A DNA stretch of 56,815 nucleotides from Dehalococcoidia bacterium (GTDB taxonomy: Bacteria; Chloroflexota; Dehalococcoidia; Lucifugimonadales; GCA-2717565), in the NCBI GenBank assembly GCA_009692865.1, contig SHYH01000003.1, positions 1 through 56,815 of the forward strand. Direction: 5' to 3'. The notes under the pieces are model-generated. The model ran no database searches. It had not been told where the DNA came from and was given only the letters and a program-made list of their open reading frames with translations. Positions 1 through 56,815 of this stretch are shown here, piece after piece. The position numbers and the translations under genes were made by a program. Every line of letters begins with the position of its first letter. Positions within the stretch are counted from its first letter, which is position 1.

Positions 1-693
1 GAGGGCATCTACACCGCCGACCCGCGCATCGTCCCAGAAGCGCGAAAACTCCGCGAGATCAACTATGATGAGATGCTCGAGATGGCCAGCTACGGCGCCA
101 AGATGCAACCCCGCTCGATTGAGCTGGGGGCGGTCTACGGTGTGCCCATTCTGGTGGCCTCAACCTTCAGCGAGGCCCCAGGCACCCTCATTCATGCAGG
201 GGTAAACGCAATGGAGATCAGAAACAAGGTGCGAGGTGTTGTCTGCGACCTGAACGTCGCGCGTATCACGGTGCTCGGCGTGCCCGACCGTCCGGGCATC
301 GCCGCCGCCCTCTTCGAGCCCCTGGCCGAGGCCGGGGTCAGCGTGGACGTCATCGTTCAGAACGCCAGCACAGAGCGCCTGACCGACCTGAGTTTTACGA
401 TAGCCCAAACCGATCTGCCTCCGGCACTGAAGGTGGTGGAGGGCACGGCCAAGGCGGTGGGCGCCCGCGGCGTCGTCAGCGATCACCGGCTGGGCAAGGT
501 GAGCATCGTGGGCACCGGGATGTTGAACGCCCCGGGCTACGCCGCGCGCATGTTCCGCACCCTTTATGAGGCGGGCATCAACATCGAGATGATCACCACC
601 TCGGAGATACGCATCACCTGCATCGTCTCCGAGGACAGGGCCAGCGACGCGGTGCGGGCCCTCCACCGGACCTTCCAGCTCGACCAGGAGTAG
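1..693 (+). CDS. lysC: Aspartate kinase, C-terminal part with ACT domains (5' end outside window)
   Basis: Frame open from base 1: EGIYTADPRIVPEARKLREINYDEMLEMASYGAKMQPRSIELG, then two ACT-like repeats. Confidence 0.93.
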   Translation, partial: EGIYTADPRIVPEARKLREINYDEMLEMASYGAKMQPRSIELGAVYGVPILVASTFSEAPGTLIHAGVNAMEIRNKVRGVVCDLNVARITVLGVPDRPGIAAALFEPLAEAGVSVDVIVQNASTERLTDLSFTIAQTDLPPALKVVEGTAKAVGARGVVSDHRLGKVSIVGTGMLNAPGYAARMFRTLYEAGINIEMITTSEIRITCIVSEDRASDAVRALHRTFQLDQE

Positions 694-698
694 CTCCG

Positions 699-1259
699 CT
701 GGCCCAAGCACTGTTTTGCCCCCGCTGCGGCCACGACAATCTCCCAAAGGCCCGCTTCTGCGGCGCCTGCGGCGCTGTTCTGGCAGCCGCAGTACAACCC
801 TCTCCTCAGCCCCCTGTGGCAGCAGCGCCGCTTCCTGCCTACGTAGGTTTCTGGATGCGGGCAGGGGCGGCGCTCATAGACCTGGTCATCTTGCAAATCG
901 CCAACGCCGTTGTCTCAGCGCTGCTCATTCTCTTCAGCCTACCAGGCGGTATGGGGGTCACCCTTTTCGCCTATGAGGGAAGTCTCCTCATCACCATCCT
1001 GCTTCCCGGGGTGTACTTCCTCCTCCTCACCGGCCTCCAGGGCCAGACCCTGGGCAAGATGCTCTTGCGCATTAAGGTGGTGGATGAGGCGGGGCGGGCA
1101 CCCGGACTCAAGAAGGCGCTCCTGCGCGAGACCCTTGGCAAGTTTGTCTCCACCATTGCCATGGGTGTGGGCTTCCTCTGGGTGGTCTGGGATAAGGAGA
1201 AGCAGGGCTGGCATGACAAAATTGCCCGCACCCATGTTATCCTGGCGAGGAAGCTGTAG
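699..1259 (+). CDS. RDD family membrane protein with N-terminal double-CxxC zinc ribbon; start uncertain
   Basis: Frame upstream of the called GTG (816) is open and reads FCPRCGHDNLPKARFCGACGAVL, then the RDD-like body; no ATG, so start codon unclear. Confidence 0.7.
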   Translation: MAQALFCPRCGHDNLPKARFCGACGAVLAAAVQPSPQPPVAAAPLPAYVGFWMRAGAALIDLVILQIANAVVSALLILFSLPGGMGVTLFAYEGSLLITILLPGVYFLLLTGLQGQTLGKMLLRIKVVDEAGRAPGLKKALLRETLGKFVSTIAMGVGFLWVVWDKEKQGWHDKIARTHVILARKL

Positions 1260-1297
1260 TCGCCGTATGTGTCTACCCCTAGCGGAGAGGGTTCGCC

Positions 1298-3217
1298 ATG
1301 CGCTGCCCCATATGCGGGCGTGAAAACCCGGAAGGGAACGCCTACTGTATCTTCTGTGGCGCGCCGCTAACGGCTGGGGCCCCGGTCCAAGGACCGACGG
1401 GAACTCCTGCCGGGATGTCCTCCTTGGCCGAGCTGGCCGGGCAGGTGCAGGCCCTGCGGGAGATCCTCCTTTACTACGCCGCCCGCATGGCTTCCGTGGA
1501 GGGTGTCCTTGGGATCACCCCGCCTGCTGCCGCGCCTCCCACCTCCCAATCCCAGGGGGCCACACCTGCTGCAGCAGATGTCTCTTCTGGCGCGCCTCCC
1601 GCCGAGGCCGCGCCAATGGCTCCGCCTCCAGGACCTGGCCCTGCATGGCAACAGGCGGGCCAGTGGGAGCAGATCCTGGGAGGCAACTGGCTGGCCATCG
1701 TGGGAGGGCTGGCGGTTCTCGTCGGCGTCGGTTTCTTTCTGAAGCTGGCCTTCGACAACGACTGGATCGACCCGACAGGGCGGGTGGTCCTGGGGGTGGT
1801 GGCGGGGATGGGCTTCCTGGCAGCGGGAGAGTGGTACGAGCGGCGGTACGGGGTCTGGGCCCAGGCCATGACGGCCGCTGGCGTCGGCATCCTGTACCTG
1901 GCCATCTTCGCCGCCCTCGTGCTCTACAACCTCATCGGCGTCTACCCGGCCTTCGCCTTCCTGGCCCTCGTCACCCTGGTCTCCGGCGTGGCCGCCCTGC
2001 GGTACGAGGCGCCTGTCCTGGCGGCCCTCGGCGTGGTGGGCGGTATGGCTACACCCTTCATGCTCGTGGGGGAGCTGCCCGACCGTCGCATCCTGATCGC
2101 CTACATCGGGCTGCTGGACGTGGGGATAGTGGGCCTGGCCAGCTTCCGCAACTGGCGTCCCCTCACCCTCCTGGGATTCCTGGGCTCCCTGTACTGGTTC
2201 TCCAGGGCGGCCTTTGTTGGGACGCCCCTGGTAGGGGAAGGCTTCCTGACCGTCCACTTCGTCCTCTTCGTGGCGGCCACCACCCTGTTCCACCTCATCT
2301 GGCAGAAGCGGCCCAACCCCCTGGACTTTGGCTTGATGACCCTAAACGCCGGGACCTTCTTCCTCCTCAGCATCGGTCGTCTGTGGGACCCGTATGGAGA
2401 GTGGCTGGGCATCTTTGCCGTGGGCCTAGCGGGCTTCTATGCGGCGCTGGCCTCCTGGGCCCATGCCTTGAGCGGGCGCAACGCCTACCTTGTCCTCTTC
2501 CTCTGCGGCATAGCTACTGTGTTCCTTACGATAGCCATCCCCATTCAGTTCGAGGGGCCCTTTGTGCCCATCGCCTGGGCCGCTGAAGGGGTGGTGTTGA
2601 TGGCCCTGGGCACTCGTCTTGCCAGCTTCCCCTTGCGGGTGTCCAGCCTGCTGATGCTGACGGTGACGGTTAGCTGGCTCCTGCTTGTAGAGATGGACGT
2701 CAACTTGAGGCAGTTCCGCCCCCTCCTCAACGGACGCTTCGCCGCCTTTGCCGGGGGCATCACGGCCCTGTACCTGGCGGGCCTTCTCCTCTGGCGGGGA
2801 AGAGGCCAGCTTCGCTACGAGGAGGAGCGGACCTGGGTGCTTCCCGGGCTGTTGTTGGCGGCCAATCTGCTGACCCTCTGGATCCTGAGCTGGGAGCTGG
2901 TCAACTACGTGGACAGCCAGCTACACGCCTTTGCAAGGTTTGCTCCTGAGGTGAAGGGCTTTGGCCTCTCCGCCCTCTGGGCCGCCTACGCCGTTGTTGC
3001 GGTGGTGGCGGGCATGGCCGGCAGGGTTCGCATGGTGCGTCTGGGGGGCCTGGCCCTCTTTTGGGTGACTATCTTCAAGGTGTTTGTGGTTGACAGCTTT
3101 GAGCTAACCCAGGGCTACCGCGTGGCCTCGTTCATAATTCTGGGGGTCCTCCTGCTGGCAACGGGGTTCCTCTATCAGCGGTACCGAAGGGTCATACGGG
3201 GGTTTCTGCTTGAATAA
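1298..3217 (+). CDS. DUF2339-type polytopic membrane protein with N-terminal zinc ribbon
   Basis: MRCPICGRENPEGNAYCIFCGAPL, then many TM segments with GGNWLAIVGGLAVLVGVGFFLKLAFDNDWI. Confidence 0.85.
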   Translation: MRCPICGRENPEGNAYCIFCGAPLTAGAPVQGPTGTPAGMSSLAELAGQVQALREILLYYAARMASVEGVLGITPPAAAPPTSQSQGATPAAADVSSGAPPAEAAPMAPPPGPGPAWQQAGQWEQILGGNWLAIVGGLAVLVGVGFFLKLAFDNDWIDPTGRVVLGVVAGMGFLAAGEWYERRYGVWAQAMTAAGVGILYLAIFAALVLYNLIGVYPAFAFLALVTLVSGVAALRYEAPVLAALGVVGGMATPFMLVGELPDRRILIAYIGLLDVGIVGLASFRNWRPLTLLGFLGSLYWFSRAAFVGTPLVGEGFLTVHFVLFVAATTLFHLIWQKRPNPLDFGLMTLNAGTFFLLSIGRLWDPYGEWLGIFAVGLAGFYAALASWAHALSGRNAYLVLFLCGIATVFLTIAIPIQFEGPFVPIAWAAEGVVLMALGTRLASFPLRVSSLLMLTVTVSWLLLVEMDVNLRQFRPLLNGRFAAFAGGITALYLAGLLLWRGRGQLRYEEERTWVLPGLLLAANLLTLWILSWELVNYVDSQLHAFARFAPEVKGFGLSALWAAYAVVAVVAGMAGRVRMVRLGGLALFWVTIFKVFVVDSFELTQGYRVASFIILGVLLLATGFLYQRYRRVIRGFLLE

Positions 3218-4532
3218 GACGCGTCGTTTTCAGGCTGTTAGGTTATGGTGGGCGATGGCCCTCGCCGTAGCCATGTTGTTAGGCACCGTAGCGGTGGCCT
3301 TGGCCGACTTTACCCCTAAAGATTGGAGGTACTGGAAGGCCATCGCCCTGCCCCAACTCTCCGGAGGCGAGGAGATGGTCGAGCTGCCGCTTGACCGGGA
3401 TGTGTTCGGCGGCGCGGCCTCTTTCCTGGTGGACCTGCGGGTCATCGCCGATGAGAGCCAGGAGGCGCCGTCCCAGCTGAGGGTGGAGACATACCAGAGG
3501 GAGCAAACCTCCCTCCCTGTCCAGATGCGGGACCTGGCCCACCTGCTAGGACAGTACACCACCTTCGTGGCGGACCTTGGGGAGGAGGGGCTACTCCACA
3601 ACGAGATCGATATCATGGCTGCCAACAGGGCCGGGGACTTTCGCCGTGGGGTGGTGGTGGAGGCGAGCCGGGATGGGCAGGCCTGGCTGCTCCTGCGGGC
3701 CGACGGCGAGATCTTTGAGCTCCCCGTCCTTGTCAGAGGGGTTCCTGTTCGGGACACCACCGTCAGCTATCCCCAAACGACCGTCCGGTATCTGCGTGTG
3801 CGTATCAGCAACAAGGAGGGGGAGCCTCTGAGCATCGGCGCACCGCTGGTTTTCTACGTCAAAGAGACGCCCGCCACCCTCGTGGAGTATCCGGCCACAG
3901 CCCTCGAGAACCGGGTGGACCGGGAGCGTAAGGCAACAGTGGTGGTACTGGACATGAGCACCCAGGGGCTGCCCGCCAGCCATCTGGAGGTGGAGGTGTC
4001 CGAGAAGAACTTCTACCGCGAGGCAGACCTGGAAGGCAGCAACGATCGGAAGACCTGGACGCCGCTTGGCAAGACGGATGCGCTGTATGCGTACGATACG
4101 CCCCAGTACGTGAGCGCCGACCTCACCGTTGACTATCCTTTGGCCACCTATCGGTATCTTCGCCTGAGCGTCTTCAACCAGGACAACCCGCCACTGGCGG
4201 TGAGCGGCGTGAAGGTCATGGGGCCGCGACACCTGCTCCTCTTCCCGGCGCGTCCCGAGGTGGCCTACCGGCTCTACTACGGGAACGAGGAGACCCCACC
4301 CCCTTCCTACGACCTGGCCCAGTACCTCCAATATCTGGAGACCAGGGGCCTTCCCCAGGCCCGCCTGGAAACTCAGCAGCTCAACCCTCTCTTCGTAGAG
4401 AGGCTTCCGCCTGTAAGCGAGCGGTTTCCCTGGCTCCTTCCGGCCATCGTCATAGGCGCGATGGGGACCATCGCCCTGTTCCTGGCCCGGTTGCTCCTAC
4501 AGACGGGAAGCCGTATGGCCCCGCCCTCCTAG
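3210..4532 (+). CDS. DUF3999-like membrane-anchored protein
   Basis: Overlaps the DUF2339 gene end; N-terminal TM, beta-rich body, C-terminal TM; DUF2339/DUF3999 pairing is known. Confidence 0.7.
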   Translation: MNKTRRFQAVRLWWAMALAVAMLLGTVAVALADFTPKDWRYWKAIALPQLSGGEEMVELPLDRDVFGGAASFLVDLRVIADESQEAPSQLRVETYQREQTSLPVQMRDLAHLLGQYTTFVADLGEEGLLHNEIDIMAANRAGDFRRGVVVEASRDGQAWLLLRADGEIFELPVLVRGVPVRDTTVSYPQTTVRYLRVRISNKEGEPLSIGAPLVFYVKETPATLVEYPATALENRVDRERKATVVVLDMSTQGLPASHLEVEVSEKNFYREADLEGSNDRKTWTPLGKTDALYAYDTPQYVSADLTVDYPLATYRYLRLSVFNQDNPPLAVSGVKVMGPRHLLLFPARPEVAYRLYYGNEETPPPSYDLAQYLQYLETRGLPQARLETQQLNPLFVERLPPVSERFPWLLPAIVIGAMGTIALFLARLLLQTGSRMAPPS

Positions 4533-4548
4533 ACCTCTTCTGGGCTAC

Positions 4549-4696
4549 TAACAGGCTGCGGAAAAACCTTCTCGCCCATCCCCTTTCCCCCTTCCTGGCC
4601 AGGAAGGGGGTGGGAATTATATCTGGCGGACACCCCCAGACCCCTGCCAAAGGGGCTTCGCCCCTCTGGACTCCCCTATTTCCGCAGCCTACTGAC
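4549..4696 (+). repeat. MITE-like ~148-bp repeat, copy A
   Basis: TAACAGGCTGCGGAAAAA ... TTTCCGCAGCCTACTGA; inner CCCCCTTCCTGGCCAGGAAGGGGG and GAATTATATCTGG shared with three other loci. Confidence 0.8.
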
Positions 4697-4831
4697 GTCC
4701 CTTCTCCCCCAAGGGAAAAGGGTAGGATGAGGAAGAGTTGTCGCCTTGTCTTTGCGGGATGGCCGCAGACATCCTTTGGGAGTATTGACCTTCTCCCCGT
4801 TTTGGGATATATGGGATGGTGTAAGCTAGAC

Positions 4832-5647
4832 ATGGGAGCTCCCGTGACCAATCGTCTGCTCTCGGTCATCATCCCCGCGTACAACGAGCAGGGGCGCATC
4901 AGCGTCACCCTTGAGCAGGTGGTGGGCTACCTGAACACCCGCTCCTACTCCTGGGAGGTGGTAGTGGTGGACGACGGGAGTACCGATGGGACAAAGGCAT
5001 TGGTGGCCCAGGTCGCAGGGCGCGACGATCGGGTTCGCCTGGTTGAAGGGCCTCACAGAGGGAAGGGCTCGGCGCTTCGACTGGGGATGAGCCAGGCCCA
5101 AGGCGAGCACCTGTTTTTCTGCGACGCCGACCTCTCCATGCCGATCAACCACCTGAGCCGATTCCTTCCTCCCGTCCTTAGCGACTGTGACGTGGCTATC
5201 GGATCGCGAGACATCCCCGGGGCCAGAAGGTTCGGGGAGCCCCCAAGCCGTCGCCTCCAGGGGAGGGTGTTTAACCGGTTGGGCCGCTGGCTCCTGGTGC
5301 CCGGCTTTGCCGATACCCAGTGCGGGTTCAAGTGCCTGAACGCAGCTGCAGCCCACCGGCTCCTGCCTCTCCTGCGGATCAATGGATTCAGCTTCGATGT
5401 GGAGATGCTCTTTGTCGCCAACAGGCTGAAGATGCGTATCGCAGAGGTGCCCATCGACTGGTATTATCAAGGGCGCAGCCGTGTGCGCTTTCCCTGGGAC
5501 GGCCTGCGCATGTTAGGCGAACTGCTGGCCATCCGCCGGAATCACCTCCTGGGCAGGTATCGGCCGTCGCCCGTATCCGACGGAGATGTGGATGGCGTGA
5601 ACTCGGCGCAGGTGGCCTCCCAGGCGAGCTCGGAAAGAAACCGCTAG
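4832..5647 (+). CDS. Glycosyltransferase family 2 (dolichyl-phosphate glucosyltransferase-like)
   Basis: SVIIPAYNEQGRISVTLEQ, VVVDDGSTDGT, FCDADLSMP; ORF track start lies in repeat copy A, likely ATG 4832. Confidence 0.88.
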   Translation: MGAPVTNRLLSVIIPAYNEQGRISVTLEQVVGYLNTRSYSWEVVVVDDGSTDGTKALVAQVAGRDDRVRLVEGPHRGKGSALRLGMSQAQGEHLFFCDADLSMPINHLSRFLPPVLSDCDVAIGSRDIPGARRFGEPPSRRLQGRVFNRLGRWLLVPGFADTQCGFKCLNAAAAHRLLPLLRINGFSFDVEMLFVANRLKMRIAEVPIDWYYQGRSRVRFPWDGLRMLGELLAIRRNHLLGRYRPSPVSDGDVDGVNSAQVASQASSERNR

Positions 5648-5716
5648 AGGGAGGAGGCCTCCGGTGGTAGGCTGAGAGGGCCATCGGCGGAGCTTCGCTA
5701 CAAAGGGAGGGAATGC

Positions 5717-6125
5717 ATGCGCACCATTGAGCAGATCCTAAAGGAGAGCAAGACGGTGGCCGTGGTGGGGCTGTCCCCCAGGCCCGAGCGGGACAGCCAC
5801 GACATGGCCCGCTACCTGAAGGAAAACGGCCCGCATCATCCCGGTGAACCCCACCGCCACGGAGATCCTGGGGGAGACGTGCTACCCCTCCCTTTCGGCT
5901 GTTCCTGGTCCGGTGGACATCGTGGACATCTTCCGCCGTCCTGAAGACGTTCCCCCTATTGTGGAAGAGGCCATCCAGAAGGGCGCCCGCGTTGTCTGGA
6001 TGCAGCTGGGCATTGTGCACGAGGATGCGGAAAAAAGCGCCAAGGCCCACGGGCTGGACATGGTCATGGACCGGTGCACCAAGGTCGAGCATGAGGCTTT
6101 GAAGCACCAGGGGAAACTGCCCTAG
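5717..6125 (+). pseudogene. CoA-binding domain protein (YccU-like), frameshifted
   Basis: Two ORFs in different frames form one protein: MRTIEQILKESKTVAVVGLSPRPERDSHDMARYLKENG + RIIPVNPTATEILGETCYPSL. Confidence 0.8.
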
Positions 6126-6262
6126 CCCCTTTCGCGGAACGATTCTCCGGTTGCTCAAGGGAAAGCGGGGCAAAAAGGAAGCGCTAAAGGGCTTGTGCAG
6201 AGCCCTTCTCCAGTTGTACATTTCCAATTCTGGAAGCCATTGATGCTCTGTAGGACCTCGCC

Positions 6263-7093
6263 ATGACGCTGTATCAACAAGAAAGCACAGACCTCTACCT
6301 CCGAACCAAGCGCAAAGAGGCCGTTGATTTGGCCATGCGCGGCCGTTGGGAGGAGGCGGTGGAGGTCAACCGGAGCATTCTGCGCTTCGCCGACGACGAT
6401 ACTGAGGCTCATAACCGCCTGGGAAAGGCCCTCATAGAGTTGGGCCAGTACCAAGGGGCAAAGGAGGCCTTCCAAAAGGCCCTGTCCCTGAAGCCTGCCA
6501 ACCCCATCGCGCGCAAGAACCTGGAGAGGTTGAAGCGGCTGAAACCGACGGCGCCCCTGGTGAAGAAAGCGGAGAAGGCGAAGGCTAACCTCTTTGTGGA
6601 GGAGAGAGGAAAGACCTGCGTCACGCGTCTCCAGGGCGTGGCGGAGCGTCAGGTCCTGGCCGCGGTGGCCCCCGGAGACACCGTCTACCTGCGGTGCAAG
6701 GACAACGTTGTCTGGGTGGAGTCTCCCCAAGCCGACGGCTTGGGGCACCTGGAGCCCCGGTTGGGGCTGCGCCTCAGCCGTTTGGTCCGGGGCGGGAACC
6801 AGTACGCCGCCGCTGTTACCAGCGTGAATGATTTGGAGCTATCCCTCATCATCCGCGAGACCTACCACCACCCGGACCTGGCCCGCGTTATCTCCTTCCC
6901 TGGGAAGACGGAACGGGTTCCGACCATTCCAGAGAATCTCCCTCTCTTCGATGAAGCCCTCGAAGCGGAGATGGTTCCGAGCAGGAATGAGGCGGACGAA
7001 GAGGATCCAGACCTCCTCGACCCCGATGGCTATCCTCGCACCCGTCAGGCCCAGGAAGAGGAGGAGGACGACGAGGAGGAGCAGGAGTACTGA
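6263..7093 (+). CDS. TPR-domain protein with acidic C-terminal tail
   Basis: TPR-like AHNRLGKALIELGQYQGAKEAFQKALSLKPANP; tail EEEEDDEEEQEY. Confidence 0.75.
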   Translation: MTLYQQESTDLYLRTKRKEAVDLAMRGRWEEAVEVNRSILRFADDDTEAHNRLGKALIELGQYQGAKEAFQKALSLKPANPIARKNLERLKRLKPTAPLVKKAEKAKANLFVEERGKTCVTRLQGVAERQVLAAVAPGDTVYLRCKDNVVWVESPQADGLGHLEPRLGLRLSRLVRGGNQYAAAVTSVNDLELSLIIRETYHHPDLARVISFPGKTERVPTIPENLPLFDEALEAEMVPSRNEADEEDPDLLDPDGYPRTRQAQEEEEDDEEEQEY

Positions 7094-7388
7094 CCTCTCC
7101 GGTTTGTCCCCCAGCCCTTGGCGCCCAAGCGTTCAGAGACACTCCTGGCATATCGACGGTCTGCAGTAACCCCCGGTGTCAGTTCGAACATTCTCCTTCT
7201 CCTCGACTTGTCTTGGCGCACTCTTCTCGGGTGCTATGGCCGTGAAAGCCTAACCCGATATTCTTCGTATCTGTTTCCCTTGCCCCGCAATAGGGAGAAA
7301 AGCTACAATTTTGGGGTGTTCCAAAAGTACCCTCTCCCCTCAAGAGCGAGGGCTGCAAAACAAGTCCAGGGTTCCGGCGAGGGAGTTC

Positions 7389-8084
7389 ATGCCTGTCATC
7401 GGCATCACGGCCTCTACCTTGCGAGAGGCCCAGCCTTATGCAGCGTCCCTGGAGAGGCGGGGGGCGACGGTCCGGCTGCTCCTCCCAGGCCAGGGGGCTT
7501 CCCCTGGGCAGGTCATTAGAGAGATTGATGCCCTGATGCTTAGCGGTGGCGCGGACATTCACCCCGGCCGCTATCAGAGGGCGGCGGACGCTGGGGCAGC
7601 GTTGGAGATCGAGGTCGACCGAGATGAGATGGAGCTGCCTCTGCTGGAGGCAGCCCTGCGCCAGGACATGCCCGTTCTGGGCATCTGTCGGGGCATGCAG
7701 GTCCTGAATGTGGCCCTGGGGGGCAAGCTCATCCAGGACCTGCCTGACCACAGGGAGGTACGTGAAAATGAGCAGTGGGTCTCCGCCTATCACCGCATCT
7801 TCGTCACGCCTGGCAGCAAGCTGGCGGCTATTCTGGGCGTGGGCGGCTTTGTAAGGGTCAACAGCCGCCACCATCAGGGGGTGAAGGAGGCCCAGAAGGC
7901 GGCGTCCTTGCTTGCCTCAGCCTACTCTCTGGACGATGGCCTCATTGAGGCCCTGGAGAGCCCGGCCCACTCGTGGGTGCTGGCAGTCCAGTGCCACCCG
8001 GAGCGGGAAGGAGAGCTCCCCCCCCACTGGGGCCACCTGTTCGATGGCCTTGTTGAGCGGGCCAGCCGCTCCCAGGAAGGGTGA
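7389..8084 (+). CDS. Gamma-glutamyl-gamma-aminobutyrate hydrolase family (peptidase C26)
   Basis: LGICRGMQVLNVALGGKLIQDL; C-terminal QCHPE; likely ATG 7389 rather than 7311. Confidence 0.9.
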   Translation: MPVIGITASTLREAQPYAASLERRGATVRLLLPGQGASPGQVIREIDALMLSGGADIHPGRYQRAADAGAALEIEVDRDEMELPLLEAALRQDMPVLGICRGMQVLNVALGGKLIQDLPDHREVRENEQWVSAYHRIFVTPGSKLAAILGVGGFVRVNSRHHQGVKEAQKAASLLASAYSLDDGLIEALESPAHSWVLAVQCHPEREGELPPHWGHLFDGLVERASRSQEG

Positions 8085-8180
8085 ACGGCGTTGCGATCTC
8101 TTCTCTTAGCGCCTCACCCCCACATCAATCCTCCTCCGTCAAGAGGGGGGAGGATGCTCCCTCCCCTTGTGGGAGGGAAT

Positions 8181-8219
8181 GAGAGGGAGAGGGAGAGGGA
8201 GGGGGAGGGGGGGGGGAGA
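8181..8219 (+). other. 39-nt uninterrupted purine tract with G-quadruplex-type spacing
   Basis: GAGAGGGAGAGGGAGAGGGAGGGGGAGGGGGGGGGGAGA, about 100 nt upstream of gyrA. Confidence 0.8.
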
Positions 8220-8317
8220 CGCTTGTCTACGCGAGAGGTCTTTTCAGTGTTTTTATGAGTCACCGGATTAGGTCAAGTTAGCTTGTCCAACCCATCTCCT
8301 CAGGAGTAGTGAGGTTC

Positions 8318-10894
<2,577 letters not shown>

Positions 10895-10900
10895 CCTACG

Positions 10901-11929
10901 TCACAGCAGCCTGGTCGGGGGGTTCTCCTTCCCCTTGATGTAGGGTATCCCCAGGTGCTCGTAGGCCCGGCGAGTGGCGACCCGCCCGCGAGGGGTGCGG
11001 TCCAGGAAGCCTAGTTGCAACAAATAGGGCTCGTACACGTCCATCACCGTGTCCGCCTCCTCGCTGATGGAGGCGGCAATGGTCTCCAGGCCCACAGGCC
11101 CGCCGTCGAACTTCTCGATGATAGACCTCAGCACCTTGTAGTCCACCCCGTCCAGACCCAGGGCGTCCACCTCCAGGCGGGCCAGGGCCTCCAGGGCCAC
11201 CTCCCGCGTGATAGCGCCATCGGCCACCACCTGAGCATAGTCACGCACCCGCTTCAGCAGCCTGTTGGCCACCCGGGGCGTGCCTCGGGACCGGATGGCG
11301 ATCTCCCTGATCCCGTCAGTGTCCGCCTCAATGCCCAGAATGCGGGCAGAGCGCAGCAGGATGGCCTCCAGGGCCGCGTGGTCGTAGAAGTCCAAGCGCT
11401 CCACAGCCCCGAACCGGTCCCGCAGGGGCGGGCTCACCATGGCGAAGCGGGTGGTGGCGCCGATGAGGGTGAAGGGTGGAATGCGTAGGTTGATGCTGCG
11501 GGCTGCCATGCCCTTCCCGACCACCCAGGAGAGGGAGAAGTCCTCCATAGCCGAGTAGAGGACCTCCTCCACCACGCGGCTCAGGCGATGCACCTCGTCA
11601 ATGAAGAGGATGTCCTCCCGCTGAAGGTTGCTAAGAATTGCCGCCATGTCGCCTGCGCGCTCGATGGCGGGGCCCGAGGTAACGCGCAGGCTGACCCCCA
11701 TCTCGGCGGCAATGATCATGGCCAGGGTGGTCTTGCCCAGGCCAGGCGGGCCGTAGAGAAGCAGATGGTCCAAGGGCTCGCCCCGCATCTTAGCGGCCTG
11801 GATGGCGATGCCCAGATTAGCCTTGATGCGCGCCTGGCCCTGGTACTCGACCAGGCGCCGGGGGCGCAGGCTGGTGTCCAGGGAGAGGTCATCTTCGGTG
11901 GGATTGCTGGAGACCAGGCGGTTTGCCAC
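10901..11929 (-). CDS. ruvB: Holliday junction branch migration helicase RuvB
   Basis: [52 protein letters not shown]. Confidence 0.98.
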
Positions 11930-12053
11930 GGCGGACGTCCTACAAGTCAGGCTGGCCCCATTCTAGCGGGGAGTCGCACAAGTGTTCAAGCCCCTCGTGC
12001 AGGCCTCTGTGGGCAGTACTCGAACCTTCTGTGGCCTGATCTCGTGCCCAGGC

Positions 12054-13064
12054 TCAGGAAACTATTGGTCTGCCCGTAGGTGGCCGTGGGTCGAAGCCCA
12101 GATAACGGACGGCGAACTCCAAATTGGCTGGGCCTATTCTCCCGAGGCAGTCGGTGGCGCAATCTCTAGGTACTACCAACCCCTCGCCATACAGGTACCT
12201 TGTGGCGTCGCAGATCACCACATGCCTAGCGAATGAGATCTTTGCCGATGAGAAGTCGCTGCGGCGTCTTCCGCCGTCCTCTCGATCTAGCCTGCGCTCT
12301 ACCCTCAACAGAACGCTAGGAGACAAGGGCACGAAGTAGGTAAGAGAGGCGAAAGCGGCCCCTTCCCACCACGGGCGAACTGGATTCAAGTAACCTGCCA
12401 CTGGATTGTCTGAGGTGTACAGCGGTATCGAATCTGGTGCGAGGCCTATGCGCCAGGGCGCAACCCGTAGTAGATTGGCGAACCCCTGCACCTCACTCAG
12501 CATGAACGTGGCGGTCTCAGCTGGCTGTTGTGGCTCTGATTCGTTGAACCACCAGTGATCGGGCTTGCTCTTCATCTCGTCCCAGATGGCCTCAGCCTCC
12601 TCCTTACTGTGCTGATGATAGACCTGATCTCTAACCATGTCCTTGATTTGTGGAAACATGGATATGACAATGCTCTCATGCCGGTCTCGGAACGCAGGGA
12701 TGCAGAAGCTAACGGCGACAATGAACCTGGCGATGTAGAACTCTTCATCGACGAACAGAGACGTGATGCTGTCAGGGTCGTGGATCAGCTTTCCCATGAC
12801 AGGTGCAGCCTGTCCTTCAAGCTTAGCGAGCCAGTCTTCTGTGGACAAGCGAACACCTTCAAGAACGACATCGTTGAAGCGGGTCTCTAACCCAACATTC
12901 ACGGTTGACGTTCTGTACTCGTTACCGCCATTTTCGAGATCAACCACCCGAATCTTCCCGTCTACACCTGTGAACGCACGCAGTAGCACCTGAGGCACAT
13001 AGTGCTGGCGCTTCACCTCTGTCGGGCTTAGGTTCGGTTCGTTCCAAAACTTGCGGGTGGTCAC
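12054..13064 (-). CDS. DUF4238 domain protein
   Basis: N-terminal KRQHYVPQVLLRAFTGVDGKIRVVDLENG matches the DUF4238 HYVPQ motif. Confidence 0.8.
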   Translation of the reverse strand: MTTRKFWNEPNLSPTEVKRQHYVPQVLLRAFTGVDGKIRVVDLENGGNEYRTSTVNVGLETRFNDVVLEGVRLSTEDWLAKLEGQAAPVMGKLIHDPDSITSLFVDEEFYIARFIVAVSFCIPAFRDRHESIVISMFPQIKDMVRDQVYHQHSKEEAEAIWDEMKSKPDHWWFNESEPQQPAETATFMLSEVQGFANLLRVAPWRIGLAPDSIPLYTSDNPVAGYLNPVRPWWEGAAFASLTYFVPLSPSVLLRVERRLDREDGGRRRSDFSSAKISFARHVVICDATRYLYGEGLVVPRDCATDCLGRIGPANLEFAVRYLGFDPRPPTGRPIVS

Positions 13065-13096
13065 TTATCGACTCTGCGCTAAGACTATTGTGTACC

Positions 13097-13140
13097 TGGT
13101 GGGCCTCTGTGGACTCGAACCAGGGGGGCCAACGGGTTAG
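13097..13140 (-). other. tRNA 3'-end-like relic (T-loop and encoded CCA)
   Basis: Reverse strand CTGGTTCGAGTCCACAGAGGCCCACCA; no 5' half because hicA coding sequence occupies it; T-stem imperfect. Confidence 0.5.
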
Positions 13141-13152
13141 ATGCTGGCCGGT

Positions 13153-13371
13153 CTACAGCTCCTCCCACGTCTTCCTGTCGATGCCTGCCTGTCGCAGAAT
13201 CCGGACAAGCAGGTCAAGGCTAATGTCACCCTGATGAGAACCAGGAAGGCGAAGCCTGATCACACCCTTGATCATGAACTGGTGCCTGCCACCGATGTAC
13301 GGCCCCGAGAACCCTGCCAGCCGCAGACAGCGGATGAGATCGCCACGCCCAATCGGGCGAAAGCGCGGCAT
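13153..13371 (-). CDS. hicA: HicA-family toxin
   Basis: GRGDLIRCLRLAGFSGPYIGGRHQFMIKGVIRLRLPGSHQGDISLDLLVRILRQAGID. Confidence 0.85.
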   Translation of the reverse strand: MPRFRPIGRGDLIRCLRLAGFSGPYIGGRHQFMIKGVIRLRLPGSHQGDISLDLLVRILRQAGIDRKTWEEL

Positions 13372-13613
13372 CAGGAGACGAGCTTGACGCTAAGGTCCAT
13401 GCCATCAACCACCGGAAGCGGGAGATCCCTGGAGATGCTCAATAACACCCATCCTTCTAAAACCTCCCGAAGCTCCTCACGGCAGGCCTCGAGTGTCACG
13501 CCTGTGGCATACACGCCAGGGACGTCGGGGATCTCGCCATAATAGGTGCGATCTTCAGGCAGAATCTCGTAGGCGGCACGGCCCATCAATGCCTGGATGT
13601 ATTCAGTAAGCAC
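13371..13613 (-). CDS. hicB: HicB-family antitoxin
   Basis: YYGEIPDVPGVYATGVTLEACREELREVLEGWVLLSI; directly upstream of hicA. Confidence 0.88.
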   Translation of the reverse strand: MLTEYIQALMGRAAYEILPEDRTYYGEIPDVPGVYATGVTLEACREELREVLEGWVLLSISRDLPLPVVDGMDLSVKLVS

Positions 13614-13687
13614 GGTTCACCTTCCTATGGGCCAGGGGTACCACTAACGCCTCTGCTCAAGGGACTCCCTCTCACCACTCTACACTT

Positions 13688-13763
13688 TGGTGGGCCGTCA
13701 GGGACTCGAACCCTGGACACCCGGATTAAAAGCCCAATGCTCTACCAACTGAGCTAACAACTC
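13688..13763 (-). tRNA. tRNA-Lys (TTT), CCA encoded
   Basis: Reverse strand GAGTTGTTAGCTCAGTTGGTAGAGCATTGGGCTTTTAATCCGGGTGTCCAGGGTTCGAGTCCCTGACGGCCCACCA; anticodon loop CTTTTAA. Confidence 0.9.
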
Positions 13764-14063
13764 GCCGTGCCTGCATGGTAGCAGAGGGTATGGACAGATA
13801 CAAGGACGCCGCTTTCTAGGGCCAGGCCATCTGAGAGGTATCCCACACGGGTTCAGGGGGTTCGAGCGGACTTGCAGGTTGAAACCTTCGGGGGACACCG
13901 CCGCCTAAAGGGGGTGGCATGATGCCCCCGCCTTCAGGCGGGGGTGGGAGACCTGAATGAAGCTAGAGCGACTCTCATTCCAGGACACGTTGTGGCATGC
14001 TCCCGTTGCGGGTACAATGGGTGCGCACAAAGAGACCCGCCGACCAAGGGAAGGAGGTCCACG

Positions 14064-15716
14064 ATGAGCGACAGCAAACGTGAGTGGCAAGAGAAGGTGT
14101 TGGCGCCCCAACTGAAGCGAGGGGCGGAGCGCCAGCCTGTGTTCCAGACAGATTCGGGGATAGGGCTAGACCCCCTCTACACCCCTGAGAACATGACGGG
14201 GTTTGACTACGGCGCCAAGGCGGGCTACCCGGGGGAGTACCCGTTCACCCGCGGCGTTCAGCCCAACATGTACCGGGGCCGCTTCTGGACCATGCGCCAG
14301 TACTCGGGATACGCCACAGCCAGGGAGTCCAACCGTCGCTATCGCTACCTGCTGGCGCAAGGGCAGACGGGGCTCTCCGTGGCCTTCGACCTGCCTACCC
14401 AGACCGGCCTTGACTCGGACAACCCTGTGGCCAAGGGGGAGGTGGGCCGAGTGGGTGTGGCCATCGACACCCTGAGGGACATGGAGGTCCTCTTCGAGAG
14501 CATCCCCCTGGACAAGGTCAGCACCTCCATGACCATCAACGCCACGGGCTCCATCCTCCTGGCCCTCTACCTGGGCGTGGCCAAGAAGCAGGGGGTGTCC
14601 TTTGACAAGGTGAACGGCACCACCCAGAACGACATCCTCAAGGAGTACATCGCCCGCGGCACCTACATCTTCCCGCCCAAGCCGTCCCTGCGCCTCATCA
14701 CCGACGTCTTCTCTTACTGCACCGACAACGTCCCCCAGTGGAACACCATCAGCATCAGTGGCTACCACATGCGCGAGGCCGGGGCCACGGCGGTCCAGGA
14801 GCTGGCCTTCACCTTCTCCGACGCCATCGCCTACGTGGAGGCGGCCCTGGCGGCGGGCATGGACATCGACTCCTTCGGCCCTCGCCTCTCCTTCTTCTTC
14901 GTGGCCCAGAACAACCTGCTGGAGGAGGTCGCCAAGTTCCGGGCCGCCCGACGCATATGGGCAAAGATCATGCGAGAGCGGTTTGGCGCCAAGAACCCCC
15001 GCTCCTGGATGCTGCGCTTCCACACCCAGACGGCGGGCGCGGCTCTGACGGCCCAGCAGCCCGACAACAACACCATTCGCACCACCATCCAGGCCCTGGC
15101 GGCGATCCTGGGAGGCACCCAGTCCCTCCACGTCAACTCCAGGGACGAGGCTCTCGCTCTTCCCACCGAGGAGTCGGCCCTGCTTTCGCTGCGGACGCAA
15201 CAGGTCATCGCCTACGAGAGCGGTGTGGCCGACACGGTGGACCCCCTAGCAGGCTCCTACATGGTGGAGGCCCTGACGGACAGGCTGGAGGAGGAGGCTC
15301 TCAAGCTCATCGAGAAGACAGACAAGATGGGTGGCGCCCTGGCAGCCCTGGCCGAGGGGTACCAGTCCCGCGAGATTAACGAGAGCGCCTGGCGCTATCA
15401 ACAGGAGATCGAGAGCAAGCAGCGCATCGTGGTGGGGGTGAACGACTTCATCTCCGAAACGCCCCCCGTCAAGAACCTGTTGAAGGTGGACCGCGAGCAG
15501 GAGCGCCAGCAAATCGAGGGCCTGCACGCCGTCCGCCGCGAGCGGGACAACCAGCGGGTGAAGGCTGCCCTCAAGCGTCTGGAGGAGGTGGCGCGCGGCA
15601 CCGAGAACACCATGCCCGCCATCCTGGAGTGCGTGGAGGCCTATGCTTCCATCGGCGAGATGTGCGACGTGCTGCGGGGCGTCTGGGGCGAGCAGCGGGA
15701 GTACGCGTTCTTCTAA
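14064..15716 (+). CDS. Methylmalonyl-CoA mutase large (catalytic) subunit
   Basis: [59 protein letters not shown]; likely ATG 14064. Confidence 0.97.
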
Positions 15717-15738
15717 AACTATGTTATCGAGGTGAACC

Positions 15739-16161
15739 GTGACGCAACAGCAGGTGTGTACGGCCAAGCACATGGACCACACGGCCATCGTGGTGAAGGA
15801 CCTGGAGGCCACGCTGAGGTTCTACGAGCAGACCTTCGGGGTCAAGGGCGGAGAGGTGACGGAGATCGCTGAGCAGGGGGTGAAGGCGGTCCTCATCCCC
15901 ATCGGGCACACGGAGTTGGAGCTCATCCAGCCCATTAACACCACCTCCGGCGTGGCCCGCTTCCTGGAGCAGCGGGGTGGCGATGCCCTCCACCACATCT
16001 GCTTCGAGGTGGACGACATCAAGGGCAAGCTGCGCCTCCTGGAGGCCCGGGGCGTGCAGCTCGTTGATAAGGAGCCCCGTCGCGGGCTGGCGGGCATGAT
16101 TGGGTTCCTCCACCCCCGCTCGACGGGTGGCATATTGATCGAGCTGGCAGAGAAGGTGTAG
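15739..16161 (+). CDS. mce: Methylmalonyl-CoA epimerase
   Basis: VOC fold: MDHTAIVVKDLEATLRFYEQTFG, LHHICFEVDDI; between mutase subunits. Confidence 0.93.
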   Translation: MTQQQVCTAKHMDHTAIVVKDLEATLRFYEQTFGVKGGEVTEIAEQGVKAVLIPIGHTELELIQPINTTSGVARFLEQRGGDALHHICFEVDDIKGKLRLLEARGVQLVDKEPRRGLAGMIGFLHPRSTGGILIELAEKV

Positions 16162-16216
16162 GGGGAGTGGCTTCCCCTACGGTTTTTCAAGAATAAAGTG
16201 AGGAGTAGGTGATGCC

Positions 16217-16642
16217 ATGACGACTGCACAGGATGTGATTCGGGTGCTGGTAGCCAAGCCCGGCCTTGACGGCCACGACCGGGGCGCCAAGGTCATTGCG
16301 CGGGCCCTGCGGGACGCCGGCATGGAGGTGATTTACACCGGCATCCGGCAGACGCCTCAGATGATCGTTGCGGCCGCGGTCCAGGAGGACGTGAACGTGA
16401 TAGGGCTCAGCATCCTCTCGGGGGCCCACATGGAGCTGTTTCCCACCATTCTCCAGGGCCTGCAGGAGAACGGCATGGGCGACGTCATCGTCCTCGCCGG
16501 GGGGATCATCCCCGAGGACGACCTTCCCGCCCTGAAGGCGATGGGGATTGGGGCTGTCTTTGGCCCTGGCTCCTCCACACGGGACATCATCGCCTTCATC
16601 CGCCAGGCCATGGGCGAAAAGGGAAAGAAGGCCTCCGCCTAG
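16217..16642 (+). CDS. Methylmalonyl-CoA mutase cobalamin-binding subunit
   Basis: [33 protein letters not shown] with DxHxxG. Confidence 0.96.
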
Positions 16643-16677
16643 GTATCTGCGCCCCGCCCTATCGCTGCCTTTGAAAA

Positions 16678-16709
16678 AGGAGGGCCAGCATTGCAGCGCT
16701 GGCCCTCCT
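16678..16709 (+). terminator. Hairpin terminator after the mutase cluster
   Basis: Perfect 12-bp stem AGGAGGGCCAGC / GCTGGCCCTCCT, 8-nt loop. Confidence 0.7.
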
Positions 16710-16831
16710 GCTGTTTAGGTGGGTCGTGGTCAGCTATCGTCTCCAGGCTACTCTTCGTCCCCTTCTCTTGTAAGGCCCATTGTTTGTGGGTATAATCAAT
16801 GTGATGAAACCAAGCCCACTGAGGCAAAAGG

Positions 16832-17095
16832 ATGCGGACTCACCTAATCATATCGGAGGAGCTGCTCAGGCAGATAGATGCCACGGTAGGCAAGCGAAGG
16901 CGAAGCCGGTTTGTTGAGGAGGCGGTGCGGGAAAAGTTGAGAAGGGAGATGTTGGTCGCCGCGCTCTCCTCAACGGCGGGGCTTCTCTCCGCTGAAGCCC
17001 ACCCCGAGTGGGGCACCCCAGACGAGGTGGCAACTTGGGTGAGGGAGTCCCGGCGCCGGGACGAGCAGCGCTTGGGGAGTCCTACCCGTGGCTAA
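16832..17095 (+). CDS. vapB: VapB-like antitoxin
   Basis: RHH-like N-terminus MRTHLIISEELLRQIDATVGKRRRSRFVEEAVREKLRRE; overlaps a PIN-domain gene. Confidence 0.7.
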   Translation: MRTHLIISEELLRQIDATVGKRRRSRFVEEAVREKLRREMLVAALSSTAGLLSAEAHPEWGTPDEVATWVRESRRRDEQRLGSPTRG

Positions 17096-17474
17096 GTACG
17101 TCCTTGACACTACGGTGCTGATAGACCACTTGCAAGGCCGGAATGCGGTGGTGGAGCTCTTGGCTTCCCTGGCTGGTGAGGGTCACGAACTGGGGGTGTG
17201 TGATATCAACATTGCTGAGCTCTATGCAGGGTTGAGGCAGGACGAGCAGGCCCAAGCAGATCGTCTCATCGATAGCCTGAGCTACTTCGTGGTCACCTAC
17301 GAGCGTGCCAAGCAAGCAGGAGCCTATCGTTACAGCTACAATCGCCAGGGAACCCTTCTCACCATCGCTGATACGCTGGTTGCGGCCACGGCGGTGGGCG
17401 AGGGAGCCACGCTCATCACAGCCAACCGCAAAGACTTCCCTATGCCAGAGATCATACTCCTCCAGTCCCCATAG
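17088..17474 (+). CDS. vapC: VapC-like PIN-domain toxin
   Basis: MAKYVLDTTVLIDHLQG, CDINIAELYAGL, IADTLVAATAVGEGATLITANRKDF. Confidence 0.9.
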   Translation: MAKYVLDTTVLIDHLQGRNAVVELLASLAGEGHELGVCDINIAELYAGLRQDEQAQADRLIDSLSYFVVTYERAKQAGAYRYSYNRQGTLLTIADTLVAATAVGEGATLITANRKDFPMPEIILLQSP

Positions 17475-17645
17475 CCTGCAGGGAGGCACTGAGGTCAGAT
17501 GCCTTCCCGCTTTCTCACCTGGCCCCAAGTCAAAGGTTATGGCCCCCGAAACGTCGGCTCGCGCTTCTCGACAGACTCGGTAGCTAGGACTGGTCACTCG
17601 GTGTACAATAGGGACGTCCTAGCTACATCTCAGGGGAGGCGCCCG

Positions 17646-18371
17646 ATGCCCATTATTTCAGCCAAGGACCAGGAGTTCCTGCGCCAGCATCTGAGCCGCG
17701 AGCTCAAGAAGAAGACCAAGCTGACCCTCTTCACCCAAAAGGCCGGCGGCCTCACGATCCCGGGGAGGGAGTGCCGCTTCTGCGGAGAGACCCAGCAGCT
17801 CCTGGAAGAGTTGACGTCCCTATCGGACAAGCTGGAACTGGACGTTCGTGACTTCTACGCCGAGGCCGATGCCGCCAGAGAGTTGGGCGTGGACCGGGTT
17901 CCCACCATCCTCATGGGGAAGGATGGGCAACAGAACCTGCGGTTCATGGGCATCCCCAGGGGCAACGAGTTTCCCACCATACTCGAGGACCTGGTGTCGC
18001 TGTCCCAGGACACCAACCCCCTTCCTCCTCCGATTCGACGGCGTGTGGCCAGGATCCAGAAGGACATCCGCATTCAGGTGTTCGTGACGCCCACTTGACC
18101 CCACTGCCCTCGGATCGCCCGTGCGGCGCACGCAATGGCTATGGAGAACCCGAGAATCACCGCCGAGATCATCGAGGCCCAGGAGTTCCCCGACTTGGCC
18201 CGCCTCTATAACGTGATGGCGGTGCCCAAGACGGTGATCAACGGCACCGTCCAGTTCGTCGGCGCGGTGCCCGAGAAGACGCTGCTGAGGCGGGTGCTGG
18301 AGGCCATCGGGGAGGAGCTAGCAGGCGAGGATGAAAAGGAGGAGGGGGTAGGAGGCACCACGACCCTCTAG
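17646..18371 (+). CDS. Two-domain thioredoxin/glutaredoxin-fold oxidoreductase, candidate selenoprotein with in-frame TGA at 18096-18098
   Basis: ORF 17646-18098 and ORF 18135-18371 share frame with open codons between: CRFC ... QVFVTPT-(TGA)-PHCPRIARAAHAMAMENPRITAEIIEAQEFPDLARLYNVMAVPKTVING. Confidence 0.8.
18117..18139 (+). promoter_or_regulatory. Candidate bacterial SECIS hairpin
   Basis: GCC-CGTGC-GGC-GCACG-CAAT-GGC: 5-bp upper stem, 3-nt GGC loop beginning 26 nt after the TGA. Confidence 0.5.
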
Positions 18372-18403
18372 GTCTGTAGACAAACGAGCAGGTGTGTCAA
18401 CTT

Positions 18404-18431
18404 GTAGGGGCGATTCATGAATCGCCCCTAC
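18404..18431. repeat. 28-bp perfect palindrome, REP-like
   Basis: GTAGGGGCGATTCATGAATCGCCCCTAC equals its own reverse complement. Confidence 0.9.
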
Positions 18432-18448
18432 TCCTTTCGACGGTGAAC

Positions 18449-19801
18449 ATGACGAAGATCTGGTTGCTTCGGTGGATTGCTCTGCTGGCACTGGCCTTGC
18501 TAGGGCCGCTCCTCGGAGGTGTCGAGTCTTCGCATGCCCAGGGCCAGGGTATCACCGTCACCACTCTTGAGGCGGTCAGCGAGTTCCCCAAGGGCATTCG
18601 ATTCCGCCTGGAGGTGGAGAGCCTCAGCCCTATCACCGAGGCGGCGTTGCGGTTCACGGTGAGTGACCAGCCCGTGCAACGCTCCTATCCCCTGGACATT
18701 GCGTCTCCAATTGCCAGGCTTCAGACCGAGGTCCTGGTGCGAACGGACACCTACGAGCGGTACATCCCTCCCGGGACCGACATTCACTACTTCTTGGAGG
18801 TCAAGGCCCAAGGTGGACAGGCCCTGACCACGGAGCCTCGTCAGTTCACCTACCTGGACGCTCGCTTCGAGTGGAAGGAGGAGCGGGAGGGCAAGGTGTC
18901 AGTCCTCTCCTACGGCCCTGGGAGCTCCCAGGCCGGCACTGTCCTGCGTACCGTGACGGCCACCCTCCAGGATATAGGGGCCTTGCTGGGGGTCACCCTG
19001 AATCGTCCTCTTCGCCTCGTGATGTACAACAGCGTATCCGACATGCTGGGCGCCCTTCCCCTGGCCAGCGAGGCCCTGACGCAGCAGTTGATCACGGAGG
19101 GCCAGGCCCATACCGCCGCGGGGGTCATCCTCCTGCTGGCCTCGGTCGGCAACGTGGTGGGCGTTGCCTCCCATGAGGTCACCCACGTCCTCATGTACGA
19201 CGCCGCCAACAACTCGTTCCACGCAATTCCCACCTGGCTGGACGAGGGGATGGCGGAGTACGGGAACAGGGAACCCGCATCGTCCGGCGATTACGACCGT
19301 GCGCTGGCGTCGGCGATCGCTCAGAACCGCCTGATCCCCTTCCGCCAACTGGCGGGTCGGCCAGGTCGGGCAGAGGACATCATCCTCCTCTATGGCCAAG
19401 GGAAGAGCTTTGTGGACTTCCTTGTCGAGACCTATAGGGCCGAGGCGTTGCGCAAGATGCTCGCCCTGTTCAAGGCAGGCGCGTCCCTGGACTCGGCCCT
19501 GCAGCAGGCCTACGGCGCGAGCCTGGACGAACTGGAGAACCGGTGGCGGCGCTCCCTGGGAGCCTCTCTCATTGCCGTGTCCCAGCCTGTCGTGCGGCCT
19601 TCGCCTGCTCCCATCCCGACCTTGCCTCCCCTCACGCTGGGCCTCTCCGCCCCTACACCCAAGGCAACGCCTCCAGGAAGCGCCGTCCAGGGAGGTGGCT
19701 TCACGTGTAGAAGGGCGCCAGGGGCCCGAGGAGTCCTGGACCTGTCCCTGGTGTTGCTGGGGATTGGGCTTGCCGGGCGGGCCGTGAGAGGCCGTCGGTA
19801 G
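18449..19801 (+). CDS. Secreted peptidase MA-like zinc metallopeptidase
   Basis: N-terminal signal-like TM, ASHEVTHVLMYD (HExxH), TWLDEGMAEYG; start moved from 18392 because MCQLVGAIHESPLL is encoded by the palindrome. Confidence 0.85.
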   Translation: MTKIWLLRWIALLALALLGPLLGGVESSHAQGQGITVTTLEAVSEFPKGIRFRLEVESLSPITEAALRFTVSDQPVQRSYPLDIASPIARLQTEVLVRTDTYERYIPPGTDIHYFLEVKAQGGQALTTEPRQFTYLDARFEWKEEREGKVSVLSYGPGSSQAGTVLRTVTATLQDIGALLGVTLNRPLRLVMYNSVSDMLGALPLASEALTQQLITEGQAHTAAGVILLLASVGNVVGVASHEVTHVLMYDAANNSFHAIPTWLDEGMAEYGNREPASSGDYDRALASAIAQNRLIPFRQLAGRPGRAEDIILLYGQGKSFVDFLVETYRAEALRKMLALFKAGASLDSALQQAYGASLDELENRWRRSLGASLIAVSQPVVRPSPAPIPTLPPLTLGLSAPTPKATPPGSAVQGGGFTCRRAPGARGVLDLSLVLLGIGLAGRAVRGRR

Positions 19802-19806
19802 CAGCT

Positions 19807-20769
19807 TCAGCGGGTCCTGGGGTTGAAGACGTCGTTGAGGGCGTCTCCCAGCAGGTTGAAGGCGAAGATAAGCAGGGCTACCACGAGGACCGGCGCCAGG
19901 AGCAGGTGCGGGTTGCTGCGGAGCACGTCCAGGCTGCCGTTCTCGAAGATCATGTTTCCCAGGCTTGGGTTCGGGGGCTGAACGCCGATGCCCAGCCAGC
20001 TCAGGACCACCTCGGCCCCCACAACGGAGCCCATGCTCATGGACACGGCCACAACGATGGGCGGGAGGGCGTTGGGCAGCAGGTGCACCAAGAGGATGCG
20101 GGGCGTGCTGGCGCCTATGGCAACGGCCGCCGTGGTGAACTCCTGCTCCCGAAGGAAGAGGACCTGACCCCGGACCAGGCGCGCCATGCCCACCCAGGAG
20201 AAGAGGGCCAGGGCCCCGAACACCACCAGATAGTCCACCACTCCCAAGCGCACCAGCCCCTCGATCCCCGTAGCGCTCTCGAGCGAGCGGACCCACCCCT
20301 CGACCCGGGGCTTCACGGTGGCGGCGATGAGGATGACGAGAAGGATGCTGGGGAAGGCCAGGAACACCTCGCCGATGCGCATGAGCAAGGTGTCCACTTT
20401 GCCACCCCAGTACCCCGCCGCCAGTCCCGCCGCCACACCCAGCACAAGGCTCCCTGTGGCAAGGGAGGCTACGGTAACAATAACGGTGGTCCGAAGGCCA
20501 TAGATGATGCGGCTCAGGATGTCCCTGCCAAGGCGATCGGTCCCCAGGGGATGGCTGAGAGAGGCGGGCGCCAGGGTGTGGGAAAGGTCCTGCGCTCGGT
20601 AGTTGTAGGGCGCCACCAGGGGGGCAAGGGCGCCGCTGCCGTAGAGCAGGACGATGGTCAGAAGACAGGCCACCGCCACCCTCTTCCTGAGCAAACGGGC
20701 CAGCAGGGAACGCGAGAAGCCCCTACGTCGCCCAACGTACTGCGTAGTCTCGCGAGCCCTCACGGTCAT
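19807..20769 (-). CDS. ABC transporter permease, DppC/OppC type
   Basis: SHPLGTDRLGRDILSRIIYGLRTT, EQEFTTAAVAIGASTPRILLVHLLPNALPPIVV. Confidence 0.93.
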   Translation of the reverse strand: MTVRARETTQYVGRRRGFSRSLLARLLRKRVAVACLLTIVLLYGSGALAPLVAPYNYRAQDLSHTLAPASLSHPLGTDRLGRDILSRIIYGLRTTVIVTVASLATGSLVLGVAAGLAAGYWGGKVDTLLMRIGEVFLAFPSILLVILIAATVKPRVEGWVRSLESATGIEGLVRLGVVDYLVVFGALALFSWVGMARLVRGQVLFLREQEFTTAAVAIGASTPRILLVHLLPNALPPIVVAVSMSMGSVVGAEVVLSWLGIGVQPPNPSLGNMIFENGSLDVLRSNPHLLLAPVLVVALLIFAFNLLGDALNDVFNPRTR

Positions 20770-21710
20770 TGGCCCGCTCCAGCGCGACGTCGTATGCGCG
20801 GGTCGAGGAACCCGTAGGCGATGTCCACCAAGATGTTGGCTGCCACAAAGGAGGCGGCGATGATGAGGGTGATGGCCATGATGATGGGGTAGTCCCGAGC
20901 GAAGATGGAGTCCAGGGCCAGCCGGCCCACACCCGGGATGCCAAAGAGGGTCTCGGTGATGAAGGCGCCCTCAGCCAGGGTTCCCAGGGACAGGCCCACC
21001 ACGGTGACCACGGGGGTCAGGGCGTTGCGCAGCACGTGGCGGCGCTGGATCAGCATCTCAGGCAACCCCTTGGCGCGAGCCGTGCGGATGTAGTCCTGCC
21101 CCAAGACATCCAGGGTGCTGGCCCTTAGGAGCCGTGCGATAACGGCGGTGCCGGGGAGGCCCATCACCAGGGCGGGCAGCACAATGGAGGAGCTGAAGAG
21201 GCCGTTCCATCCCGAGGTGGGCAGGATGTCCAGATTGAGGGCGAAGACGAGGATCAAAAAGGGCGCCGTGATGAAAACAGGCAGGGACATGAAGAGGAGG
21301 GTGAAGCTGACGATGGCGGTGTCCAGCCAGGTGCCCTGGCGCAAGGCCGCCATCAGTCCCAGGGGCAGTCCCACCGCCAGGGCTATCGCTAAGGCGGCGA
21401 TCCCCAGCTGGGCGGAGATCCACATCTTCTGAAGGATCAGGGGCCTGACGGGCTGTCCCGGATACTTGAAACTCTCGCCCAGATCTCCCCGAAGAACTTT
21501 GCCCAGGTAGTCCCCGTATTGCACCCAGAATGGGCGGTCCAGCCCCCGCTCATGGCGGATGCGTTCGGCCACCTCCTGGTTCATGCGCTGGCCCAGGAGG
21601 ACCTCCACCGGGTCGCCCGGCCCATAGCTGCCAAGGGTGAACACCAAGAGGCTCACGATGAGCAGAAGGAAGGGGGTCCAGATCAATCGCCTGGCGATGT
21701 AGCTTAACAC
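20766..21710 (-). CDS. ABC transporter permease, DppB/OppB type
   Basis: MLSYIARRLIWTPFLLLIVSLLVFTL, DYIRTARAKGLPEMLIQRRHVLRNALTPVVTVVGL. Confidence 0.94.
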   Translation of the reverse strand: MLSYIARRLIWTPFLLLIVSLLVFTLGSYGPGDPVEVLLGQRMNQEVAERIRHERGLDRPFWVQYGDYLGKVLRGDLGESFKYPGQPVRPLILQKMWISAQLGIAALAIALAVGLPLGLMAALRQGTWLDTAIVSFTLLFMSLPVFITAPFLILVFALNLDILPTSGWNGLFSSSIVLPALVMGLPGTAVIARLLRASTLDVLGQDYIRTARAKGLPEMLIQRRHVLRNALTPVVTVVGLSLGTLAEGAFITETLFGIPGVGRLALDSIFARDYPIIMAITLIIAASFVAANILVDIAYGFLDPRIRRRAGAGQ

Positions 21711-21716
21711 GCCCGC

Positions 21717-22088
21717 TCATCCTTCGACTCTCAAGCCGCAGTGGATGCAGACTATGGCCCCCTTGATCATCCCCTCTTTGCACTCAGGGCAAGGCTCCCT
21801 TGGCTTGTCAATAAGAGCTAGTGCCATTAGTGCCCAAAGGGTGAGAAAGAATGCCGCGATCCCCCACTTCGTGCGGCTCCGCAATTTTTTGGGGGCGAGC
21901 CATAACACTAATGGCATAGCGATCACTAGCTGAATCAGCCAAATGGCTAGTAACCAGCGTCCAAAGACCAAAGCCAAAGCCCCATCAAATATACTCCCCC
22001 CCGCAAAGCTTATCGCCAGCAATGCCACCGGCCAATTTGCAATCCAGGCCAGCACAAACCCAAGGATCCACGCAATCGCCGGGTTCAT
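21717..22088 (-). CDS. Small multi-TM protein with C-terminal zinc ribbon
   Basis: Hydrophobic segments then CPECKEGMIKGAIVCIHCGLRVEG. Confidence 0.65.
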   Translation of the reverse strand: MNPAIAWILGFVLAWIANWPVALLAISFAGGSIFDGALALVFGRWLLAIWLIQLVIAMPLVLWLAPKKLRSRTKWGIAAFFLTLWALMALALIDKPREPCPECKEGMIKGAIVCIHCGLRVEG

Positions 22089-22150
22089 TGCGCACCTCTG
22101 CTACTTCGATGCGTATAGTCGTGGGCCCGATATCGTAGCATCATGCCAGT

Positions 22151-23821
22151 TCAGCCCTTGTCAATCCACACGTCCTTGAGTTTGGGCAGGGTCATGGGGG
22201 TGAACCGGTACCCCTTGACGTAGGGCTTGACGAGGGCCTTCTGCTCGCCCGTGTACCAGAGAGGGATGATGAAGGCCTCTTCGGTGATGAGGCGCTCCGC
22301 ATCCTGGTAGAGCTGAAGACGCCGCTGGACGTTTTGCTCCACCCGTGCCTGCTCCAGAAGGAGGTCCACCTGGGCGTTAGCATAGGCCCCGTGGTTGACC
22401 TCGCTCTGGGAGTGGAACAGGATGTCCAGGAAGTTCTCGGGGTCTGGGTAGTCGGCCTGCCATCCCAGTCCGGCGTAGAGCTGCATGCTCCGGCGATTGA
22501 GCTCCTGGAGGTAGGTGGCCCACTCCACCTGGCGGATCTCCACTTCGATGCCCAGGGTCTGCCTCCACAACTCGATGACCACCTCCAGGTCCAGGCCTGC
22601 GGAGCCGCCCGTGCCGGGAACCGTCAGAACGACGCTCTTGGGAAAGTTCCCCTTGGAGGGATCGTACTTGGACGCCCGAAGAAGGGCCTTGGCCCTCTCG
22701 GCGTCAAAGCGAATTCCCTGGAGCTGGGCATTGTAGCCTGGGAAGCCCGGCGGCAGGATGCTGTAGGCGGGGACATCCAATCCTCCCAGCACCTCGGAGG
22801 CGATGAGCTCCTTGTTGATGGCGTAGGTCATGGCCTGGCGCACCTTGATGTCGTCAAAGGGTGGCGTGGTGATGCTGAAGCCGATGTAGGAGAGGGAGAA
22901 CTGGGGCGCCGCCGTCACCAACTCCTTGTTCAGGGGGCTTGCGGGGTCCTCCACCCGCGAAAGGGCGTCCAGGCCCACCCCCGCCAGGTCGATCTCGCCG
23001 TTTTCGTACATGGCCATGGAGCTGCCGCCGCGCAGGATGAACTCGACGCGATCCAGATAGGGCGCCCCGCCGTAGTACCCGTCGTTCCGCTCCAGGTTCA
23101 CGATGTCGCCGATGCGGTATTCCTTGACCTTGAAGGGGCCGGTGCCGTTGGGCGCCTGGGCCCAGCGGTTCCCCAGCTTCTCGATGTTCTCCTTGTCCAC
23201 CACAAAGGCGGTGGGGAAGGTCAGCTTGGCCAGAATGTACACCTTGGGGGCATCCACCTTAATGCGCAGGGTGTAATCGTCCAGGACCTGGACGCCGCTG
23301 ACCGCGTTGGCCTGGCCTCGCAGATGCTCTTTAGCACCAACGATGTCCCCCAGATAGGTCTGGGCCACGGGCGATTGGGTGCGAGGGTCCGTGGCCCGTT
23401 CCAGGGAGTACTTGAAATCGCGAGCCGTCAGCCTCTTGCCGTTGTGGAACCTCACGTCGTCTCTCAGGTGAAAGGTGTAGGTGGTCCCGCTGTCGGCTAT
23501 CTCCCATCCCTTGGCGATGTCGGGGATGATCTGAAGGTCAGAGCTGATGGCCACCAGGCCGCTGAACACCTCCACCACGATGGCGGCGGAGCTAGTGTCC
23601 TGGGCCAGGTGGGGGTCCAAGGTTGGGGGCTCCGCCCAGAGGCGGCGGAAGACCCCTCCCCTGCGGGGCTGCCCCCCTGATGGGGAACCTGACGTGGCAG
23701 TCGGGGTAGGAGTGAGAGAACCGCTTGTCTTGGTTGGGGTTGAGGCAGGGGCCGCAGACTCTCCATGGCAGGCCAGGGCGGCCAGGATCAGGAAAACCAG
23801 CAGGACCGACAGTCTTTTCAT
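22151..23821 (-). CDS. ABC transporter substrate-binding lipoprotein (SBP family 5)
   Basis: Lipobox-like LILAALAC; GGVFRRLWAEPPTLDPHLAQDTSSA; DVRFHNGKRLTARDFKYSLERATDP. Confidence 0.95.
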   Translation of the reverse strand: MKRLSVLLVFLILAALACHGESAAPASTPTKTSGSLTPTPTATSGSPSGGQPRRGGVFRRLWAEPPTLDPHLAQDTSSAAIVVEVFSGLVAISSDLQIIPDIAKGWEIADSGTTYTFHLRDDVRFHNGKRLTARDFKYSLERATDPRTQSPVAQTYLGDIVGAKEHLRGQANAVSGVQVLDDYTLRIKVDAPKVYILAKLTFPTAFVVDKENIEKLGNRWAQAPNGTGPFKVKEYRIGDIVNLERNDGYYGGAPYLDRVEFILRGGSSMAMYENGEIDLAGVGLDALSRVEDPASPLNKELVTAAPQFSLSYIGFSITTPPFDDIKVRQAMTYAINKELIASEVLGGLDVPAYSILPPGFPGYNAQLQGIRFDAERAKALLRASKYDPSKGNFPKSVVLTVPGTGGSAGLDLEVVIELWRQTLGIEVEIRQVEWATYLQELNRRSMQLYAGLGWQADYPDPENFLDILFHSQSEVNHGAYANAQVDLLLEQARVEQNVQRRLQLYQDAERLITEEAFIIPLWYTGEQKALVKPYVKGYRFTPMTLPKLKDVWIDKG

Positions 23822-23879
23822 TACCCCACCGTTCTACCGTTGTGCTAGGACTTCCTTGCGAAACGCGCGGTATGGGAAA

Positions 23880-23942
23880 CCGCTCATGGTGAGCTTGTCG
23901 AACCACGAGCGGCTCGCCCTTCGACAGGCTCAGGGTGAGCGG
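23880..23942. repeat. 63-bp imperfect inverted repeat, REP-like
   Basis: CCGCTCATGGTGAGCTTGTCGAACCACGAGCGGCTCGCCCTTCGACAGGCTCAGGGTGAGCGG. Confidence 0.85.
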
Positions 23943-23985
23943 GGTTGAGACGGACCTCCTGCACGCGAACCTACACAACCAAGCA

Positions 23986-25135
23986 TTAGGTGGGATTCCT
24001 TGTCCCTTTTGCAGGAGCGGAAGGCCCTGACTCCTGGGAGCGGAGGGCGTACAGCAGATAGGCCTGGATCAGCTCGTCCAGGTCCCCTTCCAGCACCCGC
24101 TGGGTGTCGGGCGTCTCGTAGCCTGTGCGGTGGTCCTTGACCATCTGATAGGGATGGAGCACGTAACTGCGGGCCTGGTTGCCGAACTCAGGCGCGATGT
24201 GCTGCCCCTTCAATTGGGCCTGCTCCTCGGCTCGGCGCTGAAGCTCCAGGTCCATGACTCGAGCCCGCAGTATCTTGAGGGCGAACTCCTTGTTCTGGCG
24301 CTGAGAGCGCTCGTTCTGGCAGGTGACCACAATGCCCGTGGGGAGGTGGGTGATCCGGACGGCGGTGGAGGTCTTCTGAACGTTCTGGCCGCCGTGGCCG
24401 CCGGCCCGAAAGGCGTCAATACGCAGATCCTCGGGCCGCAGGGTCACGTCGGTCTGCTCCTCCACCTCGGGCAGGCCCTCCACCAGGGCGAAGGAGGTTT
24501 GGCGCTGGTCGTAGTCGGAGTAGGGAGAGATGCGCACCAGCCGGTGCACCCCTCGCTCGGCCTTCAGGTACCCGTAGGCGTACTTGCCCTTCACGCCCAA
24601 GACCACTCGCTTGATCCCGGTGAGCTCCTCTCCTGGGGACATGTCCATAATCTCGGTCTCATACCCATGCCGCTCGGCCCAGCCAATGTACATGCGCATC
24701 AGGATATTCACCCAGTCCTGGGAGTCCGTGCCGCCGGCGCCGGAGTGGATGGCCAGAATGGCGTTGCGTGCGTCGTACTCCCCAGACAGGGTTGCCTGAA
24801 ACTCCAGAGAGGCTATCCTTGAGGTGATGGACCGGCTCTCGGCTTCCAGGGAGTCCCGCAGAGAGAAGTCCGCCTCCTGCACGGCCAACTCGATGAGCTC
24901 CTGGAGCGACTTGGCCTCCTGCTCCAGCACCCGCCAAGTGGTTACCTCCTCCTTCAGGTGGGCCAACTGGCGGAAGAGGCGTTGGGCATCTTGAGGGTTA
25001 TCCCACAGATCGGGCCGCTCGACCTGCTCCTCTAGCTGTACAACGGTCTGCTCTTTCGTGGCCAGGTCAAAGATACACCGCCATCCGCTGAATACGTTGT
25101 TGCATCTCCTCAACCTGGGTCTTCACATCGTTCAT
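23986..25135 (-). CDS. prfB: Peptide chain release factor 2 with programmed +1 frameshift
   Basis: Leader ORF from ATG 25135 MNDVKTQVEEMQQRIQRMAVYL stops at CTT TGA C; +1 shift gives DLATKEQTVVQLEEQ; body has GGTDSQDWVNILMRMY and GGHGGQNVQKTSTAVRITHLPTGI. Confidence 0.95.
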
Positions 25136-25174
25136 GGTCGCTTGTTGACTCCCCTACAATGAAATAAAGAGTAA

Positions 25175-25196
25175 GCAGAGCGTGCCCTGCACCCAC
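25175..25196. repeat. Short repeat containing a GCAGGGCGTGCCCTGC-type palindrome
   Basis: GCAGAGCGTGCCCTGCACCCAC; near-identical at 28970-28991. Confidence 0.65.
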
Positions 25197-25386
25197 GCGC
25201 CGGAAGGCCTGGCAGTACCGACTGCTCCTATTATAGCAGGGCGCGATGGACTCCTTTTGAGCTTTTCTCCTTCCCGAATAGGGAACGTAGACATCTTACC
25301 CAGGCGGCCGAGGCCATGCGTGTCCGGGGCGTGTACCCGTAAGCCATGCTATAATCCCCGTGTATTCACTAGGGGAAAGCCACTTC

Positions 25387-25938
25387 GTGCCCAAGATTTA
25401 CACTCGCTACGGTGACCAGGGCCAGACAGGGCTCCTGTATGGTGGCCGCGTCTCCAAGGCTGACCCGCGCTGTGAGGCCTACGGGACCACCGACGAGGCC
25501 GTCTCTGCCCTGGGCCTGGCCCGGGCCCTGAGCAACGACCCGCGGGTGAAGGAGATCATTCTCCAGGTGCAGCGGGAGCTGTTCACTGTGGGGGCGGAGC
25601 TGGCCACGGACCCGACGGGGTATCAGACCTTCCTCAAACACTTCCAGCCCACCACGGCGGAGATGGTGACGCGCCTCGAGCAGCTCATCGACCAGCTCAA
25701 CGAGGAGCTGACCCTGCCCCGGTCCTTCATCATCCCGGGCGCCTCGCCCGCCTCTGCGGCCCTGGACATGGCCCGCTCCACCCTGCGGAGGGCCGAACGT
25801 CGGGTGGTGGATCTGAAGGAGAAGGGGCTGCTGGTTAACGACGAGGTGCTGCGATACCTGAACCGTCTGGCGGACATGCTGTTCATTCTGGCCCGCTACC
25901 AGGACCGGGACCTGCCCCTAGAGGTCCTCACAGGGTGA
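25387..25938 (+). CDS. ATP:cob(I)alamin adenosyltransferase, PduO type
   Basis: KIYTRYGDQGQTGLLYGGRVSKADPRCEAYGTTDEAVSALGLAR; likely GTG 25387. Confidence 0.93.
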   Translation: MPKIYTRYGDQGQTGLLYGGRVSKADPRCEAYGTTDEAVSALGLARALSNDPRVKEIILQVQRELFTVGAELATDPTGYQTFLKHFQPTTAEMVTRLEQLIDQLNEELTLPRSFIIPGASPASAALDMARSTLRRAERRVVDLKEKGLLVNDEVLRYLNRLADMLFILARYQDRDLPLEVLTG

Positions 25939-26555
25939 TGGGGAAGGAACTGGTCATTGTCGACTATCAGGCGGGAAACCTGCGCAGCGTTGTCCGCGCC
26001 CTGGAGGCGGTAGGGGCTCACCCTTCTATCACCAGTGATCCCGACGAAGTGCGCCAGGCGCGGGCGGTGGTGCTGCCAGGCCAGGGGGCCTGTGACTCGG
26101 CCATGGTGGCCCTGGAGGCCAGCCAGCTCACCTCCGCAGTCAAGCAGGTCATCCAGTCGGGGCGCCCCTTCCTGGGCGTATGCCTCGGCCTTCAGCTGCT
26201 CCTGGACTTCACCGAGGAGGGGAACGTGCCCTGCCTCGGCATCTTCCCCGGGCGGGTGCGCCGGTTACCACCGGGGCTGAAAGTGCCCCACATGGGCTGG
26301 AACCAGGTCCACGTTGTGAAGGACCACCCCGTTTTGAGAGACATCCCCCAAGACTCGTACTTTTACTTTGTCCACAGCTACTATGCGGACCCGGAGGACT
26401 CTTCTCTGGTGGCCGGGACTACGTCCTACGGCGTCTCCTTCTGCGCAGCCGTGGCTCACGACCGCCTGGTAGCCACCCAGTTCCACCCAGAGAAGAGCGG
26501 CCCTGCGGGTCTCCAAATCTACCGCAACTTCGTAGCCTACGCCAAGGAAGACTGA
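25935..26555 (+). CDS. hisH: Imidazole glycerol phosphate synthase, glutamine amidotransferase subunit
   Basis: DYQAGNLRSVVRALEAVGA, FLGVCLGLQLL, PHMGWNQV, ATQFHPEKSG. Confidence 0.97.
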   Translation: MMGKELVIVDYQAGNLRSVVRALEAVGAHPSITSDPDEVRQARAVVLPGQGACDSAMVALEASQLTSAVKQVIQSGRPFLGVCLGLQLLLDFTEEGNVPCLGIFPGRVRRLPPGLKVPHMGWNQVHVVKDHPVLRDIPQDSYFYFVHSYYADPEDSSLVAGTTSYGVSFCAAVAHDRLVATQFHPEKSGPAGLQIYRNFVAYAKED

Positions 26556-26619
26556 GAAGGTAAAGTCCTGTTCGAGCCACCAATTCAGCTTTGGAGCAGG
26601 TTGAGGAAAGCGTTGAGTG

Positions 26620-26714
26620 TTACAAGTTCTTTCGGAGAGGTCTGGGGAACCCTTTCTTGCAAAAAAGGGTTCCCCAGGAGCCCTTCCCAAAGAACTCTCG
26701 CCCTTTACTCGTCC
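26620..26714. repeat. 95-bp dispersed repeat E, copy 1
   Basis: TTACAAGTTCTTTCGGAGAGG ... GGGGAACCC..GGGTTCCCC hairpin ... CTCTCGCCCTTTACTCGTCC; matches 38558-38652. Confidence 0.85.
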
Positions 26715-26734
26715 GGGGCGGAGTACGCCAGCTC

Positions 26735-27463
26735 ATGGAAGTGATTCCCGCCATTGACCTCAAGGACGGGAAGTGCGTCCGGCTTTATCAAGGCGACTTC
26801 CAGCAGGTCCAGGTGTTCTCAGAGGACCCCCTGGCGGTGGCCAGGGCCTTTCAACAGGCAGGCGCCCCTCGCCTGCACATCGTGGACCTGGACGGAGCGG
26901 CGGCTGGAGCGCCGGTGAGCCTGGAGTTGTACCGGGCCATCGTGAAAGGGGTGTCCATCCCTGTCCAGGTGGGTGGGGGTATCAGGGACGCCGAAACTGC
27001 TGCCCAGGTCCTGGAGGCCGGGGTCACGCGTCTGGTGCTGGGGACCTCCGCTGTGAAGGAGCCCCGCCTGGTGGAGCACCTCTGCCGAGAGTACGCCGGC
27101 GAAGCCATTCTCGTTTCCCTTGACGCCAGAAACGGGCGGGTGGCCGTCCGGGGTTGGAAGGAAACGACGACTGTGCCTGCCCTGGAGCTTTTGCACCAGA
27201 TGGCGGCCCTCGGCGTGAAGCGGTTCGTCTACACCGACATCGCTCGGGACGGCACCCTGACCGAGCCCAACTGGGAGGCCCTCAGGGCTGTCGTCCAAGA
27301 GGCCCGATCCCTGGGGGTGGCGATGGTCAGCGCGGGGGGCGTTTCCACCGTTGATCACGTCAAGCGCCTGGCTGCCCTGGGGGTGGAGGCAGCTATCATC
27401 GGCAGGGCCCTCTACACCGGGGCCCTCTCTCTTCAGAACGCCCTGGCTGCAGCGGCAGCCTGA
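26735..27463 (+). CDS. hisA: Phosphoribosylformimino-5-aminoimidazole carboxamide ribotide isomerase
   Basis: MEVIPAIDLKDGKCVRLYQGDFQQ; start moved from 26591, whose N-terminus is repeat-encoded. Confidence 0.96.
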   Translation: MEVIPAIDLKDGKCVRLYQGDFQQVQVFSEDPLAVARAFQQAGAPRLHIVDLDGAAAGAPVSLELYRAIVKGVSIPVQVGGGIRDAETAAQVLEAGVTRLVLGTSAVKEPRLVEHLCREYAGEAILVSLDARNGRVAVRGWKETTTVPALELLHQMAALGVKRFVYTDIARDGTLTEPNWEALRAVVQEARSLGVAMVSAGGVSTVDHVKRLAALGVEAAIIGRALYTGALSLQNALAAAAA

Positions 27464-27549
27464 CCCAGAGTGGAGCCTCCTGGCCTCCTTTCCTTTAGGG
27501 TATACTGAACGCGGTATCTGTCCCTCGCCAATTCCACCTGTAAGGCGGT

Positions 27550-28134
27550 TTGATGCTTCAACAAAGGGATCCGCGACAATTGGAGACGCTTATGGGGTCA
27601 TCGCAGGGTGACCTGCTGGACCCCACTCATCTGCTGGCCCTCTTGCCCTTGCGTCCCTATCAGGTCGTTGCCGACATCGGTTGCGGCGCCGGGTTCTTCA
27701 CCATCGCATTGGCTAAATACCTTTTCGATGGCAGGGTCTACGCCGTGGACGCCGATCAGGAGATGCTGGACGCCCTGGGGGGAAAGCTTCGTGATGTTCG
27801 CCTCAACAACGTCAAGCTGGTGCGCTCCGCGAAGGAAAGCCTTGGCTTGCAAGAGGACAGCTTGGATGGAGTCCTGCTCGCCTTTGTCCTCCACGGTGTG
27901 CCGGACAAGAAGGCCGTGGTGAGCCAGGTGCTCTCCTCCCTGCGGCGGGGCGGCTGGATGGCGGTCCTGGAGTGGCACAAGCAGCAGCCTGAGGAAAGCC
28001 CAGTGGGAGGCCCGCCTGTGGAGCAGCGCCTGCCTCTGCAAGAGGTGGAAGAGTTGGCTCGATCAGGGGGATTCCGCTCCCTGGAGCATCGGGACCTGAC
28101 CACCAGGCAATACATGGTGCTGGCGAGGAAGTAA
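27550..28134 (+). CDS. Class I SAM-dependent methyltransferase
   Basis: [37 protein letters not shown]. Confidence 0.88.
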
Positions 28135-28138
28135 CAGC

Positions 28139-28963
28139 GTGCTTACCAGGCGCATCATTCCCTGTCTGGACGTGGACAGGGGGCGAGTGGTCAAGGGGGT
28201 CAGCTTTTTGAACCTGCGGGACGCCGGAGACCCCGCCGTGCTGGCTGCCTTTTACGACCGAGAGGGAGCCGACGAGCTGGTGCTCCTGGACATCACCGCC
28301 AGCGCAGAGGCTCGCGATATCATGGTGGAGGTGGTCCGCCGGGTGGCAGACCAGGTGTTCATCCCCTTCACCGTCGGTGGAGGCCTCCGCGCCCCCGAGG
28401 ACGTGCGTCGAATGCTGGAGGCGGGGGCCGACAAGATCTCTCTCAACACGTCTGCGATTGAGGACCCCCAACTGGTGGAGCGGTCGGCGCGGCGCTTCGG
28501 CAACCAGTGCATCGTGGTGGCTATTGACGCCAAGGCTGTCACTTCTGGTGTGCGTCCCGCTTCTGCGGAAGGCACCGTGGCCCTAGACCAGGCGTCCCGA
28601 TGGGAGGTTTACTCCCACGGAGGACGACGCCCCACGGGGATGGACGCCGTCAAGTGGGCGCGCCGGGCAACGGAGCTGGGAGCTGGAGAGGTCCTTCTCA
28701 CCAGCATGAACGCGGATGGCCACCAGGAGGGGTACGACCTGGCGTTGACTCGCGCCGTTGCTCAGGCGGTATCGGTCCCCGTCATCGCGAGCGGAGGCGC
28801 AGGCACTCTGGAGCACCTGCGGCAGGCGCTGGTGGAAGGCGAAGCCGATGCGGCCCTGGCCGCGAGCATCTTCCACTATGGCACGTACTCCATTGCTCAG
28901 GCGAAGACCTATTTGGCCCGGCACGGCGTGCCGGTGCGCCCCACTGCAGGGGTGAGCGTGTAG
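28139..28963 (+). CDS. hisF: Imidazole glycerol phosphate synthase cyclase subunit
   Basis: [50 protein letters not shown]. Confidence 0.97.
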
Positions 28964-28969
28964 CCGCCA

Positions 28970-28991
28970 GCAGGGCGTGCCCTGCACCCAC
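28970..28991. repeat. Short repeat GCAGGGCGTGCCCTGCACCCAC, copy 2
   Basis: Near-identical to 25175-25196; related GCAGGGTGTGCCCT at 43900-43913. Confidence 0.65.
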
Positions 28992-29336
28992 AATGTCTGG
29001 GGCGTCGTTCACCGGTGGGCGAGACCTGCATGGCTGGGCTGCGTTTGGCCAGGCTAATGGAGGGGACGATGCGTCCCCCTCTGACATGCTCAGGGCTTGT
29101 GAGGAAATCTCCCTCTCCCTCACGGAGGGAGAGGGAGAGGGCGAGGGTGGAGGCCCCGATTCCATCGGGGCTCTGGAGACATTCCAACCCCCCCCCCTCA
29201 CTCTAACTCTCTCCCCCAATGGGGGCGAGAGGACAAAAATCACAAACTCTCTGAGTGACGACCGTCGACAAGCGGACAAACATTTGATGAGGTAGTAAGG
29301 AGCAATCACAGAAATCCTGCGCTGAAGGAGGCACCT

Positions 29337-29492
29337 GTGTGGCGGTTATTGGAGTTGGCGTTGCTTGGGATCAGTCTCATCGCCGTCGGTATCATAATTT
29401 ACGGGTACTACCGGTCGGCGAGGAAGGCGGCGGAGCATAAGGATATGGAAAGCGATCTGTCGGACTTCTTGAAGGACAAGCGGAAGGAGTAA
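29337..29492 (+). CDS. 51-aa single-pass membrane microprotein (absent from ORF track)
   Basis: GAAGGAGG ribosome-binding site, GTG start, VWRLLELALLGISLIAVGIIIYGYYRSARKAAEHKDMESDLSDFLKDKRKE*, 3 bp before the prohibitin-family gene. Confidence 0.75.
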   Translation: MWRLLELALLGISLIAVGIIIYGYYRSARKAAEHKDMESDLSDFLKDKRKE

Positions 29493-29495
29493 CGG

Positions 29496-30443
29496 ATGTC
29501 ACCACTATTGCAGCTCGGAATTCTCGTCTTTGTCGTCATCATCGGTCTCCTCCTGACAGTGGACTTGAACAGCGTGCTCCAGGGGAAGACGATCAAGGTG
29601 CGTTGGTGGGGGCTGACGATCTCGGTGGTGCTGCTGTTTTCCACCTTCGCCGTCGAGGGCTCGGCGGGACAGGTCGGAGCCAGCGAACGGGGCATCGTCC
29701 TCCGCCTTGGGGCGACAACGGACCGCATCCTGCCGCCTGGGCTCTACTTTGTGACCCCGTTCATTGAGACCGTCGAGAGGATGGATATCCGGACCCATGC
29801 GTACGAGGCGCCGGCATCGGCGGCCTCCAAGGACTTGCAGGAGGTCAGCACGACGGTCACCATTAACTACAGGATCGATCCTACGCAGGTCACGAAGGTG
29901 TATGTCGATTTGCGCCGCGACTATGTCAACGTTGTCCTGAAGCCCTTCGTTCAGGAGGCCGTAAAGAGCGTGACCGCCGAGTACAATGCAGGCGACCTCA
30001 TCACGCTGCGGCCAAAGGTGCGGTCGCAGATTGAGGATAGCTTGAAGACCCGGGTAGGCCAGTATGGGGTCATCGTGGACAACGTGAGCATCACGGATTT
30101 CTCGTTTTCGAAGGTCTTCACCGACGCGATCGAGGCGAAGGTGGGTGCCGCGCAGGATGCCGAGCGCGCGAAGAATAAGCTCCTCCAAATAGAGGTTGAA
30201 GCGCAGCAGGCCAAGGCACAGGCGGAAGGCCAAAGGGACGCGACCATCGCGAGGGCCGAGGGGGAAGCTCAAGCCATCCTGAGAGTGGCGACAGCACAGG
30301 CCGAAGCGAACAAGCTCGTGGCGGAGACGCTCACGAAGGAGATCATCCTGTATGCCTACGTTCAAAAACTCGCCGATGGGACAAAGGTCATAATTCTGCC
30401 CAACGGGCAACAATTCATCTTACCTTCCGAGCTTGTCCACTAA
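29496..30443 (+). CDS. Prohibitin/SPFH (band 7) family protein
   Basis: ASERGIVLRLGATTDRILPPGLYFVTPFIETVERMDIRTHAYE; coiled coil with AKAQAEGQRDATIARAEGEAQA. Confidence 0.93.
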   Translation: MSPLLQLGILVFVVIIGLLLTVDLNSVLQGKTIKVRWWGLTISVVLLFSTFAVEGSAGQVGASERGIVLRLGATTDRILPPGLYFVTPFIETVERMDIRTHAYEAPASAASKDLQEVSTTVTINYRIDPTQVTKVYVDLRRDYVNVVLKPFVQEAVKSVTAEYNAGDLITLRPKVRSQIEDSLKTRVGQYGVIVDNVSITDFSFSKVFTDAIEAKVGAAQDAERAKNKLLQIEVEAQQAKAQAEGQRDATIARAEGEAQAILRVATAQAEANKLVAETLTKEIILYAYVQKLADGTKVIILPNGQQFILPSELVH

Positions 30444-30532
30444 GTGGCTGGAGCCAAGTTGACTCGTGCGGGTTGGGCTGCGCCCAAAAACCTGGGCGCA
30501 GCCTGAAGGTAGCCAGCGTAGGGAATAGGTAA

Positions 30533-31282
30533 ATGCAGTCTGTTCAGCCTCTCGGCTCCATCGCCAAGGCCGTCATCTTTGACGTCTACAACACTCTCTT
30601 CGACAACGGCCATGAGGCCTGGCTCGCTACCTTTCAGGCCCTCTGCCGGCAGCAGGCCCTCCCCATAGACCATCAGGAGCTGTACAGGCGGTGGAGGGCT
30701 ATGGAGGCAGAGACACGCAAGGTCCGGGTGAACCTGGAGGCCCCCGAGCTGAGCCCACCCTTTAAGCCCTACCGGGTCGTATGGGAGGAGTGCTTCGAGA
30801 GGCTGTTCGAGGAGCTTGGGTTGGACGGGGATGCTGCGGCAGCCAAGGCACGGGTGGTGGCGGACCTGGGACGCCGGGGCCTCTACCCGGAGAGCCTCGC
30901 GGTGGTGACCCGGCTCCATGCATCGTTCAAGACGGCCATCCTCTCCAACGCCGACGACTCGTTCCTGAAACCGCTCCTGGAGGCCACGCCCCTTCCCCTG
31001 GACGCCGTCATCTCCTCGGAGGCCGTCAGCGCGTACAAACCCCACCCTGTGGGGTTTCAGAGGATTCTGGAGGTGCTTCAGGTGGCACCCCAGGAGGCTG
31101 TTTTCGTAGGGGACACGGTGTACGATGATATTCTCGGCGCCCAGCGGGTGGGAATGCGTACGGTCCTGGTCAACTGGAGCGGCGCACCGGTGGACACCTC
31201 CCAGGCGAGGCCGGACTACCAGGTGACCAACCTGACCCAGCTCCTGGACCTTCTGCGCCCAGGAAAAGGAGGAGTTCTGTGA
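30533..31282 (+). CDS. HAD-family hydrolase
   Basis: VIFDVYNTLFDNGHEA, AILSNADDSF, KPHPVGFQRIL, VFVGDTVYDDILGA. Confidence 0.92.
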   Translation: MQSVQPLGSIAKAVIFDVYNTLFDNGHEAWLATFQALCRQQALPIDHQELYRRWRAMEAETRKVRVNLEAPELSPPFKPYRVVWEECFERLFEELGLDGDAAAAKARVVADLGRRGLYPESLAVVTRLHASFKTAILSNADDSFLKPLLEATPLPLDAVISSEAVSAYKPHPVGFQRILEVLQVAPQEAVFVGDTVYDDILGAQRVGMRTVLVNWSGAPVDTSQARPDYQVTNLTQLLDLLRPGKGGVL

Positions 31283-31902
31283 TTACCCTCGATGCCCAGG
31301 GGCTGGTGCCCGCCATTGCCCAAGACGCCAACACGGGACAAGTGCTCATGCTCGGGTACGTGAGCCCAGGCTCTTTGAGCCGCACCGTGGAGGGAGGCGA
31401 GGTCTGGTTCTACAGTCGCAGCCGCTCCGAGCTGTGGCACAAGGGTGAGACGTCCGGCAGCTACCTGAAGGTGCGCTCCGTTTGGAAGGACTGCGACGGC
31501 GATGCCCTTCTGATCCAGGTGGAGCCTACCGGACCCGCTTGTCACACGGGCAACACGTCCTGTTTCTTCGAGACCCTGGAGGACGCTCCCCGCTTCCAAC
31601 GTCTAGACAGAGGCTCTGGGGTCCTGGAAGAGGTCTACGCGCTGATTCAGGACCGCAAGGAGACTCTCCCTGAGGGGAGCTATACTGCTCGCCTGTTCCA
31701 GGAGGGGGTGGAGCGCATCGCACAGAAGGTCATTGAGGAGGCCGGGGAGACGGCCCTGGCGGCGGCCACTGGGAACGCTGAGCGGGTCCCCCTGGAGGCG
31801 GCAGACCTGGTGTACCACCTGCTGGTGCTGCTCGCGGCCCAGGGGGTGGCACCGGAGCGGGTTTGGGAAGAGCTAAGGAAGCGTCGCCAGGGGCAGGGGT
31901 AG
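31279..31902 (+). CDS. hisI: Bifunctional phosphoribosyl-AMP cyclohydrolase / phosphoribosyl-ATP pyrophosphatase
   Basis: HisI region GEVWFYSRSRSELWHKGETSG, CHTGNTSCFF; HisE region RKETLPEGSYTARLFQEGVERIAQKVIEEAGET. Confidence 0.95.
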   Translation: MITLDAQGLVPAIAQDANTGQVLMLGYVSPGSLSRTVEGGEVWFYSRSRSELWHKGETSGSYLKVRSVWKDCDGDALLIQVEPTGPACHTGNTSCFFETLEDAPRFQRLDRGSGVLEEVYALIQDRKETLPEGSYTARLFQEGVERIAQKVIEEAGETALAAATGNAERVPLEAADLVYHLLVLLAAQGVAPERVWEELRKRRQGQG

Positions 31903-31904
31903 TC

Positions 31905-32582
31905 ATGGTCTACGACTTTCACACCCACACGTTCCTCAGCGATGGCGTGCTCTCGCCCCTGGAGCTGATCCGGCGGGCCGTGGTGCGAGGGTACAAGGCC
32001 ATCGCCGTTACCGACCACTGCGGCCTGGAGGACCAGGAGCGGGTCGTTCCCATCCTGGTGCGGGAGTGCGCGGTGGCTTCCTCTCAGTGGAACATCCTGG
32101 CAATCCCGGGCGTGGAGCTGACCCACGTGCCCCCGAGCATGATCAACGAGGCGGCACAACGGGCAAAGGCGCTGGGAGCGCGCATAGTGGTGGTTCACGG
32201 GGAGACGGTGGTAGAGCCGGTGGAGCCGGGCACCAACCGCGCTGCTCTGGCCTCGCCGTACGTGGACATCCTGGCCCACCCTGGGCTGCTCACGGAGAAG
32301 GAGGCACAAAACGCCGCCGCCCGAGGGGTCTTTCTGGAGCTTTCCGCCCGCCGGGGCCACTCGCTGACCAACGGGCGAGTGGCCAAGCTAGGGTTGGCCT
32401 TTGGGGCCTCCCTGGTGGTAGATTCGGACGCTCACGCCCCTGAAGACCTGCTCACCGAGGAGCTGGCCCGTGCCATAGCCCTGGGCGCAGGCCTGGAGGA
32501 GGGAAGGGTGCCCGATCTGTTGGAAGGGAACCCACTCCAACTCCTCAAACGGCTAGCCCTGGTGGTTCCACCCCGAGGCTAG
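31905..32582 (+). CDS. PHP-domain phosphoesterase (histidinol-phosphatase-like)
   Basis: MVYDFHTHTFLSDGVLSPLELIRRAVVRGYKAIAVTDHCG; VVVDSDAHAPEDL. Confidence 0.88.
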   Translation: MVYDFHTHTFLSDGVLSPLELIRRAVVRGYKAIAVTDHCGLEDQERVVPILVRECAVASSQWNILAIPGVELTHVPPSMINEAAQRAKALGARIVVVHGETVVEPVEPGTNRAALASPYVDILAHPGLLTEKEAQNAAARGVFLELSARRGHSLTNGRVAKLGLAFGASLVVDSDAHAPEDLLTEELARAIALGAGLEEGRVPDLLEGNPLQLLKRLALVVPPRG

Positions 32583-32689
32583 CATGTCCTTCCTGGAGTT
32601 CAGGCGATACGCAAAGGAGACGCAGAAAAAGACATTCGCGCCAAGCCGTCTCCTAAGGGGCGGCAGCAAGGCCCAGGAGAGAAGAGCGG

Positions 32690-32833
32690 TTACCCCTTGC
32701 CGATGCGGAACACCTTGGTGCCGCAAACGGGGCAGACCCCCTGGGTAGCAGGGCGACCGTTCTTCAACCGGGTGGCGGTAGCGTTGCGGATTGTCCGCTT
32801 GGTCCTGCACTTGAAACAATAGGCCTCAGGCAT
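32690..32833 (-). CDS. DUF5679-type 47-aa zinc-ribbon protein
   Basis: AAAGGAGGTGAAGC RBS before ATG 32833; MPEAYCFKCRTKRTIRNATATRLKNGRPATQGVCPVCGTKVFRIGKG. Confidence 0.82.
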   Translation of the reverse strand: MPEAYCFKCRTKRTIRNATATRLKNGRPATQGVCPVCGTKVFRIGKG

Positions 32834-32987
32834 TGTAGCTTCACCTCCTTTGGATTCGGCTTTGACAATATACAATGCCCTAGCTGGTTGTCAAGACTTT
32901 TCTAGCTGGAAACCCGACCGTTCTCTCTTGCACGATAAGCCAGCGCCCATAGGAGAGGCGTCGTTGGTGTGGGTTGTCGGCAAGGCC

Positions 32988-33986
32988 CTAGCGAGAGGGG
33001 GTGACCTCGAAGCCCCCATTCAAGGGGTGGGTGTCCAGCACCTTTTCGGGCCTCCACAGCCCCTTGACGAAGTCGTAGCGGCCGACGGCGAGGAACCGCC
33101 CATCGGCGGAGTAGATGCGGCAAGGGTTGACAGGGGCAGGGTACATGCGCCCCGAACCGAAGGGCACCAGGCGCCCCTGCCGGATAGCCTGCTCCATCCC
33201 GCGACTCACCACGGCGGCGTCCATGTTTTGCAGGGCCACGTCTGGTGCGTGGAGAAGCCCCTTCCATGTCCCCTCCTCTGCCCCTTGCTCCACCTCCTCC
33301 AAGCTGACGCCCTCTTCCACCCTTAGCGGGCCGCTCCGCAGGCGGGTCAGTGCAGTCAGGTGGGCGCCGCATCCGAGGACCATTCCGAGGTCGTGGGCCA
33401 GGGAGCGAATGTAGAAGCCCCGACCACACTCGACCTCTATCGTTACGCTGGGGAAGTCCCACTGGAGCAGGCTGATCCTGTAGACCTGGACCTTTCGAGC
33501 AGCCCGCTCCACCTCCACCCCGGCCCGCGCCAGGTCGTACAGCCTTTTCCCCTGGTGCTTCAGGGCGCTGTACATGGGCGGCACCTGGAACACCACCCCC
33601 AGGAAGTCGGCCATGGCTGCCTCCACCTGCTCCCTGGTGAGGGCTGAGGGGTCCCGGACCTCGACCACGGCGCCCTGGGCATCGTAGGTGTCGGTGATCA
33701 CCCCTAAGAGCATGGTGGCGCGGTAGACCTTGGGAGCATCCACCAGGAACTCCATGAGGCGGGTGGCCTGGCCGAAGCAGATGGGAAGCACCCCATCGGC
33801 TAGCGGGTCCAGGGTCCCCGCATGGCCCACCCGCTGCTGGCGGGTGAGGCGTTTGATACGGCGGACCACCTCCATGGATGTGACGCCAGAGGGTTTCCTC
33901 AGGTTGAGGATTCCGTCCACCTGCTCCGGTGGAGGTGTTGTGGGGGAGGGTCGGCGTGCTCTCCCCGGGGGTCCCGCGGTGGCCAT
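32988..33986 (-). CDS. truB: tRNA pseudouridine(55) synthase
   Basis: GILNLRKPSGVTSMEVVRRIKRL, RVGHAGTLDPLADGVLPICFGQATRL; likely ATG 33986. Confidence 0.95.
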   Translation of the reverse strand: MATAGPPGRARRPSPTTPPPEQVDGILNLRKPSGVTSMEVVRRIKRLTRQQRVGHAGTLDPLADGVLPICFGQATRLMEFLVDAPKVYRATMLLGVITDTYDAQGAVVEVRDPSALTREQVEAAMADFLGVVFQVPPMYSALKHQGKRLYDLARAGVEVERAARKVQVYRISLLQWDFPSVTIEVECGRGFYIRSLAHDLGMVLGCGAHLTALTRLRSGPLRVEEGVSLEEVEQGAEEGTWKGLLHAPDVALQNMDAAVVSRGMEQAIRQGRLVPFGSGRMYPAPVNPCRIYSADGRFLAVGRYDFVKGLWRPEKVLDTHPLNGGFEVTPSR

Positions 33987-34097
33987 TGTTACTCGTGCTC
34001 CTGGGGTTTGGCTGCCTCTACGCGACGATACTGGCCCGAACCATGAAGATGGTTGCGGGCTATGGCTCTGATCTTGGGCAGTGGAGAGAGCCACCTC

Positions 34098-34169
34098 CTA
34101 GAGGAGGATGAGCTCCCCCAGCTCGATGCAGATGAGGTTGTTGATTCGTTCTAGTCGTCGGTTCTTCAC
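34098..34169 (-). pseudogene. rbfA: Apparent N-terminal relic of ribosome-binding factor A
   Basis: GTG 34169: VKNRRLERINNLICIELGELILL*EV resembles RbfA N-termini; lies between infB and truB where rbfA is usually found. Confidence 0.5.
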
Positions 34170-34193
34170 AGCGGCCTAGGGGCAGTGACTCTT

Positions 34194-34343
34194 TAGCAGG
34201 ATGCTGAAAAACCCTTTCGACCATCCCCCTGTCCCCCTTCCTGGCCAGGAAGGAGGCGGGAATTATATCTGTCCCGACAAGTCGGGAAGACCCCTGCCAA
34301 TCCCGACGAGTCGAGACTGGACACCCCCTTGCCGCAGCCTGTT
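34194..34343 (+). repeat. MITE-like repeat, copy B
   Basis: TAGCAGGATGCTGAAAAACCC ... GCCGCAGCCTGTT with CCCCCTTCCTGGCCAGGAAGG and GAATTATATCTG core. Confidence 0.82.
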
Positions 34344-34425
34344 GGGGTTTGGTGAAGATAAGGGTGCCGGACGATAGTGCCGCAGGGTATGGGGAGGAGA
34401 AAATATCAGGGGGCTGCACAAGGCA

Positions 34426-36276
34426 CTAGACAGAGACCTTTTCCTTCTGGAACGCCTCCAGAAGGTCTCCCTCCTTGAAGTCGGTGAACCCGTCGACGAC
34501 GACTCCGCACTCAAAGCCGGCGGCCATCTCCCGCACGTCGTTCTTAAGGTGTTTCAAGCTGCTGACGTGCCCCTCGTGGAGGCTTTTCCCACCCCGCATC
34601 ACCCGTATCCAAGAGCTGCGGGCGAGCTTGCCATCGCGCACCAGGACTCCTGCCACTTTGCCCGTTTTTCCGACGGAGAAGATGACCCGCACCTCGGCAT
34701 GGCCCTCGATGACCTCCTTCTCCTCGGGCACCAGGAGCCCCGCCAGGGCCTTCTGAACGTCCTCTACCAGGCGGTAGATGATGTCGTAGTAGCGGATGTC
34801 CACGCCGGAGGTCTCGGCCAGGCGTCGGGCGCCGGGCTCGGGCTTGCTGTAGAAACCCAGGATGATGGCCTTGGAGGCGATGGCCAGCAGAACATCGCTC
34901 TCGGTGATGCTGCCGCTGGCGACGTGGATGATGTGGACCCGCGTGCGGGGCGAGGCCAGGTGCTCCAGGGCCTCTCGGACAGCATCGATGCTGCCCTGGA
35001 AGTCGGTCTTAACAACCAGGTTGAGCTCCTTCATCTCCCCTGCCTGGATCCTGGTGTAGACCTCCTCCAGGGAGACGGCCCTGGTTCGAGCCTGGGCTTG
35101 CTGCTGCTCCCTTTGAGACGCTAGCTCCTTGGCTGCTCTATCGTCTGCCACCACCTCCAGGGTATCCCCCGCCTCCGGGAGCAGGTCCAAGCCCAGGAGC
35201 TCCACAGGAATGGAAGGGCCCGCCTGCTTCACCCGCTGGCCCATGTCGTTGAAGAGGGCCCTGACCCTGCCCGAGGCCCGGCCCACCACCACCGTGTCTC
35301 CTATCTTTATGGTCCCGTTCTGGATCAGCGCTGTGGCCACGGGGCCCCGGTTCTTGTCCAGCCGTGCCTCGATGACCACACCACGGGCAGACCGATTGGG
35401 GTTGGCCTTGAGCTCGGCTACCTCGGCCACCACCAGGATGTTCTCCAAAAGCTCGTCAATGCCCAATCGTTGCTTCGCGGACACCTCCACGGCGATGACG
35501 TCTCCTCCCCACTCCTCTACGATGAGGTCATGCTCCGAGAGCTGCCGCTTCACCCGCTCGGGGTCGGCGCCGGGGAGATCCACCTTATTGATGGCTACGA
35601 TGATGGGCACCTTGGCAGCCTTGGCGTGGTTGAGGGCCTCTACCGTCTGGGGCATGACCCCGTCGTCTGCCGCCGTCACCAGCACCGCGATGTCCGTTAC
35701 CTGGGCGCCGCGGGCTCGCATGGCCGTGAAGGCCTCATGGCCAGGGGTGTCCAGGAAGGTGATCTTCTGTCCTTTGTACTCCACCTGGTAGGCGCCGATC
35801 CTCTGAGTGATGCCGCCCACCTCACTAGCCGCCACATTGGTCTGGCGAATGGCATCGAGGAGGGTGGTCTTGCCGTGGTCTACGTGCCCGAGGATGGTGA
35901 CCACAGGGGGCCTCAGCTCCAGGAGAGAGGTGTCCTCTTGGGGTTGCCCTGGGGCAGCCGGCCCGGTGGTTGGCCTGCGCTCCGCACGTCGGACGGGGTG
36001 GAGGCCGAAGTCCGCCACCACCGTGGCCGCGATGTCGTAGGCGACCAACTGGTTGATGTTGGCCATGACCCCGTTGCGCATGAGCTGCTTGATTATCTCA
36101 ACGGGGGTCATTCCCAGCAGCGAGGCTAACCGATGGACCGGCAGGGCCTCGGGCAGCTCTACCCTTCTCGGCCCTCTTGGCTTGGGAGGAGCCCGCAAAG
36201 GCCTACCCGTATCTGGGGTCCCGGCAAGGGCGGCAGCTTGTCCTGGAGAGTCGCTTTGCATCATATCGTTGATCAC
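34426..36276 (-). CDS. infB: Translation initiation factor IF-2
   Basis: [71 protein letters not shown]. Confidence 0.98.
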
Positions 36277-36294
36277 TGTTACGAGATGGTGGCC

Positions 36295-36576
36295 TTACGG
36301 GCTCATCACGGCTTGGATGGCCTGGACCAGCCGCTCTCGCTCCTCAGCCGAGATTGTCCATCGAAGGGCCTGCTCCAATCTTCCTGGACGCCGCAGCGCC
36401 TGCTCCCAACAGGTCTGGCTCCGGCAGAGGTACGCTCCCCTCCCAGAGAGCCGCCCGGTAGGGTCCACCTGGAGGCCGCCAGCGGGAGTACGCACCAGGC
36501 GAAGGAGGCCCCTCTTGGGGGAGCGCTCGCCACATGCCACGCATTTCCTCTGGGGTTGGTGGCCAGGCTGCGCCAT
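36295..36576 (-). CDS. ylxR: YlxR/RnpM family RNA-binding protein
   Basis: RKCVACGERSPKRGLLRLVRTPAGGLQVDPTGRLSGRGAYLCRS between nusA and infB. Confidence 0.94.
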   Translation of the reverse strand: MAQPGHQPQRKCVACGERSPKRGLLRLVRTPAGGLQVDPTGRLSGRGAYLCRSQTCWEQALRRPGRLEQALRWTISAEERERLVQAIQAVMSP

Positions 36577-36678
36577 GCTGCTCCCTGGCCTTTCTCTCCT
36601 GGGCTTCTGCGGCCGTGGGCGGGTCTGCTGGGAAGCCTGAGAGTGCAGTCCGTCGGCTGGAGAGGGCGGGGAGCGGGA

Positions 36679-38265
36679 CTACTCCTGCTGCTCCGTGCCT
36701 GCAACTCGCCCCGGCGTGCCTTCAGCCCTTCCTGCTCCTGTCTTGCGCCCCTTCCGGGCCCTGTCGTCCCGTCGATCATTGCGACCACCCCTGCCTCGCG
36801 GCTCACGCGGGCCAAGGATGTCTTCGGCGAATCGAATGCCCGAAGGGGCCTTAGTGATGCGAGGGATGTCCCAGATCTCCTCCCCCTCCACAACCTCGGC
36901 CTCCTCCTCTTCCTCCTCCACTTGCTCTTTGTTGGCCAGCTCCTCCTCCACGGTCAAGAGGGCTAGCGCCTCCTCTGGGGAGAGCGGGGGCTTGAAAGGT
37001 TGAATTGCGGGAGACGCCTTGGGGATGGCGACGGCCTCCTCTCGAACCACCGGCGGTGCAACCTTAGCGACAGGGGCTGCAGCAGGCACTGTTGGTGCTG
37101 CAACGGGGGCCTCGAGCGAGGCCAAGACAGCCACGGGGGCCACCACCTGGGCAATGGGTTTCGGGGCAACCTGAGCCTCTTCCACAAGCTCAGGCTCCTC
37201 AGCGAGGCGCCGCAGCCGCTCGGCCTCCATCTCCGCGGTGCTCTTGATGTCGATCTTCCAGCCGGTAAGCTTGGCGGCCAAGCGAGCGTTCTGCCCCTCC
37301 CGGCCGATGGCCAGGGAGAGATGACGGTCAGGGACCACCACCAGGGCCTCCTGGTTGGTTTCGTTCAGCTCCACGCGGAGGACCTGAGCCGGGCTCAGGG
37401 CGTTGGCTATGAAGATGGGGGGGTCCTTGTGCCACTGGATGACGTCAATGCGCTCGTCCTGGAGCTCCTTGACGATGTTCTGAATACGGTTTCCCCGCAT
37501 CCCCACGCAGGACCCTACGGCGTCCACCCCCTCCTGGCGGGCAACCACCGCTACCTTGCTGCGAGAACCCGCTTCCCGGGCGATGGCCTTGATCTCCACC
37601 ACGCCATTGTAAATCTCCGGGATCTCCAGCTCCATGAGCCGCTTCAACAGGTTCTTGTGGGAGCGGGAGACGGTGATGAGGGGGCCCTTGGGGGCGCGCT
37701 GCACCTCCATGACGTACACCCGGAGGCGCTGGTGGAGCCGGAGGTGGTCGCTAGACGCCTGCTCGGAGGCGGGAAGCACCGCCTCCACCTTGCCAACGTC
37801 CAAAATCACCTGGTGGTTGGACTCAAACCGCTGGACCTGGCCGGTGAGAATGTCCCCTTCCTTGTCGGCGAACTCGGCGTAGACCTGCTCCCGCTCCGCC
37901 TCCCGAAGGCGTTGGAGTACCACCTGTTTGGCGGTCTGGGCGGCGATGCGGCCCGCCGATGAGGGCAGCTGGGCTTCTATCTCAATAGTGTCAGCAAGTT
38001 GAGCAGCTGGCTTGAGCCGCCGGGCCTCCTCCAGGGTGAGTTCCCGCTTGGGGTCGGCGACCTCCGCCACCACCTGCTTTAATACGTAGACGTTGATCTC
38101 GGCTGTGGCCGGGTCCAATCGTACGGTGATGTCCTGGCCTGCGATGAGGCTGTCCTTCTTATAGGCAGAGACCAGGGCCGCTTCCACCGCCTGCAGCACC
38201 ATCTCACGGGGCAGGTGGCGTTCATTGGCCAGTTGTGTCACTGCCAGGAGGAAATCGCTCTTCAT
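36679..38265 (-). CDS. nusA: Transcription termination/antitermination factor NusA
   Basis: [73 protein letters not shown] before ATG 38265; ORF track 36679-39105 overextends. Confidence 0.97.
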
Positions 38266-38310
38266 ATTCGGCAGCTCTCCTTGGTACTCGTCCCGGGGAC
38301 GCCCAAACAA

Positions 38311-38333
38311 AAAAGTGGGCGCAACCCACTTTT
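38311..38333 (-). terminator. Intrinsic terminator in the nusA leader (candidate attenuator)
   Basis: Minus strand AAAAGTGGG-TTGCG-CCCACTTTT then TTGTTT; 9-bp stem plus U tract, 46 nt before nusA ATG. Confidence 0.65.
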
Positions 38334-38355
38334 CAAAGGCGCCACACCCGCGCGA

Positions 38356-38384
38356 AGTATACCAGGTCCCCCTGCTGCCTGCAA
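38356..38384 (-). promoter_or_regulatory. Sigma70-type promoter for nusA operon
   Basis: Minus strand TTGCAG - 17 nt - TATACT, just upstream of the leader hairpin. Confidence 0.6.
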
Positions 38385-38557
38385 CTCTGGGCAAGTAGCG
38401 GAGCCTATCTGGCAGCCTACCGAAAGGGGTTGTCCAGTCCCGACTGAAGTCGCGATGCCGGCCTAACTGGGGAAGACCTTGCTGAACGTGGGTGCAGGCC
38501 GCAAGTGTTGCACCCCGACTGGTCGGCGGCCCCATATTCCCGCATCGGTGTCGAAGA

Positions 38558-38652
38558 TTGCAGGTTCTTTCGGAGAGGAGTGGGGAACCCCTTCTTGCAA
38601 GAAAGGGTTCCCCACGAGCCCTTCCCAGAGAGCTCTCACCCTTTGCTCGTCC
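38558..38652. repeat. 95-bp dispersed repeat E, copy 2
   Basis: TTGCAGGTTCTTTCGGAGAGG ... GGGGAACCCC..GGGTTCCCC ... CTCTCACCCTTTGCTCGTCC. Confidence 0.85.
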
Positions 38653-38688
38653 CAGGGGAGATGTAGGATAAGAGAAGGGTGGCATGGC

Positions 38689-39210
38689 ATGAAGCGGCAC
38701 GACTCCTTTTACGATGTTTTTCCCACATCCCTGGGCTGGGTGGGGGTGCTGGCTTCTTCCCAAGGGCTGCGGCGGGTGACTGTACCCCACGACACGGCCC
38801 AGGAGGCCCTGGACGACCTGGGCCCAGATGCTGAGGAGGCTAAGCGGCGTGAGGGCGCCTTTGAACACCTGCGCCAGCGACTGGAGCGGCACTTCCTGGG
38901 GCAGGAGGTCTGCTTCCCTGACGCGCTTGACCTGGAGGGCGCCCCGCCCTTCTTTCGCGCCGTGTGGGAGGCGTGTCGGGCCATCCCGCGAGGGGAGACC
39001 CGAAGCTATCTTTGGCTGGCCGTCACGGTGGGCAGGCCTGGGGCTGCTCGAGCCGCCGGGCAGGCCATGGCCAGGAACCCCATCGCCATTCTCATTCCCT
39101 GCCATCGTGTGGTTAGGGGGGATGGGGGACTAGGAGGCTATGGCGGCGGCGTGGCGGTGAAGGCCGCCCTCTTGAGGGCCGAGGGTGCTGCGATCACAGC
39201 CACCGCCTAA
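38689..39210 (+). CDS. ogt: Methylated-DNA--protein-cysteine methyltransferase
   Basis: RAAGQAMARNPIAILIPCHRVVRGDGGLGGYGGG (PCHR active site); likely ATG 38689. Confidence 0.94.
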   Translation: MKRHDSFYDVFPTSLGWVGVLASSQGLRRVTVPHDTAQEALDDLGPDAEEAKRREGAFEHLRQRLERHFLGQEVCFPDALDLEGAPPFFRAVWEACRAIPRGETRSYLWLAVTVGRPGAARAAGQAMARNPIAILIPCHRVVRGDGGLGGYGGGVAVKAALLRAEGAAITATA

Positions 39211-39947
39211 CGTCGCCGGGGGGCGACCAGCCTGGAGAGCCAGATGCTGATCTCATACAGCACCACTAGGGGCACGGCGACGAGGGTCTGGTTCACCGGG
39301 TCCACGGTGGGGGTGATGATGGCGCTCAGGACGAAGGCCAGGACGATGGCGTAGGGGCGGAAGCGCGACAGTAACCGCGTGTTGACCACACCGATCTTGG
39401 CGAGTATGAAGATCACCAGGGGAAGCTCAAAGGCCAGGCCCATCCAGAGGAGAAGTCGAAGCATAAGCTCCACCAGGGACCCGATGCGGATCATGGGGGT
39501 GGCCACGTCGCTGCCATAGGTGAGGAGGACCTTGAAGGCGGGGGGAAGGAGCACCCAGTAGCCAAAGGCGGCACCCACGACAAAGGCCAGGAGGCTGGAA
39601 GGGACGAGGATGTAGAGGTAGCGGCGCTCTCGAGGGGTGAGCCCTGGAGCAACGAACATGACGGCCTGGTAAAGAACGACCGGCAGGGCCAGCACCAGGC
39701 CTCCCAGGAGGGACACCTTCATGGCGGTGCCGATGTATTCGGCGGGCTCGGTGAAGATGAGCTGTCCTGCTGGAGAGGTCAGGTACTGCTGGGCGGGTTG
39801 GACCAGGAAGCGGAGGATGGGCTTATGGAATGCAAAGACTACAATGGTTCCCACCACCAAGGCTATGGAGCTCCGCACCAGCCGCCGGCGGAGCTCCATA
39901 AGGTGCGCGTGGAGGGGCATGGGAGGGCCTTCTCTGGGTGGTTTCAT
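39207..39947 (-). CDS. tatC: Sec-independent protein translocase TatC
   Basis: PLHAHLMELRRRLVRSSIALVVGTIVVFAFHKPILRFLVQPA; six TM pattern. Confidence 0.96.
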   Translation of the reverse strand: MKPPREGPPMPLHAHLMELRRRLVRSSIALVVGTIVVFAFHKPILRFLVQPAQQYLTSPAGQLIFTEPAEYIGTAMKVSLLGGLVLALPVVLYQAVMFVAPGLTPRERRYLYILVPSSLLAFVVGAAFGYWVLLPPAFKVLLTYGSDVATPMIRIGSLVELMLRLLLWMGLAFELPLVIFILAKIGVVNTRLLSRFRPYAIVLAFVLSAIITPTVDPVNQTLVAVPLVVLYEISIWLSRLVAPRRR

Positions 39948-40026
39948 GGTGTCCTAAAGGTCCAAGAGGGGGATGGCGCCCTGTTTCCGCGTATCCCTTC
40001 GACCTTCGCCGAAAAGGCACCGATTG

Positions 40027-41160
40027 TCAAGTGTAGCTCTGCTTGTGCCGTCTCTGATGGAGGGAAAAAAAGGGGACCTCCGCCAGGCTCTGCACCCGTG
40101 AGAAGAGGAAGAGGCCCACCCCCTGAGCCACCAGGAGACATGCCAGAAGGAGGCGGACGTTGCCGTAGTCGGCCAGGAAACCGAACCCTATCCTCCCGAT
40201 CAGGCTGGTGGCGGCGAAGAAGGAGAGGAAACCCACGGCAGCTACGTACTCTACCTGCGTCTCCTCCACCAGAAAGTTGGCGAGGTGAACGGTGATGGAC
40301 GCCACGACACCAGACCAGCACGCGGAGGTGAGGGCAGTGAGCCAGAAGGCGGGGGCCCGAAGGGCCTGCCAGGGGGTCAGGTCTATCTCGGGACGGGGGT
40401 CTCCCATCCAAAAAGGGCGAGGCTGGATATCGGCAAGGCCTCGCCAGCCCCCTCTTCCATGCCGGCCCCGTTGGTTGCGGAGCCATGGAGGGGTGCGGTT
40501 GCCAGCCGCGCCATCGGGAAGGAGCCCCATGTCTTCGGGCCGGTGCCTGATGACAAACGCAAGAGGCAGCCCTATGACCCAGAAGAGAAGGCCCGCGACG
40601 ACAGCCCCTGTTCTCCAGCCGAAATGGTCAATGAGGAGGGCGAAGAGGAAGACCAGACTGCCCCCTATCCCCAACCCCGTCGTCATGAGTCCAATGACGC
40701 GGCCTCTCCGACGGATGAACCAGTTGGCCAGAGCCACCTGCACCGGCTGCGTGGTCCCCAGGCTGGACCCGGCCCCCAAGAGCCCTACATAGACAATGGC
40801 GAGCATCGTCAGGGAGTTAACACGACTAAGGGCGAGGAAGCCCAGGCCTGTCATAGTCAGACCCAGGAGCATCATGCGGCGGGGTCCAAACTTGTCAAAG
40901 GCCCACCCGGCCACAGGTCCAATCAGCCCGCCCTCCAAGCGGACGCCGCTGATGATGCCGCTCAGGGTGGCTCGTGACCAGCCAAAGGACTCACGCCAGG
41001 GAATGAAGAAGGCGCTGAACCCGTAGTGGTAGAGGGCTGAGGACAAGGACGCCACAACCATGCCCGCCGCCACGATCCACCAGCCGTAGAAGATGCGCGG
41101 ACGTCTGGGAGGCTCAGCCTGGGTTGTGAGGGAAGGGATGCCTTGATTGCTCTGGCTCAA
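40027..41160 (-). CDS. MFS transporter, C-terminally short
   Basis: MFS-like RIFYGWWIVAAGMVVASLSSALYHYGFSAFFIPW; ends LAEVPFFSLHQRRHKQSYT with fewer TM segments than usual. Confidence 0.8.
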   Translation of the reverse strand: MSQSNQGIPSLTTQAEPPRRPRIFYGWWIVAAGMVVASLSSALYHYGFSAFFIPWRESFGWSRATLSGIISGVRLEGGLIGPVAGWAFDKFGPRRMMLLGLTMTGLGFLALSRVNSLTMLAIVYVGLLGAGSSLGTTQPVQVALANWFIRRRGRVIGLMTTGLGIGGSLVFLFALLIDHFGWRTGAVVAGLLFWVIGLPLAFVIRHRPEDMGLLPDGAAGNRTPPWLRNQRGRHGRGGWRGLADIQPRPFWMGDPRPEIDLTPWQALRAPAFWLTALTSACWSGVVASITVHLANFLVEETQVEYVAAVGFLSFFAATSLIGRIGFGFLADYGNVRLLLACLLVAQGVGLFLFSRVQSLAEVPFFSLHQRRHKQSYT

Positions 41161-41501
41161 GGGGGCTTCTTCTTGAACGATGCCCGTACCCTATACCCCC
41201 ATTGGATGGCTGTTAAGATCACATCTGGACAGAATGCATTACGACATTCCTCACCTACTAGCCTTCCCAATGATATGCCGGGCCGTCAGCCCCAGGGGGG
41301 ACAGGGCTGCGGAGGCTCATCGTGCAGTGCCAGGGGGTGAGGTGGTTTGGCGGGGCTGCACGGCTGCCTGGAGCAGGTGCGCCAAGGGAGTGGCCTCCAT
41401 CCCCAGGGCTTGCGATGTGACCCTACACCCTCCAGCATTGCGCGGGCCTCTGCCGTCCCCGCCAAGCGCACGGACTTATGATGCCGTATACTATGCTCGC
41501 C

Positions 41502-42758
41502 ATGCGTATTCTCCTGACCAACGACGACGGCATCTACGCGCCCGGCCTCTGGTACGCCGCCCACGCCCTAAGGGACCTGGGAGAGGTGATCATATCGGTT
41601 CCGGACCGGGAACAGAGCGGCGTGGGCACCGCCATCACCCTCCATCACCCCATCCGGGTCAACGAGGTGCCCTCCTTCCTTCCCGGGGTCACCACCTATG
41701 CGGTGGAGGGCACCCCCTCGGACGCCGTGATCCTGGCCCTGGAGACCCTGATGGAGGGCGACGTGGACCTGGTGGTGTCGGGCATCAACCAGGGGGCCAA
41801 CCTGGGCTGGGACATGCTCATATCTGGCACCGTTGCGGCCGCCCTCCAGGCCTACTTCCGGGGCCTCAGCGCCATCGCCATCTCCATAGCAGCCTTGACG
41901 GACGTCCCCTACAAGCCGGCGGCGCTTCTCTTGAAGAGCCTGGTGCCCCAGCTGATGGAGGGCGCGGTGGCCAGGCCCTTCCTGCTGAACATCAACCTTC
42001 CCAAGAAGTCCGTGGAGGAGATCGAGGGGATTGAGGTGACGCGGACGGCCAAGGTGGTGTACATGGACCAGGTGCAGGAGGGCGACGACATCCGGCGCCC
42101 CTACTACTGGATCGCTCGCACCCGTCCCAACTCCGAGACACCCCTTGAGGGCACCGACGTGGCGGCCATTCGCAACAACCGTATCTCCATAACCCCCCTG
42201 CAAATAGACCTCTCCTTTGAGGGGCACGCCGCCGAGTTCCAGGCGGTCACACCGGAGCTGCTGGAGAAGCTGAAGGGGGTGGCGACGCTTCCCGATCCCT
42301 GGGTAGCAGAGGGTGGAGAGGCCCCCCCCTGGATGGCGCGGAGGACACGAACCCTCCGGCCTCTTCGTGGGGCGACACCTCGCCTCATCTGCGACGGCCT
42401 GGAGGCCACCCTCGCCTTCTACGAGCGCCTGGGTTTCAAGGTGGACCACGAGTACAAGGACAAGGAGGGCCAGCGGTGGGAGGTCCTCTTGCGGAGGGAT
42501 AGCGTAACGCTTCGCTATGCGCGAAGGGAAAAGTACACGGCGGCCGCGGCCACGGGTTTCAAGAGGAAAGCGCGCGGTGTAGGCGTGGACATTTACGTGA
42601 CGACCCTGAACGTGGAGCGCATCTTCGATGAGTTCAAGGCGACGGGCGTCCCCATGGACCCAGAGCTGACGACCACCTATTCGGGGGCCAAGGAGTTTGC
42701 CGTCATGGACCCGAACGGCTACCGGCTGGTATTTGGCCAGCCAGGCACGCCGCGCTAA
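41502..42758 (+). CDS. surE: 5'/3'-nucleotidase SurE fused in frame to a VOC (glyoxalase-like) domain
   Basis: MRILLTNDDGIYAPGLWYAAHAL, SGINQGANLGWDMLISGTVAAAL; then from ~42333 TPRLICDGLEATLAFYERLGFKVDHEYKDKEG and EFAVMDPNGYRLVFGQPG. Confidence 0.85.
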   Translation: MRILLTNDDGIYAPGLWYAAHALRDLGEVIISVPDREQSGVGTAITLHHPIRVNEVPSFLPGVTTYAVEGTPSDAVILALETLMEGDVDLVVSGINQGANLGWDMLISGTVAAALQAYFRGLSAIAISIAALTDVPYKPAALLLKSLVPQLMEGAVARPFLLNINLPKKSVEEIEGIEVTRTAKVVYMDQVQEGDDIRRPYYWIARTRPNSETPLEGTDVAAIRNNRISITPLQIDLSFEGHAAEFQAVTPELLEKLKGVATLPDPWVAEGGEAPPWMARRTRTLRPLRGATPRLICDGLEATLAFYERLGFKVDHEYKDKEGQRWEVLLRRDSVTLRYARREKYTAAAATGFKRKARGVGVDIYVTTLNVERIFDEFKATGVPMDPELTTTYSGAKEFAVMDPNGYRLVFGQPGTPR

Positions 42759-42783
42759 GGCCACTGACCCTAGAGGTGCCTTT

Positions 42784-43899
42784 GTGGAAGATCAACCTTC
42801 CTTTCCGTCCCAGGGCCTCACCTACGTTCAGGCCGGGGTAGACGCCGCCTCGAAAGAGGAGGGTCTGCAAAAGCTTTTGAGCTGGGTTGGCCGGACCAGC
42901 GCGTTCAGAAAGGGAATCGGAGCGCCGGTCCTGGACATCGGCCACTTCGCCAACGTCCTGGACATCGGCCACGGGCTGGGCCTGGCCATCTCCACAGACA
43001 ACGTGGGCACCAAGGTGCTCATCGCCCAGATGGTGGGGAAGTACGACACCCTGGGCGTGGACTGTGTGGCCGTCAACGTCAACGATGTCTTGTGCGTAGG
43101 CGCGGAGCCCATCGCCCTGGTGGATTACATTGCCGTAGCGCAGATCCACGCCACTGTTCTGGAGGAGATGGGCAAAGGCATGTACCTGGGCGCTCAGGAG
43201 GCGGGGATCGCCATTGTGGGGGGGGAGGTGGCCCAGGTGCCCGACCTCGTGAAGGGCCCTAAGCCTGGCTACGCCTTTGACCTTTCTGCTACTTGCGTGG
43301 GTATAGTTCCCCTAGGACAGGTCGTTGTGGGCCGCGATATTCGAGAGGGGGATAGAGTGATAGGGCTGGCCAGCAGCGGCATCCACTGCAACGGGCTCAG
43401 CCTGGCCCGCAAGGCGCTGCTGGAGGGGAGCACCTTCAAGGTGGACACCTACGTTCCCGAGCTGGGCAAAACCGTAGGCGAGGAGCTGCTGGCACCCACC
43501 CGCATCTACGTGGCCGTGGTCATGGAGATGCTGCGGGCAGGCTTGCGAATCAAGGCTTTGGCGCACATCAGCGGCGGTGGCCTCACCAACCTCTCGCGGG
43601 TGGAGGCCCCTGTAGGGTTTGTCCTCCAGAAGCTTCCTGAGCCGCCTGCCATCTTCTCTCTTATCCAGCGGACGGGCCAGGTCAGCGACGCCGAGATGTA
43701 CACGGTGTTCAACATGGGCATCGGCTTCTGCGTGGTGGTGGACCCCACTGACGCGGCCAGCGTGCTGGAGATAGCGACTCGCCACGGCATCAGGGCCTAT
43801 CAACTGGGATATGCTGTCGCTGACCCGGCGAAAAAGGTGTTGCTTAAGCCCAAGGGGCTGGTGGGGGTTGAGGGGCGGTTCCAGGCGGCCAAGGGCTAG
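42784..43899 (+). CDS. purM: Phosphoribosylformylglycinamidine cyclo-ligase
   Basis: TYVQAGVDAASKEEGLQKL, LAISTDNVGTKVLIAQMVGKYDTLGVDCVAVNVNDVLCVGAEPIALVDYIAV. Confidence 0.95.
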   Translation: MEDQPSFPSQGLTYVQAGVDAASKEEGLQKLLSWVGRTSAFRKGIGAPVLDIGHFANVLDIGHGLGLAISTDNVGTKVLIAQMVGKYDTLGVDCVAVNVNDVLCVGAEPIALVDYIAVAQIHATVLEEMGKGMYLGAQEAGIAIVGGEVAQVPDLVKGPKPGYAFDLSATCVGIVPLGQVVVGRDIREGDRVIGLASSGIHCNGLSLARKALLEGSTFKVDTYVPELGKTVGEELLAPTRIYVAVVMEMLRAGLRIKALAHISGGGLTNLSRVEAPVGFVLQKLPEPPAIFSLIQRTGQVSDAEMYTVFNMGIGFCVVVDPTDAASVLEIATRHGIRAYQLGYAVADPAKKVLLKPKGLVGVEGRFQAAKG

Positions 43900-43912
43900 G
43901 CAGGGTGTGCCC

Positions 43913-44060
43913 TAGCAGGGTAATGAAAAACTCTTTCGACCATCCCCCTGTCCCCCTTCCTAGCCAGGAAGGGGGTGGAAATTATATCTGGGGGACACCC
44001 CCAGGCCCCCGTGCAAAGGGGCTTTGCCCCTCTGCACCCCCCTTCTCCAGCGTCCTGCTA
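43913..44060 (+). repeat. MITE-like repeat, copy C (7/7 terminal match)
   Basis: TAGCAGG...CCTGCTA; core CCCCCTTCCTAGCCAGGAAGGGGG, AATTATATCTGG. Confidence 0.87.
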
Positions 44061-45425
44061 GCCCACCCTAGAGCTCCGAGGAAGCTCCGGGTAAAGCTCC
44101 GGAGGTATCCCCTTCACCTGCTCTCTCGCCTCGGCAACGGCAAAGAGGGAGCCCGTCACGAGCACCATGTCCTCCTCGTTGGCCTGGGAGATGGCGTATC
44201 GAGTGGCCTCGCCCACCTCCGCTACCTCGTGGACTGAAACCCCACGCTGCTGGAAGGGCCGTGCGATGGCGCTGGTGGGCAAGGCCCTGGGGTGGCGAGA
44301 GCGCGTGGCCACCACCAGGGCAGGGTTGAGTCGTGCCAGCTCCTCCACCATGCTTTCGAAGTCCTTGTCGGCGGAGACGCCCAGGACGAGGAGGAGACGG
44401 CGGTGGGGAAGGTCCTCCCCCACGGCCTGCCGCAGCCGGCCCATGGAAGCCGGGTTGTGGGCGCCGTCGACCACCACCAGGGGGTCGCGTTGGAGCACCT
44501 CCAAGCGCCCGGGCCAGCGGACGCTTTCCAGTCCTTGCACCATGTTCCGCTGAGCAATAGAGACCCCCTGGCGCCGTAGGACGTCGAGAGCGGTCACAGC
44601 GGTGGCGGCGTTCTCCATTTGATGCCTCCCCAGCAGGGGAATCCAGAGGGACCACTCCCCCTGGCGACCGCGCAGGGTGAAGGACTGGCCTTCCAAGTCC
44701 TGGGCCGTCCGCTCCCAGGCGTACTCCTGGGCAACCTGCACCAGGGTGGCCCCCCTGGTCTCACACACCTCCTGGATCACGGCCAGCGCCTCTGGTAGCT
44801 GGGGCGCTGTGACCACCGTTACCCCTGGCTTGATGATGCCCGCCTTCTCTCTCGCGATCTCCGCAACGGTGTTGCCCAGAATGGCGGTGTGGTCCAGGCT
44901 AAGGGCAGTGATGACGCAGACCAGAGGTCGCGGCACCATGTTGGTGGCATCCAGGCGCCCGCCCAGGCCCACCTCCAGCACCTGAATGTCGGCCCTCCGG
45001 CGGGCGAAGTGGGCAAAGGCCATGGCGGTGAGCATCTCAAAGGTGGTCACTCCCCCGTGGGGGTCCGTCTTTCCCACTTCTTGAGCTGCATCCGAAAGGC
45101 CTTCCACCAGGGAGGCGAACTCCTGGGCTGTGATGGGGATGAGGCCCATGCGGATGCGCTCGCGGAAGGCATGGAGGTGGGGTGAGGTGTAGAGGCCCGT
45201 CACGTAGCCCTGTTCCGTCAGGGCCGATGCGATCATGGCGGCAGTGCTGCCCTTGCCCTTGGTGCCGGCAAGGTGCACCGTAGGCACCTGCAGGTGGGGG
45301 TTTCCCAGGCGACGCAGGAACTCCTCCATGCGTGTGAGGTCGTAGCGGGGTAGTCCGCCCGTGCGGTAGGCCCGCTCGTAGTCCACCAGGCTAAGAAGGT
45401 GCTGGATGGATTCGCGATAGTCCAA
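44058..45425 (-). CDS. folC: Bifunctional folylpolyglutamate synthase/dihydrofolate synthase
   Basis: VHLAGTKGKGSTAAMIASALTEQGYVTGLYTSPHLHAFRERI; EVGLGGRLDATN; AREKAGIIKPGVTVVTAPQ. Confidence 0.97.
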   Translation of the reverse strand: MDYRESIQHLLSLVDYERAYRTGGLPRYDLTRMEEFLRRLGNPHLQVPTVHLAGTKGKGSTAAMIASALTEQGYVTGLYTSPHLHAFRERIRMGLIPITAQEFASLVEGLSDAAQEVGKTDPHGGVTTFEMLTAMAFAHFARRRADIQVLEVGLGGRLDATNMVPRPLVCVITALSLDHTAILGNTVAEIAREKAGIIKPGVTVVTAPQLPEALAVIQEVCETRGATLVQVAQEYAWERTAQDLEGQSFTLRGRQGEWSLWIPLLGRHQMENAATAVTALDVLRRQGVSIAQRNMVQGLESVRWPGRLEVLQRDPLVVVDGAHNPASMGRLRQAVGEDLPHRRLLLVLGVSADKDFESMVEELARLNPALVVATRSRHPRALPTSAIARPFQQRGVSVHEVAEVGEATRYAISQANEEDMVLVTGSLFAVAEAREQVKGIPPELYPELPRSSRVG

Positions 45426-45444
45426 GGGTCCTCCTGGAAGGCCT

Positions 45445-46386
45445 CTAGTGGTCGCGAATGTGCTTGGGCAGAGCTCCCAGGGTGGCCTTCACGGCGTCGA
45501 GGTAGGTCAGCCTTCGCACGTAGTCCAGGCTCCCCCGAAGGGGTCGCGGCTGGAACCCAAAGTGGCGCTCCACGCTATCCAAGCCAGTCACGTCGTCTAT
45601 TGCCAGCATCGCTAGCTGCTGTCGGGTCACCGGGGAGCGAGGGAGAACGCCCATGATAGTAGCCAGAAGCCCCATGAATGGCAGCGGCACATGGACCTTC
45701 AGGCGTCGCGCCCCCAGTGTGGCGACAACCAGGTCCATCAACTCGTTATAGGTGAACTGGTGTGGCCCGCCAATCTCGATAGTCTGGTTCACCAACCTAT
45801 CCGAGGACAAGGCCTGCTCCACGCAGCGTGCCACGTCCTCCACCCAGATGGGCTGGAACTGGGCCTTGCCGGGGCCTGCAATAGGGACCAAGGGAAGGGC
45901 CTTGGCCATGCCCGCCAGCAGGTTGAAGAACCCGTCCCCCTCGCCAAAGAGAAAGGAGGGGCGCAAGACCGTGTAGGGAACGCCGCCTTGCACCACAGCC
46001 TGCTCGCCCTGCCATTTGGAATGGAGGTAGGGGTAACGCGGGCTGTCCTGGGCGCCGATGACGCTCAGGTGAACGAGCCGGCGGACGCCTGCCTCTCTGG
46101 CGGCGGCGACGACGTTGGCAGTGCCCTGGTGGTTGACGCTCTGGAAGGTGGCTCCGCTCTTTTCTCGAATGGTGGACACCAGGTGGACGACCGCATCCGT
46201 ACCTGCCACGGCCTGTCGGACGGCGGCGATGTCTCGCACGTCACCGTAGCAAGGCTCGGCGCCGTAGGGGGTAACCACCTCCGCGCGGCCTGAGTGGAGG
46301 AGGGCCCGCACGGGGTGGCCGGCCTGCCGGAGGACTTTCACCACGTGGCGGCCAAGAAATCCCGCAGCGCCGGTCACCAGAATCAT
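45445..46386 (-). CDS. NAD(P)-binding SDR / NDUFA9-like oxidoreductase
   Basis: MILVTGAAGFLGRHVVKVLRQAGHPVRAL; likely ATG 46386. Confidence 0.9.
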   Translation of the reverse strand: MILVTGAAGFLGRHVVKVLRQAGHPVRALLHSGRAEVVTPYGAEPCYGDVRDIAAVRQAVAGTDAVVHLVSTIREKSGATFQSVNHQGTANVVAAAREAGVRRLVHLSVIGAQDSPRYPYLHSKWQGEQAVVQGGVPYTVLRPSFLFGEGDGFFNLLAGMAKALPLVPIAGPGKAQFQPIWVEDVARCVEQALSSDRLVNQTIEIGGPHQFTYNELMDLVVATLGARRLKVHVPLPFMGLLATIMGVLPRSPVTRQQLAMLAIDDVTGLDSVERHFGFQPRPLRGSLDYVRRLTYLDAVKATLGALPKHIRDH

Positions 46387-46546
46387 GGCCCGTTTCCCCC
46401 TTTGCCCATCGCTGGAAGCGTAGCAAAGGGACAAGGGGGTGTCAACGGAAGGGGGGAGCGGCCGGTGTTCGGTTTGGGTATCGGCCATTGAACATACGCC
46501 TAGTGCCTTCTATAATGCCATTGCCATTCTGCTGCCAGGAGCCGCC

Positions 46547-47860
46547 GTGGATCCTTCCCTGAAACCCGTTCTTCCTGACACCGCTCACGTCAACGCCAAG
46601 GGCCACCTGGTGCTGGGCGGATGTGACGTGGCCGATCTCGCTAAGGAGTTCGGCACGCCCCTGTACGTGTTTGACGAGGCCACCCTGCGTAAGCGGTGCC
46701 GCGCCTTCCTCCAGGAGTTCCGCAGCCGGTACCCGGCCACCCAGGTGGTGTACGCCAGCAAGGCCTTCAGCAATGTGGCCCTGGCTCGCCTGCTCCAGGA
46801 GGAGGGCTTGGGCCTCGATGTGGTCTCGGGGGGCGAGCTGGCCCTGGCTCGCCGTGTGGAGTTTCCAGCGGAGCGTATCTACTTCCACGGCAACAACAAG
46901 AGCGTGGAGGAGCTGCGGATGGCGCTCGAGTATCGCATAGGCGCGGTGGTGGTGGATGGCCTGGGGGAGCTTGAGCTGCTGGAGCGCCTGGCCGCCGGGT
47001 GGGGGATGACCCAGGACGTCATGCTCCGCGTCTCCCCAGGTGTGGACCCCCACACCCATGCGCACACCACGACGGGCATTCTGGACAGCAAGTTCGGCAT
47101 CCCCATCCAGACCGGGCAGGCCGAGGAGGCGATGAAGGCGGCCTTGCGGTCGCCCCACCTGAATCTGGTGGGCCTACACTTCCACCTGGGATCGCCCATC
47201 TTTGAGCTGGAGCCCTATCGGGTGGCCATTAAGGTGGTCCTGGAGTTCGCCGCCTCCTTCACCCGCCAGGGCTTTCAAATGCGGGCCTTCAGCCCGGGAG
47301 GAGGCTTCGCCATCGCCTACCTGCGGGATACGCTGCCCCCCGAGATCGGCGAGTACGCCCACGTTATCACGGGCGCTCTCCGGGAGGGGTGCGAGCGCCA
47401 CGGCTTGCCTCTTCCCCAGCTTGTCGTGGAACCTGGGCGCGCCATTGTGGGGCCTGCTGGCGTGGCCCTTTACACCGTGGGAGCCATCAAGGAGGTTCCC
47501 GGCGTCAGGACCTACGTGGCCGTGGACGGCGGCATGGGGGACAACATCAGGCCTGCTCTCTACGGCGCCCAGTACGAGGCCCTCCTGGCGAACCACATGG
47601 ACGAGGCGGACGAGCAGCGGGTCACCATTGCGGGAAAGTACTGTGAGTCGGGCGACGTCCTGGTGCGCGATGCCCTTCTCCCTCCGGTGCGGTCGGGCGA
47701 CCTCATCGCCATGCCCGCTGCTGGGGCCTATGCCCCTGCCATGTCCAACAACTACAACATGGCCCCGCGCCCTGCCATCGTCATGGTCAAGGACGGGAAG
47801 GCCCGCCTCATCCGCCGCCGTGAGACCTACGAGGACCTCATGGCGAGCGACGTTCTCTAA
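46547..47860 (+). CDS. lysA: Diaminopimelate decarboxylase
   Basis: VVYASKAFSNVALARLLQEEGLGLDVVSGGEL; CESGDVLVRDALLPPVRSGDLIAMPAAGAYAPAMSNNYN; likely GTG 46547. Confidence 0.97.
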   Translation: MDPSLKPVLPDTAHVNAKGHLVLGGCDVADLAKEFGTPLYVFDEATLRKRCRAFLQEFRSRYPATQVVYASKAFSNVALARLLQEEGLGLDVVSGGELALARRVEFPAERIYFHGNNKSVEELRMALEYRIGAVVVDGLGELELLERLAAGWGMTQDVMLRVSPGVDPHTHAHTTTGILDSKFGIPIQTGQAEEAMKAALRSPHLNLVGLHFHLGSPIFELEPYRVAIKVVLEFAASFTRQGFQMRAFSPGGGFAIAYLRDTLPPEIGEYAHVITGALREGCERHGLPLPQLVVEPGRAIVGPAGVALYTVGAIKEVPGVRTYVAVDGGMGDNIRPALYGAQYEALLANHMDEADEQRVTIAGKYCESGDVLVRDALLPPVRSGDLIAMPAAGAYAPAMSNNYNMAPRPAIVMVKDGKARLIRRRETYEDLMASDVL

Positions 47861-47884
47861 TCCTCCGCGTGGGTTGCGTGTCTT

Positions 47885-48898
47885 ATGGGACCCGTCATAG
47901 GGCATGAGGGCGTGTTGCGCCTCCTGAAACAAAGCCTTCAGAAGGGGCGGCTGGCCCACAGCTACCTCCTGGTGGGGCCGCCTCACGTTGGGAAGATGAC
48001 GGTGGCCCTGTACCTGGCCCAGGCCGTCAACTGCACAGGCTCTTCGCAGCCGTGCCGGGCGTGCTCCCAGTGCGTAAGGATAGCTTCAGGCAGGCACGCC
48101 GACGTCCAGGTCCTGGGCCTGAGAGAGGGCGGGGCCACCAAGGAGATCAGCATTGACCAGGTGCGGGAGATCCAGCGGGCGGCCTCCCTCAAGCCCTTCG
48201 AGGGGAGCTGCCGCGTCTTCATCGTGGAGGGGGCCGAGCGCCTGAGCGCCCATGCCACCAACGCCCTGCTGAAGACCCTGGAGGAGCCGCCGCCTCAGGT
48301 GTTGCTGCTCCTCCTCGCCACCGACGAGGAGGCCCTGTTGCCCACCCTGCGCTCTCGCTGCCAACGGTTGGAGCTGTACTCGCTGGGGGTCCAGGAGGTG
48401 GCTCGCGCCCTTGAAGAGAGGGGTGTGGCCCCCAAGATGGCCCAGCATCTGGCCCTTCACTCTCAGGGGTGTCCCGGCATCGCCTTGCGAGCCCTGGAGG
48501 AGCCGGAATGGCTGGAGGCCCAGGAGGTGGAGGCGGAGCAGGTGGCCCAACTGCTGACGGCCTCTCTCCACCAGAGGTTTGCCCTGGCGGCGGAGCTTGC
48601 CCAGCGGTTTCAGGCCAACCGAGAGGATGTGCAGGCTGTTTTGGGGCTGTGGCTGGAGTGGTGGCGGGACCTGCTTCTGGTCAAGGAGGGGGCGACGGCT
48701 TACCTGGTGCATCCTGAGCTTCGCCCGACGTTGGAGGGCCTGGCCCCTGAGGTGGACGCCCTGGCGGTCGCCCGGAGCCTTCGCCTGATCCAGGAGACCC
48801 TGGATGTGTTGGACCAGAACGCCAACGCCAGGATGGCCCTGGAGCACCTGCTCCTTGGATTCCCGTTCCTGGAGCGTCAGGAGACTGCTGCAACCTGA
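47885..48898 (+). CDS. holB: DNA polymerase III subunit delta'
   Basis: AHSYLLVGPPHVGKMTVALYLAQAVNC, zinc CxxCxxC, SAHATNALLKTLEEPP. Confidence 0.93.
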   Translation: MGPVIGHEGVLRLLKQSLQKGRLAHSYLLVGPPHVGKMTVALYLAQAVNCTGSSQPCRACSQCVRIASGRHADVQVLGLREGGATKEISIDQVREIQRAASLKPFEGSCRVFIVEGAERLSAHATNALLKTLEEPPPQVLLLLLATDEEALLPTLRSRCQRLELYSLGVQEVARALEERGVAPKMAQHLALHSQGCPGIALRALEEPEWLEAQEVEAEQVAQLLTASLHQRFALAAELAQRFQANREDVQAVLGLWLEWWRDLLLVKEGATAYLVHPELRPTLEGLAPEVDALAVARSLRLIQETLDVLDQNANARMALEHLLLGFPFLERQETAAT

Positions 48899-49046
48899 TA
48901 GCAGGCTGCGGGAAAAGGGGAGTACAGAGGGGCGGAGCCCCTTTGGCGGGGGTCTGGGGGGAACCCCCAGATATCATTCCCACCCCCTTCCTGGCCAGGA
49001 AGGAGGACAAGGGGGATGGTCGCAAGGGTTTTTCAGCATCCTGATA
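48899..49046 (-). repeat. MITE-like repeat, copy D (inverted relative to A-C)
   Basis: TAGCAGGCTGCGGGAAAA ... TTTTTCAGCATCCTGATA; starts directly after holB TGA. Confidence 0.85.
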
Positions 49047-49074
49047 GAGATGGCATGAGAAGTGAGAGGAAGAG

Positions 49075-49323
49075 ATGCCTCGACAGCTAGCGGGGGTGCG
49101 GTTCCAGCGTGGGGAAAGGGTCTACTACTGCGACCCTGGGGACCTGGACCTGAAGGTGAACGACCGTTTGGTGGTGGAGGCGGACTGGGGCCCTACCGTG
49201 GGCTGGGTGGTTATCACGCCTCAACAGATGATCCACGCCGAGGGGGTGGAGGATCTCCTGCGCATTTTGCGAAGGGCCACGTCTGAGGACATGGCGGCCC
49301 AAAGGGCCAGGCCGGGCGGGTAG
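49075..49323 (+). CDS. PSP1/YaaT-like N-terminal domain, apparently truncated
   Basis: LAGVRFQRGERVYYCDPGDLDLKVNDRLVVEADWGPTVGWVVITPQQ ... LLRILRRATSEDMAA, then stop. Confidence 0.65.
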   Translation: MPRQLAGVRFQRGERVYYCDPGDLDLKVNDRLVVEADWGPTVGWVVITPQQMIHAEGVEDLLRILRRATSEDMAAQRARPGG

Positions 49324-49369
49324 GCTCTAGCGTTTGAGGGATGCTCAGCCTGTGCACCGTCCCCCGGCT

Positions 49370-49879
49370 TCACCGCCCCAGACGGCGAAGGCCGTGGAGG
49401 ATCTTTTCGGTGGGCGAGAGGCTGGACAGGTCAGGGGAGGGGCGCAGGGGCGCGCCAGGGGGAATGCGCTCGGCGGCTACCTTGGCCTCCAGTTGCTGGC
49501 GGATCCATGTCACCACCCGCTGGGCCGACGCCAGGGAGCCCTCCAGGGCCTCCACGTTGTCCCCCTGGACCAGGTCGGGGGGCACGTCGGGAGCGGCGGT
49601 GAGCAGGGCGGTTCGATACTGGCCCAGGGTGCGGCGCAGCTCCTCTTCCAGCCGCTCAGCACGCTGGGCCTGCTCCTGGCCTTGACGCTCCGCTGCGCCT
49701 AGAGCGACTGCCAACTGGGCGACCCGGACCTCCCGCTCTGACCAGACCTCCTACAGGTAGGTGATCTGGAGCTCCGGGGACGTAGAGGGCTCTTGGGAAG
49801 GGATGTCCTCTCCTTTCGGAGAAGCTAGCCCATTCTCACGGGCCTCGCTAGCGCCAGCCTGGGCTACGCTGTCAGCCAT
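49370..49879 (-). pseudogene. Coiled-coil protein interrupted by one in-frame TAG (49751-49753)
   Basis: MADSVAQAGASEARENGLASPKGEDIPSQEPSTSPELQITYL*EVWSEREVRVAQLAVALGAAERQGQEQAQRAERLEEELRR... in one frame. Confidence 0.65.
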
Positions 49880-49998
49880 AACTCCTCCTCCAATGGACTG
49901 TGGCAACGGGACTGTGGCCTTAGGCTAGCCGTTCCCCTTCGGTTCGAGCAAGGGACAGCTAGCACCCGCGGCAGTCGCCAGGAACCTGGTGTGCTACA

Positions 49999-50979
49999 AT
50001 GCCAGGGCTGGATACTCAGACCGCTTCCGCCACTACCCTGCTGCCGAGGGTTTCCCCTTGCTCGCTAAGGTCAAGACCGCCGCCCTTCACCGGGTCAGTG
50101 CGGGTGAACCTCAAACACTACCCGTCAGGCGCCAACGTGGGCACGCAGACCACGTCCACAGGCTTCTTTACCTTCGTCAACCGCACTGTGGGGAGGTACA
50201 TAGTGGAGATTGTCCCGCCGCTGGGTGCAACTCCGCTGGGCCCGCTGTTCTTCGACAACGTGTTCGTCACCTGCGACATGGAGACGCCGATGCGGTTCCA
50301 GCTCAACCGGCCACCGACGGCGGATGCCGGGCCGGACCAGGCGGCCGATGAATTTGCGACGGTCAACTTGAGCGGCACAGGGTCTTCTGACCCGGATCAC
50401 GACCCACTCGCCTTCGCATAGGTCCAGACCGGCGGTCCGGGCGTACTCCTCATCGGCGCCAACACGGCGACACCTTCGTTTACCGCACCCCAAGTGCCCG
50501 CCGAGCTCGTGTCCCTCACCGTTGCCTTCCAACTCACCGTTGACGATGGCTTCGACGGCACATCCACTAACTCCGTCATGATCACCCTGCGCGACGTGCT
50601 GCCGGCCCAGTTCCAGGGTGCGCGAACCATTGGCTACTGGAAGAACCACGAGAGCCAGATCGCGGCGATACTCACGCAGGGCTCGATCAACTTGGGCGAC
50701 ACCACCGTAACGACGGTTGCCCAAGCGGTGAGCGTCCTCTCCAACGCCAGCGCCAAGGACGCCCGCAACTCCCTGCGGGCCCAAATGCTCGGCACGATCC
50801 TCGACTTGCGCAACGGAGCCAACCCATTTGCCACCGGGCCGGACATCCGACCGGCGGTCTTCGCAGGCATAGCCTTTCTCGCCAGCCACCCGCCTCCGGT
50901 TATCGGGCAATCCCCAGACCGGGTAGCCGCCCTGGCGCTGAAGGACCTGTTCGACGCGTTCAACAACAGCGGGGAGTGA
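49999..50979 (+). pseudogene. Secreted PKD/Ig-like protein with C-terminal TIGYWKNH module, interrupted by TAG (50419-50421)
   Basis: NRPPTADAGPDQAADEFATVNLSGTGSSDPDHDPLAFA*VQTGGPGVLLIGANTATPSFTAP ... ARTIGYWKNHESQ in one frame. Confidence 0.75.
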
Positions 50980-51033
50980 GAGATGGGTAGGTGATCACCT
51001 AGAACCAGGCGCCAGCGGCCTCCACGATAATTG

Positions 51034-51071
51034 ATCAGGAAGGGCCTCCTCACGGGGAGGCCCTTCCTGAT
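51034..51071 (+). terminator. Strong hairpin after the PKD-like gene
   Basis: 16-bp perfect stem ATCAGGAAGGGCCTCC / GGAGGCCCTTCCTGAT. Confidence 0.65.
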
Positions 51072-51323
51072 GCTCTATGCCGATAATTCCGTGCTGTCCA
51101 TCCCTGACAATTCTAGGGGGAGTGAGTTCCCAGAGCCTGCACTGAGCCCGTCGAGCCTTCCGCTAGCCGCGATTTTCGGATATACTGCCCAAGGCAGTCA
51201 GTTCGCAACGGGGCCTGAATGACAACACGAGGCGTTTCACAAAGCGCCCACGCGAACCTGAGCTAGGCACTGATAGAAATCTTGGGGCGTCGTCATGAAC
51301 GGCGATGTCCTTGTGGAGGAGTC

Positions 51324-51983
51324 ATGGCTGAACAGATTACCCTTAGGCTGGAGCCCAGGACCGTCCTGGGCAAGCAGGTCAAAGCCTTGCGACGGGCAGG
51401 CATCACCCCTGTCCACCTGTATGGGCGGGGAATCGCCTCGCGCTCCCTTCAGGCGCCTAGTAGCGAGCTGCTGAAGGTCCTGGCGCGGGCAGGACGCAAC
51501 ACCCCCATCACCGTCACCATAGCGGGGAGCCACACCTCGAACCTGGCCATGGTGCGAAACGTCCAGCGGGAGCCCGTCAACAGGACGCCGCTGCACGTAG
51601 ACCTCTTACGGGTGGACCTTGAGCAGCTCATCACGGTGGAAGTGCGCCTTGTGCTAAAGGGCGATTCGGCCGGCGCCCGGCTGGCGGGGGGCACGGTCGC
51701 GCAGCGTATGTACTATCTGGAGGTGGTGGCCCGGCCCCTGGACCTGCCTCACCAACTAGAGGTGAACCTGGCAGGCCTGGCAGAGGCAAACTCCGTCTTG
51801 CGGGCTGGAGACGTGCCCCTGCCTCCCAACGTCTCCCTGGTGACCAATCCAGAGGCCATCGTTGCCGCTATTGAGGTGGCTCGCGAGGAGGTGGTGGCTG
51901 AAGCGGCTGTGGCTGAGGCGGGTGCTGCTGAGCCCGAAGTGATACGACCTGCTCGGTCTGAGGAGGCAGAAGAGGAGAAGTAG
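51324..51983 (+). CDS. rplY: 50S ribosomal protein L25 (Ctc form)
   Basis: ITLRLEPRTVLGKQVKALRRAGITPVHLYGRGIASRSLQ; acidic C-terminal extension. Confidence 0.93.
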   Translation: MAEQITLRLEPRTVLGKQVKALRRAGITPVHLYGRGIASRSLQAPSSELLKVLARAGRNTPITVTIAGSHTSNLAMVRNVQREPVNRTPLHVDLLRVDLEQLITVEVRLVLKGDSAGARLAGGTVAQRMYYLEVVARPLDLPHQLEVNLAGLAEANSVLRAGDVPLPPNVSLVTNPEAIVAAIEVAREEVVAEAAVAEAGAAEPEVIRPARSEEAEEEK

Positions 51984-52111
51984 CAGCTTGCCTCGCGGCC
52001 AAGGCGCCGCCGGCGCTTTTACCTTGACATCAGGTTTGTAGGGCCGTACCATAAGCACAAGGGGCGGCGCAGGCAGAGGGTTTGAGGCCCGTAATCGAGA
52101 AGGGGGGATCC

Positions 52112-53389
52112 ATGGTGCAGCGACGACGGAAGCTAGGGAGAGGCGTCGCAGTCATCGGCGGCGGCATGTCCAGGTTCGGGACCTTTCCCGAAAAACTGGG
52201 CCGCGACCTGATGGTAGAAGCCTACACGGAGGCCCTCCAAACGGTAGGCAAGGGGATGGACCCCAAGGATATCGAGGCCCTCTACATCGGCAACTTCACC
52301 TCAGACTCCTTTGAAGACCAGGGCCACCTGGGACACATCATCGCCGACACCTTGGGCCTGGCCCCCCGCCCTGCGACCCGTGTCGAGGGGGCGTGCGCCA
52401 GCAGCGGCGTGGCCTTCCGCGAGGGGATCATGGCCATCGCCTCGGGCATGTACGACATCGTCCTCGTGGGTGGACTGGAGAAGATGAGCCTGCTCGGGAC
52501 CGAGCACGTGCAGGACGCCCTGGGCCTGGCCGCCGACGTGCCCATGGAGCGGGACGACGCCGGTTATACCTTTCCGGGGCTCTACGCCACCATGGCCTCG
52601 GCCTACATGGCCCGCTACGGCTCCACCCGTGAGCACCTGATGCACGTGACCGTCAAGAACCACCAGAACGGCAGCCTCAACCCCAAGGCCCAGTTCAATG
52701 TCACGCTGCGGGAGACCATGGAGCAGCGCAAGAAGCGAAACGCCCAGAGGGGCGAGCCCGTGCCGAACTGGAGGGATGAGTTTGATTTCTTGATGGACCC
52801 AGGCCCCAACCCCCTGGTGGCCTGGCCCCTTTACCTCTTCGACTGCTCACCTGTAAGCGACGGCGCCTCCTGTATCATCCTCGCGTCTGAGGAGATCGCC
52901 CGTAACTTCACCGACGACGTTGTGACGGTGGCCGCCACCGCCCAGGCCAGCGCGGGCCCCTTTAGCACATGGGGCGGCGACATCACCTCCATCCCATCGG
53001 CCAGGGTCGCCGCTCGCCAGGCCTACGAGATGGCTGGGGTCACTCCCAAGGACATCAACCTGGCGGAGGTGCACGACTGCTTCACCGCAGCCGAGATCAT
53101 TGCCATTGAGGATCTGGGCTTCTTCGAGCCCGGCAAGGGGGCCTTCGCCGCTGCCGAGGGGCAGACCACACGAGATAGCGACCGGCCTGTCAACATCTCC
53201 GGCGGACTCAAGGCCAAGGGCCATCCCGTGGGGGCCACGGGGACTGCTCAGGTGCTGGAGGTGTGGAACCAGCTGCGCGGCAAAGCGGGCCCACGTCAGC
53301 TCACCGGCAGGGACCTGCGGCTGGGCCTGACCCACAACGTGGGAGGTACGGGTGGGACTACCGTCATCCACATCCTGGAGCGGAAGTAG
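52112..53389 (+). CDS. Thiolase family protein (SCP-x-like)
   Basis: VEGACASSGVAFREGIMAIASGMYDIVLVGGLEKM; GHPVGATGTAQVLEVWNQLRG. Confidence 0.93.
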   Translation: MVQRRRKLGRGVAVIGGGMSRFGTFPEKLGRDLMVEAYTEALQTVGKGMDPKDIEALYIGNFTSDSFEDQGHLGHIIADTLGLAPRPATRVEGACASSGVAFREGIMAIASGMYDIVLVGGLEKMSLLGTEHVQDALGLAADVPMERDDAGYTFPGLYATMASAYMARYGSTREHLMHVTVKNHQNGSLNPKAQFNVTLRETMEQRKKRNAQRGEPVPNWRDEFDFLMDPGPNPLVAWPLYLFDCSPVSDGASCIILASEEIARNFTDDVVTVAATAQASAGPFSTWGGDITSIPSARVAARQAYEMAGVTPKDINLAEVHDCFTAAEIIAIEDLGFFEPGKGAFAAAEGQTTRDSDRPVNISGGLKAKGHPVGATGTAQVLEVWNQLRGKAGPRQLTGRDLRLGLTHNVGGTGGTTVIHILERK

Positions 53390-53391
53390 CC

Positions 53392-53841
53392 ATGCCGGGA
53401 GCCGATGAATTCAACATCGCCGCCTACCACAAGGCCCTGAAGGAGCGGAAGATCGCGGCCTCAAGCTGCACTCGGTGCAACGCCGTCTTCCTGCCGCCTC
53501 GGGTCATCTGCTCTCATTGCCACGCCCAAGCCATGACCTGGATGCAGCTTGAGGGCGAGGGCAAGGTTCTCGGATTCACCTCCATCGCCATCACTCCTAC
53601 GTCCATGACCTACCGGGGCTACGGGCGGACCAATCCCTCCGTGACGGCGCTGGTGGAGTTGAAGGAAGGGCCCTGCATCAGTGCCCGTCTGGAGGGGGTT
53701 GACTCCAGGGATCTTGAGAAGAGCGTGAAGGTGGGGATGTCGGTCCAGGCGGACTTTCTCTCAGAGGACACGGCGCGGATGGGGCTGCGCGGACGGGCCT
53801 CCGGGAGGCAGGTGACGCTGGTCTTTCGCCCCAAGAAGTAA
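53392..53841 (+). CDS. Zn-ribbon/OB-fold protein (DUF35) partnered with the thiolase
   Basis: SCTRCNAVFLPPRVICSHCHAQAMTWMQLEGEGKVLGFTSIAI. Confidence 0.92.
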   Translation: MPGADEFNIAAYHKALKERKIAASSCTRCNAVFLPPRVICSHCHAQAMTWMQLEGEGKVLGFTSIAITPTSMTYRGYGRTNPSVTALVELKEGPCISARLEGVDSRDLEKSVKVGMSVQADFLSEDTARMGLRGRASGRQVTLVFRPKK

Positions 53842-53887
53842 GGGGGCCCACGGTGCCCACATCGTTGTATCCACCGGTACAGATGCC

Positions 53888-53917
53888 AAAGGGGGAGCCA
53901 AGTCCGGCTCCCCCTTT
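53888..53917 (+). terminator. Hairpin terminator after the thiolase/OB-fold pair
   Basis: 12-bp perfect stem AAAGGGGGAGCC-AAGTCC-GGCTCCCCCTTT. Confidence 0.72.
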
Positions 53918-54002
53918 ACAGTGGTGAGAGTGAAGGCGACCATGAGCAAAGGGGGGGCATCGTCCCTCATGGAGTGGGTGAAGAACAGGGGTAGGAGAAG
54001 GC

Positions 54003-55886
54003 ATGGGTAGGTCGTTTCTGGGGCGGCTACAGGAAGGGCCCATCCTCTTCGATGGCGCCATGGGCACCGAGCTGTACCATCGCGGGAACATCCCCTTTGA
54101 CCGCAACTTCGACGAGCTAAACCTCTCGAACCCTGAGATAGTGAAAGGGGTGCACCTGGACTACATCCGGGCCGGCGCCCAGGTCATTGAGACCAACACC
54201 TTTGGGGCCAACCGGCTGCGCCTGGTCACCCACGGCCTGGCGGACAAGGTCCGGCAGGTCAACCTGCAGGGCGTGGCCATCGCCAGGGAGGCCTCACGCC
54301 TGGCGGGGGCCGAGACGTTGGTGGCAGCGGCCATGGGGCCGTTGGGAAAGCCCCTATCACCCCTGGGGCCTGTGAGCCTGCAGCAGGCCAGGGAGGCCTT
54401 TCTGGAGCAGGCGGGCTTCCTTGCCGAGGCCGGGCCGGACCTTCTCATCATGGAGACCTTCGGGGACCTGCGGGAGCTCCGAGAGGCCATCCTGGCGGCG
54501 CGGCAGGTCTCCGACCTGCCTATCGTCGCCCAGTTGACCCTCACGACCGACGGCAAGACGCCCTCCGGAGACACCTTGGTGGAGGGCGTGGAAGCACTTC
54601 AGGCGCTCAATGTCCAGGCCATAGGGCTCAACTGCAGCATCGGCCCCCAGCCCATGCTCCAGGCGGCCCACGAGATGCTGAAGGTAGCCCATCTTCCCCT
54701 CGCCATGCAGCCAAACGCGGGCTTCCCCTCCTTAATCGACGGGCGCTATCTGTACCTGTCATCCCCCGACTACTTCGCCGACTACTGCCGCCAGATGGTG
54801 GAGGCGGGAGTCGCCATCATCGGGGGATGTTGCGGCACCACGCCCCGACACGTCGATGCCCTGCGCAAGGCCCTGGCGAGCGTCCGGCTCCGCCGTCATG
54901 TCTTCCCCTCAGCGGCTGTCCAGGAGCAAGAGGAGGAGGCGCCCCAGGATCCCCGGCCAATCGCCCCAACCCGTCTGGCTCAGCGGGTGGGGCAGAAGTT
55001 CCTGGTGACGGTGGAGGTAGACCCACCCCAGGGGTTCGACGCGTCGGGCACCCTGCGCAAGCTTGAGTCGTTGGTGGCTTCCGGGCTGGTAGACACCATC
55101 AACGTGGCGGACAACTCCCGGGCCCAGACCCGCATGAGCGCCCTGGCCACCTGCCTCCTCATTCAGACCCGCCTGGGCATTGAAACCATCATGCACCTGA
55201 CCACGCGCCACCGAAACCTGGTGGCCCTCCACTCCGAGCTGCTGGGGGCCCACGCCCTGGGGGTGCGCAACGTCCTCTGCATCATGGGAGACCCTCCCCA
55301 GATCGGGGACTACCCAAAGGCCACGGCCATTGCGGACATCACCCCCTCGGGACTGGTGGGGCTCATCAAGAGCCTGAACCAGGGAGTGACGCTGACGGGG
55401 AAGCCCGTGGACCAGCCCACCTCCTTCTTTGTGGGGTGCGCCCTGAACCTGAACGCCCAGGGCAAGGACCAGGACCGGGAGCTGAAGGTGCTGGAGCGCA
55501 AGATCGAGGCCGGCGCCGACTTCATCATGGCCCAGCCGGTCTACGACCCGGAGGTGGTGCGACAGTGGCACCAACGCCTGGGGGGGTTCCCCCGGCCCTT
55601 GCTCCTTGGAGTGCTGCCCCTGCGGAACCACCGCCATGCCGAGTTCCTTCACAACGAGGTGCCGGGCATCTCCATACCGTCTCACGTGGTGGAACGGCTG
55701 CGCCAGGCCCCCAAGCCCGGGGAGGAGGGGCTGCAGGTGGCCGTGGAGCTTCTGGAGCAGGTGCACCCGCTGGTGGCCGGAGTGTACCTGATGGCCCCCT
55801 TTGGGCGCTACAGCGTGCTGCTGCAGCTCCTCCGCCGCATGGAGAGGTTCATCCCCAACCTGGCCGCACCCGCGCATCTGACGTAG
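54003..55886 (+). CDS. Bifunctional homocysteine S-methyltransferase / methylenetetrahydrofolate reductase
   Basis: FDGAMGTELYHRGNIPFDRNFDELN; IIGGCCGTTPRHVDAL; MTHFR half NVLCIMGDPPQIGDYP, EAGADFIMAQPVYDPE. Confidence 0.96.
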   Translation: MGRSFLGRLQEGPILFDGAMGTELYHRGNIPFDRNFDELNLSNPEIVKGVHLDYIRAGAQVIETNTFGANRLRLVTHGLADKVRQVNLQGVAIAREASRLAGAETLVAAAMGPLGKPLSPLGPVSLQQAREAFLEQAGFLAEAGPDLLIMETFGDLRELREAILAARQVSDLPIVAQLTLTTDGKTPSGDTLVEGVEALQALNVQAIGLNCSIGPQPMLQAAHEMLKVAHLPLAMQPNAGFPSLIDGRYLYLSSPDYFADYCRQMVEAGVAIIGGCCGTTPRHVDALRKALASVRLRRHVFPSAAVQEQEEEAPQDPRPIAPTRLAQRVGQKFLVTVEVDPPQGFDASGTLRKLESLVASGLVDTINVADNSRAQTRMSALATCLLIQTRLGIETIMHLTTRHRNLVALHSELLGAHALGVRNVLCIMGDPPQIGDYPKATAIADITPSGLVGLIKSLNQGVTLTGKPVDQPTSFFVGCALNLNAQGKDQDRELKVLERKIEAGADFIMAQPVYDPEVVRQWHQRLGGFPRPLLLGVLPLRNHRHAEFLHNEVPGISIPSHVVERLRQAPKPGEEGLQVAVELLEQVHPLVAGVYLMAPFGRYSVLLQLLRRMERFIPNLAAPAHLT

Positions 55887-55908
55887 GGGCAAAAACAAGG
55901 AGCCGGTA

Positions 55909-56536
55909 ATGGTGCGACACGCTTACCTGCTCGTGTTTGTGCTGCTGGCGGTCACCCTAGGGTGCGGCGGGCCTGAGCCTGCGTCCACCTTGTGGACCCG
56001 GCAGTTCGGCTCCTCCATTACAGACTCTGCCAATGGTGTAGGGGTGGATGGGGCAGGGAACGTGTACGTGGTGGGCAATAGCTTCACAGACGGTCCTCTT
56101 CTCCCAGACGCCTTTGTACGCAAGTACGGGCCTAAGGGCACAGAACTGTGGACCAGCCAGTTCGACTCCCCACATGCCAACAGCGCCCAAGGTGGAGCAT
56201 TGGACGAGGCAGGGAACGTGTACGTAGTGGGCTATACAAACGGTGCTCTTCCCGGCCAGACCCCTCTGGGAAGCACTGATGCCTTCGTGCGCAAGTACAC
56301 GCCCGATGGCGAGGAGGTGTGGACCAACTAGTTTGGCTCCGAGGCTATCGACGTTGCCGATGGTGTATCGGGACGGCGTCCCCATCGCCGACCTCCAGGG
56401 GGGTGAAGCGCACTTCCGGCAGGAGGTGGACGAGGCCACTCGCCAGAAGGCCCAAGACCTTCTCCAGCCAACCCTCGAGACCCCGACCAACGGGCACAAG
56501 CCCGCACGCCCCTGGGCCCGCTCCTTCGGGCGGTAG
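55909..56536 (+). pseudogene. SBBP/beta-propeller repeat lipoprotein fragment (TAG at 56329) joined out of frame to an unrelated C-terminal fragment
   Basis: WTRQFGSSITDSANGVGVDGAGNVYVVG repeats, ...EEVWTN*FGSEAIDVADGV, then another frame reads VYRDGVPIADLQGGEAHFRQEVDEATRQKAQDLL. Confidence 0.65.
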
Positions 56537-56654
56537 TGCCGGCCTCTGCGATGTTGGCGTTGACGCGAAGGGGTATAATGCCCGTGCCGGTGGCAGCAGG
56601 AGCATGGGATGATGTTCTCATTGACCTTGTGGGGCTAAGGGCAAGATAACGCTC

Positions 56655-56815
56655 ATGGGAGTGGGGATTCTGAAACGGGCCCTCAACTATCTGGAAAGGC
56701 CTCTGGCCTCCCTGAGGGAAAGGGACTTTCGGTATCTGGCCCTGAGCAACCTTGCCCAGGGGTACGGCCAGTGGTTCCAGATGCTGGGACTGCCACTGGT
56801 GGTCTACGATATGAC
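56655..56815 (+). CDS. MFS transporter, N-terminal part (runs off window)
   Basis: MGVGILKRALNYLERPLASLRERDFRYLALSNLAQGYGQWFQMLGLPLVVYDM. Confidence 0.7.
   Translation, partial: MGVGILKRALNYLERPLASLRERDFRYLALSNLAQGYGQWFQMLGLPLVVYDM

Follow-up and report, generated by a model that had tools for sequence, protein, structure and literature searches.

The window, a stretch of 56,815 nucleotides from a contig of a Dehalococcoidia bacterium, carries on its forward strand a frame that runs from ATG at 17646 to TAG at 18369–18371 and is open apart from one in-frame TGA at 18096–18098. The mechanical ORFs at this locus span 17499–18098 and 18135–18371, and the initial annotation had taken them as one protein in one frame if the TGA is decoded; its coordinates were found to be correct. 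When TGA was translated as U, the read-through product was 241 aa long with one U at residue 151, and 90 sense codons were counted after the TGA, where about 90 had been claimed. Standard annotation would split such a gene or label it as a pseudogene. The source genome is a 1.41 Mb MAG with 82.7% completeness. The features of the locus are as follows:

17632–17639, forward strand: Shine-Dalgarno-like sequence AGGGGAGG, 6 nt upstream of ATG 17646, read from the sequence
17646–18371, forward strand: predicted selenoprotein gene, ATG to TAG, for a two-fold protein disulfide oxidoreductase (PDO) of 241 aa, from the translation with TGA as U, TIGR02187 and PDO homologues in the PDB
17772–17783, forward strand: first active site C43-R-F-C46 of the N-terminal fold, with C43 and C46 (codons TGC/TGC) nearly invariant in alignment A1
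17901–17903, forward strand: P86 at the first-fold cis-Pro position, invariant in alignment A1
18096–18098, forward strand: TGA, putatively read as selenocysteine (Sec) U151, which opens the second active site U151-P-H-C154; TGA in 26/53 and TGC/TGT in 26/53 relatives
18105–18107, forward strand: C154, the predicted resolving cysteine of UxxC, listed as invariant in alignment A1
18116–18128, forward strand: candidate SECIS hairpin CGCC-CGUGC-GGCG, matching the consensus hairpin of the TGA set, with the loop beginning 22 nt past the UGA
18225–18227, forward strand: P194 at the second-fold cis-Pro position, invariant in alignment A1

The read-through protein matched the NCBIfam profile TIGR02187 (PDO_seleno_TRX) with 239.2 bits against a cutoff of 185, and the match covered positions 2–209 of the 209 in the profile and 215 residues of the protein on both sides of the TGA. 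The sequence also matched the PDO of P. furiosus in full length (1A8L; 2.5e-41), another Pyrococcus PDO (1J08; 6.7e-43) and the Aquifex PDO 2AYT. Because the TIGR02187 and P. furiosus PDO matches extend across the TGA, the read-through frame is far beyond what chance would give. Pfam assigned Thioredoxin_3 to two stretches of the protein. The profile of full-length AhpF (TIGR03140) was also tried and rejected, as it scored 74.8 bits against a cutoff of 502.9 and its match was confined to the N-terminal part. The AlphaFold2 model, for which 30 loci-derived sequences were used as input, had a mean pLDDT of 92.7, and its best PDB matches in Foldseek were the PDOs 1a8l and 1j08 (rmsd 1.6–1.7 Å over about 230 columns), followed by the N-terminal domains of AhpF. 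The predicted model confirmed the two-fold PDO architecture, and the two thioredoxin folds, the C/UxxC active sites and the cis-Pro of TIGR02187 members are all present in the window protein. As the initial annotation had described, the TGA takes the place of the first Cys of the second CxxC (UPHC) while the first fold retains CRFC, and both folds have a cis-Pro position; the cis-Pro role of P86 we take from what is known of the family.

The initial annotation had proposed to search the genome for selA, selB, selC and selD, and all four were present. Profile searches of the genome gave 558 bits for selA, 370 bits for selB and 384 bits for selD, and the tRNA-Sec with anticodon TCA was found by both ARAGORN and Rfam (70.5 bits). 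The second match of the tRNA-Sec model, on contig C3, was a tRNA-Leu. Further selB matches, including one in the window at 35218–35901 on the reverse strand, were weaker and did not reach the selB cutoff; they probably represent other GTPases of translation. For formate dehydrogenase alpha, nothing scored above cutoff and no internal TGA was seen. The selD gene itself (L016, minus strand of contig C74) has one in-frame TGA within MTTATPVRLTTLSHCAGUASK and is a second predicted selenoprotein of this genome. A UxxK motif is listed for Sec-containing selenophosphate synthetase (PMC13188914), and HCAGUASK fits this motif.

The codon at the TGA site was compared among TIGR02187 members from 59 nearest-kin genomes and 246 genomes of the class, together with two members from GTDB contigs. 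TGA was found at 26 of the 53 loci with the window copy counted, TGC/TGT at 26 and TCG at one, so the pairing of TGC with TGA that the initial annotation had wished to see in an alignment is present. The decay with other stops that it had feared in relatives was not seen, as TAA or TAG occurred at this codon in 0/53 loci, and its argument that a change from a Cys codon to TGA needs a transversion is true for TGC as well as TGT. Identity between the window copy and the other TGA copies was 35–49% before the TGA and 42–67% in the 72 residues after it, and the latter part was better conserved in 24 of the 25 comparisons. This makes a decaying read-through tail unlikely because decay would show the reverse. 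On the tree, 12 changes between Sec and non-Sec were needed, 5 of them forced by starred branches, which indicated repeated switching of the codon, the behaviour to be expected when Sec and Cys are exchanged. One might suspect that a Cys-type gene has suffered a nonsense mutation, or that the TGA is a sequencing error, so that the locus is a pseudogene or an assembly artefact: the window gene is known from a single MAG assembly, and Ser in one relative (L044) shows that the site can be lost. Against the recurrence of TGA in copies from 26 genomes, the good conservation beyond it and the complete Sec machinery in the source genome, this explanation is very improbable.

It is slightly less probable still that the UGA acts as a true stop, giving a one-fold protein of 150 aa and perhaps a second protein beginning at ATG 18135. 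This ATG does exist, and partial termination is usual at Sec UGA codons; however, a start at 18135 omits the first strand (141–147) and the active site (U151–C154) of the second fold, which are conserved in relatives, and in half of the relatives this position is a sense codon, for Cys. Genome-wide reassignment of UGA to an ordinary amino acid, or its suppression, has nothing besides the in-frame TGA to suggest it and can practically be dismissed, as four other window genes end with TGA as an ordinary stop, selA and selB have no internal TGA, and the tRNA(UCA) found is of the Sec form.

The presence of selA was also compared across the relatives. It was detected in 27/32 genomes with a TGA copy and in 28/39 with only non-TGA copies, which is not a significant difference (p=0.26), and the five TGA-form MAGs where selA was not detected were 71–85% complete. 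Among genomes with at least 86% completeness, a cut picked after the data were seen, selA was present in 19/19 of the TGA-form and 21/28 of the non-TGA-form genomes (Fisher p=0.03), and this association in the more complete genomes lends weak support to Sec. The PDO with Ser (TCG) at the Sec/Cys position belongs to a genome (G014) that has selA and selB nevertheless, and is possibly a one-site or inactive form. Two other genomes (G004 and G021) contain two TGA-form PDO copies each. The CxxC of the N-terminal fold is lost and the UxxC kept in five TGA-form copies (L059, L060, L065, L070 and L022), whereas all other copies that were examined, the Cys-form ones without exception, retain it. This pattern in the sequences suggests that, with Sec in the second site, the first may no longer be needed.

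The RNA downstream of the TGA was analysed in the window and at the level of the set. The 71 nt around the window TGA showed no excess folding stability compared with shuffles (z=0.29), and the window hairpin did not stand out against synonymous recodings (z=-0.85, p=0.19). At the set level, synonymous-codon shuffles gave a weak signal, and RNAalifold predicted a hairpin in the TGA set at positions 21–24/30–33 counted from the T of TGA (-5.96) and no hairpin in the non-TGA (Cys) set. All four hairpin pairs were formed in 22/26 TGA copies as against 10/27 non-TGA copies, the TGA copies being mutually related so that set-level counts are not independent. The window has a swapped C-G at 18116/18128 where most copies have G-C, a compensatory change with both bases at third codon positions. 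The Arg codon eight codons past the TGA was CGC in 0/23 TGA copies (AGG in 15, CGT in 6 and CGG in 2) as against 13/20 non-TGA copies, a contrast with a Fisher value of 2e-6 when relatedness is ignored, and the independent-pairs test of this codon signature had too few pairs and was underpowered. Bacterial SECIS elements have been described with a G in the loop (PMC1088965). For the TGA set, these patterns give good support, short of proof, for a putative constrained RNA element with a loop G after the UGA.

The Sec reading made by the initial annotation is strongly supported by selA, selB, selC and selD, the TGA/Cys pairing, the conservation after the TGA and the hairpin at the set level. Judged from the sequences, the window gene almost certainly encodes a Sec-containing cytosolic PDO of the family resembling the AhpF N-terminal domain, in which SelB and Sec-tRNA(UCA) would insert selenocysteine at the UGA at 18096–18098, with the short hairpin just downstream presumably helping. 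The frame, homology, machinery, codon pairing and predicted fold are read from sequence, and we infer the insertion of Sec, the direction of the redox reaction, the partner and the substrate. In the C-terminal fold, U151 and C154 would act as a selenol/thiol pair that reduces the disulfides of substrate proteins or exchanges them, and the oxidised enzyme, a selenenylsulfide, would probably be recycled by NADPH-thioredoxin reductase, possibly via C43 and C46 in the N-terminal fold. Archaeal PDOs are known to pass electrons from NADPH-thioredoxin reductase to peroxiredoxins and other disulfides (PMC7278568), and the source genome encodes a thioredoxin reductase (L079; 400 bits, above cutoff). 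By analogy with this archaeal precedent and with this reductase encoded, the most likely role would be thioredoxin reductase-dependent reduction of disulfides, in which Sec is the residue of the C-terminal site that attacks.

Among the window genes adjoining the PDO gene, none names a substrate. The gene downstream (18392–19801, forward strand) encodes a protein that has a Peptidase_MA_2 domain (PF13485) and a hydrophobic, signal-like N-terminus, and a Peptidase_MA_2 gene also lies 3′ of the PDO gene at four other loci (L027, L034, L040 and L042). A functional tie of the Sec-PDO with this adjacent protein in the lineage seems doubtful; if true, an envelope peptidase would have the PDO as its selenium-dependent redox partner. 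Just upstream (16832–17474, forward strand), a small ORF is followed by a PIN-domain protein (PF01850), a VapBC-like toxin–antitoxin pair.

The initial annotation had considered Sec in a PDO-like architecture unusual, which did not hold, as TIGR02187 (PDO_seleno_TRX) is a listed UxxC selenoprotein family and the Sec form is common in the class, with 26 TGA copies and 26 Cys copies among those examined. A survey of 2006 had reported a selenoprotein PDO in Carboxydothermus hydrogenoformans and Symbiobacterium thermophilum (PMC1794560), and four sequences of this selenoprotein family are known from Asgard archaea (PMC11227280); a literature search for PDO selenoproteins in Chloroflexi found nothing relevant. 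The window gene thus adds a member to a selenoprotein family known for about two decades, leaves the list of known families unchanged, and is ordinary rather than surprising. If confirmed, it would give an uncultured lineage of the Chloroflexota type one more selenoprotein, and the several Sec/Cys interchanges are useful for asking why Sec is kept or lost. Since reviews list the PDO family as a predicted selenoprotein and not as one verified by experiment, a biochemical test of the enzyme would be of use.

When compared with known systems, the window protein resembles TIGR02187 members in the full-length match, the two thioredoxin folds, the UxxC and the occurrence of a Sec form with Cys homologues, and it differs in coming from a Dehalococcoidia-like lineage rather than from the Carboxydothermus and Symbiobacterium of the 2006 survey, with no difference seen in architecture. 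The two-fold structure, both active sites and the cis-Pro positions are common to the Cys-type PDOs of P. furiosus (1A8L), P. horikoshii (1J08) and A. aeolicus (2AYT), and the identity with the Pyrococcus enzymes is 37–38% in the Foldseek alignment; the C-terminal site is CPYC in these enzymes, whereas its first Cys is replaced by the predicted Sec in the window protein. The tandem fold is also common to the N-terminal domain of AhpF (1ZYN, 5H29), but in AhpF this domain is fused to a flavin reductase, whereas the window protein is stand-alone and scores below the AhpF cutoff.
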